Below are positions 1 through 64,000 of a stretch of 64,000 nucleotides of DNA, piece after piece. Below the pieces are notes generated by a model. It had not been told where the DNA came from and ran no database searches. It worked only from the letters and a program-made list of their open reading frames with translations. This DNA is from Nitzschia sp. pyKryTriq1 (taxonomy: Eukaryota > Bacillariophyta > Bacillariophyceae > Bacillariales > Bacillariaceae), in NCBI GenBank assembly GCA_956465555.1, contig OY101128.1:744001-808000 (forward strand), given 5' to 3'. Both the position numbers and the translations under genes were made by a program. The number at the start of each line of letters is the position of its first letter. Position 1 is the stretch's first letter.

Positions 1-485
1 TCAGGAGAGCGGCGACGGAAGGCAGTAGCGTGGCTGCTTCTACGTCTGCCAGTGACATTCCTGCAACCCAATCGTTCGACGAAATGGCATTGCAGGGACT
101 GGCGCACACGGTTACACGAGGAAACACAAACGACGACGACGATAACGATAACGACGAGCTTGTAAGGGATTCCAAGCCCGAAATTGCTTCCCTGCTTTCG
201 CATGATAGCATGGATGATCATTCGATTGCACGAGCGGTCAGCTCTTCTAGTTCCAGCAAGAATTCTCGACGTCCCAAGACTGTTGAAGAGATCGAGGCTA
301 TGCTGTCAGCCGACCATGATGACAACGACGAGGAATCGCAGGCATACAGCTCAAGATCGCGCTCCTTTGGCAACGACAACTCTACAACTGCCACGCCTCA
401 GCGCCCTCGAACAGTAGAAGAAATTGAATCACTCCTCTCTGCAGGCTTGGAGGACGACCTTTCTGAAGGCACCGAGCTTGATTAA
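1..485 (+). CDS. 3' end of GKGKG-family membrane protein (cytoplasmic tail), partial
   Basis: The reading frame is open from base 3, the left edge of the window, to the TAA at 483-485, so this is the 3' part of a longer gene. The visible stretch is acidic, Ser-rich and disordered, with no membrane segment. It carries two copies of a short motif, RPKTVEEIEAMLS at 270-308 and RPRTVEEIESLLS at 402-440, and a degenerate third, SKPEIASLLS, near 171-200. The same motif ends the protein encoded at 1392-3201 (RPLSVAEIEAML). From that I infer this is the cytoplasmic tail of a paralog of the next gene, making it the first of three tandem copies. The GTG at 30 is not a real start. The rest of the protein lies outside the window and its function is unknown. 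Confidence 0.7.
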   Translation, partial: RRAATEGSSVAASTSASDIPATQSFDEMALQGLAHTVTRGNTNDDDDNDNDELVRDSKPEIASLLSHDSMDDHSIARAVSSSSSSKNSRRPKTVEEIEAMLSADHDDNDEESQAYSSRSRSFGNDNSTTATPQRPRTVEEIESLLSAGLEDDLSEGTELD

Positions 486-1391
486 AGCTTGTTTATCGCT
501 GTTATTTGGTCATAACGAAATTCTACACATGCATCGCAAAATGTTGAAGGAAATATTAGCATCGTCAGGATAAGACGTATTTTAGATTGAATTGTTTGGC
601 ATCGTGATCTCAGCCATCACTTCTCTTTTAGAAGTCAGTATCTAAGGACAGGGGTTAGGAAATATGTTGAGAACAAGCGCCACTTTATATTTTCTACTCG
701 CAACGCTATCTGTCAAAGTGGGGAATACTCCTTTCATAGATTTGCTTTGTACTCGTAGGGTTCGATCGATTTTTTTCGTTGAGACAGAACATTTGCTTCC
801 GGATTTTCAACCTTTTTAAGTGGGATTGATTGGGCGGAGAGGCTCGTATCGGAAGGCATACTTTTCTAATCTCATACTGAAAAAGTCGCCTGGTTGTAAT
901 TTCGTCAACATTCAAGATCCGTGCTACCTATTGCACGAGGTCCAAACAGCAACGGTACAAGTACTGGTAGTCCTGTAAGGGAAAATCCAGATCGGGGTGA
1001 TCGCCCGGCGTGCGCATTCAACCGGCTTGGCTGGCGCGTGAACTGTGAACAAGATTGAATTATGTCAGTCCGTCGCTCGGCTGTCAGTAGACCTTGGGTA
1101 GATTTTCCACGCAGTGCTGGAACAATAGATGTTCATTCACGCTTTGGCGAGCAATTCCCGCCGTAAGTCACAAATTTGGCAAGCTGGCTGGAGGGACCCA
1201 ACGGCTCGATTCCATCATTTTACCTCAGCCCCCTCTGCACCTCTTCTCCAAATTGACGACCGAAGCTGAGATCATAATTTAGAGATCACAAGTCGAAGGA
1301 GCCGAATTTCTCGCCGATACCCCATAATACTGCGAGCAAAACTCGACGCCGATTCTTTCGTTCATCCCGCCACGAATACACGAGAGAAACA
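486..1391. other. Intergenic, 906 bp
   Basis: No convincing gene is seen. Short open frames on both strands lack family features. It contains the 3' flank of the partial gene and the promoter of the gene starting at 1392. A TAC/GTAC-rich patch (GGTACAAGTACTGGTAG) lies near 953-970. Confidence 0.6.
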
Positions 1392-3201
1392 ATGAGAGTC
1401 AGCAATCTTGCAGCGTATCTAATTGTTACGCTCTCCGCAATCAGTACGATTGTCCCATCAGCATATGCTAGAAAGACATACCGAACACTTGAACACCATG
1501 TGAGCAAAGAAAGCAAGAAGAGTGGTAGCAGTGAAGAAAATTATCCACCTTTTTCAATGAGTATGGAAATTCCCGACATTAGCCTTGACATGAGCATTGA
1601 CATGAGCTATCCCAGTGGCAAAGGTAAAGGTAAAGGTAAAGGAAGCAAGAAAGAATCTGACAAAAGTGGCAAAGGAGCTAGCCATGGCAAGGGTGACAAG
1701 AAAGGATCGAAAAGCGAAAAGAAGAGCAAAGGAAAGGGAAAAGGAAGTGGAAATGCCGACAACCCCAGTGGAAAAGGCGGCACGGAGCATCCCGCTCCTT
1801 CTCCGAGTTCCGCGGATGAAAGTAAGTGCTGTCATGATTTCGTGTGCAGTTTTCTCTTTTGCGCCTGATCTAACATACTTGCTTATCCCAGCCGGACGCC
1901 CTCCTTCCCCGATTCCTCCAACACCAGCAACTTCTCCCTCGCCAGCTCCTCCTTCGGGAGAGCCTCTCCAAGAAGTCAAGCTTCCTAGATATGAAATTGC
2001 CTATATTCTGGGAGATGAATCCATGCCTTCGACAGAGGATTATCTTGAAGTCGCAGCTTTGACAGATACATTTTTCAGCGACTACATGTTTGGCGTCTTT
2101 GATGAGCCGACAGGAAATAGTTTGGTGCGATTCCAAACATCTTTGCACACTGCAGAATTCCGCTCCGACGAAGCAACTCTTGTGTATGATTCTACGGCGT
2201 ATTTTGCAGCAGACGTTCCAGAATCAAGGCTCCCATCGCCTGAGTCGCTTGAAACTCTGTTGCAGCTGTCTCTCGACGATCCATCAGACTACTTGGCTCT
2301 TTTGATGGAACTTGGTCCTGAGAATCCGTTTTCAAACACAATGTCTGTCGGGTTTGACAACGGTACACCATTAGGCACCAGCCCTCCACCCACCACTAAA
2401 TCCGGAAAGTCTGGTGCAAGCTCTGCTGCAATTGCTGCTGGGGCAGTGGGAGCTACTCTACTCGTGGCCGGCATGGTGCTTTATCGAAGGAGGAACGCAG
2501 AAAGCGACGAAGACTACTACATGCAAAAGAACCTCAATAGCAAGAACCGTGACGGTGGTGGAGCTACCGTGGCTGGAGAAACCTATGCTGGCGAAACATT
2601 CGACGGAACCGCATCAGTTTCTCCTTCAAGCCACTTGTCTGGTGACGAAGAACATGGTATGGTACAAGTTGACTTGGATGAACCTAGTTACACGATGGAT
2701 ACGAGTTCTGTTTCTCCGTCGTTGGAAGGCCTTAGCACTGCACCCGCACTGAACGACGATGAAAGCGAGAGTGATTCCGAAGGTGATTTGAGCCAAGGCA
2801 GCAATGAAGACGGAGACGACGACTTTTCGACTGCCAGCGGAAATAAAATCGACAATGCAAGAGCGCACACAGGAAGTGACTCGATATCTAGAGACGAGAA
2901 TGACCAAGATCACACCAAACTGGACAAGAGAGCCAAGGAAGGCAGCATCGAAACTCCAAGCCTTCAATTGTCGGGCTCTTCCCAGGAAGAAACTAGTGTC
3001 ACGACGGATCAAGAAGAATTCGTGGCGCCGACATATGCCACAAAATCTCTAGCAGCCTTCGATGCGTATCTTGAGTCGAGCAATGGCAGCATGTCTATCG
3101 ACTCCAAAGAGAATGATCACGAATCTGACGATGCTCAAAGTATGAGACGACGGCCACTTTCTGTTGCAGAAATCGAGGCCATGCTCAATACAAACTATTA
3201 A
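1392..3201 (+). CDS. Secreted Lys/Gly/Ser-rich type I membrane protein, silicalemma-associated-protein-like
   Basis: Two exons, 1392-1821 and 1892-3201, joined in phase 1 across a 70-bp GTAAGT...CAG intron, give 579 residues. Order: signal peptide (about 1-26); Met/Ser/Asp stretch; Lys/Ser/Gly region with SGKGKGKGKGSKK (about 75-130); Pro-rich linker (135-168); a folded-looking domain (about 172-297); one membrane helix (about 321-341) followed by RRR; and a long acidic Ser-rich cytoplasmic tail ending RPLSVAEIEAMLNTNY. The domain order is that described for diatom silicalemma-associated proteins (signal, Ser/Lys-rich lumenal part, conserved domain, single helix, short tail). I infer a role at the silica deposition vesicle or cell surface, but the family assignment rests on architecture, not alignment. 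It is a tandem paralog of 3917-5228: the linker domain, TM and juxtamembrane AGET motif match, and the intron sits at the same place and phase. Confidence 0.75.
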
Positions 3202-3916
3202 TATGTTTTAGGTTGTAGCTACAAAACAATAAACCATGAAACATTTTCACACATCGCTTCCATATTCATGAAGATAGTACCCTAATATCAAATCGCTGGA
3301 ATGAGAGATTCGACTCAACTCCTTGTTTTGTAGTATCGTTCCTAGTACTCTAGAGAGGAGTAGCCCCCCGAGAGGACGACCAACTGGCTGTGCTAGGCCA
3401 AACGTGCATACATCTGAGTCAGGATAGCACAGGACTGAAACGATTTTCAATGCATCAACAAGAGTAGACTACCTATAGGAGTGGCCGAGTCCTGAATAAA
3501 AAATCTCGACAAAATTGGCTCGGTTTTACTATCCGGTGGATCGTTTCTAGGATTGCTAGCGTGGAGCGAATTCATTCTACGGGTTTGCCACGCTCGCGAG
3601 CCTGCCGGTCTTTCGCCGGAATTTATGTATTTTGGTCGCACCTTCCCGAAAAGGTTGGAGTACAAACTGTGTAGTTTTATACGTGATGGTCTGGCCGTCG
3701 AACCACCAAATTAATTGGCGGGCAATTTTGTCAGTCCGACCCAACGCATCGATCTTGTGACTCGACTTCCCTTGATCCGATTCATGATGTTGGCAAACTC
3801 TGTCTCACAATTTGTTTCTCGACAAACAACGCTTCGACTTATAACATTATTTCCTCATTTTGCGCATACAATCGTATCCTATTACAGCTTGCTATCAATA
3901 TACATCTGATCTAACA
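3202..3916. other. Intergenic, 715 bp
   Basis: Lies between two tandem paralogs. Nothing gene-like was found on either strand. It presumably holds the terminator of the upstream gene and the promoter of the downstream one. Confidence 0.6.
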
Positions 3917-5228
3917 ATGGTTTGCGTACAAAGAATGCTCCTATCGCTCCTGCCGCTGCTGTCGGCTTGCACCGTTTTTGGTTTGTCTCAGGCGGATACC
4001 GTCGAGAGAATGCTTTCAGAACACATGTCCATGTCGGGCAAAGGCAAGGGAGGAAAAGGCAAAGGAGGCAGTGACGACGACTATGTGATGTCCATGTCGG
4101 GCAAAGGCAAGGGAGGAAAAGGCAAAGGAGGCAGTGACGACGACTATGTGATGTCAATGGATATGTCCATGTCTGGAAAGGGCAAAGGAGGAAAGGGCAA
4201 AGGAGGCACCTCGAAAAGCTCGAAATCGACCAAGTCCTCCAAGAAAGGATCAAAGAAAGGAAAAGGAAAAGGAGGAGGACCGGATGCACCGTCAGGTAAG
4301 TTTTTGTCCATATCCTCTTGATTGTTACCCGAAATACATATGCTCATGAAAACATTTTCTGTCCATGGCTTCAGGTGGTGGCCCAAGCCCTTCGGAACCG
4401 ACGACACCCTCACCCACTTCTGAAAATTCAATCCCCATTCGGGCTACGCCATATGCTCTCTATTACGACGGCGACTTTTCGCGAATCCCAAGTGACGAGG
4501 AATTCGCCTCAGTCGCCGAGCTTACCCGCGTGTACTTGGAAGAGCTCATGATCGATGAATTTGCACAAACCTCGTTGACAAACTTGGACGACTTCATCAC
4601 ATTCATGATCAGAAACTCCTTTGACTTTGGTGAGCCCGTCCAAGCCGACTACCGCTCTACTGGTCTTTTCAATCCATCCTCTATCTTCTTGCCTACCGTT
4701 CGAGAGCTGGACGATTTGATCACTGAGGCATTCACAGACGATTCCCTGGATGAATACGTGTCCCTTCTCCAAAAGTTGCCATCTCGCAATATTTTCAGCA
4801 CTACCTCTGGTGTCATGAAGGCACTGCCCAATGTTCCCGTCCCACGAACCGCTTCTGATGGCTCTACTTCGGGTAGCGGTACATTCAAGATGGGTCTCGC
4901 CGCCGCCGCCGCCGGTATTGTTGTATTGGCTGCCGGTGCTGCAATGTTGAAGCAGCGCCGAAAAGGCGAAGAGTCCTTGGAAGATCCATACAAGGAGACG
5001 AACTTGAAGGGAGACGCGGCCACTCTTGCAGGTGAAACGTGCACCGCATCACTAGACGGCTCGTCGGTCTGGCGAAAAAGCTCACCATATGTCGTGGAGG
5101 ACCTCGACGAAAGCGAGTTCGAAGATGAACCACTAGAGAGCGATGACGAGAAAGAAACCACCAGCCCTCAAAGACAGCAGAGTCGTCAAAGGGGACTCGT
5201 GCCACCCAAAGCGGCCTTCACCTCATAA
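3917..5228 (+). CDS. Secreted GKGKGG-repeat type I membrane protein, silicalemma-associated-protein-like
   Basis: Exons 3917-4295 and 4375-5228 (79-bp GTAAGT...TCAG intron, phase 1) give 410 residues. I chose ATG 3917 over the in-frame ATG at 3860 because it puts the hydrophobic signal peptide (MLLSLLPLLSACTVFG) at the N-terminus. Residues 37-97 hold three repeats of MSMSGKGKGGKGKGG, the first two separated by SDDDYV and identical at DNA level. A Ser/Lys stretch (99-120) follows, then a Pro/Thr linker, a conserved domain (about 146-276), one membrane helix (about 299-318) with the basic stop-transfer KQRRK, and an acidic tail. Compared with its upstream paralog the tail is short and lacks the terminal EIEAML motif. 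The conserved domain contains YALYYDGDFSRIPSDEEF and a LDEYVSLLQKLPSRNIFS end that parallels LALLMELGPENPFS upstream. The silica-vesicle role is inferred from architecture only. Confidence 0.75.
4025..4150 (+). repeat. Two identical 63-bp in-frame tandem repeats
   Basis: Copies at 4025-4087 and 4088-4150 read as base-for-base identical, each encoding 21 residues (MSMSGKGKGG...SDDDYV). A third diverged half-copy follows at about 4157-4206. Identity at silent sites points to recent duplication or gene conversion. Confidence 0.9.
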
Positions 5229-5738
5229 GCCCATCATCCATGACCCTGTACTCAATACAATATTTGTTAATTATTTGGTCCGAAATTAAAATAATCAATG
5301 GTCGATACTACATCCAATGCCTCCAACATCTAGTTTTTTGTTTGTTGTCTCTACTAGTACTAGACTTCGCTATGCTCCTGGAAAAAATGATGTAATGAGA
5401 TCCACGCATGTTATTCGAGTGAGTCAACCATCGTGATGTCGTCGGCCAGACGTTCAGTCAAGTCCGTCTGTCGATCTCCCGTAGAGTCGGCAACTTAGTA
5501 CATGTTTAGTCCTTTTCTTCTCTCTGGCTTGCCGCCGCGGGGCCGGGGGGGAGCGAGCGAGCGAGAGCGAAGGAAGCGCAGACAGTACCGGTACTGAAAA
5601 TACGTTGAATCCTACAGAACCAGTGTCGGCGGCGCGGCGAAGAGCAGACCAGCCGAAAAGAAAGCACCACCATGACCAGACCACGAAACGCATGCACAAG
5701 AAATAATATTACTTTTTGAAACAGCAAGACTTTCCACC
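5229..5738. other. Intergenic / promoter, 510 bp
   Basis: No gene seen. It contains a TACCGGTA palindrome at 5586-5593, about 150 bp before the ATP synthase epsilon start, and a GC-rich GAGCGAGCGAGCGAGAG tract near 5553-5569. Confidence 0.6.
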
Positions 5739-6182
5739 ATGACTGCACCAGCGACATCTTTCTGGCGCGTAGCCGGTATGACTTATCTGCAGGTATGTTT
5801 TCATGGAAACTACTGCGGAATTGATGGAAAAAGATGTCATTTTGAAGTTGCTGATGGGAAAAGTTCCCCCTTTGCTGTGGTTATCGCTCATTTGACTACA
5901 CGGACTTAGTTTTCCGTTGTTGGTTTTTGGCCGTGCGATCTATTTCATGTACTCGTACTGCCTACAAAACGCTCTCTGACCCTTTTCATTTCCTTCCACT
6001 CCTTACTTTTACAGTATGTCAACAGAGCTTCCGTCTCCGTGAGGTCTGCATTGAAGGAACCCATGAAGAGCAAGCTCACCGCGAATAGCAGTTTCTCGTA
6101 CAACGCATCCAAGTGGGAGGGCGGTGCACAGGGCCCCAAGACGCAAATTACCGAGTTGGGCAAGGCTGGCACCTCGCTGTAA
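5739..6182 (+). CDS. ATP15: Mitochondrial F1Fo ATP synthase epsilon subunit
   Basis: Two exons, 5739-5792 (18 codons) and 6015-6182, with a 222-bp GTATGT...TACAG phase-0 intron, encode 73 residues. The N-terminal half, FWRVAGMTYLQYVNRASVSV followed by RSALK, matches the small eukaryotic epsilon subunit family (ATP5F1E / yeast Atp15), in which a short W-R-x-A-G-x-[ST]-Y segment begins the protein. This subunit sits on the F1 central stalk and helps hold gamma and delta to the c-ring. It is unrelated to bacterial epsilon. The C-terminal tail (SKWEGGAQGPKTQ...) is longer than in animals. The start ATG has a CCACC context. The gene is easy to miss because neither exon is long. Confidence 0.88.
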
Positions 6183-6502
6183 ACACAAGGTACCATTTAA
6201 TCTAGTTCATGATTATTGAATCTCAAATCTCCCATTTAATTTTCGTCCCAGTTTTGGTGTGTTGTCGGCATTCGGATTTCTTGACGAGGATGCCTTTGAA
6301 CCTGATACATAAAAACAGCGGGGAATCGAAGATATTTCGACTTTCGATCCTTTGTGCTTGCTTTGCTATAGGCATGGGAAGCAGCGTTCATGCTGCTTCC
6401 CCTGTGTAGCTTTTGTACGAAACAGTATCATTCCACATCTTATAAAGTTACGTCTATGCTCACAAAAACATCGAGAGTGAATACCCCAGGGAAAAGAGCC
6501 CC
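6183..6502. other. Intergenic between convergent genes, 320 bp
   Basis: Shared 3' flank of the epsilon-subunit gene and the minus-strand carbamoyl-phosphate synthase. A perfect inverted repeat, GGGAAGCAGCGTTCATGC / GCTTCCC near 6375-6403, could form a hairpin in either 3' UTR. Nothing else was seen. Confidence 0.5.
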
Positions 6503-9500
6503 CTATTTCAAAGTCCAACCAATCGAGGGAATTGCGTAATAGTCGGCAATATGTCTCGGAACAAACGCATTTGGCTTGTCCATTCCTCGTTCGAAGCACT
6601 GAACAAGTTCGATGGCACACTTGACGTTAGTGATAAGACTACTTCCAAAATCGACGGATGCACGACGGATCAAGTATCCCGCCGTGATTTCGTCCTTTCG
6701 GATGGTTCCATCGCTAATGTTGATCACCAGATCAATATTGCCAGCCCTAATTTCGTACAGCGCGGTGCCCTCGCCGTCATCTGATTCGTCCTCGGGTTTC
6801 TGGACCACTGTCAGATCGACGTTGTAATGCTCCTTGTAGTACTTGGCCGTTCCAGGCGTACCGTACATCTTGTACTTGTCCAATTTAACCAATGCAAGAA
6901 CAGATTCGGCGAACTCAAAACGCTTCTCGTCGGTTGCGATTGAAATCATGATGGAATGATTCTTCGTCGGCAACTTGAAAGTGGTCGATAACAAAGCTTT
7001 CAGGAAAGCTTCATTTTGATCTTGGCCAAAGCAGGCCACTTCACCGGTAGACGCCATTTCCACGCCCAATGTTGGATCAGCTCCACGAAGACGCGTGAAG
7101 GAAAACATTGGGGCCTGTGCGAGAAAATGTTAGAAAACAACTGAAAAACACACCCAAGACCGAAAACAGCATAAGCTAGACATACCTTGACACAAACATA
7201 GTCAATATCCAGCAACGAGATCTTGAAAGGCTTTGCATCCAGTCCAGTCATCGCTTGGGTGGCGAGGGAGATAAAATTGTGGTTCAAAGTCTTGCTCACA
7301 AACGGGAAGGTTCGACTGGCGCGCAAGTTGCACTCGATAACTTGCACTTCGTTGCCCTTGGCCATGAATTGGATGTTGAAAGGACCAGTAATGCGAAGTG
7401 CCTTGGCGATGGAGGAAGCGTATCGCTTGACCTGCTTGATCGTTTTGACGTAGAGCTTCTGCGCAGGAAGAACAACGGTAGCGTCACCACTGTGGACGCC
7501 CGCATTCTCCAAATGTTCACCGATAGCGTAATTCAAGATATCGCCCTTGTCAGCAACTCCATCGAACTCAATCTCCTTGGCGTCCTCGATGAATTTCGTG
7601 ACAACTACTGGCTTATCCCCAGAGACGTCCGCAGCAATACCAAGGAAGTTTGTCAACTGTGTCTCGTCGGCTGCCACTCGCATAGCGGCACCCGAAAGCA
7701 CAAAACTTGGGCGCACCAACACTGGGAAGCCCACCTTCTTGGAAAACGCCACGGCTTCTTCTTTGGATTGGAGGACCGACCATTCGGGTTGTTTGATATT
7801 CATATTGTCTAACATGTTCGAGAATTGTTCGCGATCTTCAGCACGTTCAATATCGCGGGCGTCTGTCCCAAGAATATTGGCACCACTTTCATGTAGGGAG
7901 CTCGCCAGGTTGTTGGGAATCTGCCCCCCAACAGAAACAATGATACCGCTCGGCATTTCTCGTTCGTAGATGTCCATCACACGTTCAAGACTGAGCTCTT
8001 CGAAATACAACCGATCCGATTCGTCGTAGTCGGTACTGACCGTCTCGGGGTTGTAGTTGATAATGATACTCTTGAATCCATCTCGACGTAGCTGTCGGAT
8101 GCACGACACGGCGCACCAATCGAATTCCACACTGGATCCGATACAGTAGGCTCCACATCCAAGAACAATCACACCTCGTTCCTTGGCACTTTTGAGAACC
8201 TCCCGACCCTGATTCGTAGACAAAGCACGGGCGCGACGCTGAAACGTGGGCGAGTCCAGCTTGCTCGACGATTTGTTGAACAAATTAGACCTGTATGCTG
8301 GAAGCAAGTCATCATCATGATGATCCGATGAAACATCGTCCACATCCCCTGAGTAGGTCATGTACAGGTAGTTGGTTTGCGCAGGAAACTCGGCAGCAAG
8401 AGTATCAATCTGCTTCACAACAGGAATGACATTGTATTTCTTTCGCACATCTCGAACCTGCGTTTCTCCGTCAAGGTCGGACGAGAGTCCAACGTAACGC
8501 GCAATCTGTTTTGGCAAAGGTGAGTTTAACGATGTGCCGAGAACTTGCCTACAAAAGATAGCTGCACATTCTTACCTGTCTATCACTGAAACCGGCCATC
8601 TTCAGAGACCGAAGGCGCTCGCGAGGATTAGATTCCGTTAGGGCAGACAAACTTCCCACTTCCTTGCACGCCTTCCTCATTGTGGCGATATTCATAAGTT
8701 TGCTCAAAAACCACTTGTCGATCTTGGTGAGCTCAAAAACCTTGTCAACCGACCAGCCCCTTTCCAAAGCCAGCTGAACGGCAAATAGACGTCGATCCGT
8801 CGGTGTTCGGAGACTTTCTTCTAGGTCTTCATCGTCCTCGATAATTCTTGAGTCCTCTCCTTCGAGTCCGTCAAGAGCAGGATTGACCATGCGGCATGCC
8901 TTTTGAATCACCTCTTCAAACGTTCGACCGATCGACATGACTTCACCAACACTCAGCATGGAAGATCCCAATTTGTTGCTGACACGGTTGAACTTCTTGA
9001 GATCCCATCGAGGCATCTTGAGAACACAGTAATCCAAACTAGGTTCGAAACAAGCAGTTGTGGTCTTGGTGATCGAATTTTGAATGGATACCAAGTTCTT
9101 TCCTAGTGATAGCTTGGTGGCAACGTATGCCAATGGATACCCAGTGGCCTTTGAGGCAAGAGCCGACGAACGTGACAGGCGGGCGTTGACTTCGATGATG
9201 CAGTAACGTTCACTCTCGGGATGCAGAGCGTATTGGATGTTGCATTCACCGACAATTCCCAAGTGTCGGACAACCTTGAGGGCAGTTCGACGGAGCATGA
9301 AGTATTCCCGATTAGTAAGGGTCTGAGATGGAGCAACCACGATGGAGTCACCGGTGTGAATACCAAGCGGATCAAAGTTCTCCATGTTACAGACAGTGAT
9401 ACAGTTGTCACTGGCGTCTCGAACGACTTCATATTCAAGCTCTTTCCAACCTCGCAAGTCTTGGTCGATGAGGATCTGGTTGGAAGTGCTAAATGCCTTG

Positions 9501-11774
9501 GCGGCCATCACGTTGAGTTCTGCATCATCGGCAGCAAATCCAGAGCCCAATCCCCCGAGGGCGTATGCTGCACGAATGAGTACAGGGTAACCAATCTTGT
9601 TGGCAGCTACCATTGCTTCCTCAACGCTAGTCGCACTGTAAGACAAGGCGATTGTTTCATCAATTTCCTTCAATTTCTCGCTGAAAATTTCGCGATCCTC
9701 GGTTGCTTCAATAACTGGAATCTGCGTGCCGAGAACCTGTACCCCAGCCTTCTGGAGTTCTCCACGACGCCAGAGCTCCACCCCAACATTCAAAGCAGTT
9801 TGTCCACCCATACTGACAATAATACCGTCGGGCTTCTCCTTGTGGATGATATCCATGACAATCTCAGGTCGGATCGGCAAAAAGTATACACGGTCAGCGC
9901 CACGGTAGGCTTCATCCTTTTCTTGTGAAGTTTGAACTGTTGCGATATTTGGATTAATAAGGATGACCTCGATGTTTTCTTCTTTCAGAGCTTTGATGCA
10001 TTGACTTCCTGAATAATCGAATTCTCCAGCTTGTCCGATGGAGAGACCCCCACTTCCAACCAGCAAGACCTTTTTGTAAATCTTGCGTTGGTAGCTCAAC
10101 CCATCTTGCAATACTACTGGCTGGGTTTCACCGCGAGTTTCACCGACAAATTTTTGAAAGAGAAAGGCTGTATCAAAGGGTCCTCCACTTGCTTCGGGGT
10201 GAAATTGCACACTGAAGAAGGGCTTGGTAGTGTGAATAATACCCTCGTTGGTTTGGTCGTTGGCATTGATAAAGAGTGGTTTCCACAAAGGGGGCAAGGA
10301 GTCGCTATCCACGGCGTAACCATGATTCTGTGGCGTAATGTAGCACCTTCCCGTCCTCAAGTCCACGCAAGGCTGGTTCATACCACGGTTACCGTACTTG
10401 AGTTTGTAGGTCTTGGCCCCCGCAGCCAGTGCCAAGAGCTGACTTCCCAGACAAATGCCAAAGATGGGTCGAGGCGGAGATAATTCCAAAGCATACTTGA
10501 TAGAGGTAATGGTATCCGCGCACATGGTGGGGTCTCCGGGTCCATTCGAAAGAAAGAGCCCTTCCCATTCAATATTTTCCGGATTTGCCTCAAGATCATA
10601 GTTGAAAGGCACTACCGTCAACTCCACCTTGTGGGTGTCCACCAGGTATCGAATAATATTGTACTTCATTCCACAATCGTAGGCAATAATTTTTGGAGTT
10701 TGACCTTTTCCATAAACAACAATTTCCTTAGTCGAAACTTCATCCACAAGATTGCGTTTGTTGGGATCTTCAAACATGTCATCCGATGCGGGGCGCCCGA
10801 AATTTTCGTCGTTGCCCGAGTTCTAACATTATGTCGCAAAAAAAGAAAAGAAATCAACGAATTATTGAGTCCGCGAACTTCCACGGCGAAACAAAAAATC
10901 CGAATCATGGACCATACAGGTTGTTTCAGATTGTTTCACAGAAGCAATTTTCTACTCACCACTTCCAAACGTCCGACAATTGTTCCATGTTCTCGCAACG
11001 TTTTGGTCAACTCACGAGTGTCGACGCCGTAGACGGCAGGGATGTTGTATGCCTTGAGCCATGTCGCCAATGACTTTTGCGCCGCCCAGTGAGAATGCTC
11101 CCACGAATAGCTCGACACAACAAGCCCAGCAATGTGGATCTCCTTGCTCTCGAAATAGAGAGGCAAACCATGCTCATCTTTAATGCTTTCGTCGGGGACG
11201 CCGTAATTTCCAATCAAAGGGTAGGTCAAAACCAGAATTTGGCCGCGGTAACTGGGATCTGTCAAAGCTTCTGGGTATCCCACCATCCCCGTGTTAAAGA
11301 CGACTTCTCCAGAGACGGACACTGCCGCTCCAAAGTTCTTGGCAGGGATCGGGTTGGAACCATCGGCCAGGTACAACAGGGCATCTTCACCCTGTGCAAG
11401 ACGAAAAAAAATGATGGACGGATTTGGAAAGGTTCATCGGACAAGGTGAGGATTGGATTTGGGAAATTCCTATTGGAGGGTAATGTCACGTATAATTTAC
11501 TAGCCATTTTGCTACAGATTCTGGAAAGAGGGAATCCTGACACACTCGCGACTGAAAAAGGGACTCATGCACAACCCAGCTTCGTCAACCATCCAGAAAA
11601 CAATGATCCTCGTACCTTGTTGTCCAAACAGGCGATCATGCTGCCTTCGCTGGACATTTTTCTCCTACTATCAGAGTCTCTGTTTGAGTGCAACAAAGAG
11701 AAAGAAAAGGATTGCGAATGGATTCCAAAGGTTGCTATTACAATCAGTAACCTCGTCAAGAAATGACGGCTCAT
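6503..11774 (-). CDS. Carbamoyl-phosphate synthase, fused glutaminase and synthetase
   Basis: Five exons on the minus strand: 11774-11616, 11391-10960, 10822-8576, 8505-7186 and 7114-6503. All junctions are phase 0 and the product is 1589 residues. It makes carbamoyl phosphate from glutamine, bicarbonate and 2 ATP. Order: hydrophobic N-terminal presequence; small-subunit N-domain (about 54-200); class I glutaminase with catalytic Cys in GICLGSQ (about C321) and His/Glu in FHPEA (about H405, E407); two ATP-grasp halves (from about 447); and the C-terminal MGS-like allosteric domain. There is no ATCase or DHOase, so this is not the animal CAD form. Diatoms are known for a unitary CPS feeding a mitochondrial urea cycle and a second CPS for pyrimidines. 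Domains alone do not say which this is. The N-terminus ([19 protein letters not shown]) looks more like a signal peptide than a classical mitochondrial presequence, so location is open. Confidence 0.92.
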
Positions 11775-12447
11775 TCACCTTTTTTGTTCTATCAGCGGTT
11801 CGTTGGGTTGGTGACAAGCCCATCAAACTCTCGTGTGTCGGAGGGAGAGCGCGGGCTCACCAAACTCCGTCAAAAAGCGAATGGTTCGGGAGCGGTCCTG
11901 CGCGGGCAACGAAAAGATGGCGCGAAATGATGACGTCGTCAAACGGACAGACGGCAACGACACATCATGATGTTCTGAAAATGCCGCAATTTCGTGGCCG
12001 ATGATTTCTCGATGCAATCTCTATATCGGTAGTACTACAAGTACTGGTAGCTGCTCTACCGGTATACTACCTGCAGTAGCGAGTAGAATCTACCAGTACT
12101 CTACTCGTAGAGAGCTCCAGCAGATGACAGAGTTGGCCAGAATATCTGCTAGAGACAGTATAGATACTAGAAATTCCAGAAGCAGGAGCAGCGTTATCTG
12201 CTGTTTGATTGGGACTACTGTGTGATATTATGATACTGCTCTAGTAGAGATGCGATATTGCCCGATACTTCTCTACTTTTATTTCTAATGAGTTCCAGGC
12301 AGGCACACTGACAAACTCTAGTATACGAGTCCCTACTCCCTGTCTGAATCATCTTCCAATCAGCCCAACCATGACACGGTGTGTACTAACAGCATGACAA
12401 TACTGCAGAACGATCATTTTCCCTATTTATAGCTTCCATATATACTT
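11775..12447. other. Intergenic, 673 bp
   Basis: Upstream of the carbamoyl-phosphate synthase and downstream of the MTD1-like gene. No gene seen. 12025-12135 is dense in short TAC/GTA words (AGTACTACAAGTACTGGTAG, TACCGGTA at 12057-12064, CTACTCGTAGAG). Confidence 0.6.
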
Positions 12448-13765
12448 CTAATGCTTCAAGGCTCGTATCATCTCTACGAACAAGATGGCAGTGACAACTC
12501 CCGCTGTGTACCAGTTCAATCGGTTAGCGGTCAATGCTTCCTTGTCTACCAAAGCTTGGTGCTGATTCTCAGCACCGGGAGCATGGAATTGTTCGTACAG
12601 ACGCATCAAGTTGCGCTCCAACATGGCAACCGTAACCTTTCCGACCATTGGAACATAGACAACTCCCGGGATTTTCAAAAGAGATTCTTCGTCAACATTT
12701 TTGAACGACGCTACATTGACGACCGTCGAGTTCGGTTGGATCCATTCCGTCGGCAACCGATAGGATTTGACAGGAACTCCTGTCACCACCACTGACGACT
12801 GCAATCAAAAGATATGTACAATATTCTCACTGTAAGAGGAGTCATGATCCACCTCGTCGTCGAATCTGATGGAAATTATGAGCTTACCTTGCGCACACAA
12901 GATTCAGGGGTCTCCTCTGGACACGGATGCAACCGACCTCCGGTAAACTTGTAGATGCTGTTGATGTCCACGGAATACACTTCAGCCCCATCGTTTGCCA
13001 GCATGGCTGCTAGAGGACGCCCGACGATTTCACTTCGATTAATCACCGTCACAATCTTCCCCTCCAATTTTCTGCCGACGGGTTTTTCTTCGTCATAACA
13101 CCCTGGACATTGCTCCAAAATCTTGACGACACTCAAGGCCGTGCAAGGCAATAGGCACTTTTGTTTGTTGGTTGGGTAGTCCAAGAATCGTACATTGCGG
13201 TAAAGGTTGCTTCGATAAGTATGGCAGAGGCCTTCGACATCACATTTGAAAGAAACCGAATCTCGAAGATAGTCATCTTGCGACGCGCCGCTGAAGGATT
13301 CCTCCTGCCCAAAGATAGGATAGTAAACAATAATTCCGTGCACACGAGGGTCATCATTTGCATCGATAAGCGCCGCCTCCACGTCAATAGGATCGTCAAC
13401 TGTTCGCAATTCATACCGCAGACCGTCGTTTTGGCATGCCTTGCCCGTCCATTCGGCGTATTGCCTGGCAGCAGGATCTTTGTTCGCCAGCAGTCCGATA
13501 AGAAGAGGAGGCTCTATACGATCATGCATTACACAAAATTTGGAAAAAGGCGATGAAAATCGATCAGTCTTCTCTGCAAATACGATTCGTTCTTCAATAA
13601 AATCGACGACGTACCCACTCCCAAGTTCTTCATTTTCTCCACCTTGGCTTTGATTTCATCTCGAAAGGGCTTGGCTACCACGCCAGCATTTACTTTGAAT
13701 CCTTTCGTTGGATCTGCGACAATAAGTGGCTTGGAAGATGCCGACGACGATGATGATTCAGTCAT
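12448..13765 (-). CDS. MTD1: NAD-dependent methylenetetrahydrofolate dehydrogenase, MTD1-like, with C-terminal membrane helix
   Basis: Exons 13765-13615, 13513-12888 and 12798-12448 (introns of 101 and 89 bp) give 375 residues. Splicing joins NLGVE to PPLLIGLLANKDPAARQYA. This matches yeast Mtd1 (NAD-dependent 5,10-methylene-THF dehydrogenase of cytosolic one-carbon metabolism) throughout: DVEGLCHTYRSNLYRNVRFLD, INRSEIVGRPLAAMLANDGA in the dinucleotide site, and the closing YVPMVGKVTVAMLERNLMRL. After the last conserved residues there is an extra tail of about 45 residues ending NWYTAGVVTAILFVEMIRAL-KH, which reads as a single hydrophobic helix with a basic end, i.e. a possible tail anchor. 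Yeast Mtd1 lacks this. The first exon begins with a Ser-rich leader. An alternative acceptor (TTTGCAG at about 13575) would add about 20 residues and fits the family less well. Confidence 0.85.
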
Positions 13766-14191
13766 GTTCTGCTCTTTTTGCTAGAATTCGAAGTCCGATG
13801 ATTCGTTGCTTCTTGCTAGGAGCAATGTCTGTTGTTTGTTATATACAGTAGAAAAATGATTTTGTTGTCGGATCTCTGTGAACTGCTGTGAGCTCGGAGC
13901 AGAACATTCGCCCGTCGCCCGTCCTTTTCTGCCTTTTCTGTTTTGATGGCGATGGGTTCGTCCGTCTTGTTTCGGTTTTGTTGCCAACAGATACAGAAGT
14001 TGAAGATGGTGAGATATAGAATTCCTGATTCCGTCGTCCCTTTTGATCCTTTGAGTCGTCGTATGTGCCACGGCGACATACAGTACTTGTACAGTACCGA
14101 TACAGTACGTAGTATGCTGTCTATACTTTATCGTGTTTATTATATTTTAATATTATTTCATTGAAAGGCAACGACCCTTCATCCATCTCTA
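13766..14191. other. Intergenic, 426 bp
   Basis: 5' flank of the MTD1-like gene and 3' flank of the TPR gene. Contains GTAC-rich words at 14081-14110 (ACAGTACTTGTACAGTACCG) and an A/T-rich stretch after it. No gene seen. Confidence 0.6.
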
Positions 14192-16354
14192 TTACTCACC
14201 GAACGCCGCGGCTTTTCGCAACATACTCGATTTGGATACACGCCCATGCTCTGTCCCATCAAACGAAGTTGTGAGCGCCTTTTCAAAATCTCCGAGTTTG
14301 AAATGAATACGACCCTGAGCCTTCTTCGTTTCCCGAATCTGGTTCGAGATTTCCCTCTGAGTAGTTGCGTGGTTAGCACACATGCGATGGGTCTCCTGAT
14401 TACAGTGTGGACATTTGGTAATGGCAAAGTGACACTCTTGCAGAACAGCAAGCTCTATTTGTAGTGCCTTGTGCAGTTTCATCAAAGCCATCTTATGCTC
14501 TCCGAGGCCTTCATCGTACAATTTGGAAAGTTCGTGTAGTACACGGCTCACGCTCAGGTGATGTCGTCCCAACTCTGCCTCTGTAATCTCCAACTCCCGC
14601 GTGAAGTATGAAATCGCTAAGCGAACATGCTTGAGGCGTACGCAGAGTCGTCCTAGCGTGTACAAGAGCTTTGCCTTTTCAGCGGGGTTTACCACCTCCT
14701 CAAGAGCATCTTGGTAAACTCGGAGAGATTCTGACATGCGTCCAAGTCGGCAATAGACATCGCCCTTTGTTTGCAAAAGTTGAAGACGAATCGAGGACTC
14801 GGCCGAGTCCAGTGACGAGGCAGCCGCTTCCAGCTGTTCGAGGGCCATACCTAGTTGCTTAGAAACGAGATGAATGTGCGCCATTTTGCAGTAGAGAGAA
14901 GCATGCTTCTCAATGGGAGAGCTCTTGAGAAGTTCTTGATAGGCTTCCAGGGCAAGAGAGTCCTGTCCTTGAGAATTGTATTCCGTGGCCAGAAGCTCGA
15001 GAACTTGAGTGTACATGACCATATCGCGCTTCTGGGCGTCTACAAGTTGCAAGTACTTCACAGTAGCTTGGAGATGTTGGAGAGCTTCTCCTTGCCGATT
15101 GGTATCCAATTTCTGGCTTGCAATTTGGAAATGAATGGTAGCAAATTGCTCTGGACTGGGAGCTTGCTCTCCGGGCATGTCTGCGAGGCGCGACGCCACG
15201 AGGATCGAGAGTTCCCAGGCCTCGGCTTCGACCAACAGTTCCAATAAGGGCTTGGAGCAACTCCACCATGTTGGCTGAACAAACGTCGGTTTGATGCGAT
15301 GTAGGTATCGTACAGCCGCTTTCCGGTGGTGGTTGACTCCTTTTTCAATGTCTTCAGGTTTGATCGTTTGCCTTCCGTCATCATTATCATTATATTGATG
15401 TTGTCGTTGAGAAGCTTGCAAATGAAGGTCCACAAGGATGCAGAGAATCTCTGTCTTGTTGGCTAGCGTGTCATTATTGTCCTCTGCCAAGGCTAGACAC
15501 TCCACCCACTGCGAGATAGCATCTTCAATCTGACCACTCTTGTGGAGATCGTCCGCCCGACGTTGCAAGGTGGCCTGCATCTCTTCGTATTCCTTTCCCT
15601 CCATAAACGTGTCTTCGAATTCGAGGTCTATCGAATCGCGACTACCTCGGCGCTGCTTCGTCGAGGAGCCCGATGGTGGTCCATCTCCACTAAACCTTCG
15701 CAGAACACCACGTAGACCTCCTATCGGTGACGGAGACGAGAGATTTCTGGAAGAAGCAGCAGCAGCAGCAGCAGCAGGAGATTTTGATTTCCTCCTGGAA
15801 GGCATCTCGCCCAATTCCATGGTGGCTCGGCGCAGATTCCGAGGAGGAGCCGGAGAGGCTGAATCACACGTGTCCGGTTCATCGTCGGTCATCCGGCTCA
15901 CAGTCGATCCTTCTCCAGAGGTCTGAGATCGTCTTCTATTAGAGGTACTCGACAAGAAGCGCTGCAACAGGGAACCTTTGCTGTTACCTCTAATGGGCGA
16001 AAGTGGCAATGGGCTGCTATTCGATCGCTTGGTGCCGCCGCTTTCTCGGTTATCGAGGTCTACTCCGCGTCCGCACTTTGATAAATCACTGAGCGTATTA
16101 TCCATCGTGTGGGCTCGGCGAGGGCGGATGCGACGTCGTACCGACTTGTTGTTGTTGTTGATGGTGGTGGTGTTGCCAATATCTGCATCATCGACACTGG
16201 AAGTAGGATTGATCATGCGAGTGGACATGGAAGTCATCAGTTTTCGCCAGCGTTTGGGGCTTTGTGACCTCCGTCCTCCTCCTCCTCCTCCTCCTGCTGC
16301 TTCGTTGATGGAGGACATGGGCTGTAGTCCGCTTGTGCTACTATCATCCACCAT
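14192..16354 (-). CDS. TPR-repeat protein with disordered N-terminus
   Basis: Single open frame of 720 residues. The first third is basic, Ser/Arg-rich and disordered, with SQSPKRWRKLMTSMSTRM, a Gly run and an Ala run encoded by a CAG-type repeat near 15755-15775. From about residue 260 to the end there are TPR-like helical pairs, e.g. SLALEAYQELLKSSP, AKLLYTLGRLCVRLKHVRLA and LHELSKLYDEGLGEHKMALM. A kinesin-light-chain or NPHP3-like TPR is the nearest style. It is probably a scaffold, and partners are unknown. A CxxC-H-C cluster (KCPHCNQETHRMC) near residue 655 interrupts the last repeats. The stop lies inside a good donor consensus, TTCG|GTGAGTAATAG, so a further 3' exon is conceivable. Confidence 0.72.
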   Translation of the reverse strand: MVDDSSTSGLQPMSSINEAAGGGGGGGRRSQSPKRWRKLMTSMSTRMINPTSSVDDADIGNTTTINNNNKSVRRRIRPRRAHTMDNTLSDLSKCGRGVDLDNRESGGTKRSNSSPLPLSPIRGNSKGSLLQRFLSSTSNRRRSQTSGEGSTVSRMTDDEPDTCDSASPAPPRNLRRATMELGEMPSRRKSKSPAAAAAAASSRNLSSPSPIGGLRGVLRRFSGDGPPSGSSTKQRRGSRDSIDLEFEDTFMEGKEYEEMQATLQRRADDLHKSGQIEDAISQWVECLALAEDNNDTLANKTEILCILVDLHLQASQRQHQYNDNDDGRQTIKPEDIEKGVNHHRKAAVRYLHRIKPTFVQPTWWSCSKPLLELLVEAEAWELSILVASRLADMPGEQAPSPEQFATIHFQIASQKLDTNRQGEALQHLQATVKYLQLVDAQKRDMVMYTQVLELLATEYNSQGQDSLALEAYQELLKSSPIEKHASLYCKMAHIHLVSKQLGMALEQLEAAASSLDSAESSIRLQLLQTKGDVYCRLGRMSESLRVYQDALEEVVNPAEKAKLLYTLGRLCVRLKHVRLAISYFTRELEITEAELGRHHLSVSRVLHELSKLYDEGLGEHKMALMKLHKALQIELAVLQECHFAITKCPHCNQETHRMCANHATTQREISNQIRETKKAQGRIHFKLGDFEKALTTSFDGTEHGRVSKSSMLRKAAAFGE

Positions 16355-17575
16355 TCTTCTTCTTCTTCTTCTTCAAATACGAACGAGTGAATGCGGTTAC
16401 TCGTTTGTATGTCCACGCTCCCTCTGGGATATTTGATTTGCCGTGTACGTAGTCAATTTGACGGGACAGACCGACTCGGAGTGGGAAACTGGTTTGTCTC
16501 AAGTCTTTTTCTTTGTGCAGATGCTCTCAACTAACGACAACGTACTAAGGTTATATTCTGTAGTAACACAACTCCTTGACCATGGGATGTGTTGCTGGAT
16601 GATTTATTCGATAGCCAAAGAGAAGTTAACGTCAGTGTCTGTTGTAGTAGTAGTACAGTAGTAGACACTACAACTTCCTCTCTTGCTTGGTTGGTTATTC
16701 TGTTGTGCGTATTGCGTATTGCGTATTGCGTATTGCGTATTGCGTATTGCGTATTGCGAAGCACACACAATAAGCAGCAAGGCAAGCAAAATAAGCAAGG
16801 GCAAAATGGTGGTCGGTGCGTTCCAAAAGCGAGCCCTGCATGCCTTACATATTTCCCCGTCCTTTTCTACCGCTACAGCTAGCAGCCGCAAGAATGCCCG
16901 CGAAACGCAACGGAGGACAGAGTGAGCAGGGCGGCGTTGGAATTCTACTGGGATCGCCGCGCCCGTGCATTACAATTCGTTGGGCCTGGCTTGAATGACC
17001 CTACGATTAGATTTACTTAACAACGGGCATTTCACTATATTATGCCCTTCAAAGCCACAATAGTATACTGTACTGGTACTGTAGCGCGAAACATGCATGC
17101 AATTTTTCTTGCTTGACGCGAATGAAAAAAAAAATACAGAGAAGAAGGGGCGAAGCGGGTGGCGCGGAAGATGTGCGCGTGTGGGCACGCCGACCGACCC
17201 ACATACAATTTTTTTAAAGAGATCGGATGGGTCCACAATGTCCGTTTTCTTTAGTGCGTGACTGAAAACGCAAAAATTTCAATTGGAAAATTCCAGCACG
17301 CTGTGAAAAGATCATAGAGTGCACGCGGTATGGCTCTTTTTCTCGTCGCTCGTCGTTCGTCGTCCGCATGTCATCTTCTTCATTCTCACTTTCATCTTCA
17401 TAGTGTATGACACCTTGACGCAGCGTCACCCACTGTACAATAAGGCAGGACAGGAAATAATATTGCACAGTATCTGAAAGAGCTATTGATAGATTCTTTT
17501 CTATCTCAGAAGGTCACAATAAGAAAGAACTGAGCGGACGACTCACTCACCAAACGACGGCTCCTCGATAGAAAA
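16355..17575. other. Intergenic between divergent genes, 1221 bp
   Basis: 5' flanks of the TPR gene (minus) and the coiled-coil gene (plus). Contains a seven-copy 7-bp satellite (16707-16758, listed separately). Several open frames run through it, but they are low complexity or lack homologous features. One on the minus strand (16970-17236) has a CCHC-like string judged to be chance. Confidence 0.6.
16707..16758 (+). repeat. 7-bp tandem repeat (GCGTATT)x7
   Basis: Seven perfect head-to-tail copies of GCGTATT followed by GCG. A 7-bp unit keeps all three frames open on both strands here, which explains the spurious open frames in this stretch. Likely length-polymorphic. Confidence 0.95.
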
Positions 17576-18887
17576 ATGAGCAATAGCCAAGAACGCAAAA
17601 TCCAAGTCAAACGAGGAAGTAAAAAGTCCAGTGGATTCAAGGTGGAACAAGGAGACGATGGGTATTATTATCGTAAGTACTGTGCTGTGCAGTAGTCTAG
17701 CTAGCTAGAGAGTGATAGGACGAATGCTCGGATTGACTGCTGGTCGGATGCGTTTTTGTTCATGCATGCATGCATATGCAAGCAACGTCTAACATCATCT
17801 GTGTTGTTTTCTGGTGGGGGTTCCATCCCTCCACAATAATGCCACATCATTCATCTATCCAGTTTTGAAAATCCCTTCCCATTGCTATAATGCCAATGTT
17901 CAGGATCAAATTCGAGAAATCAATGGAATTCGGTGGACAGATTTCGATGATGAGGATCATGCCAACGAACTCCTGGACGATCCCAAATTGAAATGTTTGT
18001 ACTTGTCGATTCTTCCAGGAGGAAAAGAGGACGATGATTCTTATTCTGAGTCGTCCGATGGTGATGGCGATCTTCAGGCTAGTGGCTCGGATATTAGTGG
18101 TGATGTGAGCATTGCAACGGATGATGTAGACGACTCCTCTAGAGCAACAGGTTCTGTGATCAACAAGGGCCCACCCTCGGTAACCGATCGGCCAAAGGAA
18201 AAACGAAACATTTTCGACAATAACAGTGTCGATGGGGATCTAGATCACGTACACGAGCACGACGACGAAGATGACCATTCTCTATCCGAGGAAGGTCGGC
18301 TCTATTGTACCATAACAAGGCGACAGCAGGCCGGAGTCGTCAATGTCAGCGATGCATCCGATCAGGAGGACGATGCGGACCAGGAATACTATGATTACGA
18401 GCAAGAAGAAAACGATGGAAACGATTATGTCAGTAGTGATAGCGAAGTGGAAGCGCAAGACTATAAAAAGAATGCTCGAAAGGAAGCAGATGATCGTATT
18501 GCCTGGCGACAACAAAAAGAAAAAGAAGCTCAAGACGCAGCTGACAAAGCCAAAGAAGAGGAGAAGGAACGCGCCCAGGCAGTCAAAAAGCGGAGGGAAG
18601 AAGATCAGAAACGAGAGGCAGCTGAACGTAGACGAAAAGATGAGTTGGCGCGAAACCGGAAGGAGGCGGAAGCACAGGGGCAAAAGCCCCAGAAGGCCAC
18701 CGTCAAAGTGGAACGAAACATTGGGCAGTATGATCTTAGTCCCAGAAAAAGTCCCAACAACAAAAAAACAGCCAACGCCTCCGGATCGGGTGGTTGGAGC
18801 AAGATCGTATCCCCAAAACCGACATCACCGAAGCCGTCAGCTGCTGGATGGAACAAGGTGTCTGCTAACCACAAAAAGAATGGATGA
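17576..18887 (+). CDS. Acidic, charged-helix protein of unknown function
   Basis: Exons 17576-17672 and 17863-18887 (190-bp GTAAGT...CCAG intron, phase 1) give 373 residues. The N-terminal 80 residues look folded (GYYYLLKIPSHCYNANVQD, REINGIRWTDFDDEDHANEL). An acidic disordered region follows, then about 90 residues alternating Lys/Arg and Glu (about 225-315: EKEAQDAADKAKEEEKERAQ ...), typical of a coiled coil or single alpha helix. The tail has two GW-K motifs, GWSKIV and GWNKVS. The family was not recognised. The first exon was picked because its splice restores a continuous N-terminal domain. The charged helix suggests a scaffold or nucleic-acid-associated protein, but that is only inference. 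Confidence 0.7.
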
Positions 18888-19194
18888 TGGGACTTTTGTT
18901 TGACGACGTACCAAATCACCATGCTTGCGATTGATTTTGGTGTGCACCATTCGCAAACTTGTAATTTTGATCTTTTCCCTACTACTACTATCTCGCTGTT
19001 CCTTGTAGCAACCGTCCTATCTGAACTAGAGTAGAAAGCGTAAAGCTGAGCAGCCTACTAGCGTAGACTACAGATCCTAGCTCGCAGCCCTAGACGAACT
19101 GCTCATGGAACCTCGAAATGAGGAATTTTCTCCTGCGAAAAGAGCCACACAACACACTGATAATTTTCCGCATTTGGTTGATAGATTTGCTAGT
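18888..19194. other. Intergenic between convergent genes, 307 bp
   Basis: Shared 3' flank of the coiled-coil gene and eL34. Nothing else seen. Confidence 0.6.
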
Positions 19195-19533
19195 TTATTT
19201 TCCAGATCGCTCTGCCAACACCTTCTTCACAGCCTTTTGTTCCTCCAAAAGGAAAGCTCTCATGATGCGAGATTTGAGGCACACGGCGCAGCACGATCCC
19301 CCATAAGGACGAGAGACAGTGCGCTCTCGCTTCTTCGTGGCGTGGTATTTGCTAGACCGGATGTGCTTGATCCCTTGCAGAGCCATTTTGCAGTCACTGC
19401 ACTTGGGTCCAGTGGTGGTCTTGTACACGCGCTTTTGCTTGAGGGAACCACCTGGAGTTCGGATAGCAGCAGACTTGTGCGACCTAGTATTGTAGGAGTG
19501 GCGTCCCACTCGCGTCCAACGATTATCAGGCAT
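19195..19533 (-). CDS. RPL34: 60S ribosomal protein eL34
   Basis: Intronless frame of 112 residues, close to the usual 115-120. Family signatures are HSYNTRSHKSAAIRTPGG near the N-terminus, the zinc-binding-type cysteines in PKCSDCKMALQGI and YGGSCCAVCLKSRIMRAF, and the closing LLEEQKAVKKVL. It is a structural protein of the cytosolic large subunit. The N-terminus (MPDNRWTRVG) is a little diverged from the usual RLTYRRR. It is transcribed away from eL36 about 600 bp upstream. Confidence 0.93.
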   Translation of the reverse strand: MPDNRWTRVGRHSYNTRSHKSAAIRTPGGSLKQKRVYKTTTGPKCSDCKMALQGIKHIRSSKYHATKKRERTVSRPYGGSCCAVCLKSRIMRAFLLEEQKAVKKVLAERSGK

Positions 19534-20137
19534 GATTGTAAATAAAAAGTGTCTGTCGAGAACAAGATAAAGAGGAGGAAAAATAATGGTGAGCGTCTAT
19601 GGGGAGGCCAGCACTAAGCATCGATGGATGATGGAAGAATGGGAGATCGGTTCCTTTTCACAGCCAATTCTTTCGCTCAATAGAAACCCTTGGTTACACC
19701 ACACTACCCGTCGCGTATTCCATTTCATCCGTTGTCCATGGTCAACTCGCGTAATCATTTCTCACCTCAAACAAAAATACAAGTAGTTATCACCACGACA
19801 ACAGAGCGATGAGATGCAGCGGCGCAGTTGTCGGCGTCGATCACGATGAGCGGCATGGTCAGTTCTCGCGGTGGTGCGGCCCAGCGCCGTAGGCTGTCGT
19901 AGATTTCTACGGCAGTCAAATTTAGTAAGTCGGTGAATTGCGTTGTAGTACTGAACCAACGTAAACCGTCTGTCCACCCCCTACCAAGATTGCCCCCACT
20001 CCTCATCCGGCGGCGTCGACCCGCCATGAAACATCTCTCGCGAGAGAGAGACAGCAACAACGCAGCCGCACCGTTCGTCGCTCGTTGCTGTTACCATCAT
20101 CTTTGTAGCTACAACAGATAATAAATAGTCTTTCACC
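19534..20137. promoter_or_regulatory. Shared divergent promoter region of eL34 and eL36
   Basis: 604 bp separate the two start codons of head-to-head ribosomal protein genes, so both promoters lie here. Minus-strand open frames at 19762-20060 have no family features. No core element could be named by eye. Confidence 0.55.
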
Positions 20138-20563
20138 ATGGCACGAAACGGATACGCACTAGGAGCCGAAGGTGGCCACATTACCACTGCTCGGGCACTT
20201 AAGCCCAAGCCTTCCCGAAGAAAGGGGGTAAGTTACGAACCGGCGAAAGAACGGGAACAAACGATGGATGTGTTTCACACACGATCATGTCGCTCACTCA
20301 CACCTTGCTCTTCCCTTTTTGCTTGCTTGCAGACCATCTCCAAGCGAACCAAGATGTGCCGGGAAATCGCTCGTGAGGTTGTTGGATTGAGCCCCTATGA
20401 ACGCAGAATCTTGGATATGATCAAGACCGGAGGATCCTCGGCAGACAAGCGTATTTACAAATTCGCCAAGAGGCGACTGGGTAGCCACAAGCGTGCCTTG
20501 GCCAAGAGAGAGGATATCAAGGAAGTGAACTCCAAGCAACGTGCTCGCGCTGCTGGTGCCTAA
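20138..20563 (+). CDS. RPL36: 60S ribosomal protein eL36
   Basis: Exons 20138-20227 and 20333-20563 with a 105-bp phase-0 intron (GTAAGT...TTGCAG) give 106 residues. Signatures are a basic N-terminus ending PKPSRRKG, then TISKRTKMCREIAREVVGLS, PYERRILDMIK and RIYKFAKRRLGSHKRA. It is a cytosolic large-subunit protein. The intron is a multiple of three with no stop, so the unspliced message would read as a 141-residue protein. The inserted segment has no place in the family and is certainly intron. Confidence 0.94.
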   Translation: MARNGYALGAEGGHITTARALKPKPSRRKGVSYEPAKEREQTMDVFHTRSCRSLTPCSSLFACLQTISKRTKMCREIAREVVGLSPYERRILDMIKTGGSSADKRIYKFAKRRLGSHKRALAKREDIKEVNSKQRARAAGA

Positions 20564-21413
20564 ATCGTTTCTGTTGCAAAATAGAAAATCCGACTTTGCC
20601 AAGAATGAATCAATCTTTTTGTTGTTGGAATCGATGATCAGTTTTTGCATGTAGTGTGTTCGTTGGCTGAATTGAGCTGTTTGTTTTGGGCCTTTTGGGA
20701 ATTCGTTGTACCGTTCTACTTGTTGTTAGTCTGCTTGTAGAGCGATTGTTGGAGCTTGGACGACTGTGCAACTATCGAGAGTGAGTCATAAGCTGTTCCA
20801 CGCCAACAACTCGTACTAGGAGACCGCTCGGACGTTGCAGCATACTATTCCACCTAGAACCAAACCCACTCGTGGAATTAACCTCCAACGAGCTACCAGT
20901 GAAGACTTTGGGCCATGCTATAATCTGCTGTTCTCTAGATCTCGTCTAGTGGCCAACTAGCCACAAATCGCAGAAGCAAAACCACGAAGCACCGGGCGGT
21001 GCTTTTCTTTGCCAGCTACCAATAGGCTAGCAGGTCATGTCGACCATCGTCAACACGCTACAGTATGTAGTCTAGTCTACCATATCATCTGAACTACAAG
21101 CTAGAATACTAGAGCAGGGACTCAAAAACTATATCCGATGCCGTGGAACGACTGACTCGACTAAGGTGTTTGTTGCTCCGAGCTGTCCGCGGCCACCCAA
21201 TTCTCGCTTTCGGTGGTTCATCGCGCGCTTTCTTTGTTCTCCCGTGTCACACCGAAAATGCTGCCGAGATGCGATGAGAGTTAGGGGACGAGGGAAGCAA
21301 GAAAAGCAATCGAGAGAACACAAGACAGCAGCACCCAACTCTTCGAAAGAAAGAAGTTTGTATTCTTATAAGCAAAGAAGAGACGGTCCTACAAGGATTA
21401 TACTTCCACAACA
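20564..21413. other. Intergenic, 850 bp
   Basis: Between eL36 and RIO2 on the same strand. No gene seen on either strand. Short CTAG- and GTAC-containing words around 21060-21110. Confidence 0.6.
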
Positions 21414-23147
21414 ATGAAGTTGGATCCCACAGTGATGCGGACCATGGTGGCCGAAGACTTTCGTGTCCTCGAGGCCGTGGAAAAGGGCATGCTGAAACAC
21501 TCCTTGGTGCCAGCTCCCTTGATTTCCAGTCTCTCCAATCTGCGACACGGTGGAACCGGCAAGATTTTGAGTAGTCTCTTGAGAGATAAGCTCTTGTCTC
21601 ATGATAAATCATGTGGCTACGACGGATATCGTTTGACGAATGCCGGATATGATATCTTGGCCTTGCACAATTTGAAATCGCGCAAACTCATTGCGGCCCT
21701 CGGCGACCGAATTGGAACTGGAAAGGAGTCCGATATTTATCTGGCAGTGCATCCAAATGGGCAACAAATGGTATTGAAATTTCATCGGCTGGGTCGAACC
21801 TCCTTTCGGAATGTCAAAAAGACACGAGATTATTTCATGTACAGCAACCAACATGGAAAGAGGGGCGGCACGTCGGCTCAGGCTTCCAATCAGTCCAACT
21901 CTTGGTTATTTTTGAGCCGCAAATCCGCTTTGAAAGAATTCGCCTTTATGAAGGCATTGCACAATGTGGGTTATCCAACACCGACGCCCTTGGGGCACAG
22001 TCGGCATATTGTTGCCATGAGTTTGATCAGAGGCGTTCCTTTGTATCAAGTACGGCCTCAAAATTTGTCTCCCGAGCAAGCAGCTTCCATCTTTGACCAA
22101 GCCGCAAACCTTGCTGTCAGGTTGGCAAAACATGGACTGGTACATTGTGATTTGAATGAGTTCAATCTGTTGGTTGATATGAGTGGTATCCAACATACTG
22201 CGTTGTCGCAAGAACATGATCCGTATGTGAGACATTCTGGCCTGTCGGTCGCGGCAGAATCGAATCCAGGTATGTTGAGTGCTCGTGGGCCCTGGGAACC
22301 CGGCTTTCACGAGCCCGAACCAGATGCGGGATCGCAAACCGAGGAAGAACCGCCCAAACCGGCAGAATTGTTGGATAACGGCGAGGCGAAACCCATTGTG
22401 ACATTGATCGACTTTCCGCAGATGGTCAGTACGCAACACCCCAATGCAAAGGAATTGTATGAGCGAGATACCGCTTGCTTGTTTAAATTCTTTTCGCACA
22501 AGCTCCAATTCCGAATCCCCGATGCAGAACGTCAAAAACTCTATTTGACTTGGGAATCGATCCAGGAAGTTTTGAAACAGCAGCAGCAGCAGCAAACGGA
22601 AGAGGTAGGCGCCCTGGACGACACAGAGAGTGTCTGTTTGGCCAGTAAGGCACAACTTCGACTCGACCAAGAGCTACAGGCCAGTGGGTATTCGAAAGAA
22701 GACACCAAACGCGATATGGAACTCTACTATTACTACAACCAAGATAGGTCCGCAGATGGAGACGAGCAGGACTACGAGGGTGAAGAAATCCACGAATTGA
22801 AAGAGGAGGACGACGAGGACGACGAGGAAGCAGAAGCAGAAGAAGCAGAAGAAGAAGAAGAAGAAGTGTTTAATGAATCTAAAGAGGACGACGAAGAGTC
22901 TACAGAAGGGCTAGACACATCCACAGTTGTTTCTAGTCGATCTAATGCAGTGCTATTGGAAGGAAGTGAGCTATTGACACAAATGAGTCGGCAGCAGCTC
23001 CAGGAACAAGCTCGATTTCGCGTTCAACAGCAGTTGGATGCTCAGAAGAAAAAGAGCCGACAACGCGGTGCCTTTCGAAAACATAACAGCAACAAAAGCT
23101 ACGTCAAGGGCAAACGGGTGTTTCAAGATGTTAGTATTGGAGTCTAG
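21414..23147 (+). CDS. RIO2: RIO2 atypical protein kinase
   Basis: Single exon, 577 residues. The N-terminal winged helix (about 1-90, MKLDPTVMRTMVAEDFRVLE) is specific to RIO2. The kinase core has the nucleotide loop IGTGKESDIY (about 100-109), the ATP lysine in VLKFHRLGRTSFR (K122), the catalytic loop HCDLNEFN (D246) and the metal-binding IDFPQMVS (D333). RIO2 acts in cytosolic maturation of pre-40S particles. The C-terminal 150 residues are an acidic Glu/Asp run and a Gln/Lys-rich basic end. The insert of about 70 residues between catalytic loop and metal motif is longer than usual. It follows two ribosomal protein genes, matching its job, though clustering may be coincidental. Confidence 0.95.
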   Translation: MKLDPTVMRTMVAEDFRVLEAVEKGMLKHSLVPAPLISSLSNLRHGGTGKILSSLLRDKLLSHDKSCGYDGYRLTNAGYDILALHNLKSRKLIAALGDRIGTGKESDIYLAVHPNGQQMVLKFHRLGRTSFRNVKKTRDYFMYSNQHGKRGGTSAQASNQSNSWLFLSRKSALKEFAFMKALHNVGYPTPTPLGHSRHIVAMSLIRGVPLYQVRPQNLSPEQAASIFDQAANLAVRLAKHGLVHCDLNEFNLLVDMSGIQHTALSQEHDPYVRHSGLSVAAESNPGMLSARGPWEPGFHEPEPDAGSQTEEEPPKPAELLDNGEAKPIVTLIDFPQMVSTQHPNAKELYERDTACLFKFFSHKLQFRIPDAERQKLYLTWESIQEVLKQQQQQQTEEVGALDDTESVCLASKAQLRLDQELQASGYSKEDTKRDMELYYYYNQDRSADGDEQDYEGEEIHELKEEDDEDDEEAEAEEAEEEEEEVFNESKEDDEESTEGLDTSTVVSSRSNAVLLEGSELLTQMSRQQLQEQARFRVQQQLDAQKKKSRQRGAFRKHNSNKSYVKGKRVFQDVSIGV

Positions 23148-24167
23148 TAGTAGAGTATACTATACGAGAGTAACTAGACAAGCAGCCGTTTTTCGCAATT
23201 CCGTACTATGCTAACTTATGTTGTCGACACCTGTACAGTACTACCGGGTAGATCTTTCCATTGGCGAATACCAGGAAGACCTGGTACACACCGTCACGCT
23301 TTCTGCAGCTTCCATGCACATCGTAGCCTCCCTTGTACCCCCCATGCATGCTCTACCGGTAGTCTAGCTAGAGTAGTTGAGAGACTACCGACTATTGCGC
23401 CGCGAAGTTATTAAAGTTGGAGCGTGTGTGCTGGGTGGAAGTTGGACCCACCCGACCTTAACGAACGACCCGTGCGATCAATCAGGTCCGTCCGTCATTC
23501 GGAATCTATCCTATGCGTATTCCGACCGACTGACTTGAGGTCTTCCGGGTTACAGTCGTACCTTCCAGAACAGTGCCTGAAGATTTGGTTTTATACGTGC
23601 TTATCACAAGTTCCTTGAAAATAAAAGTGTTCATTTTTGTTTCGAATAGTCAATTTGAGGATAATTTGGTTCTTAAAATCCAATGTTTTCTATTTTTGTC
23701 CGTAAAATGGTCGCGAACTCTTCGTACCTCTGTACAATCACCACACGCACGGAGACGCACGCAGGTACAGTACGTACATGTACGTTCTACTGTACCACCC
23801 GGTCACACAGGAACACTGGGGAACTTCCCTCGATACCGGTATGATAGATGATGAAAGCGCTTGAACGAAACTCCACGCTTTCAAAAAATCATGCTTTGTT
23901 TCGCGTCTTTTATTTTTGATTATTACTGTACGTGTACTGTACGAGTAGTTTTAGCGTTCGATCGCCATCTTCTTTTTTCAAAAAAATCATTTTTCATCGC
24001 CTCCATCATCATCATCATCATCTTGATGATTGTTGATTGATGATTCATTCATTCCTTTATATTTATCCCCATCATATCCAGCAATAGCCTTCGCCTCTAC
24101 CGTACTCTATTCGCATCGTCAATGACTTGAGAGAAAGAGAGAGAGAGAGCTCACATACATCAATACA
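23148..24167. other. Intergenic, 1020 bp
   Basis: Upstream of the Roc-COR-protease gene. Two TACCGGTA palindromes (23354-23361, 23834-23841), a palindromic GTAC cluster (CAGTACGTACATGTACG near 23769) and a CAT trinucleotide run at about 24006-24024. No gene seen. Confidence 0.6.
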
Positions 24168-27100
24168 ATGGAAACGCCAAGTTTTCGTCCGGCTATTCCT
24201 ACGAGTACCAGTACCAGTACGAGTACGAGTACGAGAACTGCTTCCAGCGACGACCACAACAATATCGCCACAGCTATTACTTCTGTTACTAATGACACCA
24301 TGATGATCCTCCACCACCACGACGACGACGACACAACAACAACAACACCCACAGCAACCCAAACGTTGTTATCTCCATCCGCCGCCGCCACCACCACCAC
24401 CACCGCTACTCCTACTGTGGAGGAAACATCGTCATCTTCTGCGTTGTTGGGAGAGGTGGCAGAGGCAGAGGCGGCGGTGATTGAGTTATCATCTACCGGT
24501 ACCACCGCCGCCACCGCGACTGTGGAAGCAGCAGCCCTGTCTGATCGTGATCACGATGATAATCACGGTACTAGTACTCGTACTAGTACTCGTAGTCCAC
24601 CGGTGGTCCACATGCCGCCGAATGAGGAGTTGTTATTACGAGAATGGGCGGCTACGTCGTCTGATCCTCATTATCATGCAACCACAACGACAACGAGGAC
24701 GACGACAAATGACGACGACGATGATGATGACATTATGCCACCCGTAGCTCCTGCCGTTGTCTTGAATGAAACGTCCGAAGGGAGTGCCATCTCCTCGTCG
24801 TCATTGGCGCATAATCATAATACTCCTCGCGCCGCCGTCTACAGTTATCCCGTCGCTACCTTTGTGAGCAATTTTGTGCGATCCTCGGTGAATGAACTGC
24901 GAGACCACATTCTCGCCGCCAGTCCTATTTATTCCGTCACAGCCGTACCGGATGATGGTGATGATAATCATCATCATCATGGACGAATCACGGCTACGGC
25001 AGCGCCTCATTTAAGTGCTCCCGCCAGCCTCATGACAGCGACGACTGCCGCTGCTGCCTCTGCCGCTTCCTCTGCCGCATATGAACACCATCATCGGTTT
25101 TTGGATGAATCCGAGGATGACGACGGTGGGGCCGAGTATGTGTTGATCGATGGAGATTTAGTGGCGATTCCGGCCATACATGAACGATATATGGACGATT
25201 ACGATTATTCCATACGAGGACGCCGCCAGCAACGAGGACGCCAACAACAAATACAGCGGAAATCATCATCATCATCTCGCACACGTAATGGCGAAAGTAG
25301 CAATGGTAATAATACTAACCGAGAACAGCAAGATCAAGAGCAGAGCCAGCATTCTCAGCAGCAACAGCAACAGCAACAACACCACTCTCATGGTGACGAC
25401 AACGAAGAGGGGGACGATGAAGCGAGTAGTGAAGACTTTATTCATCGAAGAAATAATAATACTCAAATGATGTCGCATCCCGAGTATACGCAATCCGCTC
25501 CTGCTTCTTGTCGTCCGAATCATTCTCGTATGTATCGTGGAGTGAGAAAGGTTAAGAAATGGATTAAACGAAAGAACCTACTGCCGAAACGAGGAGGTCA
25601 CAACAAGTCGTTGTCACAACAGAGCTTGGATTTTCAGCAGCAGCAGCAGCAGCAACAAGGCGTGGAAACTATTTTGACGTCCTCTAGCCATGTCGAGTCG
25701 GATGTGCTTTTGGACGATGGAGTGACTTCGGCGTCGTCATCGATAGCGCCTCCCTCCTCGATAATGGCGGCGTCGTATCCTCATCCTCATCATCACCCGG
25801 ACGATGAATCCCTCTCGACAGAAGATACCGGAACGAAATCACCACAACGGGGTAGCAAAGCAAAACGAAAAAAGAATCGATTGGCATGGATGCGAGATAT
25901 TGAATCGAAGCATCATCATCATCATCATCAACGAGATTTGGCGTCGTCCTCCATACGATCACAACACCAACACCAACAGTCACAACATAGCAGCACCAAC
26001 ACACAACCTCGGCTGCTGGTGTCAGTGCCTCCAGTGGCTTCGGCGGATTCCTCAATGTTGACTTTGGATTCCACCACCATGCCTACCGTCGAGGCACCTG
26101 CCTTTGCTTCCTTGCCATCCACCGTCGAACCATTGACTTTGGACGGCCCTATCCCTTCTACCCTGTTGGCATCTCCGATGGTGGAACACATGTCCTCCAA
26201 CCACCATCGCACTGCTAGCAATTCGAGTGTAGCAGCGTTTGCCGCCGAAGCAAATGCTAGTCTTTTGTTGTCACCAGATCATGAAATACCTTCATTGAAT
26301 CGACAAGCCAGTATTGCCGCGGAATATGTTGGTTATGTTGGCAGTGAAGATCAATTATTACAAGCTGGGGTGCTACCGGACAATATCATGGCGGCCGAGG
26401 TCTACATTGAAGATCGACTTGATGATTATGATAAATATGACAAGAAGGACGATGGCTACGTCTTGAGAAGTATGGTTCCTCGGGATGCCGATTTCAAAGT
26501 TGACAAGCAAGAAGCACCATGTGTCGACTCGATGCTTCGACGTGCAGGAGAATTTGCTCAAGATTCGGGCCAAGACGAGGATTTGGCCTATGCTGTAGCC
26601 CCGGCCCCCCAATCACTACGGACAGCTGCCAAGGGCAAATCCGATGGCGAATCGGTACCTCTGAGCATTGCCACGGCCAAAGATATCATGGTGCACAATG
26701 ATATCCTAAAACTGGTCATGGTAGCCGACGCTCGTGTCGACAAGACGGCACTGGCGCGTTCTCTGCGGCAGTCAAGCAAGAAGGCAAGGAAGAAACGAAC
26801 CACACTGGGCGTGGACGTCAATAGTTGGACGCCTCCGAATGATGATCAGGTGAAATTTACTATTTGGGACGTGCAGGGAGCCTCGGTCGACGCATCACCG
26901 TACGATGCCAACTTTGGAGCGCACCCGGGAACTCAATCGTTATTCTTTAGCGACCGATCTTTGTATTTGTTAGTGTGGGACTTGGCCGCATCCAATCGCA
27001 AGACGTATCGACGAACCTTCAGTCAAGACGACGAATCAGACGATGAATTCGATGAAGACGAAGAGGACGAGAATGAGTATCTTCGTGAGGAAGCAAACCG

Positions 27101-29657
27101 ACAGGCCGACCGAGCCCTGCAGTCCGATATCGAGGACAGGGTATTGGCCTGGGTCGATTGTATTGCACGGCGTGGGTCGCATTCGGCCATTCTTCCTGTT
27201 GCCATGGTCTCCGGCAACATGTCACCCGATGAAGCCAAACGTCGTTGCGACACCATGCAAACCTTGATGATGCAACATACTGAACGCATGGAACATGCTC
27301 CCAAAGTATTGAGCGGAGCCGAAACGGTGCTTTGTGTCAGTTTAGACACGAATATGGGCATGGATTTGCTTCAGGAAACCATTTTGGCCATAGCCACTGA
27401 TGCGAGTCATTCCGTATTCGATCACGTTGGCACTCCAGTTCCCCTGGGAACAACCATGGTATTAGAAACAGCCCGCCGACTGAAGCAAGATCACAAATTG
27501 GTCTTGGTAGATCATTTACTGGCGGAGCTGTCGCTACTGAAGAGCGAAGCAGGCATGGTCCTCTCGGTAGAAGAAGTGGTGGAAGCCCTGCATTTTTTGT
27601 CCTCGATTGGGGAAGTCATATATTTTGGAGGCGTCGATGATGTTTTGAGTCACTACGTCATTCTGTCTCGCAAGTGGTTGGTCAGCGCCTTATCCTGCAT
27701 TTTGCGCAACGACTTGAAGCGAGAATTGACCGAGACACGGCGTTTCATGAACATGCAATGCATATATTCGGACCAACAGTTTCCTGAGAATCCAGTGACG
27801 CAAACATTTTCCACGAGTACCTCTAATTGTCCCTTGTTGAGTTCCAGCGACACGCAGATGCTCTGGCAGAGTATGAGTTTTATGCGGGAGGCTGCTGACA
27901 TGAGTTCACAATTGCAGGAGAATCCCACTACGAGCTCGACGATGTTTGGCTTCTTGGAACACCTACTGGTCCACACCGGCGTGTTCCTTCCCTTGGATAT
28001 CGATCGTTTTGCCAGCCCCGACGTTGTTTATTTTGTTCCTTCACTTCTTGCTCAATCGAACTCCCGTGATGTGTGGACCTACAAGTCCAGTGAAGCGTGG
28101 ATGACCACGTTGGCTCACAGTTGGTTATTCAGAGATGGCGGAGACGAATTCCTGATGGAGCACGTGACAGTGGCCTTATTGAGAGACTTGTACGAATTCT
28201 CTCACGTAGTCGCGGCCAAACCTCGCTCGCCACCTCCCCGCGCGCAAACTTTCCCCTTTAATCAAAATACATTGACTGACTTCATGGACACCCATGACGG
28301 AGAAGCGATTGGCCATATCAAGATTCATCAAATGATGTGTTGGAAAAATAGTTTATTGATCAAGATTGGTTGCATTTTCCCTGAGGGCAATGAGCTCCGT
28401 GAAAGTTTTGTCGAGGTTTTCGTCACCGTCGCCGACCCAAGTTCGCCGCACTGTGTGGCATCCGATGCCATGCGAGCAAATATGAAACGGTTGATCGTCA
28501 GTGCGAAAGGCCAGGTCGGGCATCACGGCAGAAAGTTATGGAGAGGCGGTTACAAGATTGTGTTGGATTCCATGAAGGCAAGTGTCGCGGACTATACCAA
28601 CGTCGACCTCCAAGTGGTTTGTCCAGAATGTCTGGCCCATCAAAACTCCAATTCTGCGAGTACCTGGAGCTGGGATTCAGTTCGAGCGGCAGCGGAAACG
28701 GGTTCTGCTATTGTTCGGTGCATGCGAGGGCATCGAGTTGATTCCAATTTGATCTGTGGGACGGTCAAAGCTGCCGGCCCTAAGACCGATGGACTTCATA
28801 GTGTCGCAGAAGTACCCAAGAAACCAGTCAAGGATTTGCTTCCCTCTGTCGTGTTGGTGGCTCTCTGGGATCCGAAGACAAACTCTATAAGAAACGTCGG
28901 TTCTGGATTCATCGCCGACAAGAAGCAAGGTCTAGTGGTTACTGCAGGTCATATTCTATTCGAGATGGAAGAAGGCCGCCAATTCGGAACTCCATATTTT
29001 GGTCTCAAAAACGCCAAGGTGGTGATTGGACTGATTCCTGAAGATAAGGCCCAGAACAACGACAACAGGGCATCCTTCCGATACTTTGCTGAGATTGTGG
29101 CTGACGATATTCATAGCATGGATGCGTGTGTCCTCAGGATCACTACGCGTTTCGAGCGCGATCTCGACGATGTGTCTCTGGTTGGTGAACAACCGGAGAA
29201 GTTCGTCGAATTGCACGAAGAGCATCTACCAATCCTAAAAATGACTCGGCGCTTTGAACTCGAAGAGTCTGTCCGGATTCTGGGATTCAATCAAGCCGGC
29301 GAGGGTTGGCTCAAGCAAGGCTCTCACGTCAATCGGTCGGCAGATTTTGCAAAAGGGTACATTTGCAAGCAATTTAAGCTTAACGATGATCACTCTGAGA
29401 GCGACAGTGATGACTCCAGTTCGAGCGGCGGTGGTTTTTCACCACGCGAAGAGGTTGTGTGTGTCATTCCTACGATTCCTGGACACAGCGGTGGTCCCTG
29501 CGTCAACGAAGAAGGAAGGGTTGTCGGTATTCTCAGCAGGGCGGACCCAGTCGACCGGCAACGCTGTTATTTAGTACCTTCCAGCGAACTGAAGATACTA
29601 CTCAACAAGGCGAAGAAGACCACCTCCCGAGTAGCAGGTCTCAAGCTAACGTACTAA
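24168..29657 (+). CDS. Roco-type (Roc-COR) protein with C-terminal trypsin-like serine protease domain
   Basis: One open frame of 1829 residues. Residues 1-840 are low complexity (Thr, Ser, Asp, His, Gln runs) with a basic patch (RGVRKVKKWIKRKNLLPKRG). A Roc-like GTPase follows: P-loop position ADARVDKT (853-860), switch II DVQG (901-904) and FFSDRSLYLLVWDLA. About 1110-1480 reads as COR: VLSVEEVVEALHFLSSIGEV, YVILSRKWLVSAL, FGFLEHLLVHTGVFLPL. A probable zinc site follows: C1485, C1488, C1518, H1522, C1530. From about 1555 there is a trypsin-fold protease: GSGFI, VTAGH with H1595, MDACVLRI with D1652, GHSGGP with S1774. P-loop glycines are replaced (A and D) but K859-T860 remain, so nucleotide binding is doubtful while the protease triad is intact. 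It could be a signal-gated protease, in the manner of STAND/Roco effectors. That is inference. Confidence 0.82.
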   Translation: METPSFRPAIPTSTSTSTSTSTRTASSDDHNNIATAITSVTNDTMMILHHHDDDDTTTTTPTATQTLLSPSAAATTTTTATPTVEETSSSSALLGEVAEAEAAVIELSSTGTTAATATVEAAALSDRDHDDNHGTSTRTSTRSPPVVHMPPNEELLLREWAATSSDPHYHATTTTTRTTTNDDDDDDDIMPPVAPAVVLNETSEGSAISSSSLAHNHNTPRAAVYSYPVATFVSNFVRSSVNELRDHILAASPIYSVTAVPDDGDDNHHHHGRITATAAPHLSAPASLMTATTAAAASAASSAAYEHHHRFLDESEDDDGGAEYVLIDGDLVAIPAIHERYMDDYDYSIRGRRQQRGRQQQIQRKSSSSSRTRNGESSNGNNTNREQQDQEQSQHSQQQQQQQQHHSHGDDNEEGDDEASSEDFIHRRNNNTQMMSHPEYTQSAPASCRPNHSRMYRGVRKVKKWIKRKNLLPKRGGHNKSLSQQSLDFQQQQQQQQGVETILTSSSHVESDVLLDDGVTSASSSIAPPSSIMAASYPHPHHHPDDESLSTEDTGTKSPQRGSKAKRKKNRLAWMRDIESKHHHHHHQRDLASSSIRSQHQHQQSQHSSTNTQPRLLVSVPPVASADSSMLTLDSTTMPTVEAPAFASLPSTVEPLTLDGPIPSTLLASPMVEHMSSNHHRTASNSSVAAFAAEANASLLLSPDHEIPSLNRQASIAAEYVGYVGSEDQLLQAGVLPDNIMAAEVYIEDRLDDYDKYDKKDDGYVLRSMVPRDADFKVDKQEAPCVDSMLRRAGEFAQDSGQDEDLAYAVAPAPQSLRTAAKGKSDGESVPLSIATAKDIMVHNDILKLVMVADARVDKTALARSLRQSSKKARKKRTTLGVDVNSWTPPNDDQVKFTIWDVQGASVDASPYDANFGAHPGTQSLFFSDRSLYLLVWDLAASNRKTYRRTFSQDDESDDEFDEDEEDENEYLREEANRQADRALQSDIEDRVLAWVDCIARRGSHSAILPVAMVSGNMSPDEAKRRCDTMQTLMMQHTERMEHAPKVLSGAETVLCVSLDTNMGMDLLQETILAIATDASHSVFDHVGTPVPLGTTMVLETARRLKQDHKLVLVDHLLAELSLLKSEAGMVLSVEEVVEALHFLSSIGEVIYFGGVDDVLSHYVILSRKWLVSALSCILRNDLKRELTETRRFMNMQCIYSDQQFPENPVTQTFSTSTSNCPLLSSSDTQMLWQSMSFMREAADMSSQLQENPTTSSTMFGFLEHLLVHTGVFLPLDIDRFASPDVVYFVPSLLAQSNSRDVWTYKSSEAWMTTLAHSWLFRDGGDEFLMEHVTVALLRDLYEFSHVVAAKPRSPPPRAQTFPFNQNTLTDFMDTHDGEAIGHIKIHQMMCWKNSLLIKIGCIFPEGNELRESFVEVFVTVADPSSPHCVASDAMRANMKRLIVSAKGQVGHHGRKLWRGGYKIVLDSMKASVADYTNVDLQVVCPECLAHQNSNSASTWSWDSVRAAAETGSAIVRCMRGHRVDSNLICGTVKAAGPKTDGLHSVAEVPKKPVKDLLPSVVLVALWDPKTNSIRNVGSGFIADKKQGLVVTAGHILFEMEEGRQFGTPYFGLKNAKVVIGLIPEDKAQNNDNRASFRYFAEIVADDIHSMDACVLRITTRFERDLDDVSLVGEQPEKFVELHEEHLPILKMTRRFELEESVRILGFNQAGEGWLKQGSHVNRSADFAKGYICKQFKLNDDHSESDSDDSSSSGGGFSPREEVVCVIPTIPGHSGGPCVNEEGRVVGILSRADPVDRQRCYLVPSSELKILLNKAKKTTSRVAGLKLTY

Positions 29658-29818
29658 ATAGGAGCACAACAAGGGCTTCTCGCCGTAGGGATCGAGGATT
29701 CAAAATATAGTTCGACATGTTAATTTTTATTCCGAATACAGTACGTCGATCCTTCACAGAATACGTATGGTACAGTTGTGCCACTCGGAGCTCAACATTC
29801 CATTCACTGGTTATGGCT

Positions 29819-31105
29819 TTATTTGCAGTCAGTACAGCAGGTACATTCCACAAAAATGCAGTCTGCCACGAGTACTGTTAGATTCCCATCATTTTGAAGG
29901 GAACACACTTCATTTGGCATCGTTCCTGCCAATCTTGTTTTATACAAGCGAAACTCTCGGAGGGATATGAGTTTTCCCAGGGAAGTCGGGACAATGCCAC
30001 AAATGCTAGAATCATGGATTTCTAAATTCACAAGATTTCTCAACAGACCCAATTCGCTCGGTAGAGATCCAGAGAGGTTGGGATTTGAAAACATCATTAG
30101 AGAGCCTAACCCCCAGAGACCTTTGATCTCTGGTGGAATCGTTCCATACAATCCTGCGTTATTCAACGAAAGCCCCGTGACTGCCGGGATTCCACTTTCA
30201 TCTGGTACTCGGTCGCAGACGACTCGTTTCCATCGACATACCAACGAAAGATCAGTGATATAAGATCTCTCCCCGTTCCATGACGGATTGGACACATTGA
30301 GAGATTCTCGAATGACAATCATACTATACATGGTGGAGAAGAGTGATTTCTCCTCCGCGCAATCGGCTGTATCAATGTACATCCCGGGACCGTTGCGGAA
30401 ATAGTCAACTACTTTCCATCGGATGGGGCTCTCGTGTTCGCTGATGACATGGCCAGAGAGCTGGGAAGCACAAGCGACAACTCCAGCGAGTCGGTCGTCC
30501 ACTGGAGCTGCTGTTGGTACCAGAGATGGCTCCTTGGTTCCATTGCCTGGTCTGGCCGAAGGTTCTTTCGGAAGCACACTCACCTCGACTAGCGTTGCAA
30601 TGGTAGCCACCAAGAAAAGAATGAGTGGATATTTTCTGTGGGTCATAAACGATCCAAAACCTGAGAAAGTGAGCGGTGAAACTAATAATGGACTGGTACG
30701 GCGCAAGTTTTCTCTTGGCAGCAAAGGAGTGGAGAGACCCCTGAATTCTTCTGTTGTTGTCGCGTCTGCAAACTGGCTAGCAACAGTGGTCAAAATGTCT
30801 TCATGACTTCTTGTTTCATTGGCATGCTCGCCATCCAAAGACGACGAAGCCACTTCCTCTATGATGGCATGTTCACGATGTGGCGCTGCAAGGCAACTCT
30901 CATCGGCATCCCGAAAACACTCGAGTTCCGTCAATGCGCTCGAGTTGTCATCGCCTGCTGGATGCATGCTCTTTCTTTCGACCGTGATGAACAAAGGAGA
31001 CGAATTTATAGCAGCGCCGTGCTCCTGGTTCATGAAGGGATCAATTTCGAATTGACTTTCAGATTTCACCGATGCTACTTGCGCTCCGCGGTCATCTTCC
31101 TTCAT
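29819..31105 (-). CDS. Single-pass membrane protein with plant-type leucine-rich repeats
   Basis: Intronless, 428 residues. There is no N-terminal signal. An acidic cytosolic-type region (1-158) precedes one helix (about 159-178, YPLILFLVATIATLVEVSVL), which suggests type II topology. The outer part has an N-cap CRWKRVVCD, then LRRs of the plant-specific type: GLSLNNAGLYGTIPPEIKGL, MFSNPNLSGSLPSELGLLRN, LYKTRLAGTMPNEVCSL. It ends VADCIFVECTCCTDCK, a Cys-rich cap that I associate with a large diatom LRR family. It is a likely surface recognition or adhesion protein; the ligand is unknown. Confidence 0.8.
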   Translation of the reverse strand: MKEDDRGAQVASVKSESQFEIDPFMNQEHGAAINSSPLFITVERKSMHPAGDDNSSALTELECFRDADESCLAAPHREHAIIEEVASSSLDGEHANETRSHEDILTTVASQFADATTTEEFRGLSTPLLPRENLRRTSPLLVSPLTFSGFGSFMTHRKYPLILFLVATIATLVEVSVLPKEPSARPGNGTKEPSLVPTAAPVDDRLAGVVACASQLSGHVISEHESPIRWKVVDYFRNGPGMYIDTADCAEEKSLFSTMYSMIVIRESLNVSNPSWNGERSYITDLSLVCRWKRVVCDRVPDESGIPAVTGLSLNNAGLYGTIPPEIKGLWGLGSLMMFSNPNLSGSLPSELGLLRNLVNLEIHDSSICGIVPTSLGKLISLREFRLYKTRLAGTMPNEVCSLQNDGNLTVLVADCIFVECTCCTDCK

Positions 31106-31772
31106 CGTCGCTGATAGAATGACTCTCCCACTGAGGATGTTCGGATACTAATATATTGTCAACAGTTTTGATAGTCAAGCAAAACTCGACGCATTTGTAT
31201 CCTCTCTCGCTCGCTCTCACACACAACAGTCATTCATTCATTCATCGCGTTGAGAATGGCTACGTAATAACGACCTCCCCTCAAAAGCACGAGAGTGCGT
31301 GTTCACGCTTTCACCTGAAAACCTGAAATATGTGGACACCACCGATGGATCTCGCCCCGAGCAAGCCAAAAAACAGCCGAGTATGTACAGGACATACCGA
31401 TGGCACCCCCATCCACGGCGGCGTGGTTTTATTTGGATGTATATTTGTTGAAGACAACATAGCTGTGATATATGAAGCGACTTTCTGCTAACTATAGTAC
31501 CTTCGAGACATGGTTTGGTTTGTTCATGTTTTTCTTTTAAAAGATAAGGTTGACACACGCTGGAGAAAAGAAGGAGCACCGTCGCCGTTTGAATGATATG
31601 TGCTTATTACAATGTCCTCCTCTTCAAGTGGGAAAGGTAACAACGGGGATCGTTATGGTTTGAATATTCGATCGTGGGCCCCGCGGAGACGCAGACGTTG
31701 CCAAATTCGGGCAGCTCTGAAGTTACCACCCCTCTTTGCGACCGTGAATAGGAAGTGATATGTGTACATTCT
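31106..31772. other. Intergenic, 667 bp
   Basis: Between two minus-strand genes. A 113-codon minus frame (31238-31579) has no recognisable features and unusual composition, and was not called. A TTCATTCATTCAT run lies near 31229-31244. Confidence 0.55.
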
Positions 31773-32582
31773 TTACACCCCACCTTCGTACTCCACTCGT
31801 TTCCAAAGCGCAAGGCCCCCACCTCCTCCACGGGCCGTCGCAATCTTATCGTCCGCGCTGATCCAATTGAAAAAGGCCCGCTTGCCCCTCTTCTCCAATT
31901 CCACGTTGCCCTCGCTACCAAGACCCGTCTTGGCACCCAAACTAGCCGCCTCCCCGGCTTTGAGTTGAATGTCGAAAAAGTTCAACAGTTTGATTGCTGT
32001 AAAGTCAAATGTCAGTTTCAAGACACCGGTCTTCTGCAGTGTCCAATCAAAATCTCCTTTGAATTTGACGACAGGAAAGTTTCCCAGATAGATTCCGTTC
32101 TCAATCAGCCAAGGGTCTTCGCCCTTGTTGAAACTCTGCGTGGCCTTGATTGGGAAATAGTTGATTCGTCCGGTTTTCTTTTGAGTGTCAATAGTGCCAG
32201 TGGTAAAGACGAGCTGCCAGGAACCGCCACCATTTCCCGCCAGAGCTTCGAGGGTGTCGTCTGCCAACTTTGGGTCTTCCTTGTTCTTTTGCCTCATAAG
32301 TTTCTCGAGGTCCAGCAACGCTGCGACAACCGTGTCTCCATCTTCGGATTTGGATTCCGCTGCTCGATAAAGAACAGACATGGCATCGTCAATGGTAGTA
32401 TCGACCGAGGCCGTACTAGACGCCAAGTTGCTGGTGGTGGTGGTGGTGGTGGTGGTCCGCATCATCCGGGCGCGATCATTTGTGTACGTAGTTCTTCCTA
32501 ATTGTACCGATAAGTGATTCTGGAACGCTCCCGTCACGTCGCACACACTCAGAATACTCAAAAGAAACAGTCTGAGCAGCAT
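31773..32582 (-). CDS. Plastid lipid-associated protein (PAP/fibrillin family), plastid-targeted
   Basis: Intronless, 269 residues. The N-terminus is a bipartite plastid presequence: signal peptide LLRLFLLSILSVCDVTG followed by AFQN, where F at the cleavage site fits the diatom ASAFAP rule, then a Thr-rich transit region (TTTTTTTT). The mature part has the fibrillin pattern: GGGSWQLVFTTGT early, a beta-rich middle (GRINYFPIKATQSF, VKFKGDFDW) and a C-terminal GGLALWKR. Fibrillins bind lipids or quinones in plastoglobules and thylakoids. The substrate here is not predictable. Confidence 0.85.
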   Translation of the reverse strand: MLLRLFLLSILSVCDVTGAFQNHLSVQLGRTTYTNDRARMMRTTTTTTTTSNLASSTASVDTTIDDAMSVLYRAAESKSEDGDTVVAALLDLEKLMRQKNKEDPKLADDTLEALAGNGGGSWQLVFTTGTIDTQKKTGRINYFPIKATQSFNKGEDPWLIENGIYLGNFPVVKFKGDFDWTLQKTGVLKLTFDFTAIKLLNFFDIQLKAGEAASLGAKTGLGSEGNVELEKRGKRAFFNWISADDKIATARGGGGGLALWKRVEYEGGV

Positions 32583-32919
32583 CCTTCTTTAATATTTAGT
32601 TATTTCGTGTTGTGGCGTCAAAACTGAGAGTAATACGATGACAACTAATAATGTGAATGGCTATTGGCAATCTACTACCGGTACCCGGGGCCGAGTCGTC
32701 GTCGATACGAGCACGTGTTCGGTGCAATCATCGCGATATGCGATGCGACGAGATGATGACGTGTGTATGCGAAATAAGTCCCAAGTCACGAATGCTGGAT
32801 CGTCGACGACAACTCGTTCGACTTTCAGTAGCAAATAATACTACATACTGTGTCTTCTCTGGATATTGGTCTATTATATTTTGAGATCCTTCCTCCTTCC
32901 TGATTCGAATATTTGCTTC
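32583..32919. other. Intergenic / promoter, 337 bp
   Basis: Upstream of the fibrillin gene. TACCGGTA at 32676-32683 lies about 94 bp before its start. Nothing else seen. Confidence 0.6.
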
Positions 32920-34698
32920 TCACTCATCCTCCAAACGTTGCCTTTTCGAAGCACTTTCGTGCCCCGTCGGATCCCCTTCCACACTATTCTTACGTTGAAC
33001 CAGGAGAGTCTGGACCCAGGGATTATTTTCACCTAGAGCCACGACAAGTTCGTCCATGGCAGTCTGCCATTCGTCTCGTGCGTTCGATGATAGTTGTTCG
33101 CCATTCCTAGTACTTGTAGATGCGGAACCAACAATATCTCGTGCAAATGCAAGGCGTTGTGTAGCCATGGCAGTGGGATCCATCAAGTCTTCCACTACAT
33201 GTTGAAGCCATTCGCGATGATGTCGAATCGCTTCCTCGTACTCCCCTTGAAGCGAGCACCCCATGGCGAGCAATCGATGAGCCTCCAAACTGACTTCATG
33301 AGTCAATGGAATCCCTTGATTTCTCATGCCCCGTTGTGTCATGCGAACCAATGCTAATATACTCTCCACCTCCTCCTCGTCCCCATCGTCGTGCTCCTCC
33401 GATGAAGATGCTGCTGCTGCTGCTGCTAGCAGCAGCAAACGTTCATTGCAGCTGTATTGAATTTCTCGAATGGAATCCACATTGGCATTGTCAGGAAGAT
33501 CGATATCTTTGATTGAAGAAGCAGACGAAGTGCGACGGCAGCAGGTGGGACAATCACAACAAAAGCCATAACTGGCTTGCAATCGCTCTTTTCGCTCTTG
33601 GCGTGATAGACCTGAAAGAGGAATGTAACTCAGTGAAATAGGCTCTCCCGGTCGTGAAACGCTTTGGAGCAGATGCACCTTGGCGATTACGGTAGGAAGA
33701 ACCATATTCGCAGTCATATTTGCCATAATCTTTGTTGCCGTCGTTGTTGTCATTGTAGAGGAGCTAGTGCAATCACATGACAAAAAGGCGTTGGGAGCAC
33801 ATGCATGATTGTAAAAGCTGTGATGCCAAAACAAGGCCCGACCCAAAGTTTGGGTACCCAGAGGCAAAGATAGATCCGTCACGCCATGACTGCATCCCAA
33901 AACGCGACCCAGGATGGTTTCATAATTATTATTCATTGGATTGTCATTTTTTGCCAATGTAGTTGATAATCCATCCTGCTGGTGATGATCCTCTTCTGGA
34001 GACTTCTTTTTGACAGAACGCTGCTTGTTCCAACAGGCCGAAACGATGGACTGGGAGTTGTGGATTTCATTGAACGGGATCGGAGACGCATAAAGATGAG
34101 GAAGTAGATTCCACCAGCCTTGCGTCTTGTCATCATCGTTTTTAGCAATTATGGTGGTATCATCGTTGACGGCACAAAGGAGGCGGATGGTCAAGAGATG
34201 ACTGGTCACATCCATGGACATGAGGGAAGGGGGTTCGCCATCATCGTTCGATGATTCGTCTTCTTCCCTGTCATTATTATCTGCCTGCAATAGAGTGAGG
34301 AAATTCTGCAATGGAATGCATTCCTGTGTATGTCGAGGAGTCGTTTCCTCGTGTGAACTACAAGTGGCGCAAAATCCCACCACTTGGCAGCTGGGACACA
34401 CACGACCGCTGCGCGAAGAATCATCATCATCGTTCGCTTCCATGCTGGAAGCACAAAATCCACAATGCGTCGCCCAACGGGACGGATCCAAGGCGATCCG
34501 AATCGCCGGGCATTCCAACAGGAGAGTCCCCTTGGGCGAAATATCCGTAGACGATACTACCCGAATTCCTTCCTTCTCAGTCCCTACAGCCGTCAATCGA
34601 CCCCTGCTCGAAGATTCGAGCTCTTTCGCCACACGAGCGACCCGCTGCTGTTCCGGAGAGGCCATTTTCTCAACTTTCCCAACAATATCCCATGACAC
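32920..34698 (-). CDS. SMYD-like SET-domain protein with MYND-type zinc finger
   Basis: Intronless, 592 residues. The SET domain is split by a zinc finger as in SMYD proteins. N-terminal SET part: GRLTAVGTEKEGIRVVSSTD. Cys/His cluster: CGFC...CPSCQVVGFCATCSSHEE...HTQEC (about 79-130). SET core: FYNHACAPNAFLSCD (the NHxCxPN motif) and ISLSYIPL, then a post-SET cysteine cluster (YGFCCDCPTCC). The C-terminal part is helical. It probably methylates lysines in histones or other proteins. The canonical Tyr motif reads LSYI, which is acceptable. The start could also be the Met at residue 12 (MASPEQQ), which has a cleaner N-terminus. Confidence 0.85.
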   Translation of the reverse strand: MSWDIVGKVEKMASPEQQRVARVAKELESSSRGRLTAVGTEKEGIRVVSSTDISPKGTLLLECPAIRIALDPSRWATHCGFCASSMEANDDDDSSRSGRVCPSCQVVGFCATCSSHEETTPRHTQECIPLQNFLTLLQADNNDREEDESSNDDGEPPSLMSMDVTSHLLTIRLLCAVNDDTTIIAKNDDDKTQGWWNLLPHLYASPIPFNEIHNSQSIVSACWNKQRSVKKKSPEEDHHQQDGLSTTLAKNDNPMNNNYETILGRVLGCSHGVTDLSLPLGTQTLGRALFWHHSFYNHACAPNAFLSCDCTSSSTMTTTTATKIMANMTANMVLPTVIAKVHLLQSVSRPGEPISLSYIPLSGLSRQERKERLQASYGFCCDCPTCCRRTSSASSIKDIDLPDNANVDSIREIQYSCNERLLLLAAAAAASSSEEHDDGDEEEVESILALVRMTQRGMRNQGIPLTHEVSLEAHRLLAMGCSLQGEYEEAIRHHREWLQHVVEDLMDPTAMATQRLAFARDIVGSASTSTRNGEQLSSNARDEWQTAMDELVVALGENNPWVQTLLVQRKNSVEGDPTGHESASKRQRLEDE

Positions 34699-35297
34699 AG
34701 ATAAACACTTTGGATTTCAAGCTCAACAAAGGAAGTTGCCACCCAAACCATCGGAGTAATAACATCATAATGTGTCTCACAACTCTCAATACAAGTGGAC
34801 GTCTCGATTCTCGATGACGATGAGTCGCCTGTCGTCTCGTCGATCTGTTTTGTACCGGAAGTATGGATTTGTCGGATCGTGGATTTTGGATCTCTCCATT
34901 CGACACATCCGAATGAAAAATCGGATTTGACTGTTATTGACTGATCCGGCACGCGCACCGCCAGTGCTGGTGTACGTACCGCGCCTGGCTCGCATCGGCG
35001 ATGCGAGACCATCATCTCATCGCGCGATCACAAAAATCGTCACTATTTTTAGTCTACAGTAGCTACTCGTAGGTCTACGAATCTGCTACGAATCATCATC
35101 ATCCCACCATCATGCTTTTGTTGTTTCTGGTTTCCAACCATCACAAATCATGGATCTATAGCAGAGAAAAGATCAATTCAGGATAGATAGACAGTCAGTA
35201 GGTACCAGATCCATCCCAGCATATTGTGAGCCGCCAGTCAGTTGTTTTTCTTGGTGAATCATCTTTACTCCGTGCGCCGGTGCTTCAGATCGGGACG
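34699..35297. promoter_or_regulatory. Divergent promoter region, SET protein and PhoX-like gene
   Basis: 599 bp between opposite start codons. No gene seen. A short TAC/GTA-rich patch is present at 35050-35080. Confidence 0.5.
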
Positions 35298-37016
35298 ATG
35301 AAAAGCCTTCGCACCCGTAAATCTGAGGTTTTTCTGTACCTCGTCTTGCTCTTTTTCATGCCGGTAACTTGGAGCAAACGAATTCGAGGAGTCGTCGTTC
35401 TCTCTGGTGGTGGTGGTGGTGGTGGTGGTATCGGCCACGTTTCTTCCGACCTGCCTCACCACCAAGAAGCCGGTGCTGACGACGAGGAGAGAGACGACCA
35501 AGAAATTGTGAAACCACGGAATCTGCAGCAAGAAGGCGTAAAATGCGGAAATTCTGTTGCCCTTTCTTCCGAGAGGCAGGTGGGCGGGGCCAGTGGAGCA
35601 GCCAAGACTAGCGGATGCGGAACAACAATTATTAGGCGGGATATATTCAACCCAGTGCTGGTCACTCGAACCTACAGACCTGGTGAAAAGACTGTGTTGA
35701 TGGAAGGACTCTATCTTTCCACAGGACTCGCTGCGAGAAAGATTGCCGCCAAAGGTCAAAGGGTCCCCTTTGACACCGGTGGTCACTCTATAGAAGTATT
35801 TCATACTGCACCCGATGGTGCTGCCGTGTTCGAAGATCCAGCCACTGGGGACTACGTATACGCATCGAATTCGGAAAGCGCATTGGATGGAGGTGTGGGA
35901 GTCATCCGATTCAACGCTCAAGGTCATGTTAAGGGGTACCAACGACTTCTCTTTCGTGATCCTCATACAGGCTCTGCCAATAAGACGGTGACATCTCGAA
36001 ACTGTGGCGTCGGCAAGACCCCTTGGGACACATTGATCACTTGTGAGGAAAAGCCGGATGGACGGGTGTGGGAAGTGGATCCATGGGGTGAAGAACCTGG
36101 CCGAATGACACGAATGGTCGCACAAGGTAGATCCTATGAGAGTTCTGCCTTTGACAACCGAGACAAGTACCATCCTATCTTTTTCATTACTACCGACGAG
36201 TTAAAGGGCCCCTTGGTAAAATACACTCCGAATCCGACAGTAGTTGCTGTGGCGGTGGCCACTGGCGACTATTCCAATGTGCTTCATTCCCCTGGTGGAA
36301 CATATGAATACTTTAAAGTGACAAGTATTGCCCAAAATGCAGTAGCTGGTGGTGCCGCGATTGGTACCTATGCATGGACCACGGACGTGAATCAAGGAAA
36401 CGACTCGGCCTCGGTCCATCACAAGAATGGCGAGGGCATTGATGTTCGGGATGGGCTACTTTACTACACTACGAAAGAACAGAGATATCTCTACATCATT
36501 GACTTGGACAGTAACCAATGTAGGTTCTTGCTACTATATTGTGTCGTGCTGCACCTGAAACTCGCTTTTGGATTTCGACTTCTCACCCTTTTCTGGTGAT
36601 TGTTCTTGGATCCAACAGTCTCGCGTTCCACTACCGTCTCAGGAGCTTTCGACGGCCAACCCGACCAGGTCGCCCGTGTTCTTGATTTTAGGAATGGATC
36701 TACAGATGGAATCTTATACTTCTGCGAGGAGGCCAGTGATGGATCTGGTGTTCACGGCCGCGATGCTCATGGCAACTACTTTACTATCCTTGAGGACGGG
36801 ACTGGTGCTCTCACAGGAGAGACGACCGGGCTTGCTTTTTCGCCTAACGGTATGTTCATGTACGTCTCGTTCCAGGATCCGGGAGTGATTTTTGAAATAA
36901 GTCGAACGGATGGTTTGCCTTTTCACGGAGCCACGTTGGATATCAAATACCATGCGAACGGAGGAGGGGCTGCTGACGACAACAACGGATTCCGCGATCG
37001 TATGTTGTTTGCTTAA
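35298..37016 (+). CDS. PhoX-type alkaline phosphatase-like protein (DUF839), secreted
   Basis: Exons 35298-36519 and 36619-37016 (99-bp intron, phase 1, donor GTAGGT, acceptor CAACAG) give 539 residues. The in-frame GTG at 35226 was rejected because the first ATG starts a clean signal peptide (FLYLVLLFFMPVTWS). PhoX hallmarks are NCGVGKTPWDTLITCEEKPD, a region read as GEGIDVRDGLLYYTTKEQ, GAFDGQPDQVARVLDF, and GLAFSPNGMFMYVSFQDPG near the end. PhoX enzymes are secreted Ca/Fe-dependent phosphomonoesterases that free phosphate from organic P. Diatom relatives may or may not be active. The ligand-binding Cys in NCGVG and acidic residues in TCEE are kept. Confidence 0.82.
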
Positions 37017-37531
37017 AAGAAAGACCACACTGCCAAGACGTCCGAACTTAATCCAGAGCTGTGCTCAATGTAGAGCCGCAAAGTGAGGCATACCGAATAC
37101 CGAACTTCATACACGAAACTTCATAATAGAATCTACTAGCAATATTCAACAAAGAAGAGAGATCGCTAGTCGCGAGACGCACAATACGGAAGTACGCAGT
37201 ACATAGTGTGGATAATAATATTATGTCTCGACTTTCTCGACTGGATAGTTTGGTCGGAGGGGTCGTCGACTATCGCGATGTGTTCGATGATGTTCGATGA
37301 ACGAACATCTTCGATCTTCGAGCGTGAAAACAAAAGCTACCGGTACGTATGTACCAGTAATCGTCGTACGTGAAGGGCTACATAGATCCAACTCCGCGGA
37401 TTTTCCTTGCAACAACCGGAATATGATACCACAAAATCGAGAAGAAGGAGAAAGGAGACAAAGCATTGAGGCAGTCGTCCTCTTTTCATCATACCAAGTT
37501 GTGCCATATTTCTAACTTTCTTGTTGTTGTA
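37017..37531. other. Intergenic, 515 bp
   Basis: Between the PhoX-like and GST genes. TACCGGTA at 37338-37345, about 190 bp before the GST start, inside a longer near-palindrome (GTACGTATGTACC follows). No gene seen. Confidence 0.6.
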
Positions 37532-38131
37532 ATGCCAAGTCACGAACTTATTTATTTCGACGGAGCCGGTAGGGCCGAAATCGTTCGCATCTGCTTGGCG
37601 ATCGCTGAGGCCGACTGGAAGGATACTCGTTTTGAACCCATGGATTGGCCTACCATAAAGCCAACCACGCCTCTTGGAAGTGTTCCGGTATTGAAGGTTG
37701 ATGGCGTGGATCACGTCCAATCGGTCGCACTAGCCCGATATGCTGGGCGCCTGGCCGGTTGGTATCCCGAAGATCCTCTAGAGGCGTTGGTGGTAGATGA
37801 GATGATGGAAAGTTTCAATGAGGTCATGTCGAAGGCCCCGAAATCCTCCAATCCCGAGGAATTCAAAAAGTTGCGAGCAGAATTTCAAGCAGGAATATTG
37901 ACACAATACGCTACCTTCTTCGAAGCTGCTATCCAACGAAACGGCGGAGTTGGCTTTTCAAAGTCGCCATCCATCGCAGATATTGGAATGCGATCTGTTG
38001 TGAGGGCAATTTCAAGTGGCGATTGGAGCCACATTAATACAAAGTTCTTTGAAAGTTATCCTGGGATTATGGCTACCACAAAGATGATTGACGAGAACGA
38101 TGCCATCCAGGCCTACTATGCCTCCGAATAA
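37532..38131 (+). CDS. Glutathione S-transferase, sigma-like
   Basis: Intronless, 199 residues, the usual size. Start at 37532 was preferred to the upstream ATG at 37466 because it gives the standard N-terminus MPSHELIYFDGAGRAEIVR with Tyr8 in the catalytic position. The thioredoxin half has PLGSVPVL (cis-Pro) and the QSVALARYAG glutathione contact. The helical C-half holds PSIADIGMRSVV. It conjugates glutathione to electrophiles or isomerises lipid mediators; the substrate cannot be told. Confidence 0.9.
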   Translation: MPSHELIYFDGAGRAEIVRICLAIAEADWKDTRFEPMDWPTIKPTTPLGSVPVLKVDGVDHVQSVALARYAGRLAGWYPEDPLEALVVDEMMESFNEVMSKAPKSSNPEEFKKLRAEFQAGILTQYATFFEAAIQRNGGVGFSKSPSIADIGMRSVVRAISSGDWSHINTKFFESYPGIMATTKMIDENDAIQAYYASE

Positions 38132-38257
38132 GGCTGATATGATGATATCAGCCGTTGTACAGTGTGTTCTCTCTATGAAACGAAGTAAAAGAATCGCCAG
38201 AGGAAGCATGATGAGATTGCTTGTGATCTTCGTTGCTCTACTAGTAGGAGTATGATA

Positions 38258-39088
38258 TTACGCTTGGCTCAATAAAATAATAGTACAAGGAACCGATGTT
38301 CGCTCCCGAACTACCATTTTCTTCGTCTTTCGACCAGCGCTTCTCACGATGTCCTCTAGCCGCCAGAGATCGCTCGTAAAGGCTGTGAAGTTTCTTTGCC
38401 GGCGAACTTTGTCCACGCTCTTTTCGGCCTTGTCGATTTCCTCTTCGCTGTGTCCACAGTAATACATCAGCCTGCTCCTCCGTTGATAATAGTTCAAAGC
38501 CAAACGCTGCATGATAGCTTTGTTGCTCCCTGCTTTCCTCGTCGCCGGACGTGTGGCCTCAAAGTCATTGATTGATACCGGTGCTTCTTCTTCGTAATCC
38601 CAATCCAGAGTGATAGGGGTTCCAATGGACACAGAGGGGTTGTCTCCAATGGTTTGGTTGTATGAGCGAATGTAAATCGTATCGAATTGCACTGCAAGTT
38701 TTCTCCGGGGATACCTTGTTTCCTTGCGGCATCGACATCCACATTCGAGGTCACTATTACAAGTAGGCTGTGATAGGCAACCCCGAAGGGCTTCTTGATT
38801 GTCAACGGAAGACGATCCAATATCTGAGATTTGTTTAGTACGAGTACTTCTTAGATCCATTGCAGAGGTGGCGGAAGCGAGACAGTCAGTAGGCTTTTCA
38901 TCATGAGCTGGTGAAGCCGGGCAGTGGTTGTCATTCCGAGTGCTGTGTGTGGTTGAGTAAGTTTCCACAGTGGTAACTGACAATGTACCGCCTTTGGTGC
39001 GATTTGCAAGGGGACGCAAACGAAGGACATTCATAACTTCGTTGATTGTTTGATGGTCCAGTTGTCTGAGACGGATTGGCAGGCCCAT
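38258..39088 (-). CDS. Diatom-type conserved protein with GDNPSVS motif
   Basis: Intronless, 276 residues. The middle segment reads VQFDTIYIRSYNQTIGDNPS-VSIGTPITLDW. I know this pattern (IREY/IRSYxxxxGDNPSVSxGxPixLxW) as the core of an expanded hypothetical family in diatoms with no assigned function. The C-terminus is basic and helical (RNFTAFTSDLWRLEDIVRSA). There is no signal peptide or membrane helix. A Cys pair cluster CGCRCRKE precedes the motif. Function unknown. Confidence 0.7.
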   Translation of the reverse strand: MGLPIRLRQLDHQTINEVMNVLRLRPLANRTKGGTLSVTTVETYSTTHSTRNDNHCPASPAHDEKPTDCLASATSAMDLRSTRTKQISDIGSSSVDNQEALRGCLSQPTCNSDLECGCRCRKETRYPRRKLAVQFDTIYIRSYNQTIGDNPSVSIGTPITLDWDYEEEAPVSINDFEATRPATRKAGSNKAIMQRLALNYYQRRSRLMYYCGHSEEEIDKAEKSVDKVRRQRNFTAFTSDLWRLEDIVRSAGRKTKKMVVRERTSVPCTIILLSQA

Positions 39089-39427
39089 TTTTATGCTGAG
39101 TGCGATTTTTGCAAGGGAAGCAAGCTTTCACCAATTTAGTGAGCATCATCCCGAACTCCGCGACATATTCGAATACCCGGAGTTGAAGATGCGTGATGAT
39201 GGCACATGATGTCAACGTTCGCGTTTTTTTTGGCGGAAAGGCGCAGGCGAACTCTTGTTCCCCATCCCAGTCAAACAATCATTCCATTCGGGGAACTATG
39301 TATGGCCGTTCTTCGCGAGATACGATATATCGAGACTACTTTAGTACATGGTGCTAGACTGCCACGTCGCGTCTTCTAGCTATCCATTCATCGATCTCCT
39401 TTCCGTCTCGCCCTTTTCTCCGCAATT
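39089..39427. other. Intergenic, 339 bp
   Basis: Upstream of the GDNPSVS gene and downstream of the next minus gene. Nothing seen. Confidence 0.5.
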
Positions 39428-39754
39428 CTAGTACGCTGGTGGTATGGTAGGAGAGGCCCCGCAGAAACGATCCTGTCCAATACCAATAGCACCAGTACAA
39501 ATGCCGTCACTGAGATACTTGATGCAAAACACGGACGCAGAATCCCACTCACTGGAGTTTACAAAGGCTTGAGCGGCCTGTGGCGACGGAGCGCCACTGC
39601 TCGGCACTTGGGTGCGGATCATAGCCATAGCGCCTTCCTGATCACTAGCAATTCTTGCCTGGAAAAAGGCATCGGCGTCGAACATATTATCCTCCGTTCC
39701 ACCGCCAGTCGGAACGGGAGGTGGTCTACTGCTGGCACGTTCTTCCATTCTCAC
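39428..39754 (-). CDS. Small hypothetical protein
   Basis: 108 residues, no introns seen. Pro/Gly/Ser-rich at both ends, with helical MFDADAFFQARIASDQEGAM in the middle and two or three cysteines near the C-terminus (VFCIKYLSDGICTGAIG). No family recognised. Composition is protein-like rather than random, and the frame is the best on either strand here. The start could also be the second Met (MEERASS). Confidence 0.45.
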   Translation of the reverse strand: MRMEERASSRPPPVPTGGGTEDNMFDADAFFQARIASDQEGAMAMIRTQVPSSGAPSPQAAQAFVNSSEWDSASVFCIKYLSDGICTGAIGIGQDRFCGASPTIPPAY

Positions 39755-40473
39755 TATTACGTAGTAATACGCACTCCTCCCACATTTTATGATAGATTGT
39801 TTTTAGTAGTCACACTAGAATGCATCGAACCGGTAGCATGTAGCGTATTGAAAAGAAAAGATGCATTTGATTGATTCGATTGGGGGGGGGGGGTTCCGCG
39901 GGGCGGGATTGCTGGCTGGAAAGTTGGTGCGTTATTCTACGGGTGGAAAACTTTTGCGGAGATGGAGGGTCGGGATTGCTGTTCGGAGAGCATCTGGTGG
40001 AGGGATTTGGGAGAAAAAATGTGTTATTTAATCATTGTCGTTGTTGTGTCGCAATAGGTTGGGAAAGGAGGGGGTTGCGGGATTACCGGTGGCAGTTGGG
40101 AATTTGAGTACCGGTGTGACAGATTTTGGGACACGTGAGAGGGTTCGGGAGGATGAAAAGGGCGGGATTGTTTTCGGGATTGGGGGGGGGTTTCCCGGAC
40201 GTTCATTTTGTCGTGTAGTACTGTGTGTGTATGTATCTTGAATCTTTGACCCCTTCGACCACTCACCGAAATGACCCAAAATGAAAAAGTTTCTCTGCAT
40301 GCTACTATGAGCGAGTATGATGATGATTGATGATAGACCACCCTTGTACCGGTACCGGTACCTTGATCCAACGCTCCCAAGTCTTTTCTTATACTTCTTG
40401 TCTTCAGCACATCATTTAACCTGCAATGTATCCTCTTGTTGTCTCGAGCAGTTAAGTAGCTCGCATTGGAATC
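39755..40473. promoter_or_regulatory. Divergent intergenic region with G-rich plus strand, 719 bp
   Basis: Between opposite start codons. 39882-40192 is strongly G-biased on the plus strand: a G12 run at 39882-39893, a G10 run near 40183, and many GGG/GGGG runs between. Two overlapping TACCGGTA copies (40347-40354, 40353-40360) lie about 120 bp before the next ATG. Confidence 0.6.
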
Positions 40474-41077
40474 ATGGCGGAATTAATGTTTGGACTTGGC
40501 CAGACCAAGAAAAAGGTCAGATTGCATTTTTCTGTGAATGCTGGAGCAGGCATTTTGATTCATTCTTCCCATCCTCCGTCGTCGCATAGTCTCACACCGT
40601 CTTGATTTTCTTTTCGTACGTACCTAGAAAGAGACCGAGGCCAAAGTGAAAAAGGCCAAGGCGGAGGAATGGAACTATAAAGGTCGTATCGACCAAGATG
40701 GAACTTTCCTAGAACGAAAGGAAAAGGCTACCCAAGTCCAAAGCTACAAGGCTGCACAGCGCGATACCAAAAGTAAACTGAAGGATGTGACACAGGGAGA
40801 GGATGGTGAAATGGTCATTCGTAAGGAGCAGCACAACCGGGATCAAAAGTGGAAGGAGACGGGCCGTAACCAGATCAAATCGAATACCAACTTTGATATG
40901 GCCAGATCACTTTTTGGTGGTGGAGGTCCTGCCCCTGCTGCAGAGGAGGAGGAATATGATGAGGAAGAGGTGGAGGAAGTGGTCGAGGAGATTGTAGAAG
41001 AGGTCGTCGAGGAGATGGATAATCTTGCAGTTGGAGATGACGAGGAAGAATATGAAGAGGAGGAGGAAGAGGATTAG
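40474..41077 (+). CDS. Small charged protein of unknown function with acidic tail
   Basis: Proposed exons 40474-40515 and 40628-41077 (112-bp intron, phase 0) give 163 residues. The donor is the weak AAG|GTCAGA and the acceptor is CCTAG. Exon 1 encodes MAELMFGLGQTKKK. The body is basic with a recognisably ordered piece (EEWNYKGRIDQDGTFLERKE, then QSYKAAQRDTKSKLKD, then SNTNFDMARSLFGGGG) and ends in an almost pure Glu/Val/Asp tail. No family name known. The main exon is confident from composition; exon 1 is less so. Confidence 0.6.
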
Positions 41078-41345
41078 TGGCGGAACTTCAGCTGACTTGC
41101 TGTTGGTCTAGATTCTATGGAAGGCTCTTGATGTCAACCGAAACGTCGGCAGGTGATGGTAGCAGAATACTATCGTTTTGAGATTCATTCAGTTAAAGAA
41201 TAAGTGGTAAAAAATATAGCAGTAGTGACTACGTACAGTACTGATTTTGCAAGGTAGCTTACAGACACCCACAATCAAAATGGAGTAAAATTTACGATAC
41301 AGCGCCTAGACTCTAGTCTGGCGGCATCACCCTATTCCTAGCCTA

Positions 41346-43442
41346 CTAGTCAAAATCCTGATGCGGGTCATTCAGCTGCTGTAGTAAGTCTTGCTCCAGT
41401 CGTTTGCTGTACGTGAGTGGTTTTCCAGTCACTTGTTCGATCTGATGTACCACATCGGGCAAATCCCTCAGCAGGTCGGATCGGTTGTACAGCTCGTCGG
41501 CGCAAAAACCGTCTGACAATAAGGGATTCCCGTCCTCATCATCCCAATCGTCGTCGTCGTCGTCGTCCTCATCAATTGGAAAGACGCGCCTCGCCAAATC
41601 CGAATCCAAATCGAAACGAAATTCCCAGGTGGCACTTCCAGAATTCAAATGATCCGATGTTTCGTTAGTATAATATTCGTCCTCATCGCTCTCTGGAAAT
41701 GGAAAATCGTCTGGGAAGTCTTCTTCGGGAAAGAGTGCTTGCAATAACTCAGGGTTATCCGGCAACACTGCGGGAAAAGATGTCTTGCCTGAGGATGACA
41801 ATAAGTCACTGTCGGAGGACCCGTTCTTAATATTCCAAGACGGAGACAGCAACACATCAATGGCTTCCCGCAGCGACGTCGTTTGCTCCGGAGCAAGAGA
41901 CGAGTACCCAAAGACTTTCCAGATGGAAGGTTCTAGCAGCAGCAATACTTCTTCCAGCGCCAACGTATCCTTGGAAATTATTGACTGTGATTGCTGGTGG
42001 GACGAAAACCGCCGTCGAATGCTGGACGCCTGTTGTTTCTTTTGTTTTCGATGATTTGGTTCCCACACTAGCGTCCGAAGATCCTCGTAGAGAACTCCCA
42101 AGATTCCTTGTAAAGTGGATTGACTGAGATGTGCCATGGAGACAAAATCTTTGCTGTGCAGAATGAGCAATAGCACATCCACTAGATCCGAGAATCGTTT
42201 TCGCTGTGCCAAATGACAGAGTGGTCTTGCAAAGAATTCTTCCCTTTGATTCGTTGCATAATTATGATGATGAACATCATGATCATGATCATGATCATCG
42301 TCATCATCATGATATTGCGAAGTAGTAGTCATAGAAGCAGAAATACTTTCGGGACCAAAATCTGCTTGGGCCCATTTCCCGGCCTGAATGATCCATTTGG
42401 CAATGGTCGAACTGGATTGAGAGGATTGTGCCACGCTGAGAGCCAACATTTGATAGAGTGGTAAATGCAAGGGCAGTCCTAGATCTCCGCGTGCTCGAAC
42501 TGCCAACCGGAGTGTCTTGTCCAAAAGAGGAGGTTCCGATTCGGAGGAAAATAGTGGAGTAGATGATGATGATGATGATGATGATGATTGACGTTTCCGT
42601 GAGGAAGAAGAAGACAATGAGGACGGCCACTCCTTGGTGGCATCCGTCAAAGCCTTGGAAGTAGCACCCTGTATCAAAGCCGAAACGCATTTTTGGATAA
42701 TACTGAGAAAGGCTCGATGTAACAGATGGACTCGGTTGTCGTTATTCGGAGAATAGGTGATCACCCGGGCCAATGAAATCGTCAACTTGGTCGCCGCCAA
42801 TAAGCTATCTGCCGCATCCTCCAATTCTTTCATTTTCGCCTCCTCTTCCAATAATAGTAGGGCGGCATGACTGCCGTCGCCGGCTGGGTTGTGTTTCAAG
42901 TGTTCCTGTCTGGCCAAACTACTACTAGCATTACTTGCCGGAGCAGCGGTGGTGCCCGTGGCAGATGCTCTCGTTCGATCAAAGATTCGGCGACCTTCGG
43001 CCGCGGCTTGGTCCAGCAATTCTTGACTGGCAGCGTTTGAATCGGCGCTGGTTGTTGTTACCAAGGGTTGTGTTCGTGGGCCCAGATGAGGATGATTGGT
43101 GGGCTTTTGATGATGAGCATTGTCCCACGGAAAATCTCCAAAATTTCCATTGTTGTTGTTATTTGACGAGAAGGAACGTCGAAGAAAGATACTTTTGGAA
43201 CGAAAATGATGCCGTTGTTGATGCTGATTCGAATAAGATTCGTAGGGTGGGTATCCATACCGATAGTACTGCCAAGTAGGAGCTGTGCAAGCTTCCTGGT
43301 GGTTGACACTCATACCGAAACTTTTTGAAGAAGCGACTTGATTATAACCTCGGCACAAAAATAATTTCCGCGTAGTAGGATGCCTGGCGATATTACCACG
43401 GAGTCTCTGGGCGCTCATCTTGCTGCTACTAGTAGGATTCAT
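41346..43442 (-). CDS. Large protein of unknown function, possible mitochondrial presequence
   Basis: Intronless. I start it at the ATG at 43442 (698 residues). An upstream in-frame ATG (43571) would add 43 unremarkable residues. The N-terminus is rich in Arg/Ser with few acids (MSAQRLRGNIARHPTTRKLF), suggestive of an organelle presequence. There are Asn/His/Asp homopolymer patches. Helical stretches from about 190 to 480 (e.g. ADSLLAATKLTISLARVI, LPLHLPLYQMLALSVAQS) might be helical repeats. The end is acidic. No family recognised. Confidence 0.6.
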   Translation of the reverse strand: MNPTSSSKMSAQRLRGNIARHPTTRKLFLCRGYNQVASSKSFGMSVNHQEACTAPTWQYYRYGYPPYESYSNQHQQRHHFRSKSIFLRRSFSSNNNNNGNFGDFPWDNAHHQKPTNHPHLGPRTQPLVTTTSADSNAASQELLDQAAAEGRRIFDRTRASATGTTAAPASNASSSLARQEHLKHNPAGDGSHAALLLLEEEAKMKELEDAADSLLAATKLTISLARVITYSPNNDNRVHLLHRAFLSIIQKCVSALIQGATSKALTDATKEWPSSLSSSSSRKRQSSSSSSSSSTPLFSSESEPPLLDKTLRLAVRARGDLGLPLHLPLYQMLALSVAQSSQSSSTIAKWIIQAGKWAQADFGPESISASMTTTSQYHDDDDDHDHDHDVHHHNYATNQREEFFARPLCHLAQRKRFSDLVDVLLLILHSKDFVSMAHLSQSTLQGILGVLYEDLRTLVWEPNHRKQKKQQASSIRRRFSSHQQSQSIISKDTLALEEVLLLLEPSIWKVFGYSSLAPEQTTSLREAIDVLLSPSWNIKNGSSDSDLLSSSGKTSFPAVLPDNPELLQALFPEEDFPDDFPFPESDEDEYYTNETSDHLNSGSATWEFRFDLDSDLARRVFPIDEDDDDDDDWDDEDGNPLLSDGFCADELYNRSDLLRDLPDVVHQIEQVTGKPLTYSKRLEQDLLQQLNDPHQDFD

Positions 43443-44096
43443 GATGAGTTGAAGTTTTAGAGCTTTTGTCAATATAAAAATTCCAATCGATTTCAAATTA
43501 TAGCTCCTTATTCTTCTTGAAACAAGAAAGCGAGATAATGATTCTTCAATAAATGAAGAAGTGTAATGCATTCAAGGCTACTCCAATGATGTAGCGGTTC
43601 GTACTCTAGTAGATGATGGTGATGAGTGTTTGAGTTTGCTGCTTGAGAACCAAGCACACGCGTGCATGATGTTGTTCCACGCGCGCTCATCGCTTCTGCG
43701 TGTTGTTTTGTTCGGCGCGTGCTGTTGGCTTGCTTGCTTATTGCTTGCTTATTATTCTTTCGGTGAACGTTCGACTTATTAGACTACGAAAGAATCGACG
43801 GGTGACTGAAATTTTCCCATTCATTCACGATTGATGAAGTGCAACAACAATAAATCTACCGGTATCCAACTTTCTCAGCAACGCCTTACGGTACCGGTAC
43901 CAATATCTCAACCACAAACGCAAGAGATGATGTGTCCGACCGCCGACGACGCCGACACCAGTCATGCTGCAAAAGTGCAAAAGTGGATGCGGCCATGATG
44001 ATATAACTGATGCCACTTTTCATCTTCAACCACAAGTCTGTTTCCTTCATTGATTGACTGATCCGTTCCATTCTTATCTCTTTCAAAACTGAAACA
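43443..44096. promoter_or_regulatory. Divergent promoter region, 654 bp
   Basis: Between opposite start codons. TACCGGTA at 43857-43864 and 43892-43899, about 240 and 205 bp before the phosphatase start. A TTGCTTGCTTATTGCTTGCTTATT direct repeat lies near 43729-43752. Confidence 0.55.
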
Positions 44097-45224
44097 ATGA
44101 AATTCATCGGCATCAGGTCCTCCTCGTCGGCGGTAACATCGGTTCTACTACTAGCAGCATCCACTCTCTTGCTAATATTATCATTCTCCAGCAACGCTAC
44201 TTGTCACGCCTTTCAGATTGGACCTCTGCTGTCCACGTGCATTGATGCCTGCCAGCGGGGATGCGACGAAATTCGGCACGTTCAACAGCGTCGTCAAGGA
44301 GACAGTTTGGAAGTGGAGCTCAAAGAGGGCTCCAATCCTCGGTCGGCGTTGACGGTAGCCGACATGGCGGCCCAAAAAGCCATTATTACATCTCTGCGAG
44401 AGGCGTGGGGCGATTCCTTGCACATTGTGGGGGAAGAAGAAGAAGAAGACGACCACGATGCTGACGAAGGAAGCGATAAATCAACAGTAACCACAAATAC
44501 CGGACCCTTGCGAATGGATCTCTTGGAAAATGACATTGGCGAAACGGACGAATTAGATCCGAACGATGTGATTATCTTCGTCGATCCCCTTGACGGCACA
44601 CGTGAATTTGTCGAAGGACGCCTGGAAAATTGTCAAGTCCTGGTAGGAATTGCCATCGGTGGAGAAGCCGTCGCGGGTGCCATAGGCCTTCCGTTTCCGG
44701 AAGGTCATAGTAACTTGACCACTGCTGCCACGGTCGTGTATGGCCTGGACGGTTTGGGCACCGGTACCATTGGTACTCCTCTCACGAGAGGACCCTGGCC
44801 CCTGGATCGTTATATTGATGGAGTCAAATTTCCCAGTCCTCACTATGCGACGGGTGACGATCCATCGGAAGGTGTCGCCTCTGCTCTGACGGCTCTGAAA
44901 GATAACTTTGGAGGGAGTAATGTCGTGTACGGAGGAGCAGGAAACCGAATTTTGGCAGCTGCCCTGGGAGAAGTGGCCTGCAGTCTCGGGCACAAAGTTG
45001 GAGGTCCTTGGGATTTGTGCGCTCCCGAAGCCATCACCAAGGCCATGGGAGGTCGCATGACCGATATATTTGGAGCACCTATTGATATGTACCGCAAGGA
45101 TTCTCCCCCGCGCAACAACGAACGAGGATTTCTCGTAAGTCCTCCCGGATCTGATCACCAGCGTATCCTGGCAGTTGTGAAATCGTGCCCTGGGGTCCAG
45201 GCCTACAAAAAGACGTTAAGCTAG
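44097..45224 (+). CDS. BPNT/SAL1-like 3'(2'),5'-bisphosphate nucleotidase family, plastid-targeted
   Basis: Intronless, 375 residues. The N-terminal signal peptide (VLLLAASTLLLILSFSSNATCH) is followed by AFQIG, an ASAFAP-type plastid site. Mg-dependent Li-sensitive phosphatase motifs are GEEEE (112-116), DPLDGTREFVEG (163-174) and GGPWDLCAPEAI (WD at 305-306). The REFVEG ending and WDLCAPEA are closer to the BPNT/SAL1 branch (PAP phosphatase) than to inositol monophosphatase. In plants the plastid SAL1 enzyme clears PAP as part of retrograde signalling. Substrate here is inferred, and inositol phosphates are the alternative. Confidence 0.85.
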   Translation: MKFIGIRSSSSAVTSVLLLAASTLLLILSFSSNATCHAFQIGPLLSTCIDACQRGCDEIRHVQQRRQGDSLEVELKEGSNPRSALTVADMAAQKAIITSLREAWGDSLHIVGEEEEEDDHDADEGSDKSTVTTNTGPLRMDLLENDIGETDELDPNDVIIFVDPLDGTREFVEGRLENCQVLVGIAIGGEAVAGAIGLPFPEGHSNLTTAATVVYGLDGLGTGTIGTPLTRGPWPLDRYIDGVKFPSPHYATGDDPSEGVASALTALKDNFGGSNVVYGGAGNRILAAALGEVACSLGHKVGGPWDLCAPEAITKAMGGRMTDIFGAPIDMYRKDSPPRNNERGFLVSPPGSDHQRILAVVKSCPGVQAYKKTLS

Positions 45225-46107
45225 TAGACTATCAATCTATCCTATCGGTATCTATCTACGGTATCTATCTCAGACTACAAGTACTGTCTTGTCGTGTTGT
45301 CCTATGTTCGGTGGAAGATCGACTTGTTGGACTGATTGGATCAGACGGGTGACGGATAGACTCATTGTTGTTTTGATTTTTTTTTCGAGAAAATCAAAAA
45401 TGAAACGCACGAGAAACGAGTTTAGTAGAGTCACTGTATTAGTAATAGACGACATATCATAACAACATTGAACATCAAGAAAACTCAAAACAGAGCTTAG
45501 ACCTTATAGATAAGCTCATAGGCCAAGAAGGTTCCTTTCCCATGTTCGTGAATGAATGACTGAAGGGAGGATGGATGACCTACCAACAAGAATACCAGCA
45601 TCCACTACCGGTACTACGTTACCACCCCGGGCTGCTCCTCGTCGCCGCATTATTTTGGGTATACTGGGAAGTCCTTGGTTGACACTCGTAATGTTGCTGA
45701 TTATTGTATGGGAAATATTCTATGGTATGAATGGATGATGATCCAACCAAGCAACAAGAAACGATGGATCCACAATCAATCCGAGCCGATGATAGCGAGC
45801 CAGCACGGAGCACAAGATGTACTACTATCCTTTCTACTGTAGGAGCATTTGGGGGTGTGCCACTGGCCAATATTGCCGCCGTGACGATGTCCTTCTAATG
45901 AGGGAGAAAATGTGCCTCTGAGAGAATTACATCCAAACCGCAGTCTACGTATCCGTAAACTCGGGTTTCGAATTTCTGTACCAAAAAGATGGAACCTGGC
46001 TAGTACAGACATCCACAGAATACCAATAGAGACAGTACTGTAGATTCAAAGTGCCTACTTGTAAGTACATACTCCTTGTCTTTAACAATTTCTATACTAG
46101 TTTTGCA
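45225..46107. other. Mostly intergenic, 883 bp
   Basis: Contains the tentative two-exon small gene at 45556-45898 (listed separately) and TACCGGTA at 45606-45613, which falls inside that tentative exon. Otherwise no gene seen. Confidence 0.5.
45556..45898 (+). CDS. Tentative small membrane protein, two exons
   Basis: The frame from ATG 45556 encodes a 35-residue Pro/Arg/Thr-rich start and a hydrophobic helix (IILGILGSPWLTLVMLLIIV). Reading on without splicing gives a stop at 45738 (60 residues). A donor at 45725 (TATG|GTATGA) and an acceptor at 45842 (CTGTAG) join in frame (169 + 56 nt = 75 codons) to add GAFGGVPLANIAAVTMSF and a stop, which continues the hydrophobic character. No family recognised, and the region could be non-coding. 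Confidence 0.3.
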
Positions 46108-47382
46108 TTATGATTGCTTGACGACTTTGGCTGTTGTCGTCGCTGATGATGATGATGCTGCTGCTGCTGTTGATAATTTATTGGAAAATGTCACATACGG
46201 AACCCCACCGTACCAAAAGGAGGCACACTGTAGTTGTGGTTCCCCCCACCCTCGTTGCAACCCTTGCCCCGCCAGCATGGCTTGGACCAGCAGCCACGCC
46301 AACAGTGACGACGAGCAATGCCAAAAGGGATGGACGGCTCGATTCCATACCCATCGTAGCCAGAGATTCGGAGATTCTTGTGCGGTGGAGCAAAACAGCA
46401 TTTCACTGACCCAGGCCACAATGGCGACAATCGCCATCCAACCTGTGCATACGGCCAGTGGAAGTAGGACATTGGAGCGAAATTGTGTGTCATCGTTCCA
46501 TTTGAGAAAGAAACAAATGGTAATCAAACCGATTGTAGAGGTTGTTGCATAGAGAACAAACATGATATAGAAGGGCAAAAAGTTTTCCCGCGAGAAGCAA
46601 TAAATGGCGGTCGCCACCACTGCACTTCCACTGACGAGCCAGAGGAGGATCCATCGACTTTCCTTCTGTGCGCGGCTCGGAGCCTGGCCAAAGACCAGCG
46701 TACTAATGATCGCACTCAAATTGATGCGTGTTCCTTGCAGAATCATATCAAGGCCGATGAAACACAAACTGGCCACGAACCATAGCATGGGCAATTCATC
46801 TCCCCCCTGCGCCCCCGCGGTCAAGAGGGCGTGCAAGAGTGTGGAACCAATGCCAATCGCAAAGAGCGTGGCGTACGCCACTCCAAAGCGCCGATGCCCC
46901 GCCATTCTTGTCGACCACTCCTTCGACGGCAACCCCAACAAGCCCCAAAGCGCCAGTGGACAGTACGACGCCAAACTGGATGCCGTGTTGGCTGGCTCGG
47001 CGATCCAATTGGAATCGGCAAAATCGTCTTCGCAAAAGTTGATGCTGCTCGTCAGGGGAGAAGAAGAATCATCTTCCAATGCTGCTGCTTGTTGCATCAT
47101 TGAGGAGTCGCCATCGTGTCTCCCTTCTTTACTCTGCGCCATACTGCCGAGCGCGATAATGGGCAAGGTCGCCAACGCCGACAGCACGAGCATCATTAGT
47201 AAGGTCGTTATGCATCCTAGCAGCAGAGGCGGCCCGTTCCAACCTCTTGTGCCGGACCGCCGCCGCAGTCGAGGAATCACAACGCACTGTGCCGCGTAGT
47301 TGGCGCTCCCCAGTATCGCCAGCGAGAGGCCCATGACCTTGACGATCACACTTCGCGTGTGCTCATCTAAATTTTGTGGCAT
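46108..47382 (-). CDS. Alkaline ceramidase-like multi-pass membrane protein (CREST superfamily)
   Basis: Intronless. I use ATG 47382 (424 residues), because the 39 residues upstream (Thr/His-rich) look non-coding. Ceramidase landmarks are INFCEDDFADSNWIAEPANTASS (the family's CE.N...AE..NT..N segment), GIGSTLLHALLTAGAQGGDELPMLW with the metal-ligand His and DELPM, and HPFWHCSSSLLAWLL with the HxxWH pair. It has about seven to eight hydrophobic segments. Known members hydrolyse ceramide to sphingosine in ER/Golgi. An additional pair of N-terminal helices (residues 10-80) precedes the usual start, and an Ala/Ser tail follows. All three metal-site motifs appear intact. Confidence 0.8.
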   Translation of the reverse strand: MPQNLDEHTRSVIVKVMGLSLAILGSANYAAQCVVIPRLRRRSGTRGWNGPPLLLGCITTLLMMLVLSALATLPIIALGSMAQSKEGRHDGDSSMMQQAAALEDDSSSPLTSSINFCEDDFADSNWIAEPANTASSLASYCPLALWGLLGLPSKEWSTRMAGHRRFGVAYATLFAIGIGSTLLHALLTAGAQGGDELPMLWFVASLCFIGLDMILQGTRINLSAIISTLVFGQAPSRAQKESRWILLWLVSGSAVVATAIYCFSRENFLPFYIMFVLYATTSTIGLITICFFLKWNDDTQFRSNVLLPLAVCTGWMAIVAIVAWVSEMLFCSTAQESPNLWLRWVWNRAVHPFWHCSSSLLAWLLVQAMLAGQGLQRGWGEPQLQCASFWYGGVPYVTFSNKLSTAAAASSSSATTTAKVVKQS

Positions 47383-48481
47383 TATTGTTTGGGTATGTGT
47401 ATGTGTATATGTGCTTGTGTAAGTTATGTGATGGATAGATACGGTGATCGATGCCGCTCGCTGCTGATGTGAGCTTGTGATGTGTGCTTGTGTGTCCACT
47501 CTAGTAGAGCTAATGCTAGCTAGGTAGAGATTTTAATGAATCACCAAGGAACGAGTCAAAGCTTGAGTGTCGATGGTTGACACACAGGTTGACTCACTCG
47601 TACCGTATCACTATAGTACTCTCGATCGATGTGAAGTCGTAATGGGGTTTGGGTATGGTTCTCTGGAATGGCACTCCCGAGCGAGGTTTGGACGCTCGTA
47701 ATATGTACCGCCGGTCCGTACAAGTACCAACGGTCGGGTACTGGTACGAGTACGGTGGTATGTGGGATGATGATTTGATTATTCCGATGATGAGGAGGAA
47801 ACTAAAGCCCTTTTGTCATTGCTGAAGAATTGGCCCAGATGATGCCCGCGAGGCGTTGTGTTGCAAGTTGGCTGACTGTTATAGAGCCGTTATTGGCGCC
47901 TGCACCACCCTTGCGGAATGGGTGCGTACCGGTACGTGTACGGTAGGAGTGCACGCACGATCGTTGAGAGATTCGATTCCTTGGACCGATTGGATCATCG
48001 AAGGATGATTCGATACTACCGGTACATGCAGGAGTTAGCGTGTACAGTACTTTCTGTAGCGTTCGTACACAAACTGGTACTGTTCGTACCAGCACTCGTA
48101 TACATACAGTACGGAGAGAATGATGCTTTCTATCTGAAATGGAAGTAGCAAATAGTAAAGCATATGTTGCCAGGCCAAACAAATCCCCAGACTGTCTTCT
48201 CTAGCTCATAGGTACTCTGGTGGTGATCAGGATTGCGGATGGGTCCATTCCAGCGCAACGTTGGAGTGTCGTCCATAGCATCCCTCTAGCTCGTCGATGC
48301 ACCATGACGACCATCCGAGAATTCAATTGAACAGCAGCTCTTATTCTACCGGTATACTGACCGCGGCATGTGGCCCGATGCGAAGCATCCAACATTCTGT
48401 ACGCACGCAGTGCATCATCTCTGCGCCAGGAGATCAGTGAATTTGTTGACTGCACGAGGGGGGGGGGCTTTCACCAATCTT
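47383..48481. other. Intergenic, 1099 bp
   Basis: Between two minus-strand genes. Three TACCGGTA copies (47927-47934, 48017-48024, 48347-48354) amid GTAC-rich DNA (47680-48115). A TATGTGTATG-type run near 47395-47415. A G-rich run at 48459-48468. No gene called. Confidence 0.6.
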
Positions 48482-49426
48482 TCAAGGTGCCTCTTCCTGT
48501 CCTTTTTGTAACAAGGAAACAATCGCATCCAAACTCATCTTGGCTTGTCTAATGGCGTCCTTTGCTTGATTCAAATTGCTATTGGCTTCTTCGGCTTTTC
48601 CACTGTCGGCCTCTTCCTTACTAAAGTTGTTGACGGAATCGAAATCGGCAACGCCCGCCGTGTAGCTCAAAGAACTCGCTCGGGAATAGGCCTGAGAAAA
48701 GTTTTCCAATGCTGTGCCAAAGAAAATAAGTACGGTAGGAGTAGAAAAGAAACGAAAAGAAACAGCGTCAGCATGCAAAGACTGTGCTTGTTGTACTGCC
48801 AAAGCAAGAATAGTGTCGTTGTTCGTTCTTGTTGTAGTCGTACCTGCCACGTAGGCATCCAAATCATCGGCATCGTCCAAAAAGTCCATTCCCCTTTTCA
48901 ATTTTTTATCCATACCCACCAAGGGCCCCTTGCCTGTCACTCCCAAATAATCTCTCACTATTCGGTTGGTGGTCTTGCAGGTTTCAACCGAGACGCTCTT
49001 GTCAAACAAGGCAAAGGTCGAGGCCTTTTCTAACAAGAGTTCTTTATTTTTCTGTTCCAACAATTCACGAGGAACTTCGGCAAAAGTACAATCCACAGTG
49101 GCTCGTTTCCAATTGTCCAACAATGTTCCAAGCGTTTTTTGTGCTTCCAACAATTCGGGCAAGGGGTTGTTGATTCTGCTGGTCTTTGTTTCGGCATGCG
49201 CGGGGGGTGCCGGGGGTCCTGCAACAACAAATGTCGCCAGCGTCGTCGCAGCAGCAGCAGTTTTCCAAGAAGAAGAAGTTAGCCAACCCCGTCGAGACAC
49301 TCCTGTGGATGGTTCAGATCCTGAATTCGTTGTTACAGTATACGCCTCAACGAAAATTATTGTCTGGCAAGGGATCATCCCAAAAAGGATGGCGAGCCAA
49401 CTAGAAAAACGTTGGTATCGTCCCAT
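48482..49426 (-). CDS. Thylakoid-lumen protein of unknown function (Tat-type targeting)
   Basis: Exons 49426-48844 and 48711-48482 (132-bp intron GTACGA...GCACAG, phase 1) give about 270 residues. Start at 49426 puts the signal peptide first (WLAILFGMIPCQTIIFVEA, then Y). A plastid transit region follows, then a Tat signal, SRRGWLTSS...VVAGPPAPPAHA|E, so the mature protein is lumenal. The mature part is helical: PLPELLEAQKTLGTLLDNWK, a Cys pair (VDCTF, ETCKT), YLGVTGKGPLVGMDKKLKRG. It recalls small helical lumen proteins of the PsbQ type, but I cannot place it in a named family. The intron is in frame and stop-free, and a retained form would insert 44 residues. Confidence 0.72.
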   Translation of the reverse strand: MGRYQRFSSWLAILFGMIPCQTIIFVEAYTVTTNSGSEPSTGVSRRGWLTSSSWKTAAAATTLATFVVAGPPAPPAHAETKTSRINNPLPELLEAQKTLGTLLDNWKRATVDCTFAEVPRELLEQKNKELLLEKASTFALFDKSVSVETCKTTNRIVRDYLGVTGKGPLVGMDKKLKRGMDFLDDADDLDAYVAGTTTTRTNNDTILALAVQQAQSLHADAVSFRFFSTPTVLIFFGTALENFSQAYSRASSLSYTAGVADFDSVNNFSKEEADSGKAEEANSNLNQAKDAIRQAKMSLDAIVSLLQKGQEEAP

Positions 49427-49927
49427 CTTGAATGAAACTATACTCTTTTGGCTTCGCTGTTGCAGCAACAACTAGTCTAGACAGTGGGGATTGAGCAAAT
49501 GAATGGCAATGACCAAGACATCCACTGTCCCATGATCATCTATCCGCACCAGACCACACACCGAGACCGCCGTCACCAGTCAGCAAGAAAAAGATCGCCG
49601 ATGCCGAAAACCTATCATAAAGATATGTGAAAAAGTGCTCTCTGTGATGTCGTATGGTCTGTTCTACGTCACTCAATCTGCCGGACGTCGGACAGGCTCT
49701 CTTGACAAACCATTCGAACGGATCAAACTGGGTTCGGAACTCGGATCTGGAACTGCTCTCTCGTCTATTACTCTCTACTAGAAGTACTCTAGCTACCGGT
49801 AGTAGAGTACGAAGTAGAGTACTTGTAATAGTGAAATCGTGAAGGGCATCAGTGTGGTAATAACGGGGAGCGAGCTACACAAATTAGTGATTCCAAATCG
49901 AATCGACTCATCAGTCTTGTCTTTCTA
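49427..49927. other. Intergenic, 501 bp
   Basis: 5' flank of the lumen-protein gene. TACCGGTA at 49794-49801 within a TAGAAGTACTCTAG / AGTAGAGTAC inverted-repeat cluster. No gene seen. Confidence 0.55.
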
Positions 49928-50786
49928 CTAGACAATCATCATATTATTGTTGCTGTTGTTGTTGTTGTTGTCACGTCTTTGTTGACTATTTTCATTCTTG
50001 AGCATCATGACCAACCTCGCAAAATTCTTGGGATCCTTGAGCCCGATGTAAACCTTTGGTGCAGCGTCGCCAGCAATTTGCAATTGCACTAGATTCAACG
50101 TTGTTTCTGGAGTGCACCAGAACATACGAATCTTCTTTTGGGCAATCGTACAGGAAGAAATATTGCTGAGGGAAATCTTTTTATGATACAGACAGTACGA
50201 GAAAGGGTGGTGGTGGGTTAGTCGCACTTGCTGCTGCCGCTGCTGGCTGGACATCATGACGTATTACATGAGAAAGACGACTTACTTCGGTTGATACCAT
50301 GGGATCTGCCTGATCATATCGAACACTGAGACTTGAAATAGCGATATGAATGCCTCCACCGTTGCGACTACTAGTCGCCGCCTGGACTTTGGCCCAGGTC
50401 TTGCTCGCCATAAGAACATACCCCATAGAAAGGCACACAAAAAAGATGGCCACGGGCTGAAAGTCCAACGAGTAGTAGAGGCCGGCCAAAAACCACAGAC
50501 CGACGGTACAATACACTGCAAAATAAAAGGCCCTTCGTTGATAAAAGGAGATGGCATTCTGATCAAGATCAAAGACAGCGACAATGTCGGGTTCGTCTTC
50601 GTAGAATGTGTCAGCCCAGGTGAGCTCCTGCGCGAGTTCCGAGGCCGAGGAAGGCTCTGGTTGGTTGAAGGTGGCAACCTTGGATGCCACGGGAAGGATC
50701 ACCTCTGCATGAATGGGTTCTTCCTCCTCCTCATTATCAGCATGAAGTTCCACGGTGTGGTATTCTGATGATGCGATACGGCCCAT
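49928..50786 (-). CDS. Two-helix membrane protein of unknown function
   Basis: Exons 50786-50286 and 50176-49928 (109-bp intron GTAAGT...AAAAAG, phase 0) give 249 residues. Start at 50786 (MGRIASSEYHTVEL) was preferred to the ATG at 50846. An acidic N-terminal region precedes two adjacent helices (AFYFAVYCTVGLWFLAGLYY and PVAIFFVCLSMGYVLMA). A cytosolic or lumenal domain rich in beta (GGGIHIAISSLSVRYDQADP, IRMFWCTPETTLNLVQLQIA) follows, then an Asn/Gln-rich tail. No family recognised. The helical hairpin plus small domain resembles PH-like membrane proteins, but that is only an impression. Confidence 0.65.
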
Positions 50787-51444
50787 GGTGACAGTATACC
50801 GGTGTAGAGAGATAGTGTAAGTGAGAGAGGTGCGTGCAAGGTACAAGTACCGGTAGTCTACTCTACCAGCTTCGATGATGTAGCGTAATAAAAAAATGAA
50901 AAGAAATAATCTACAGGTAAAAGTGTTCCGCGTTCCGCGTTTCGCCTTTTTGCGTGGGATAGTTTGAAGTTGTGCGGGTTTCGCGTTTCGATGACTCGAG
51001 TCACGAATTGTGGGTCGTGGAAAGATGTCACTTATTTATTATTGGGCACGTCCGATTGGGGGGTGACACAAACTAACGAGCGAACCCCAAACAGGCCAAT
51101 AAACGCACCCATGTATACGGTATGTTCAGTATGTACTGTAGTACCACATACAGGTATCGTTCGACCATCACGATGACGCGCGAGGATTTTTTAGCAAGTA
51201 CTATTCTACTCGTGCCGGTTGTTGCATTGCACGGAGACGCCGCTCATAACATATTACAGTCAACTATCGTTGCTACCATCATAGCGTGGGGAGTTATTGA
51301 ACTGTGAAGAAAAAGAGATACCACTACTAGCTGTCCGCCGTCGATAAGCCATAATACACTGCGGTACCGTACAGGTAGCCACAGAGTCAGTCAGCCATTT
51401 CTCGTCCAGTACTACCGATACTGTAGCATCACATCAAAGCAATC
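50787..51444. promoter_or_regulatory. Divergent promoter region, 658 bp
   Basis: Between opposite start codons. TACCGGTA at 50848-50855, about 62 bp before the membrane-protein start. GTAC-rich words at 51110-51160. No gene seen. Confidence 0.55.
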
Positions 51445-53805
51445 ATGTCCAATCAGTCATCTTCGAGAAGCACTGGCGTTGCTTCTGCAGCCAATATCTC
51501 ACAGTTTTCAAACGTGATACGTCCGTTTGGTTACAGCTGCATGGAGTGCGGGTATTGTAAGGGAGCTCGAGCTTCCATGGTGAAACCTCCCAAAACTGCC
51601 AAGGATTGTTCCAAGAGTTTTGGCATGTTGGCCGAGTCCATGACCCCCGAAGTCTACGAGGCCTTTCTTTATCGCGGATGGCGTCGATCTGGAATCCACC
51701 TGTACAAACCTGCGAATTTTGAAAGCTGCTGTCCGACCTTGACGATACGGTTGGCGGTGGATCAATTTCATCCCACCAAATCGCAGTCCAAAATCCAACG
51801 AAAATTACTCCACCTTTTGAAGAACCAGCATCCACCCTCGTCCAACGAGAATACTGCTACTGCCAAACTGCTATCGTCATCAAAGACAAAATCGAAATCG
51901 GACCATGCACCTTGTTTACGTTTCGAATCCTTTCTACAACAAGCAACAGCAACAACAACAGAAACAACAACATCTATCATGACCACTTTGGAAACGGAAA
52001 CGCGGCAGGCCTTGTTGGAATCATCCAAGCTACTACCACCCGATAATCCCGAACTACTACAAACTCTTCCATCCACTATTATTTCGTTCAAGGTCCGACC
52101 ACCTTCCAAGGCACAAGAAAAGCATCGTCAAATATCCCTCGCCTCCAGTATTTGTGCTCAACTTGCCGGAAGAGCGAAAATCCCACGAGATCCACTTTTA
52201 CAATCCGTCGTGGCCCATCTTCGAGAGCATTTGGTACCAAAGTTCGTCCAAGAGAAGAATGATAATGCTGATCCTTCGTCCACAACGACGACGACGACGA
52301 CGACGACGACTCAAATTAATATTTCCATACAATCCATTGAAGCACATTCCAAAAGTGGGCAAATTCTTTTGACTCTTCAGTTTTCTCCAAATGCTTGGCA
52401 ACAAGTCATGACGATGAGAGATGATGCGAAACAGGAGGAGGGGGATACTGGCATGACTGACGACAACGACCACCACCACCACCACCAGGACCCGCCGTGT
52501 AGGCATAATAACGACGATGCGACGGCGACGATGACGGATAAGTTGGCAGATTGGTATCAGACGACGATAGGAAAGGCCTTGCAACCCGATCAACGACGGC
52601 TGCGATTGGAAACCATGCCAGCTCATCAGAGTGCTCTTCTTCCTCAAGTGCATCAACTGTATGCCCAATATCAGCATGTGGTGCATCAAGATCCGGATCC
52701 TTTCCAAGAACAACTAACCAAAGAAGAAAACAAAAAGACGAAGAAATCAAACAACAAGGATCAAAATGAGAAAAACAACAACAACGACAACGACGACGAC
52801 GACGACCCGACTATGATTGAGGATGCTACTTCTGATTATATAGACGTGGTCATGGAGAAAACTAATAGTTCTACCGACGAAGCCGATCCGCTAACAACTT
52901 CTCCTCTGGACAACCATGACGAGGAAGGGGACGACAACGACGAGGACAACAACAACATCAACAACAACTTGGTCATCGATGAGGATGTCGACCCAATGTC
53001 CACCATCTATGGACTGGATTGGGGACCCCACCAACCAAGCTATTTCAAGGAAGAGGTGACATCCATGCTACAAGACTATCTGAAACCATATCCCACACCA
53101 ATTCAACGATCATTGCTGAATAGTTACTATTCCTTTTATCAGTTCCTGGTGGAATCTCCCTTTGATCCTCAAAATGAAAAGAAGGCATCAACAAATGACG
53201 GCGAGAAGAATAATTTGGTTTGCGGAACCTACCATCAACAATACTGGATTGGGGATTTGCTCATCGCTGTGGGTGTTGTGGATATCTTGCCGAAAGGCTT
53301 GTCGAGTGTCTACCTTTACTATCATCCCGAGATGGCGCATTCACTGGTGGCCTTGGGCAAACTGGCCATTTTGAAGGAAATTGAGTACACCCGCGACGTC
53401 TTGAACCGGCCGTACTATTATCTGGGATATTACATTGAATCGTGTCAGAAGATGCGCTACAAGGCTGATTATCAACCAAGCCAACTACTGTGCCCTGTCC
53501 AATACGAGTGGGTAGATTGCCCCAAGGCGATTCCAAAATTGCAACAAACGCCACGGCATGTCTGCATGCTGGTGGAGAACGAAGAAGAAGAGAAAAGGGA
53601 GAAATCTCCCAAGGACAATCATCACAAACGGACGTTTTCGGACGCCTTTTTGTCGGAAATCCCCATGGACATTGGTGCGGGCATGACGGTGACGCTGGAC
53701 ATGCTCCAAGACAACGGCAAACAAGTAGTGCGTCCCATTCTTCAAGAATTGTCATTCGAGGCAGGTCCCGAATTGAGCCGACAATGTCTTGTCAAGTTGA
53801 CGTAA
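51445..53805 (+). CDS. ATE1: Arginyl-tRNA--protein transferase
   Basis: Intronless, 786 residues. It transfers Arg from Arg-tRNA to N-terminal Asp/Glu (or oxidised Cys), marking proteins for the N-degron pathway. N-terminal domain: PFGYSCMECGYCKG (Cys 32, 35, 38), YRGWRRSGIHLYKP and ESCCPTLTIRL (Cys 95-96), the cluster that binds Fe-S/heme in other ATE1s. C-terminal GNAT-like half: GTYHQQYWIGDLLIAVGVVD, PKGLSSVYLYYHPE, YYLGYYIESCQKMRYKADYQ. About 300 residues of low-complexity linker (Asp, Asn, His, Thr repeats, 52250-53000) separate the two halves, making it longer than yeast or human enzymes (about 500). Confidence 0.93.
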   Translation: MSNQSSSRSTGVASAANISQFSNVIRPFGYSCMECGYCKGARASMVKPPKTAKDCSKSFGMLAESMTPEVYEAFLYRGWRRSGIHLYKPANFESCCPTLTIRLAVDQFHPTKSQSKIQRKLLHLLKNQHPPSSNENTATAKLLSSSKTKSKSDHAPCLRFESFLQQATATTTETTTSIMTTLETETRQALLESSKLLPPDNPELLQTLPSTIISFKVRPPSKAQEKHRQISLASSICAQLAGRAKIPRDPLLQSVVAHLREHLVPKFVQEKNDNADPSSTTTTTTTTTTQINISIQSIEAHSKSGQILLTLQFSPNAWQQVMTMRDDAKQEEGDTGMTDDNDHHHHHQDPPCRHNNDDATATMTDKLADWYQTTIGKALQPDQRRLRLETMPAHQSALLPQVHQLYAQYQHVVHQDPDPFQEQLTKEENKKTKKSNNKDQNEKNNNNDNDDDDDPTMIEDATSDYIDVVMEKTNSSTDEADPLTTSPLDNHDEEGDDNDEDNNNINNNLVIDEDVDPMSTIYGLDWGPHQPSYFKEEVTSMLQDYLKPYPTPIQRSLLNSYYSFYQFLVESPFDPQNEKKASTNDGEKNNLVCGTYHQQYWIGDLLIAVGVVDILPKGLSSVYLYYHPEMAHSLVALGKLAILKEIEYTRDVLNRPYYYLGYYIESCQKMRYKADYQPSQLLCPVQYEWVDCPKAIPKLQQTPRHVCMLVENEEEEKREKSPKDNHHKRTFSDAFLSEIPMDIGAGMTVTLDMLQDNGKQVVRPILQELSFEAGPELSRQCLVKLT

Positions 53806-54008
53806 TTGCATAAATAGTACCATAACATGACGAATGCATGATGGCGGCGACGACGACAGGCGTTTCTAGTCCACTCTAGAGGAACTTGCACCGTTGAACA
53901 TGAGCGCCGTGTTGCTCACAGTCAGTTCAGGGGTCCGAAAACACCAGGTAGAGGCTGCGTCATAGGATGGAGAAACAGCAGCATTCCTTGTTTTTTTAGC
54001 ACTGTTCA

Positions 54009-57000
54009 TTATAGACTGATCTCCAATGGAGGACCAGACGAACCGAAAAGTGCAGCATATTTGAGAGCCAACACATGTGCCCTTGCCCGCATACCATGTT
54101 CTTCGTACAGTTGGATAGCACTTCGCATTTTCTTTTCGGTGTCTTCTTGTTGCTGGTGCTGGCCGCCGCTCTGTCTCCCCTCCTCGGCCCCAGCCAAAGA
54201 GGAGTCCAACAGATATTGGGCAAAGCGTTCATAGGCGAGAGCCTCATCTTGTCGGAAGCCACAATCCCTTGCCCGGAGGATGGCTTCGTTGAAGTAGCGC
54301 GTAGCTGCGTCTCGTTGATCTTTCTTAAGCGCCGCGGTTTCCGCCTCGAGGAGAAGATCGTAGTGGATGACATTTGGATTTCCTTTCTTTGCATAGGTTT
54401 TGATCTTCCGATGGAACTTGCGGCGCAGTGATTTGCATTTCCTTTTCGCTCTTCTACTCATGCTTTCATCTTTTGCACAAATGAAACCAACCAGAGCAAG
54501 ATGGAAGTGCATGGTATAGATCCCAGGGGCTACACCAGGGTAGTCCCTTTCATACACTCCCTGATCAAACCGGATAGTCTCGACGATCTCTAGAAACCGT
54601 CCATATTCCCGTAGCCAAAAAGATTCGTGAAGATCCAATCTCTTTCGGTGGATCAGGAAATGTGCGTCCTCCCGGAAATCAGCGTAGAGGACCGAGCATA
54701 TCTTGTCGCAATAACGAGGATTCGTAAACTCTTCGTCGTCTTTAGTTGCAAGATTGTGGGCCACATTCCACATCAGCCAAATGAAGCCAGCAATTTTATT
54801 CTGCTTCAGTTCTTTCATTTGCGCGGAATATAATCGACAATGGTCTGCAACCGTTCCAAGGTCCATTTCGCCACTGTGAAATGCATTTTCTAGATAGCTG
54901 TAGATGCACCAACCGGCATTTTCAGTATCACCTGAATTGATACCCGCATGGTAGCCCCGCAACAGGCCTTTGCGGCAAAGCTGAAGAGAAATTTGCCACG
55001 GCAACAGGAATAAATTGGTGACCAACATACAACGGGGTTCCACTTTTTTAGAGCCACGATCCTGCGAGGAAAGAAGGGACAAAGCTTTCTCGGCATATAT
55101 CCTCGCTTTCGTGTAGTCACCAAGCATAGATTGGAGGTACCCAACGGAATAGAGTGTAATGATAGAATATTCCGAGGCTCCATCCTTCATCATGGATTGT
55201 ACGCCTTTCATGAGAACTAAAGGCCCCATATCCGGGCAGTCTTGAGCGACTGCAAAAGAAAGATCGTCAACCAGCTCCTCTCTCCACTTTATCGTTTCGT
55301 CGTCTATCGTTCCGGCTCTTTCCAACCTTTTCATGAAACGATCCGTTGAGCAAAGTTTCAACCATACGACACTTGAAATTGTCTGAAGTTTAGCACGTAG
55401 TGAACCTCGTTTAGGAAGTTGAAAGTCAAAATAAGTAGCCAGAACTTCAGTACAAAGAAGGCGTGCCATGTCGAATTTCCCCTGAGCACGATAAGAGCGC
55501 TGTAATGCTGTATAAGCTCGGCGTTTGTGAAGCACTGGGAAACGACGACCCAGAATTTCATTGCAAAACGCTTCCATCTTCTCAAAGTGCCCCAGACAAA
55601 GTTCCGCTTCCGCTGCAGACGAGTAGAGCTCTAATCCGAGCCGACGATGATATTTCCAGTAGTCGGGTGGGAGCAGATCGATTCCTCTGCGTAGATAGTG
55701 AGCTGCGAGTTCAAATGAGGATATCTTGGCAGCTTTCATTCCAGCTTTGAGAAGAACTTGCACAACTTCAATTCTATGTGGATCGTCTGCAGACAGCCAT
55801 ACAGAATCCCCCAGCAGATTGGCTACGAAAAAGATGTGCTGATCCAGTTCCGACGCTGTTAGTCGAGTCAAGAGGAGGTTGCCTAGCTCAAACTGGAGTG
55901 AGTCCCGACTCGAAATCTCGACCAGAGACAAAGCCGCTTCTTGTATCTTATCGTGTTCCCAACCGTAGTGATCGTCAGGCAAAGAGCAGATTAAGCCCTC
56001 GGCCTCGCATTCTCTAAGAAAATCGTCCGGTCCAAATGTTTCCTCGCAGTCTTCGTCCACGTCCAAAAGAATACCAAAACGTTCGACCACCAGTTGTAAG
56101 AAAGTCCGACTGAAAACGGATCCTAGAGATGCCACCATTGGGATCAAGTGTCGCACTCCCGACGACATACTCTTGAGTTTTGACACCATCAAATCACCCA
56201 CATTCTCCGTTGCGGACGTCTTGACAGTAATTGTCTCGACATCCCAGCACCAAGCGTCTTGGTCTACTCCGCCTTGTTCAGAAGCGGTATGGATGAGCAA
56301 GCCCTGAGCGTGGAGCAGGCGAAGAAACTGCTTGACAAAAAAGGCATTTCCTAGCGTCTTTCTGTAGACACATTGCGCTAAGGATTCTACTTTGCGCCTT
56401 TCCAGTTTCAAAAGGTCCTCCAGGAGCTGACCGATATGATTGGTATCCAAGTTTCCGACATGAAGTTGACAAAACGAAAGCTTTTCTTGTTCGGGCGAAC
56501 GGCCAGAGGAGCTTTTATCACTAAGAAGAGTAGTAGTGATTGGGTCTACTTGTTCCCCCGACATGGATTCGAAGTCCAGAACGAACTTGGACAGAGGAGA
56601 GTTGCCCCCTGTGATTCCCTCATTGCGATATGTACCAACTATCAAAATAGCTGGATTTTCTGCATCACTTAAGATTGCAGCGATTAAATCTAGTGACGAC
56701 TGATCCGCCCATTGTAGATCGTCGAGAGCAAGAACCATAGGTCCATAGCATTCAACAACAACACGGATGAAGCTGAGAAATGCTCGAGTGAACAGGTACT
56801 TTGAGTCAAGATATCCAGCTCCGCCGTCGGATGTCGACTGAGGAGAGGATGAAGTGTTTGTTTTTGCCATCGACCTGGTGGATCCTGGTGGGCTTGTCCT
56901 TCCTCTTCTTGTTGTTGCATTTACTGGTGCAGGGTCCAAACAAGGAGAAGAAATAGTCGCGGTTGAGACTTCAGCCTGTTCTTGTTCTTGTTCTATTTGA

Positions 57001-57986
57001 AGTAGCTGGTGTAGTTTCGGCACAACGGTCGTCAAAACATCGGAATAGTCCCCCACGGCCTCCAGAAGTCTTGCCTGAATTGTATGAAACTGATTTTGAT
57101 CACAGCCGGACGAAAAAGCAGCATATCGAAGCTCCAGGATTCCTTGACAAAGGCCATTACAAGCTGTCGCTATTCCTGCGTATGGCTCGTGGTCTCGTTG
57201 TTGCTGATCGAACTTTCCGACGGCATAGAGGCTCTGGCGCTCCGCCGGACGAAGAAGGAGTGCTCTAGGATCGTCCTCCTCCTCCTCGTCGGTGGAAGAA
57301 AGAGCGGGGGCACTGTTGTTGTTGCTGCTAGTATGAGTGCGAAGGTCAGCAGCGTCGGAGGTGTTGGCAGCCGGCGCAAAGATATGCCTCTGGAAATGCT
57401 GCAATAGAGAAGATTTTCCTGAACCGGCATCTCCTGATATCAAAACCAATTGCCTCGACGTCTTCGAGGCCTCCCATCGCTCCTTTAGTTTTTGTATTTG
57501 CTCTTCAATTCCATACAAACCAAGCGAGGAAAAATCTAGCGTCCGTGCTGTTTCTATCATGGTGCTGGTGGTATTATGCGGCAATAAAAGAGGCGAGACA
57601 TGGGACGACCTTCCGAAAGAATCCGTAGAGCCCGGTATCGATTCTGCGTTCATCGAGCCGGAGAACCTCCGTGAACGAGTAAGTATATCACCGAGGATGC
57701 CGCTGCCCGTCCGGGGGCTTGGTGGTGCTGCTGCCGGTGCTGCCAGTGCAAGAAAGGAAGGGGAGGTGCTGGTGCTGGTGCGGGGGCTGCTGGTGCTATT
57801 CCGGCCCTCCTCGTCCTGCTCCTCCACCCTTTCTGCACCACCTCCCTCATGATCGGATTCTACTAAATAAGATTCCGAGCCCTCTTCACCAAAGCGGCCA
57901 CGCGAGGGGGGTGATCGTCCTCCTCGTTGCTGCAATTGCACTTGCAGTTGTTGTTTTGTGGTCTTTCTTTGAGAGTTCTCCTTCAT
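54009..57986 (-). CDS. STAND-type predicted ATPase with TPR-like C-terminal half
   Basis: Intronless, 1325 residues. The disordered N-terminus (1-150, Ser/Pro/Ala-rich) precedes SLGLYGIEEQIQKLKERWEA and Walker A GDAGSGKSS (K191). A long insert with an acidic run leads to Walker B MVLALDDLQWADQSS (D422-D423) and the sensor-like ILIVGTYRNEG. This is the AAA_16/predicted-ATPase pattern of MalT-like STAND proteins. The rest is alpha-helical with TPR-like repeats (AAHYLRRGIDLLPPDYWKYH, LGDYTKARIYAEKALSLL). Relatives usually carry a Ser/Thr or histidine kinase or cyclase domain. None is seen here, so signalling output is unknown. Confidence 0.8.
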   Translation of the reverse strand: MKENSQRKTTKQQLQVQLQQRGGRSPPSRGRFGEEGSESYLVESDHEGGGAERVEEQDEEGRNSTSSPRTSTSTSPSFLALAAPAAAPPSPRTGSGILGDILTRSRRFSGSMNAESIPGSTDSFGRSSHVSPLLLPHNTTSTMIETARTLDFSSLGLYGIEEQIQKLKERWEASKTSRQLVLISGDAGSGKSSLLQHFQRHIFAPAANTSDAADLRTHTSSNNNSAPALSSTDEEEEDDPRALLLRPAERQSLYAVGKFDQQQRDHEPYAGIATACNGLCQGILELRYAAFSSGCDQNQFHTIQARLLEAVGDYSDVLTTVVPKLHQLLQIEQEQEQAEVSTATISSPCLDPAPVNATTRRGRTSPPGSTRSMAKTNTSSSPQSTSDGGAGYLDSKYLFTRAFLSFIRVVVECYGPMVLALDDLQWADQSSLDLIAAILSDAENPAILIVGTYRNEGITGGNSPLSKFVLDFESMSGEQVDPITTTLLSDKSSSGRSPEQEKLSFCQLHVGNLDTNHIGQLLEDLLKLERRKVESLAQCVYRKTLGNAFFVKQFLRLLHAQGLLIHTASEQGGVDQDAWCWDVETITVKTSATENVGDLMVSKLKSMSSGVRHLIPMVASLGSVFSRTFLQLVVERFGILLDVDEDCEETFGPDDFLRECEAEGLICSLPDDHYGWEHDKIQEAALSLVEISSRDSLQFELGNLLLTRLTASELDQHIFFVANLLGDSVWLSADDPHRIEVVQVLLKAGMKAAKISSFELAAHYLRRGIDLLPPDYWKYHRRLGLELYSSAAEAELCLGHFEKMEAFCNEILGRRFPVLHKRRAYTALQRSYRAQGKFDMARLLCTEVLATYFDFQLPKRGSLRAKLQTISSVVWLKLCSTDRFMKRLERAGTIDDETIKWREELVDDLSFAVAQDCPDMGPLVLMKGVQSMMKDGASEYSIITLYSVGYLQSMLGDYTKARIYAEKALSLLSSQDRGSKKVEPRCMLVTNLFLLPWQISLQLCRKGLLRGYHAGINSGDTENAGWCIYSYLENAFHSGEMDLGTVADHCRLYSAQMKELKQNKIAGFIWLMWNVAHNLATKDDEEFTNPRYCDKICSVLYADFREDAHFLIHRKRLDLHESFWLREYGRFLEIVETIRFDQGVYERDYPGVAPGIYTMHFHLALVGFICAKDESMSRRAKRKCKSLRRKFHRKIKTYAKKGNPNVIHYDLLLEAETAALKKDQRDAATRYFNEAILRARDCGFRQDEALAYERFAQYLLDSSLAGAEEGRQSGGQHQQQEDTEKKMRSAIQLYEEHGMRARAHVLALKYAALFGSSGPPLEISL

Positions 57987-58964
57987 CTTTCATTGGTGCT
58001 GCGAACAGTCACCACCGCATCTGCTGGAAGAAGGATCGCGATGACGAGAGCACGCCGCCAAGAATCGGTCGTGCCTCCGCTGCTTCCTTGCAGCTGCTAG
58101 CTAGAGTATCTATTGAAACAAATACCGGTAGACCACAGTTTGGGACTTGAAAGTGGTGTGGATGATGCGTGCAGTTAGTCATCACTTTTCTTGCCGCTCG
58201 CCGCTCGCCGGCGCTCGGCGGATCCGGCTTCCGGTTTTATCACGAAGGAATGGCCTCTAAATTGCAATAAGTGGTACCGTACCGACCGCAGCGACCGGTA
58301 ACGACCGCAGCCATAAAACCGCGGTACGAGTACAGTAGGCACACGCGCCACCATCGCATGCAGAACGGTGTGTTCGCCATCATAATTAATTTTAGAAAAA
58401 GGACGCCAGCGAGGGAGAGTGGCATATATATCTATATATCTATATATATTATATATAATATAATATCTGTGCGGTTTTCAGTTTCGGTGGAAACAACGCA
58501 TAAGTATTAGTAACTATTCTTAGTAAATAATAATAAGCAAGACATCCGCCATCACGGTGCCGCCGCCGGCGGCGCAATCATGCATGGTCGGTTGGTGCAC
58601 GCCGGTCGGGTTAATCAAAACCGCCAGGCCCAAACGCACGCAGGCCAGACCAATTCGATCCAATGCATGCATTCGAAAATGACCGGCTGGCGCATCGTCC
58701 TCTTTATCATCATCATCATCTTGCCTCATCTTGCCTCATGACAATGGACGTCGTCCTTCGTCCTGCCAAACAGTTAAATTAATTATTGTGCCGGTGTGCA
58801 GCGGCAACCAGAGGGTCCCATTGGCCGTAGATACTACCGGTACTTGTACTCGTACCACCCGCCTCTGCCCTACCCGCATACTTGTGTGTATCGTTTGCCC
58901 TACCGATCTGCTCCTCGAGCACCCGTAGAACTCGCCCCTCGATTTTGTTATTTTTACATTCAAA
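57987..58964. promoter_or_regulatory. Divergent promoter region, 978 bp
   Basis: Between opposite start codons. TACCGGTA at 58123-58130 (137 bp before the ATPase start) and 58835-58842 (130 bp before the QSOX start). An imperfect TA-rich microsatellite lies at about 58424-58466. No gene seen. Confidence 0.6.
58424..58466. repeat. TA-rich microsatellite
   Basis: Imperfect ATATATATC/ATATAT repeat about 43 bp long. Non-coding. Confidence 0.85.
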
Positions 58965-60950
58965 ATGATACGGCCGGCTCTTCCGATATTGTCATTATTA
59001 TTTTTTGTTGTCGCGTTCTCGTGGCTTTTGGCGTGGGTGGAGGGAGGTGGCGAAATAACGAATGGCCAGGATCTATATAACGAATGGCGAGTGAATGGCG
59101 AGGATCTATCCAAGTATCTTTACTTGAAGGAGCCACCTGAAGCTGTCTTTCCGATTCATGAATACAAGGAGTCTATCGATGGGGAACATCCAGCCTTTTT
59201 ATTTTCGACGGATTACCCCTATCCAAGAATCGTTGAATTTTACGCGGTGAGTTACAGTACTGGTAGTTTTGATCTGCTCCACACTTCTCTCTGATCCACC
59301 GAATTTTCTCACCCATCAAGTCTCGATGAAACTACTTTTCCTCCCGCTACTACTAAATATTATTTATATCAATATCAGCATTGGTGTCCTCATTGTCAGG
59401 TGAGTTTTCTTTTCGTGGTCCTGCGTCGCTGGTCTGTCCTCCATCATTTTCTTTCCGTCCTATCATATTTCCCTCACCCACCAAGTCGTTGTCGTTGTCG
59501 TCGCGATGAAACTCACTTCTCCCCCCCCTGATATTGATGATGCCATGTTGTCTGTTTGATAAAAAAATGTCAGCATTTCAAGCCAAAATATATTGAATTT
59601 GGAAAAAAGCTTCGCGAGCTCACCGATCAACTACCAGGGGTGGTCGGCATCGAGACGTATGCCGTATCTTGTGTGCCCAATAAGGCTATTTGCAAAGAAT
59701 TCAAAATCGGTGGGTATCCATCGTTAAAAATCTTCCCTGCCAACTCAGTCGTGGGGAAGGAACTTAGTCAATCAAATCTACATCCGACAAAGATTCTCCA
59801 AACATTGGGGATTTCCACCGATCAATATTCGGCAGAAAAACAAGAAGAGGGACAGGAGACTGGAAATCTAAAACAAACGAATACAGCTGTGGATCAGAAA
59901 GTGGCGGTACAACGCAAACATTTCATGGCGCGCTCCAAGAAGGAAACCTTTGATGACGCACACTTGTCATTGGTCTTTTTATTGCGGCATGGAATCTACA
60001 CGGCGCCAGGTCAACTACCAAAGGAAGCCCACCTAGCTCTCAATCGTTTTGTTTCGGTATTGTCCAAAGCAACACCACTTTCTTCCTCGTTGCAACCTGT
60101 TATTGCGTCCTTGGATAAGAATAGTGGTCTTATTACGACATCGGAAGAAGCTCTTGTTAAAGTGTTGGATGAGCTTGCTCCTCCTCCAAGCCCCACTTGG
60201 AGTCCTGCCTGTCTGCAGCATGGTACTGGATATACCTGTGGATTGTGGACCTTGTTTCATATTGTGACAGTGGGCGTGGTCGAGTGGAATTTACTGTCGG
60301 GAGATCCTGATGCGTATTTGGCACCTTTGGACGTGGCGGATACCCTCCGAAATTTTATTGAATATTTTTTCCAGTGCGATGACTGCCGGGCGCACTTTTT
60401 GAGTGAATACGACAGCTGTGGTCATGATCGATGCAATCGGTTATCGGCGGAAAAGGCGACATCAACTTTCAAGGAATGGAAAGAGTTGCCGCTTTGGCTG
60501 TATGAAACTCACAACGGGGTAAATACTCGCTTGCGCCAGGAACGCTTGGACAACAAGGAGGATGAAGATACAACAAGCGAGTGGCAAGTTCAGTGGCCCC
60601 CGGTTTACGACTGCCCCAACTGTTGGTTGTCCCAAGGTCGATGGGACGAAGAACAGATCTACCGGCTTTTGCGACTCCAGTACTGGCCAGAAGACTACAG
60701 GACTCCCGAAATTCAGGATCGCCTGAGCAAGAAGGGTGGTGATGGTGAAAATCTCCATCCGGACGTGGTATCGGTAATGCGCAAACATAAAGAGGTGGCC
60801 GAAGAACCCGGAATCGAAGCTCCGCAAGTGCCATTGTCGTTGATGGTGGCTGTACTCTTCTCTATTGTTTCTGGCTACGTGTACAATCAAAAACGAAAAT
60901 ATGACATGAAGGGTTATCACAAGAAGAGAGAATCGGACAGCAACTGCTAA
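58965..60950 (+). CDS. QSOX: Quiescin-sulfhydryl oxidase (thioredoxin + Erv/ALR), with a 21-bp microexon
   Basis: Exons 58965-59246, 59379-59399 and 59574-60950 (introns 132 and 174 bp, all phase 0) give 559 residues. It oxidises protein thiols to disulfides and reduces O2 to H2O2 in the secretory pathway. Signal peptide (LPILSLLFFVVAFSW), then a thioredoxin fold ending EFYA; the microexon encodes HWCPHCQ (C97, C100), and HFKPKYIEFGKKL continues the helix. Erv/ALR half: CGLWTLFHIVTVG (C323), FFQCDDCRAHF (C369, C372, the FAD-proximal pair), LWLYETHNGVNTRL, YDCPNCW (C448, C451). A C-terminal helix (LSLMVAVLFSIVSGYVYN) and basic tail suggest a membrane-anchored enzyme. Without the microexon the thioredoxin site is absent. 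Confidence 0.92.
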
Positions 60951-61698
60951 ACACAACCAGTTCTGCTCTGTGTTGTTGTTGTTGTTGTTGTTGCTGCTGT
61001 TGTTAATTGCCTCCAGTACCGTTGAGCGTGGCTAGCATGGGATATCGATCCCGCCAGAGGCTCGCGGGCACTTAGGCTCGACACACACACACTCTCACTC
61101 TCTCTCTCTCTGCTAGTAGCAGACGAGACTGGCTTGAATGTCCTAAAACACCACGGTATGCACGAGCTATGACTTCGACAGCCACTGATCTTTGGTGCCT
61201 GTAGCAGTTACTTTGCTCCAGTAAAGAAGGATCCGTCAGGGCTGGAGGAAAATAGTGCATGGGCCGTATACGCGAAGGGAGGGCACCCGCAATTAGCCTA
61301 CTTCGTACCAAGTAAAATCATACTACAGTCTGCTGGTTCTGCGCTGGGGAGAGCCACGAAGTATTACTACATAATAACTCTACTGGACTAATCAATGATT
61401 TATCGTTACTGTCTGTATTGTCTTCACGTCGATCGGAGATGTCGATAGGGCTTCCGAAGACAGCTCTAGACTACGCTCTACTCTAGAGCTCAAATTTCGC
61501 GATGGAAGTCGGCTGCCTTGAGACTTCGTAGCAGTTTAGTAGAAATAGGTCTACCGGTACGAAGGAGCCTACTCGGACGACGACGACGACTCGTATCAAT
61601 AAGAGTGGAGTCGTCTCATGATGTGCAGACTACTATTCGATCTAAAGTACCGGTGCCCGTTCACCAAGGAATACATGCTCCAAGCTTCTTCCACCAGT
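60951..61698. other. Intergenic between convergent genes, 748 bp
   Basis: Shared 3' flank. GTT trinucleotide run at about 60973-60992 and a CA/CT dinucleotide run at about 61081-61112. TACCGGTA at 61552-61559. No gene seen. Confidence 0.6.
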
Positions 61699-63168
61699 TC
61701 AGTGACTTGGCTCGGCAATGGATGGATCAAAGAAGAGATGTTGAGGATCAACCTTGGCCCGCAATGACTTGAGTTTCTCCGCGACTCCGTCTGGAAAGGT
61801 CCCTTCAAAGGTGTCCTTGTTGAGGGGATACTCCAGTGGATCATACTTGCACGTATACTTCTCGAGATGTCCCATCATGACCTCCACATACTCTAGAGCG
61901 GAACACGAAGCGGCGGCCTCTACTTCTTCGCCTCCTTGACCATCACATATGCCCAAGGTTAGACTCGTAAAGCCTGTTGCAGAGTACTTTCCGTAGCAAC
62001 CAGGTTTGGAAGCGAGTCGTTTGGGGCTCCAGACTACCATGCAATGCGACAAACCCATGGGTGCTTTTTGCATAAAGCTTTCTTGAACATTTTCCCAGTT
62101 CACATTGTCAAACGATTGGGATTCGTGAAAGAGAACACGGGCAATGTAGGTTTGGCCTGGTGGATAGGCCCCCGACAACATTTGCGACAGACCAGCAAAA
62201 GTCATATCCTGGAAGGAACTACTACTTTCGGGGAGCAACGGCTTCACTGGAAATTTATCCAAAGCAAGTGGCGCCACTTGTTCCTGAAACTGTTCTTCCG
62301 AATCTGCCCTCCAAGTCTGAATCACCATGACAACTTTGGGTACTTTCAGAACGTCGGCCAAAGGTGGAGGCGTAGAAGCCAAGTTGATGGTCAATTCCAA
62401 GTTCTTCGTGTCGCTGCCTTCCTTTTCTTCGTTTCTATAGTAGTCATTCAGAAAGTGGATAATTTTGGAGTAGGATTCCACGGGAAAGAAGTCCATCTTG
62501 AGACGGATAATGGCGGGCACCTTGGCCAGACGGATCTTAAATTCGACTACAACACCTGGAAAAGCGGAGGCAGAGCCTCGTACCATCCACATCCAATCAT
62601 CATCGTCTTTATCGTTGTCGGATACAACCAGTAGGTTACCTTGGGGGTCAACGAGAGTCACCTGCTCAATGTGCTCCGCGGCGTACCCAAAATATGGCTG
62701 GAACCAGCCCACTCCACCTCCCAAAAGGAAGCCACCCAATGGGACGCCCACACAGTGCCCACTCGAGAAGCACAAACCACTCTTGGCGGCTGCTTCGTTC
62801 AAGTCGTTTCCCACCACGGCGGGGCCCACGGTAGCCGTGCCGGCTTCGGCATCAATCTCGAGAGCATTAAAGTGACTCATGTCAATCAAAAAGGCATTTT
62901 CACGCAAATAACAGCCAAACCAATTGTGCCCCCCGGTTCGAACGGTCACGGTCAAGCCTTGTGCCATTGCAAACTGGATACACGCCTGTACATCACCTAC
63001 GGATTGACACAGAGCAATGTACGACGGGGCGGTGTTCTCATTCTTTGTAGTCGTCCGCTTGCCGTGCGCATTGACTGCAAAGTTGCGGCACCTAGCCTCT
63101 TCATACCCAGGAGATCCCTTTGCCAACAGTTGGCCATCAAGTCTAGGCAAGGAGGAGGTAACAGTCAT
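61699..63168 (-). CDS. FAD-linked oxidase, berberine-bridge-enzyme type
   Basis: Intronless, 489 residues. PCMH-type FAD fold: VTVRTGGHNWFG with H81 (the usual 8-alpha-histidyl FAD link) and SSGHCVGVPLGGFLLGGGVGW with C139, at the place where bicovalent members attach a cysteine to FAD C6. Substrate half with beta strands follows, then the C-terminal BBE segment, which contains NKDTFEGTFPDGVAEKL and DPQHLFF. Such enzymes oxidise sugars, alcohols or alkaloids and make H2O2. There is no clear signal peptide. The substrate is unknown. Confidence 0.87.
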   Translation of the reverse strand: MTVTSSLPRLDGQLLAKGSPGYEEARCRNFAVNAHGKRTTTKNENTAPSYIALCQSVGDVQACIQFAMAQGLTVTVRTGGHNWFGCYLRENAFLIDMSHFNALEIDAEAGTATVGPAVVGNDLNEAAAKSGLCFSSGHCVGVPLGGFLLGGGVGWFQPYFGYAAEHIEQVTLVDPQGNLLVVSDNDKDDDDWMWMVRGSASAFPGVVVEFKIRLAKVPAIIRLKMDFFPVESYSKIIHFLNDYYRNEEKEGSDTKNLELTINLASTPPPLADVLKVPKVVMVIQTWRADSEEQFQEQVAPLALDKFPVKPLLPESSSSFQDMTFAGLSQMLSGAYPPGQTYIARVLFHESQSFDNVNWENVQESFMQKAPMGLSHCMVVWSPKRLASKPGCYGKYSATGFTSLTLGICDGQGGEEVEAAASCSALEYVEVMMGHLEKYTCKYDPLEYPLNKDTFEGTFPDGVAEKLKSLRAKVDPQHLFFDPSIAEPSH

Positions 63169-63586
63169 TATTTTCTTCCTCCTTTGCTTTTTAGTTGTTA
63201 GTTGACGAGTGTCGAGAGTCGAGAACCCTTATCTTACTCTTACCTGAAGGCTGACTGGAAAGATACGTCTTACGATGAGAACCAAGCGATACTGTATGTA
63301 GCGCTAGTAAAATAAAAAAATAAAAAACAAAAAGACGGGGATCTGAACCCCAAGCCTCTGATGTCAATATCCAAAACGACCTTGGTATCCTGGAATCAGT
63401 CACGTCTGTCCGTCGCGCACGTTTCTTGGGCATATATATAATTTGATACGACATCATCAGGACACACGACGGATTGCAAGCAGTGCGAGGTCTGTCATCC
63501 GTCACGAGGTTTGTGACGCGTCGCGAATATGGCTGTACTAAAGTATAGGATTCTTCGCGTGGACCGCGAGTGGCCTGGTACAAAAC
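63169..63586. other. Intergenic, 418 bp, with a tRNA-like patch
   Basis: 5' flank of the FAD oxidase. On the minus strand about 63330-63360 reads GGGGTTCAGATCCCC, close to a tRNA T-arm / B box, followed by a T-rich run. No full cloverleaf was found (see findings). No protein gene seen. Confidence 0.5.
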
Positions 63587-63893
63587 TCAACGCAGAACTC
63601 CGTACAAAATTTGGTTGAGGTGATTTAATTGTCTGGCAGCGGCCAGATTGCGTGATAATTCTCCGTCCATAGCGTCGGGAGGTTTCATCGGAATCTCGCC
63701 GTCGCCCCAGATAATCGTCTCGCGATTAAAGTCGAGAACGATTCCGAGCTCTCTGAGGAGGTCTCGGCCTATGATAATATCGTAGCCACCTAGACTCTGT
63801 TTGCTGGCGTGAATTTCGGAGTGGATCACTCGCGAAACGCTAAATTCAGGTAGTGTGAAGCACGTTTGCGCTCGCATCGTCGTTTCGAATTTG
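63587..63893 (-). pseudogene. Retrotransposon aspartic-protease fragment (Ty3/gypsy-like), broken
   Basis: The minus frame encodes VWSSAAGKFETTM, FTLPEFSVSRVIHSEIHA, GGYDIIIGRDLLRELGIVLD, then ETIIWGDGEIPM. This is the C-terminal part of the retropepsin domain with its IIGRDLL motif and the linker to reverse transcriptase, as found in Ty3/gypsy-like polyproteins of stramenopiles. The frame is stopped upstream by a TAG at about 63916-63918, before the DTGA-type active site, and downstream by a TGA at 63587-63589, before any reverse transcriptase. So it is a dead fragment. No LTRs were seen inside the window; more of the element may lie to the right. Confidence 0.7.
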
Positions 63894-64000
63894 CCGGCGG
63901 CGCTAGACCAGACCTGTTTGGCAGTTGTAGTCTAGTACATAGACTTGTAGTTTCTGTTGAGTCTTTGCAACGGACGGGGGCCAGTCGTACGTCGCGCGTC

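Follow-up and report, generated by a model that had tools for sequence, protein, structure and literature searches.

We found that one open reading frame of the diatom Nitzschia sp. pyKryTriq1 encodes a Roco protein fused to a trypsin-like protease, and comparison of its sequence with that of a second gene in the same genome confirmed that the fusion is real and that the catalytic triad is intact. The frame lies at 24168..29657 of the window (the whole stretch of 64,000 nucleotides that was analysed), on the plus strand, as do all of its features described below. We refer to it as the window copy, and to its paralogue on contig C17 as the C17 copy. On balance, we favour reading the window copy as a pseudo-GTPase paralogue, with LRRs undetected, of the LRR-Roc-COR-protease proteins of SAR; its protease would be gated by the COR dimer or by some other cue. 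A Roco protein with a C-terminal protease is a SAR architecture already in print; the window copy is a variant of it in which LRRs are undetected and the G domain is degenerate.

The window copy comprises 1829 codons and can be read without an intron, and an in-frame TGA is located 15 codons 5' of the ATG. When 24168-29657 was shuffled 200 times in blocks of 250 bases, the longest open run in the three forward frames had a mean of 128 codons and did not exceed 267 codons. The residues singled out in the preliminary description, namely C1485, C1488, C1518, H1522, C1530, H1595, D1652, and S1774 (in GHSGGP), as well as DVQG at 901, were all found at exactly these positions.

The genome of the alga (40.65 Mb in 20 contigs) was searched with residues 838-1501 and 1478-1829 of the window copy up to E 10, and the best candidates were scored. 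Among the matches listed, one homologue was found, on contig C17, and it is likewise fused; the other match, C10:527040 (E 1.27), is unrelated, and was rejected as a Roco protein by its resemblance to what we took by eye to be a CAND1-type HEAT-repeat protein. A search of the same genome with COR-A led to the same two places, the window and C17, both below the cut-off. In the same genome, the silicon transporter family gave eight matches, seven of them with E <1e-260, as would be expected of a diatom, although certain other protists that use silica possess such transporters too.

The C17 copy (L009 337-5393 together with L067, minus strand) contains a low-complexity N-terminus, LRRs with an intron, Roc, COR, a knuckle, and the protease. 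In its frame of 1404 residues, Roc (52.2 bits) and Trypsin_2 (49 bits) scored above the cut-offs, and COR-A (28.4 bits) scored below. The LRRs reached 24.4 bits in this frame (below the cut-off) and 47.5 bits in the frame just upstream (above), and the two frames, when read by eye, are joined by a GTAAG...CAG intron inside the LRR region. The two copies are 42% identical over the alignment of residues 820-1829. By part, the identity is 39% in Roc (101/256), 41% in COR (137/338), 35% in the knuckle (23/65), and 51% in the protease (136/268), which is thus the best conserved part. The copies are alike in domain order, Cys/His cluster, triad, and an acidic insert in Roc; the C17 copy differs in having LRRs, the intron within them, and a canonical P-loop and switch II. 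As the same fusion exists in so diverged a copy, it is real, and old enough to have split into two copies.

The scores of Roc and COR in the window copy, taken alone, are marginal. The Roc-like G domain region spans 26688..27497 (residues about 841-1110). On the whole protein, Pfam Roc matched residues 848-941 (E 8.8e-6, 26.4 bits), slightly below the cut-off of 27, and in the six-frame genome search it reached 31.4 bits, above the cut-off. In the COR region (27465..28607, residues about 1100-1480), Pfam COR-A matched residues 1136-1207, corresponding to 27573-27788 (E 5e-6, 26.9 bits), below the cut-off of 35.3. Pfam COR-B matched neither the window copy nor the C17 copy, and it did match the Nostoc protein described below. 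Against the PDB sequences, the window copy alone gave the Roc domain of LRRK2 at E about 0.1, beneath two chance-like matches of the low-complexity arm. Against solved Roc-COR structures, a profile made of two rows (the window copy and the C17 copy) matched in Roc and not in COR.

This pair profile was then aligned by hhalign with an alignment of Rocos from Cyanobacteria, to which the Nostoc genome belongs. Of the 31 frames entered, one without a P-loop match was dropped, leaving 30. Collinearity extended from the P-loop as far as the Cys cluster, which it included (probability 99.95, E 1e-36). COR by itself was weak in the same comparison (E 0.0019 and probability 5.8 for residues 1100-1480; E 0.006 and probability 2.7 for residues 1208-1545); thus, its assignment depends on three findings together, namely the collinear alignment, the COR-A match in Pfam, and the paralogue. 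Because the C17 copy is fused likewise and the profile-profile alignment extends to cyanobacterial Rocos, we regard the question raised by the weak scores as settled. The window copy therefore has the Roc-COR tandem order of the Roco family, with Roc near and COR-A below the respective cut-offs, and the Roc-like and COR-like segments noticed in the preliminary description have been borne out.

The COR region ends in a CPxC...CxxGH cluster (28620..28733, residues 1485-1522), a putative zinc site. C1485, C1488, C1518, and H1522 are kept in both copies. C1530, which had been counted as a fifth member, is Ala in the C17 copy; as it is not kept in the paralogue, the cluster is better described as C-C-C-H, and it is probably a zinc site. 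The cluster aligned with the PCNCxxC...C of the cyanobacterial Rocos, in which at least three of the four columns were filled in 19 of the 30 sequences; the 11 without it include L053, whose frame ends before that place. Since it aligns with the cyanobacterial cluster, we consider it an old Roco element that closes the COR region, not an added module. Among the cyanobacterial loci (L023, L024, and L038-L066), most of those without PCNCxxC...C carry a different sequence there.

The protease, of the trypsin-like (HtrA) type, is encoded at 28803..29654 (residues about 1546-1829). Pfam Trypsin_2 matched residues 1578-1788 over the full length of the profile, above the cut-off (E 7.8e-12, 46.6 bits). 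H1595, D1652, and S1774 follow in the order His-Asp-Ser, and the same triad and GHSGGP are kept in the C17 copy, which upholds the catalytic triad that had been reported as intact. A structure prediction of residues 1475-1829 made from the single sequence without an alignment gave a mean pLDDT of 35.4 and a pTM of 0.23. Down to E 0.001, the genome search listed 12 Trypsin_2 matches, and the two Roco frames are among them.

The N-terminal arm (24168..26687, residues 1-840) is rich in S, A, T, and D (110, 91, 77, and 70 residues, respectively) and contains His and Gln runs, in agreement with the low-complexity N-terminus of about 840 residues that had been described. Across the arm, the other two forward frames contain 24 and 57 stops. 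N-terminal LRRs are usual, though not universal, among Roco proteins; here, no LRR was detected by Pfam in the whole protein, and residues 1-834 did not significantly match the frame of the C17 copy that carries LRRs. LRR exons 5' of the gene were considered and rejected; the nearest long upstream frame (21414-23147) encodes a RIO2-type kinase. On the other side, the convergent neighbour at 29819-31105 (minus strand), a separate gene, has a weak LRR_14 match (E 8e-5) below the cut-off.

The labels G1 to G4 follow the nomenclature of Ras-like proteins. In the window copy, the canonical GTP-binding motifs G1, G3, and G4 were not found. The P-loop (26724..26747, residues 853-860) reads ADARVDKT, as against GMAMAGKT in the C17 copy and GEAGAGKT in the Nostoc protein. 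Switch II (26868..26879, residues 901-904) is DVQG, and with the next residue the three proteins read DVQGA, DFAGQ, and DFGGQ, respectively; in the window copy, an insert of 11 residues follows. At the G4 site (27201..27218, residues 1012-1017), the sequence is AMVSGN, and N/T-K-x-D is absent; G4 of the C17 copy is doubtful. An acidic insert, SDDEFDEDEEDENE, is located between switch II and G4 in both copies (27036..27077; these coordinates were derived by hand from the pairwise alignment). The P-loop retains its Lys-Thr, and switch II its Gly. The preliminary description had placed DVQG correctly as the Roc switch and had left the degeneration of the domain unremarked. The lost motifs lower the claim that the window copy is a GTPase, and leave its descent from Roco proteins untouched. 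We infer that it is a pseudo-GTPase or a weak nucleotide binder, motifs being no proof of either. As judged from the motifs, a GTP switch is plausible for the C17 copy and doubtful for the window copy.

The proposal that such a protein is a sensor-switch with proteolysis as its output is reasonable logic for the family and fits the C17 copy; it fits the window copy less well, in which most of the nucleotide-binding signatures are lost and LRRs are undetected. The window copy is presumably intracellular. By analogy with the gating proposed for C-terminal effectors of Roco and STAND proteins, the COR dimer may press on or free the C-terminal protease, and the protease of the window copy is probably gated by the state of this dimer. 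For the C17 copy, the state of the dimer would be determined by GTP together with input through the LRRs. The window copy, if it has no normal GTP cycle, might act as the heterodimer partner of the C17 protein; alternatively, its protease might be gated by another cue, such as the N-terminal arm. The combination of the best conserved protease and a degenerate switch fits either a regulatory partner or an otherwise-cued protease.

Several other explanations have to be weighed. That separate Roco and protease genes were read or assembled as one is highly improbable; mis-joining was rejected because the C17 paralogue is fused in the same order, and the same fusion is described for ROCOs of brown algae and of some further SAR species (PMC11378527). 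The window copy might instead be a redundant paralogue in decay, turning into a pseudogene after the loss of its LRRs and G motifs, for which the undetected LRRs, the degenerate G motifs, and the long low-complexity arm could be taken as signs. However, the unbroken frame of 1829 codons lies far beyond anything in the shuffled sequences, and no part is better conserved than the protease (51%), whose triad is intact; thus, we consider decay unlikely. Less unlikely, yet still a minority view, is that the Roc domain of the window copy binds GTP after all. The protein would then be a Roco protease gated by GTP in the usual way, with the N-terminal arm serving as sensor in place of the LRRs. This explanation is favoured by the Lys-Thr that the P-loop retains, by the preserved segment TTLGVDV, by Trp-Asp-x-x-Gly in switch II, and by the identity of 39% (101/256) with Roc of the C17 copy. 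The glycines of the P-loop, however, are substituted (A, D, A, R, V, and D precede K-T), the Q of switch II is gone, 11 residues are inserted after switch II, and the G4 motif is absent.

We therefore retain as the preferred explanation the pseudo-GTPase paralogue with a protease gated by the COR dimer or another cue. A bolder extension, which we put forward as a speculation with a small chance of being right, is that the C17 protein senses and binds GTP, that the window pseudo-GTPase is its partner in the COR dimer, and that the pair would make up an asymmetric protease under nucleotide control, with a cell-fate or antiviral effector as its substrate. If true, a pseudo-Roco would regulate an HtrA-type protease, a mode that we did not find described in the literature searched. 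Roco research centres on LRRK2, which is linked to Parkinson's disease and in which the coupling of Roc-COR to the C-terminal enzyme is contested, and a protease output would offer simple cleavage as a read-out for the gating of a C-terminal enzyme by the COR dimer. The canonical P-loop and switch II of the C17 copy and the degenerate ones of the window copy, found in one alga, would provide a natural contrast for the nucleotide requirement. Signal-gated proteolysis in diatoms would also gain a concrete candidate with these Roco-proteases.

No sign that the fusion came from a virus or a prokaryote was obtained in the viral, plasmid, and cyanobacterial scans, and such an origin was set aside. 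Two scans of viral contigs, each with two short patterns and thus a weak negative, yielded no relative, and a scan of genome contigs with two short patterns yielded one, a Roco-TIR protein of Nostoc. Six plasmid records matched, in the Roc part only. In the phylum of Nostoc, the protease profile matched 7 of 292 genomes, and only in short patches around the serine of GxSGGP; from 61 COR-A matches, 31 Roco loci were examined, and GxSGG occurred in the longest frame of none.

The suggested likeness to STAND-type defence systems did not extend to domain content. In the window copy, Pfam NACHT and NB-ARC had no match, and PADLOC gave weak partial matches only: RT-Protease_XI matched the protease end of the window and C17 proteins (best E 1.9e-4), and LeoA matched the G domain of the C17 copy (E 6.1e-6). 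The window copy was not assigned to a STAND-type or defence family. Elsewhere in the window, a frame of 1325 residues at 54009-57986 (minus strand) has an AAA_16 ATPase and weak TPR in a STAND-like outline, without a PADLOC match at E 0.01. At 51445-53805 (plus strand), an arginyl-tRNA-protein transferase (ATE_N and ATE_C), an enzyme of the Arg/N-degron pathway, is encoded.

Among known proteases, those of HtrA/Deg and MarP are the nearest to the window protease by profile. The nearest solved relatives are HTRA1, from the PDB set, and HTRA2 (best E 9.4e-5, in two short stretches), and MarP and Do are the nearest families in NCBIfam. The NCBIfam scores were far under the cut-offs, and Pfam listed no PDZ in the window copy or the C17 copy.

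IPR009003, which we take to denote a trypsin-like superfamily peptidase, has a precedent in the family. The published accounts cited in this and the next paragraph are drawn on in their accessible parts. A C-terminal IPR009003 peptidase is described in brown algal ROCOs of group 3 (three) and in some other SAR ROCOs (PMC11378527), so that the combination of Roco and protease, which had been called not a textbook arrangement, is real and has a precedent. According to the same source, unicellular SAR species have at most four ROCOs each, all brown algal ROCO genes have N-terminal LRRs and 7-55 exons, and the title presents the family as candidate immune receptors; a function of the protease is not given there (PMC11378527). 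Like these proteins, the window copy combines Roc with a C-terminal, trypsin-like superfamily peptidase in a SAR host. Unlike the brown algal genes with their LRRs and 7-55 exons, it has LRRs undetected, needs no intron, and has degenerate G motifs. A peptidase follows COR in the window copy (Trypsin_2, 1578-1788) and in the C17 copy as in the SAR ROCOs, the kinship with the published group 3 being one of description. No other literature on a Roco protein with a protease was named in the titles and abstract openings searched, in which subscription journals are little covered, and the words protease, peptidase, and trypsin are absent from the main text of PMC6337361.

In Bacteria, COR-linked GTPases and trypsin-like peptidases both occur as domains of conflict systems, and are not described there as joined in one protein (PMC7159879). 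Trypsin-like proteases are fused to the bacterial immune sensors Avs, Hachiman, Lamassu, and DRT (PMC12799240), and they are joined to immune sensors in CARD-NLR systems as well (PMC13236601). These fusions share the logic of an infection sensor with an effector-activating trypsin-like protease, which is a functional analogy only; their sensors are unrelated to Roco, and the partner effector is known in several of them.

The output of LRRK2 is a kinase, the Chlorobium tepidum Roco is not known to have a C-terminal enzyme, and neither is known to carry a protease. The C17 protein and the pair profile both gave a clear Roc match to these proteins, whereas the window protein by itself reached an E of only about 0.1. 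The LRR-Roc-COR-TIR protein of Nostoc linckia z4 (L023, 3783-6977, plus strand; Pfam TIR_2) resembles the Roco-proteases in its LRR-Roc-COR core, in the Cys cluster that ends COR, and in having a catalytic domain in the same C-terminal slot, and differs from them in that a TIR domain stands where the window copy has its protease.
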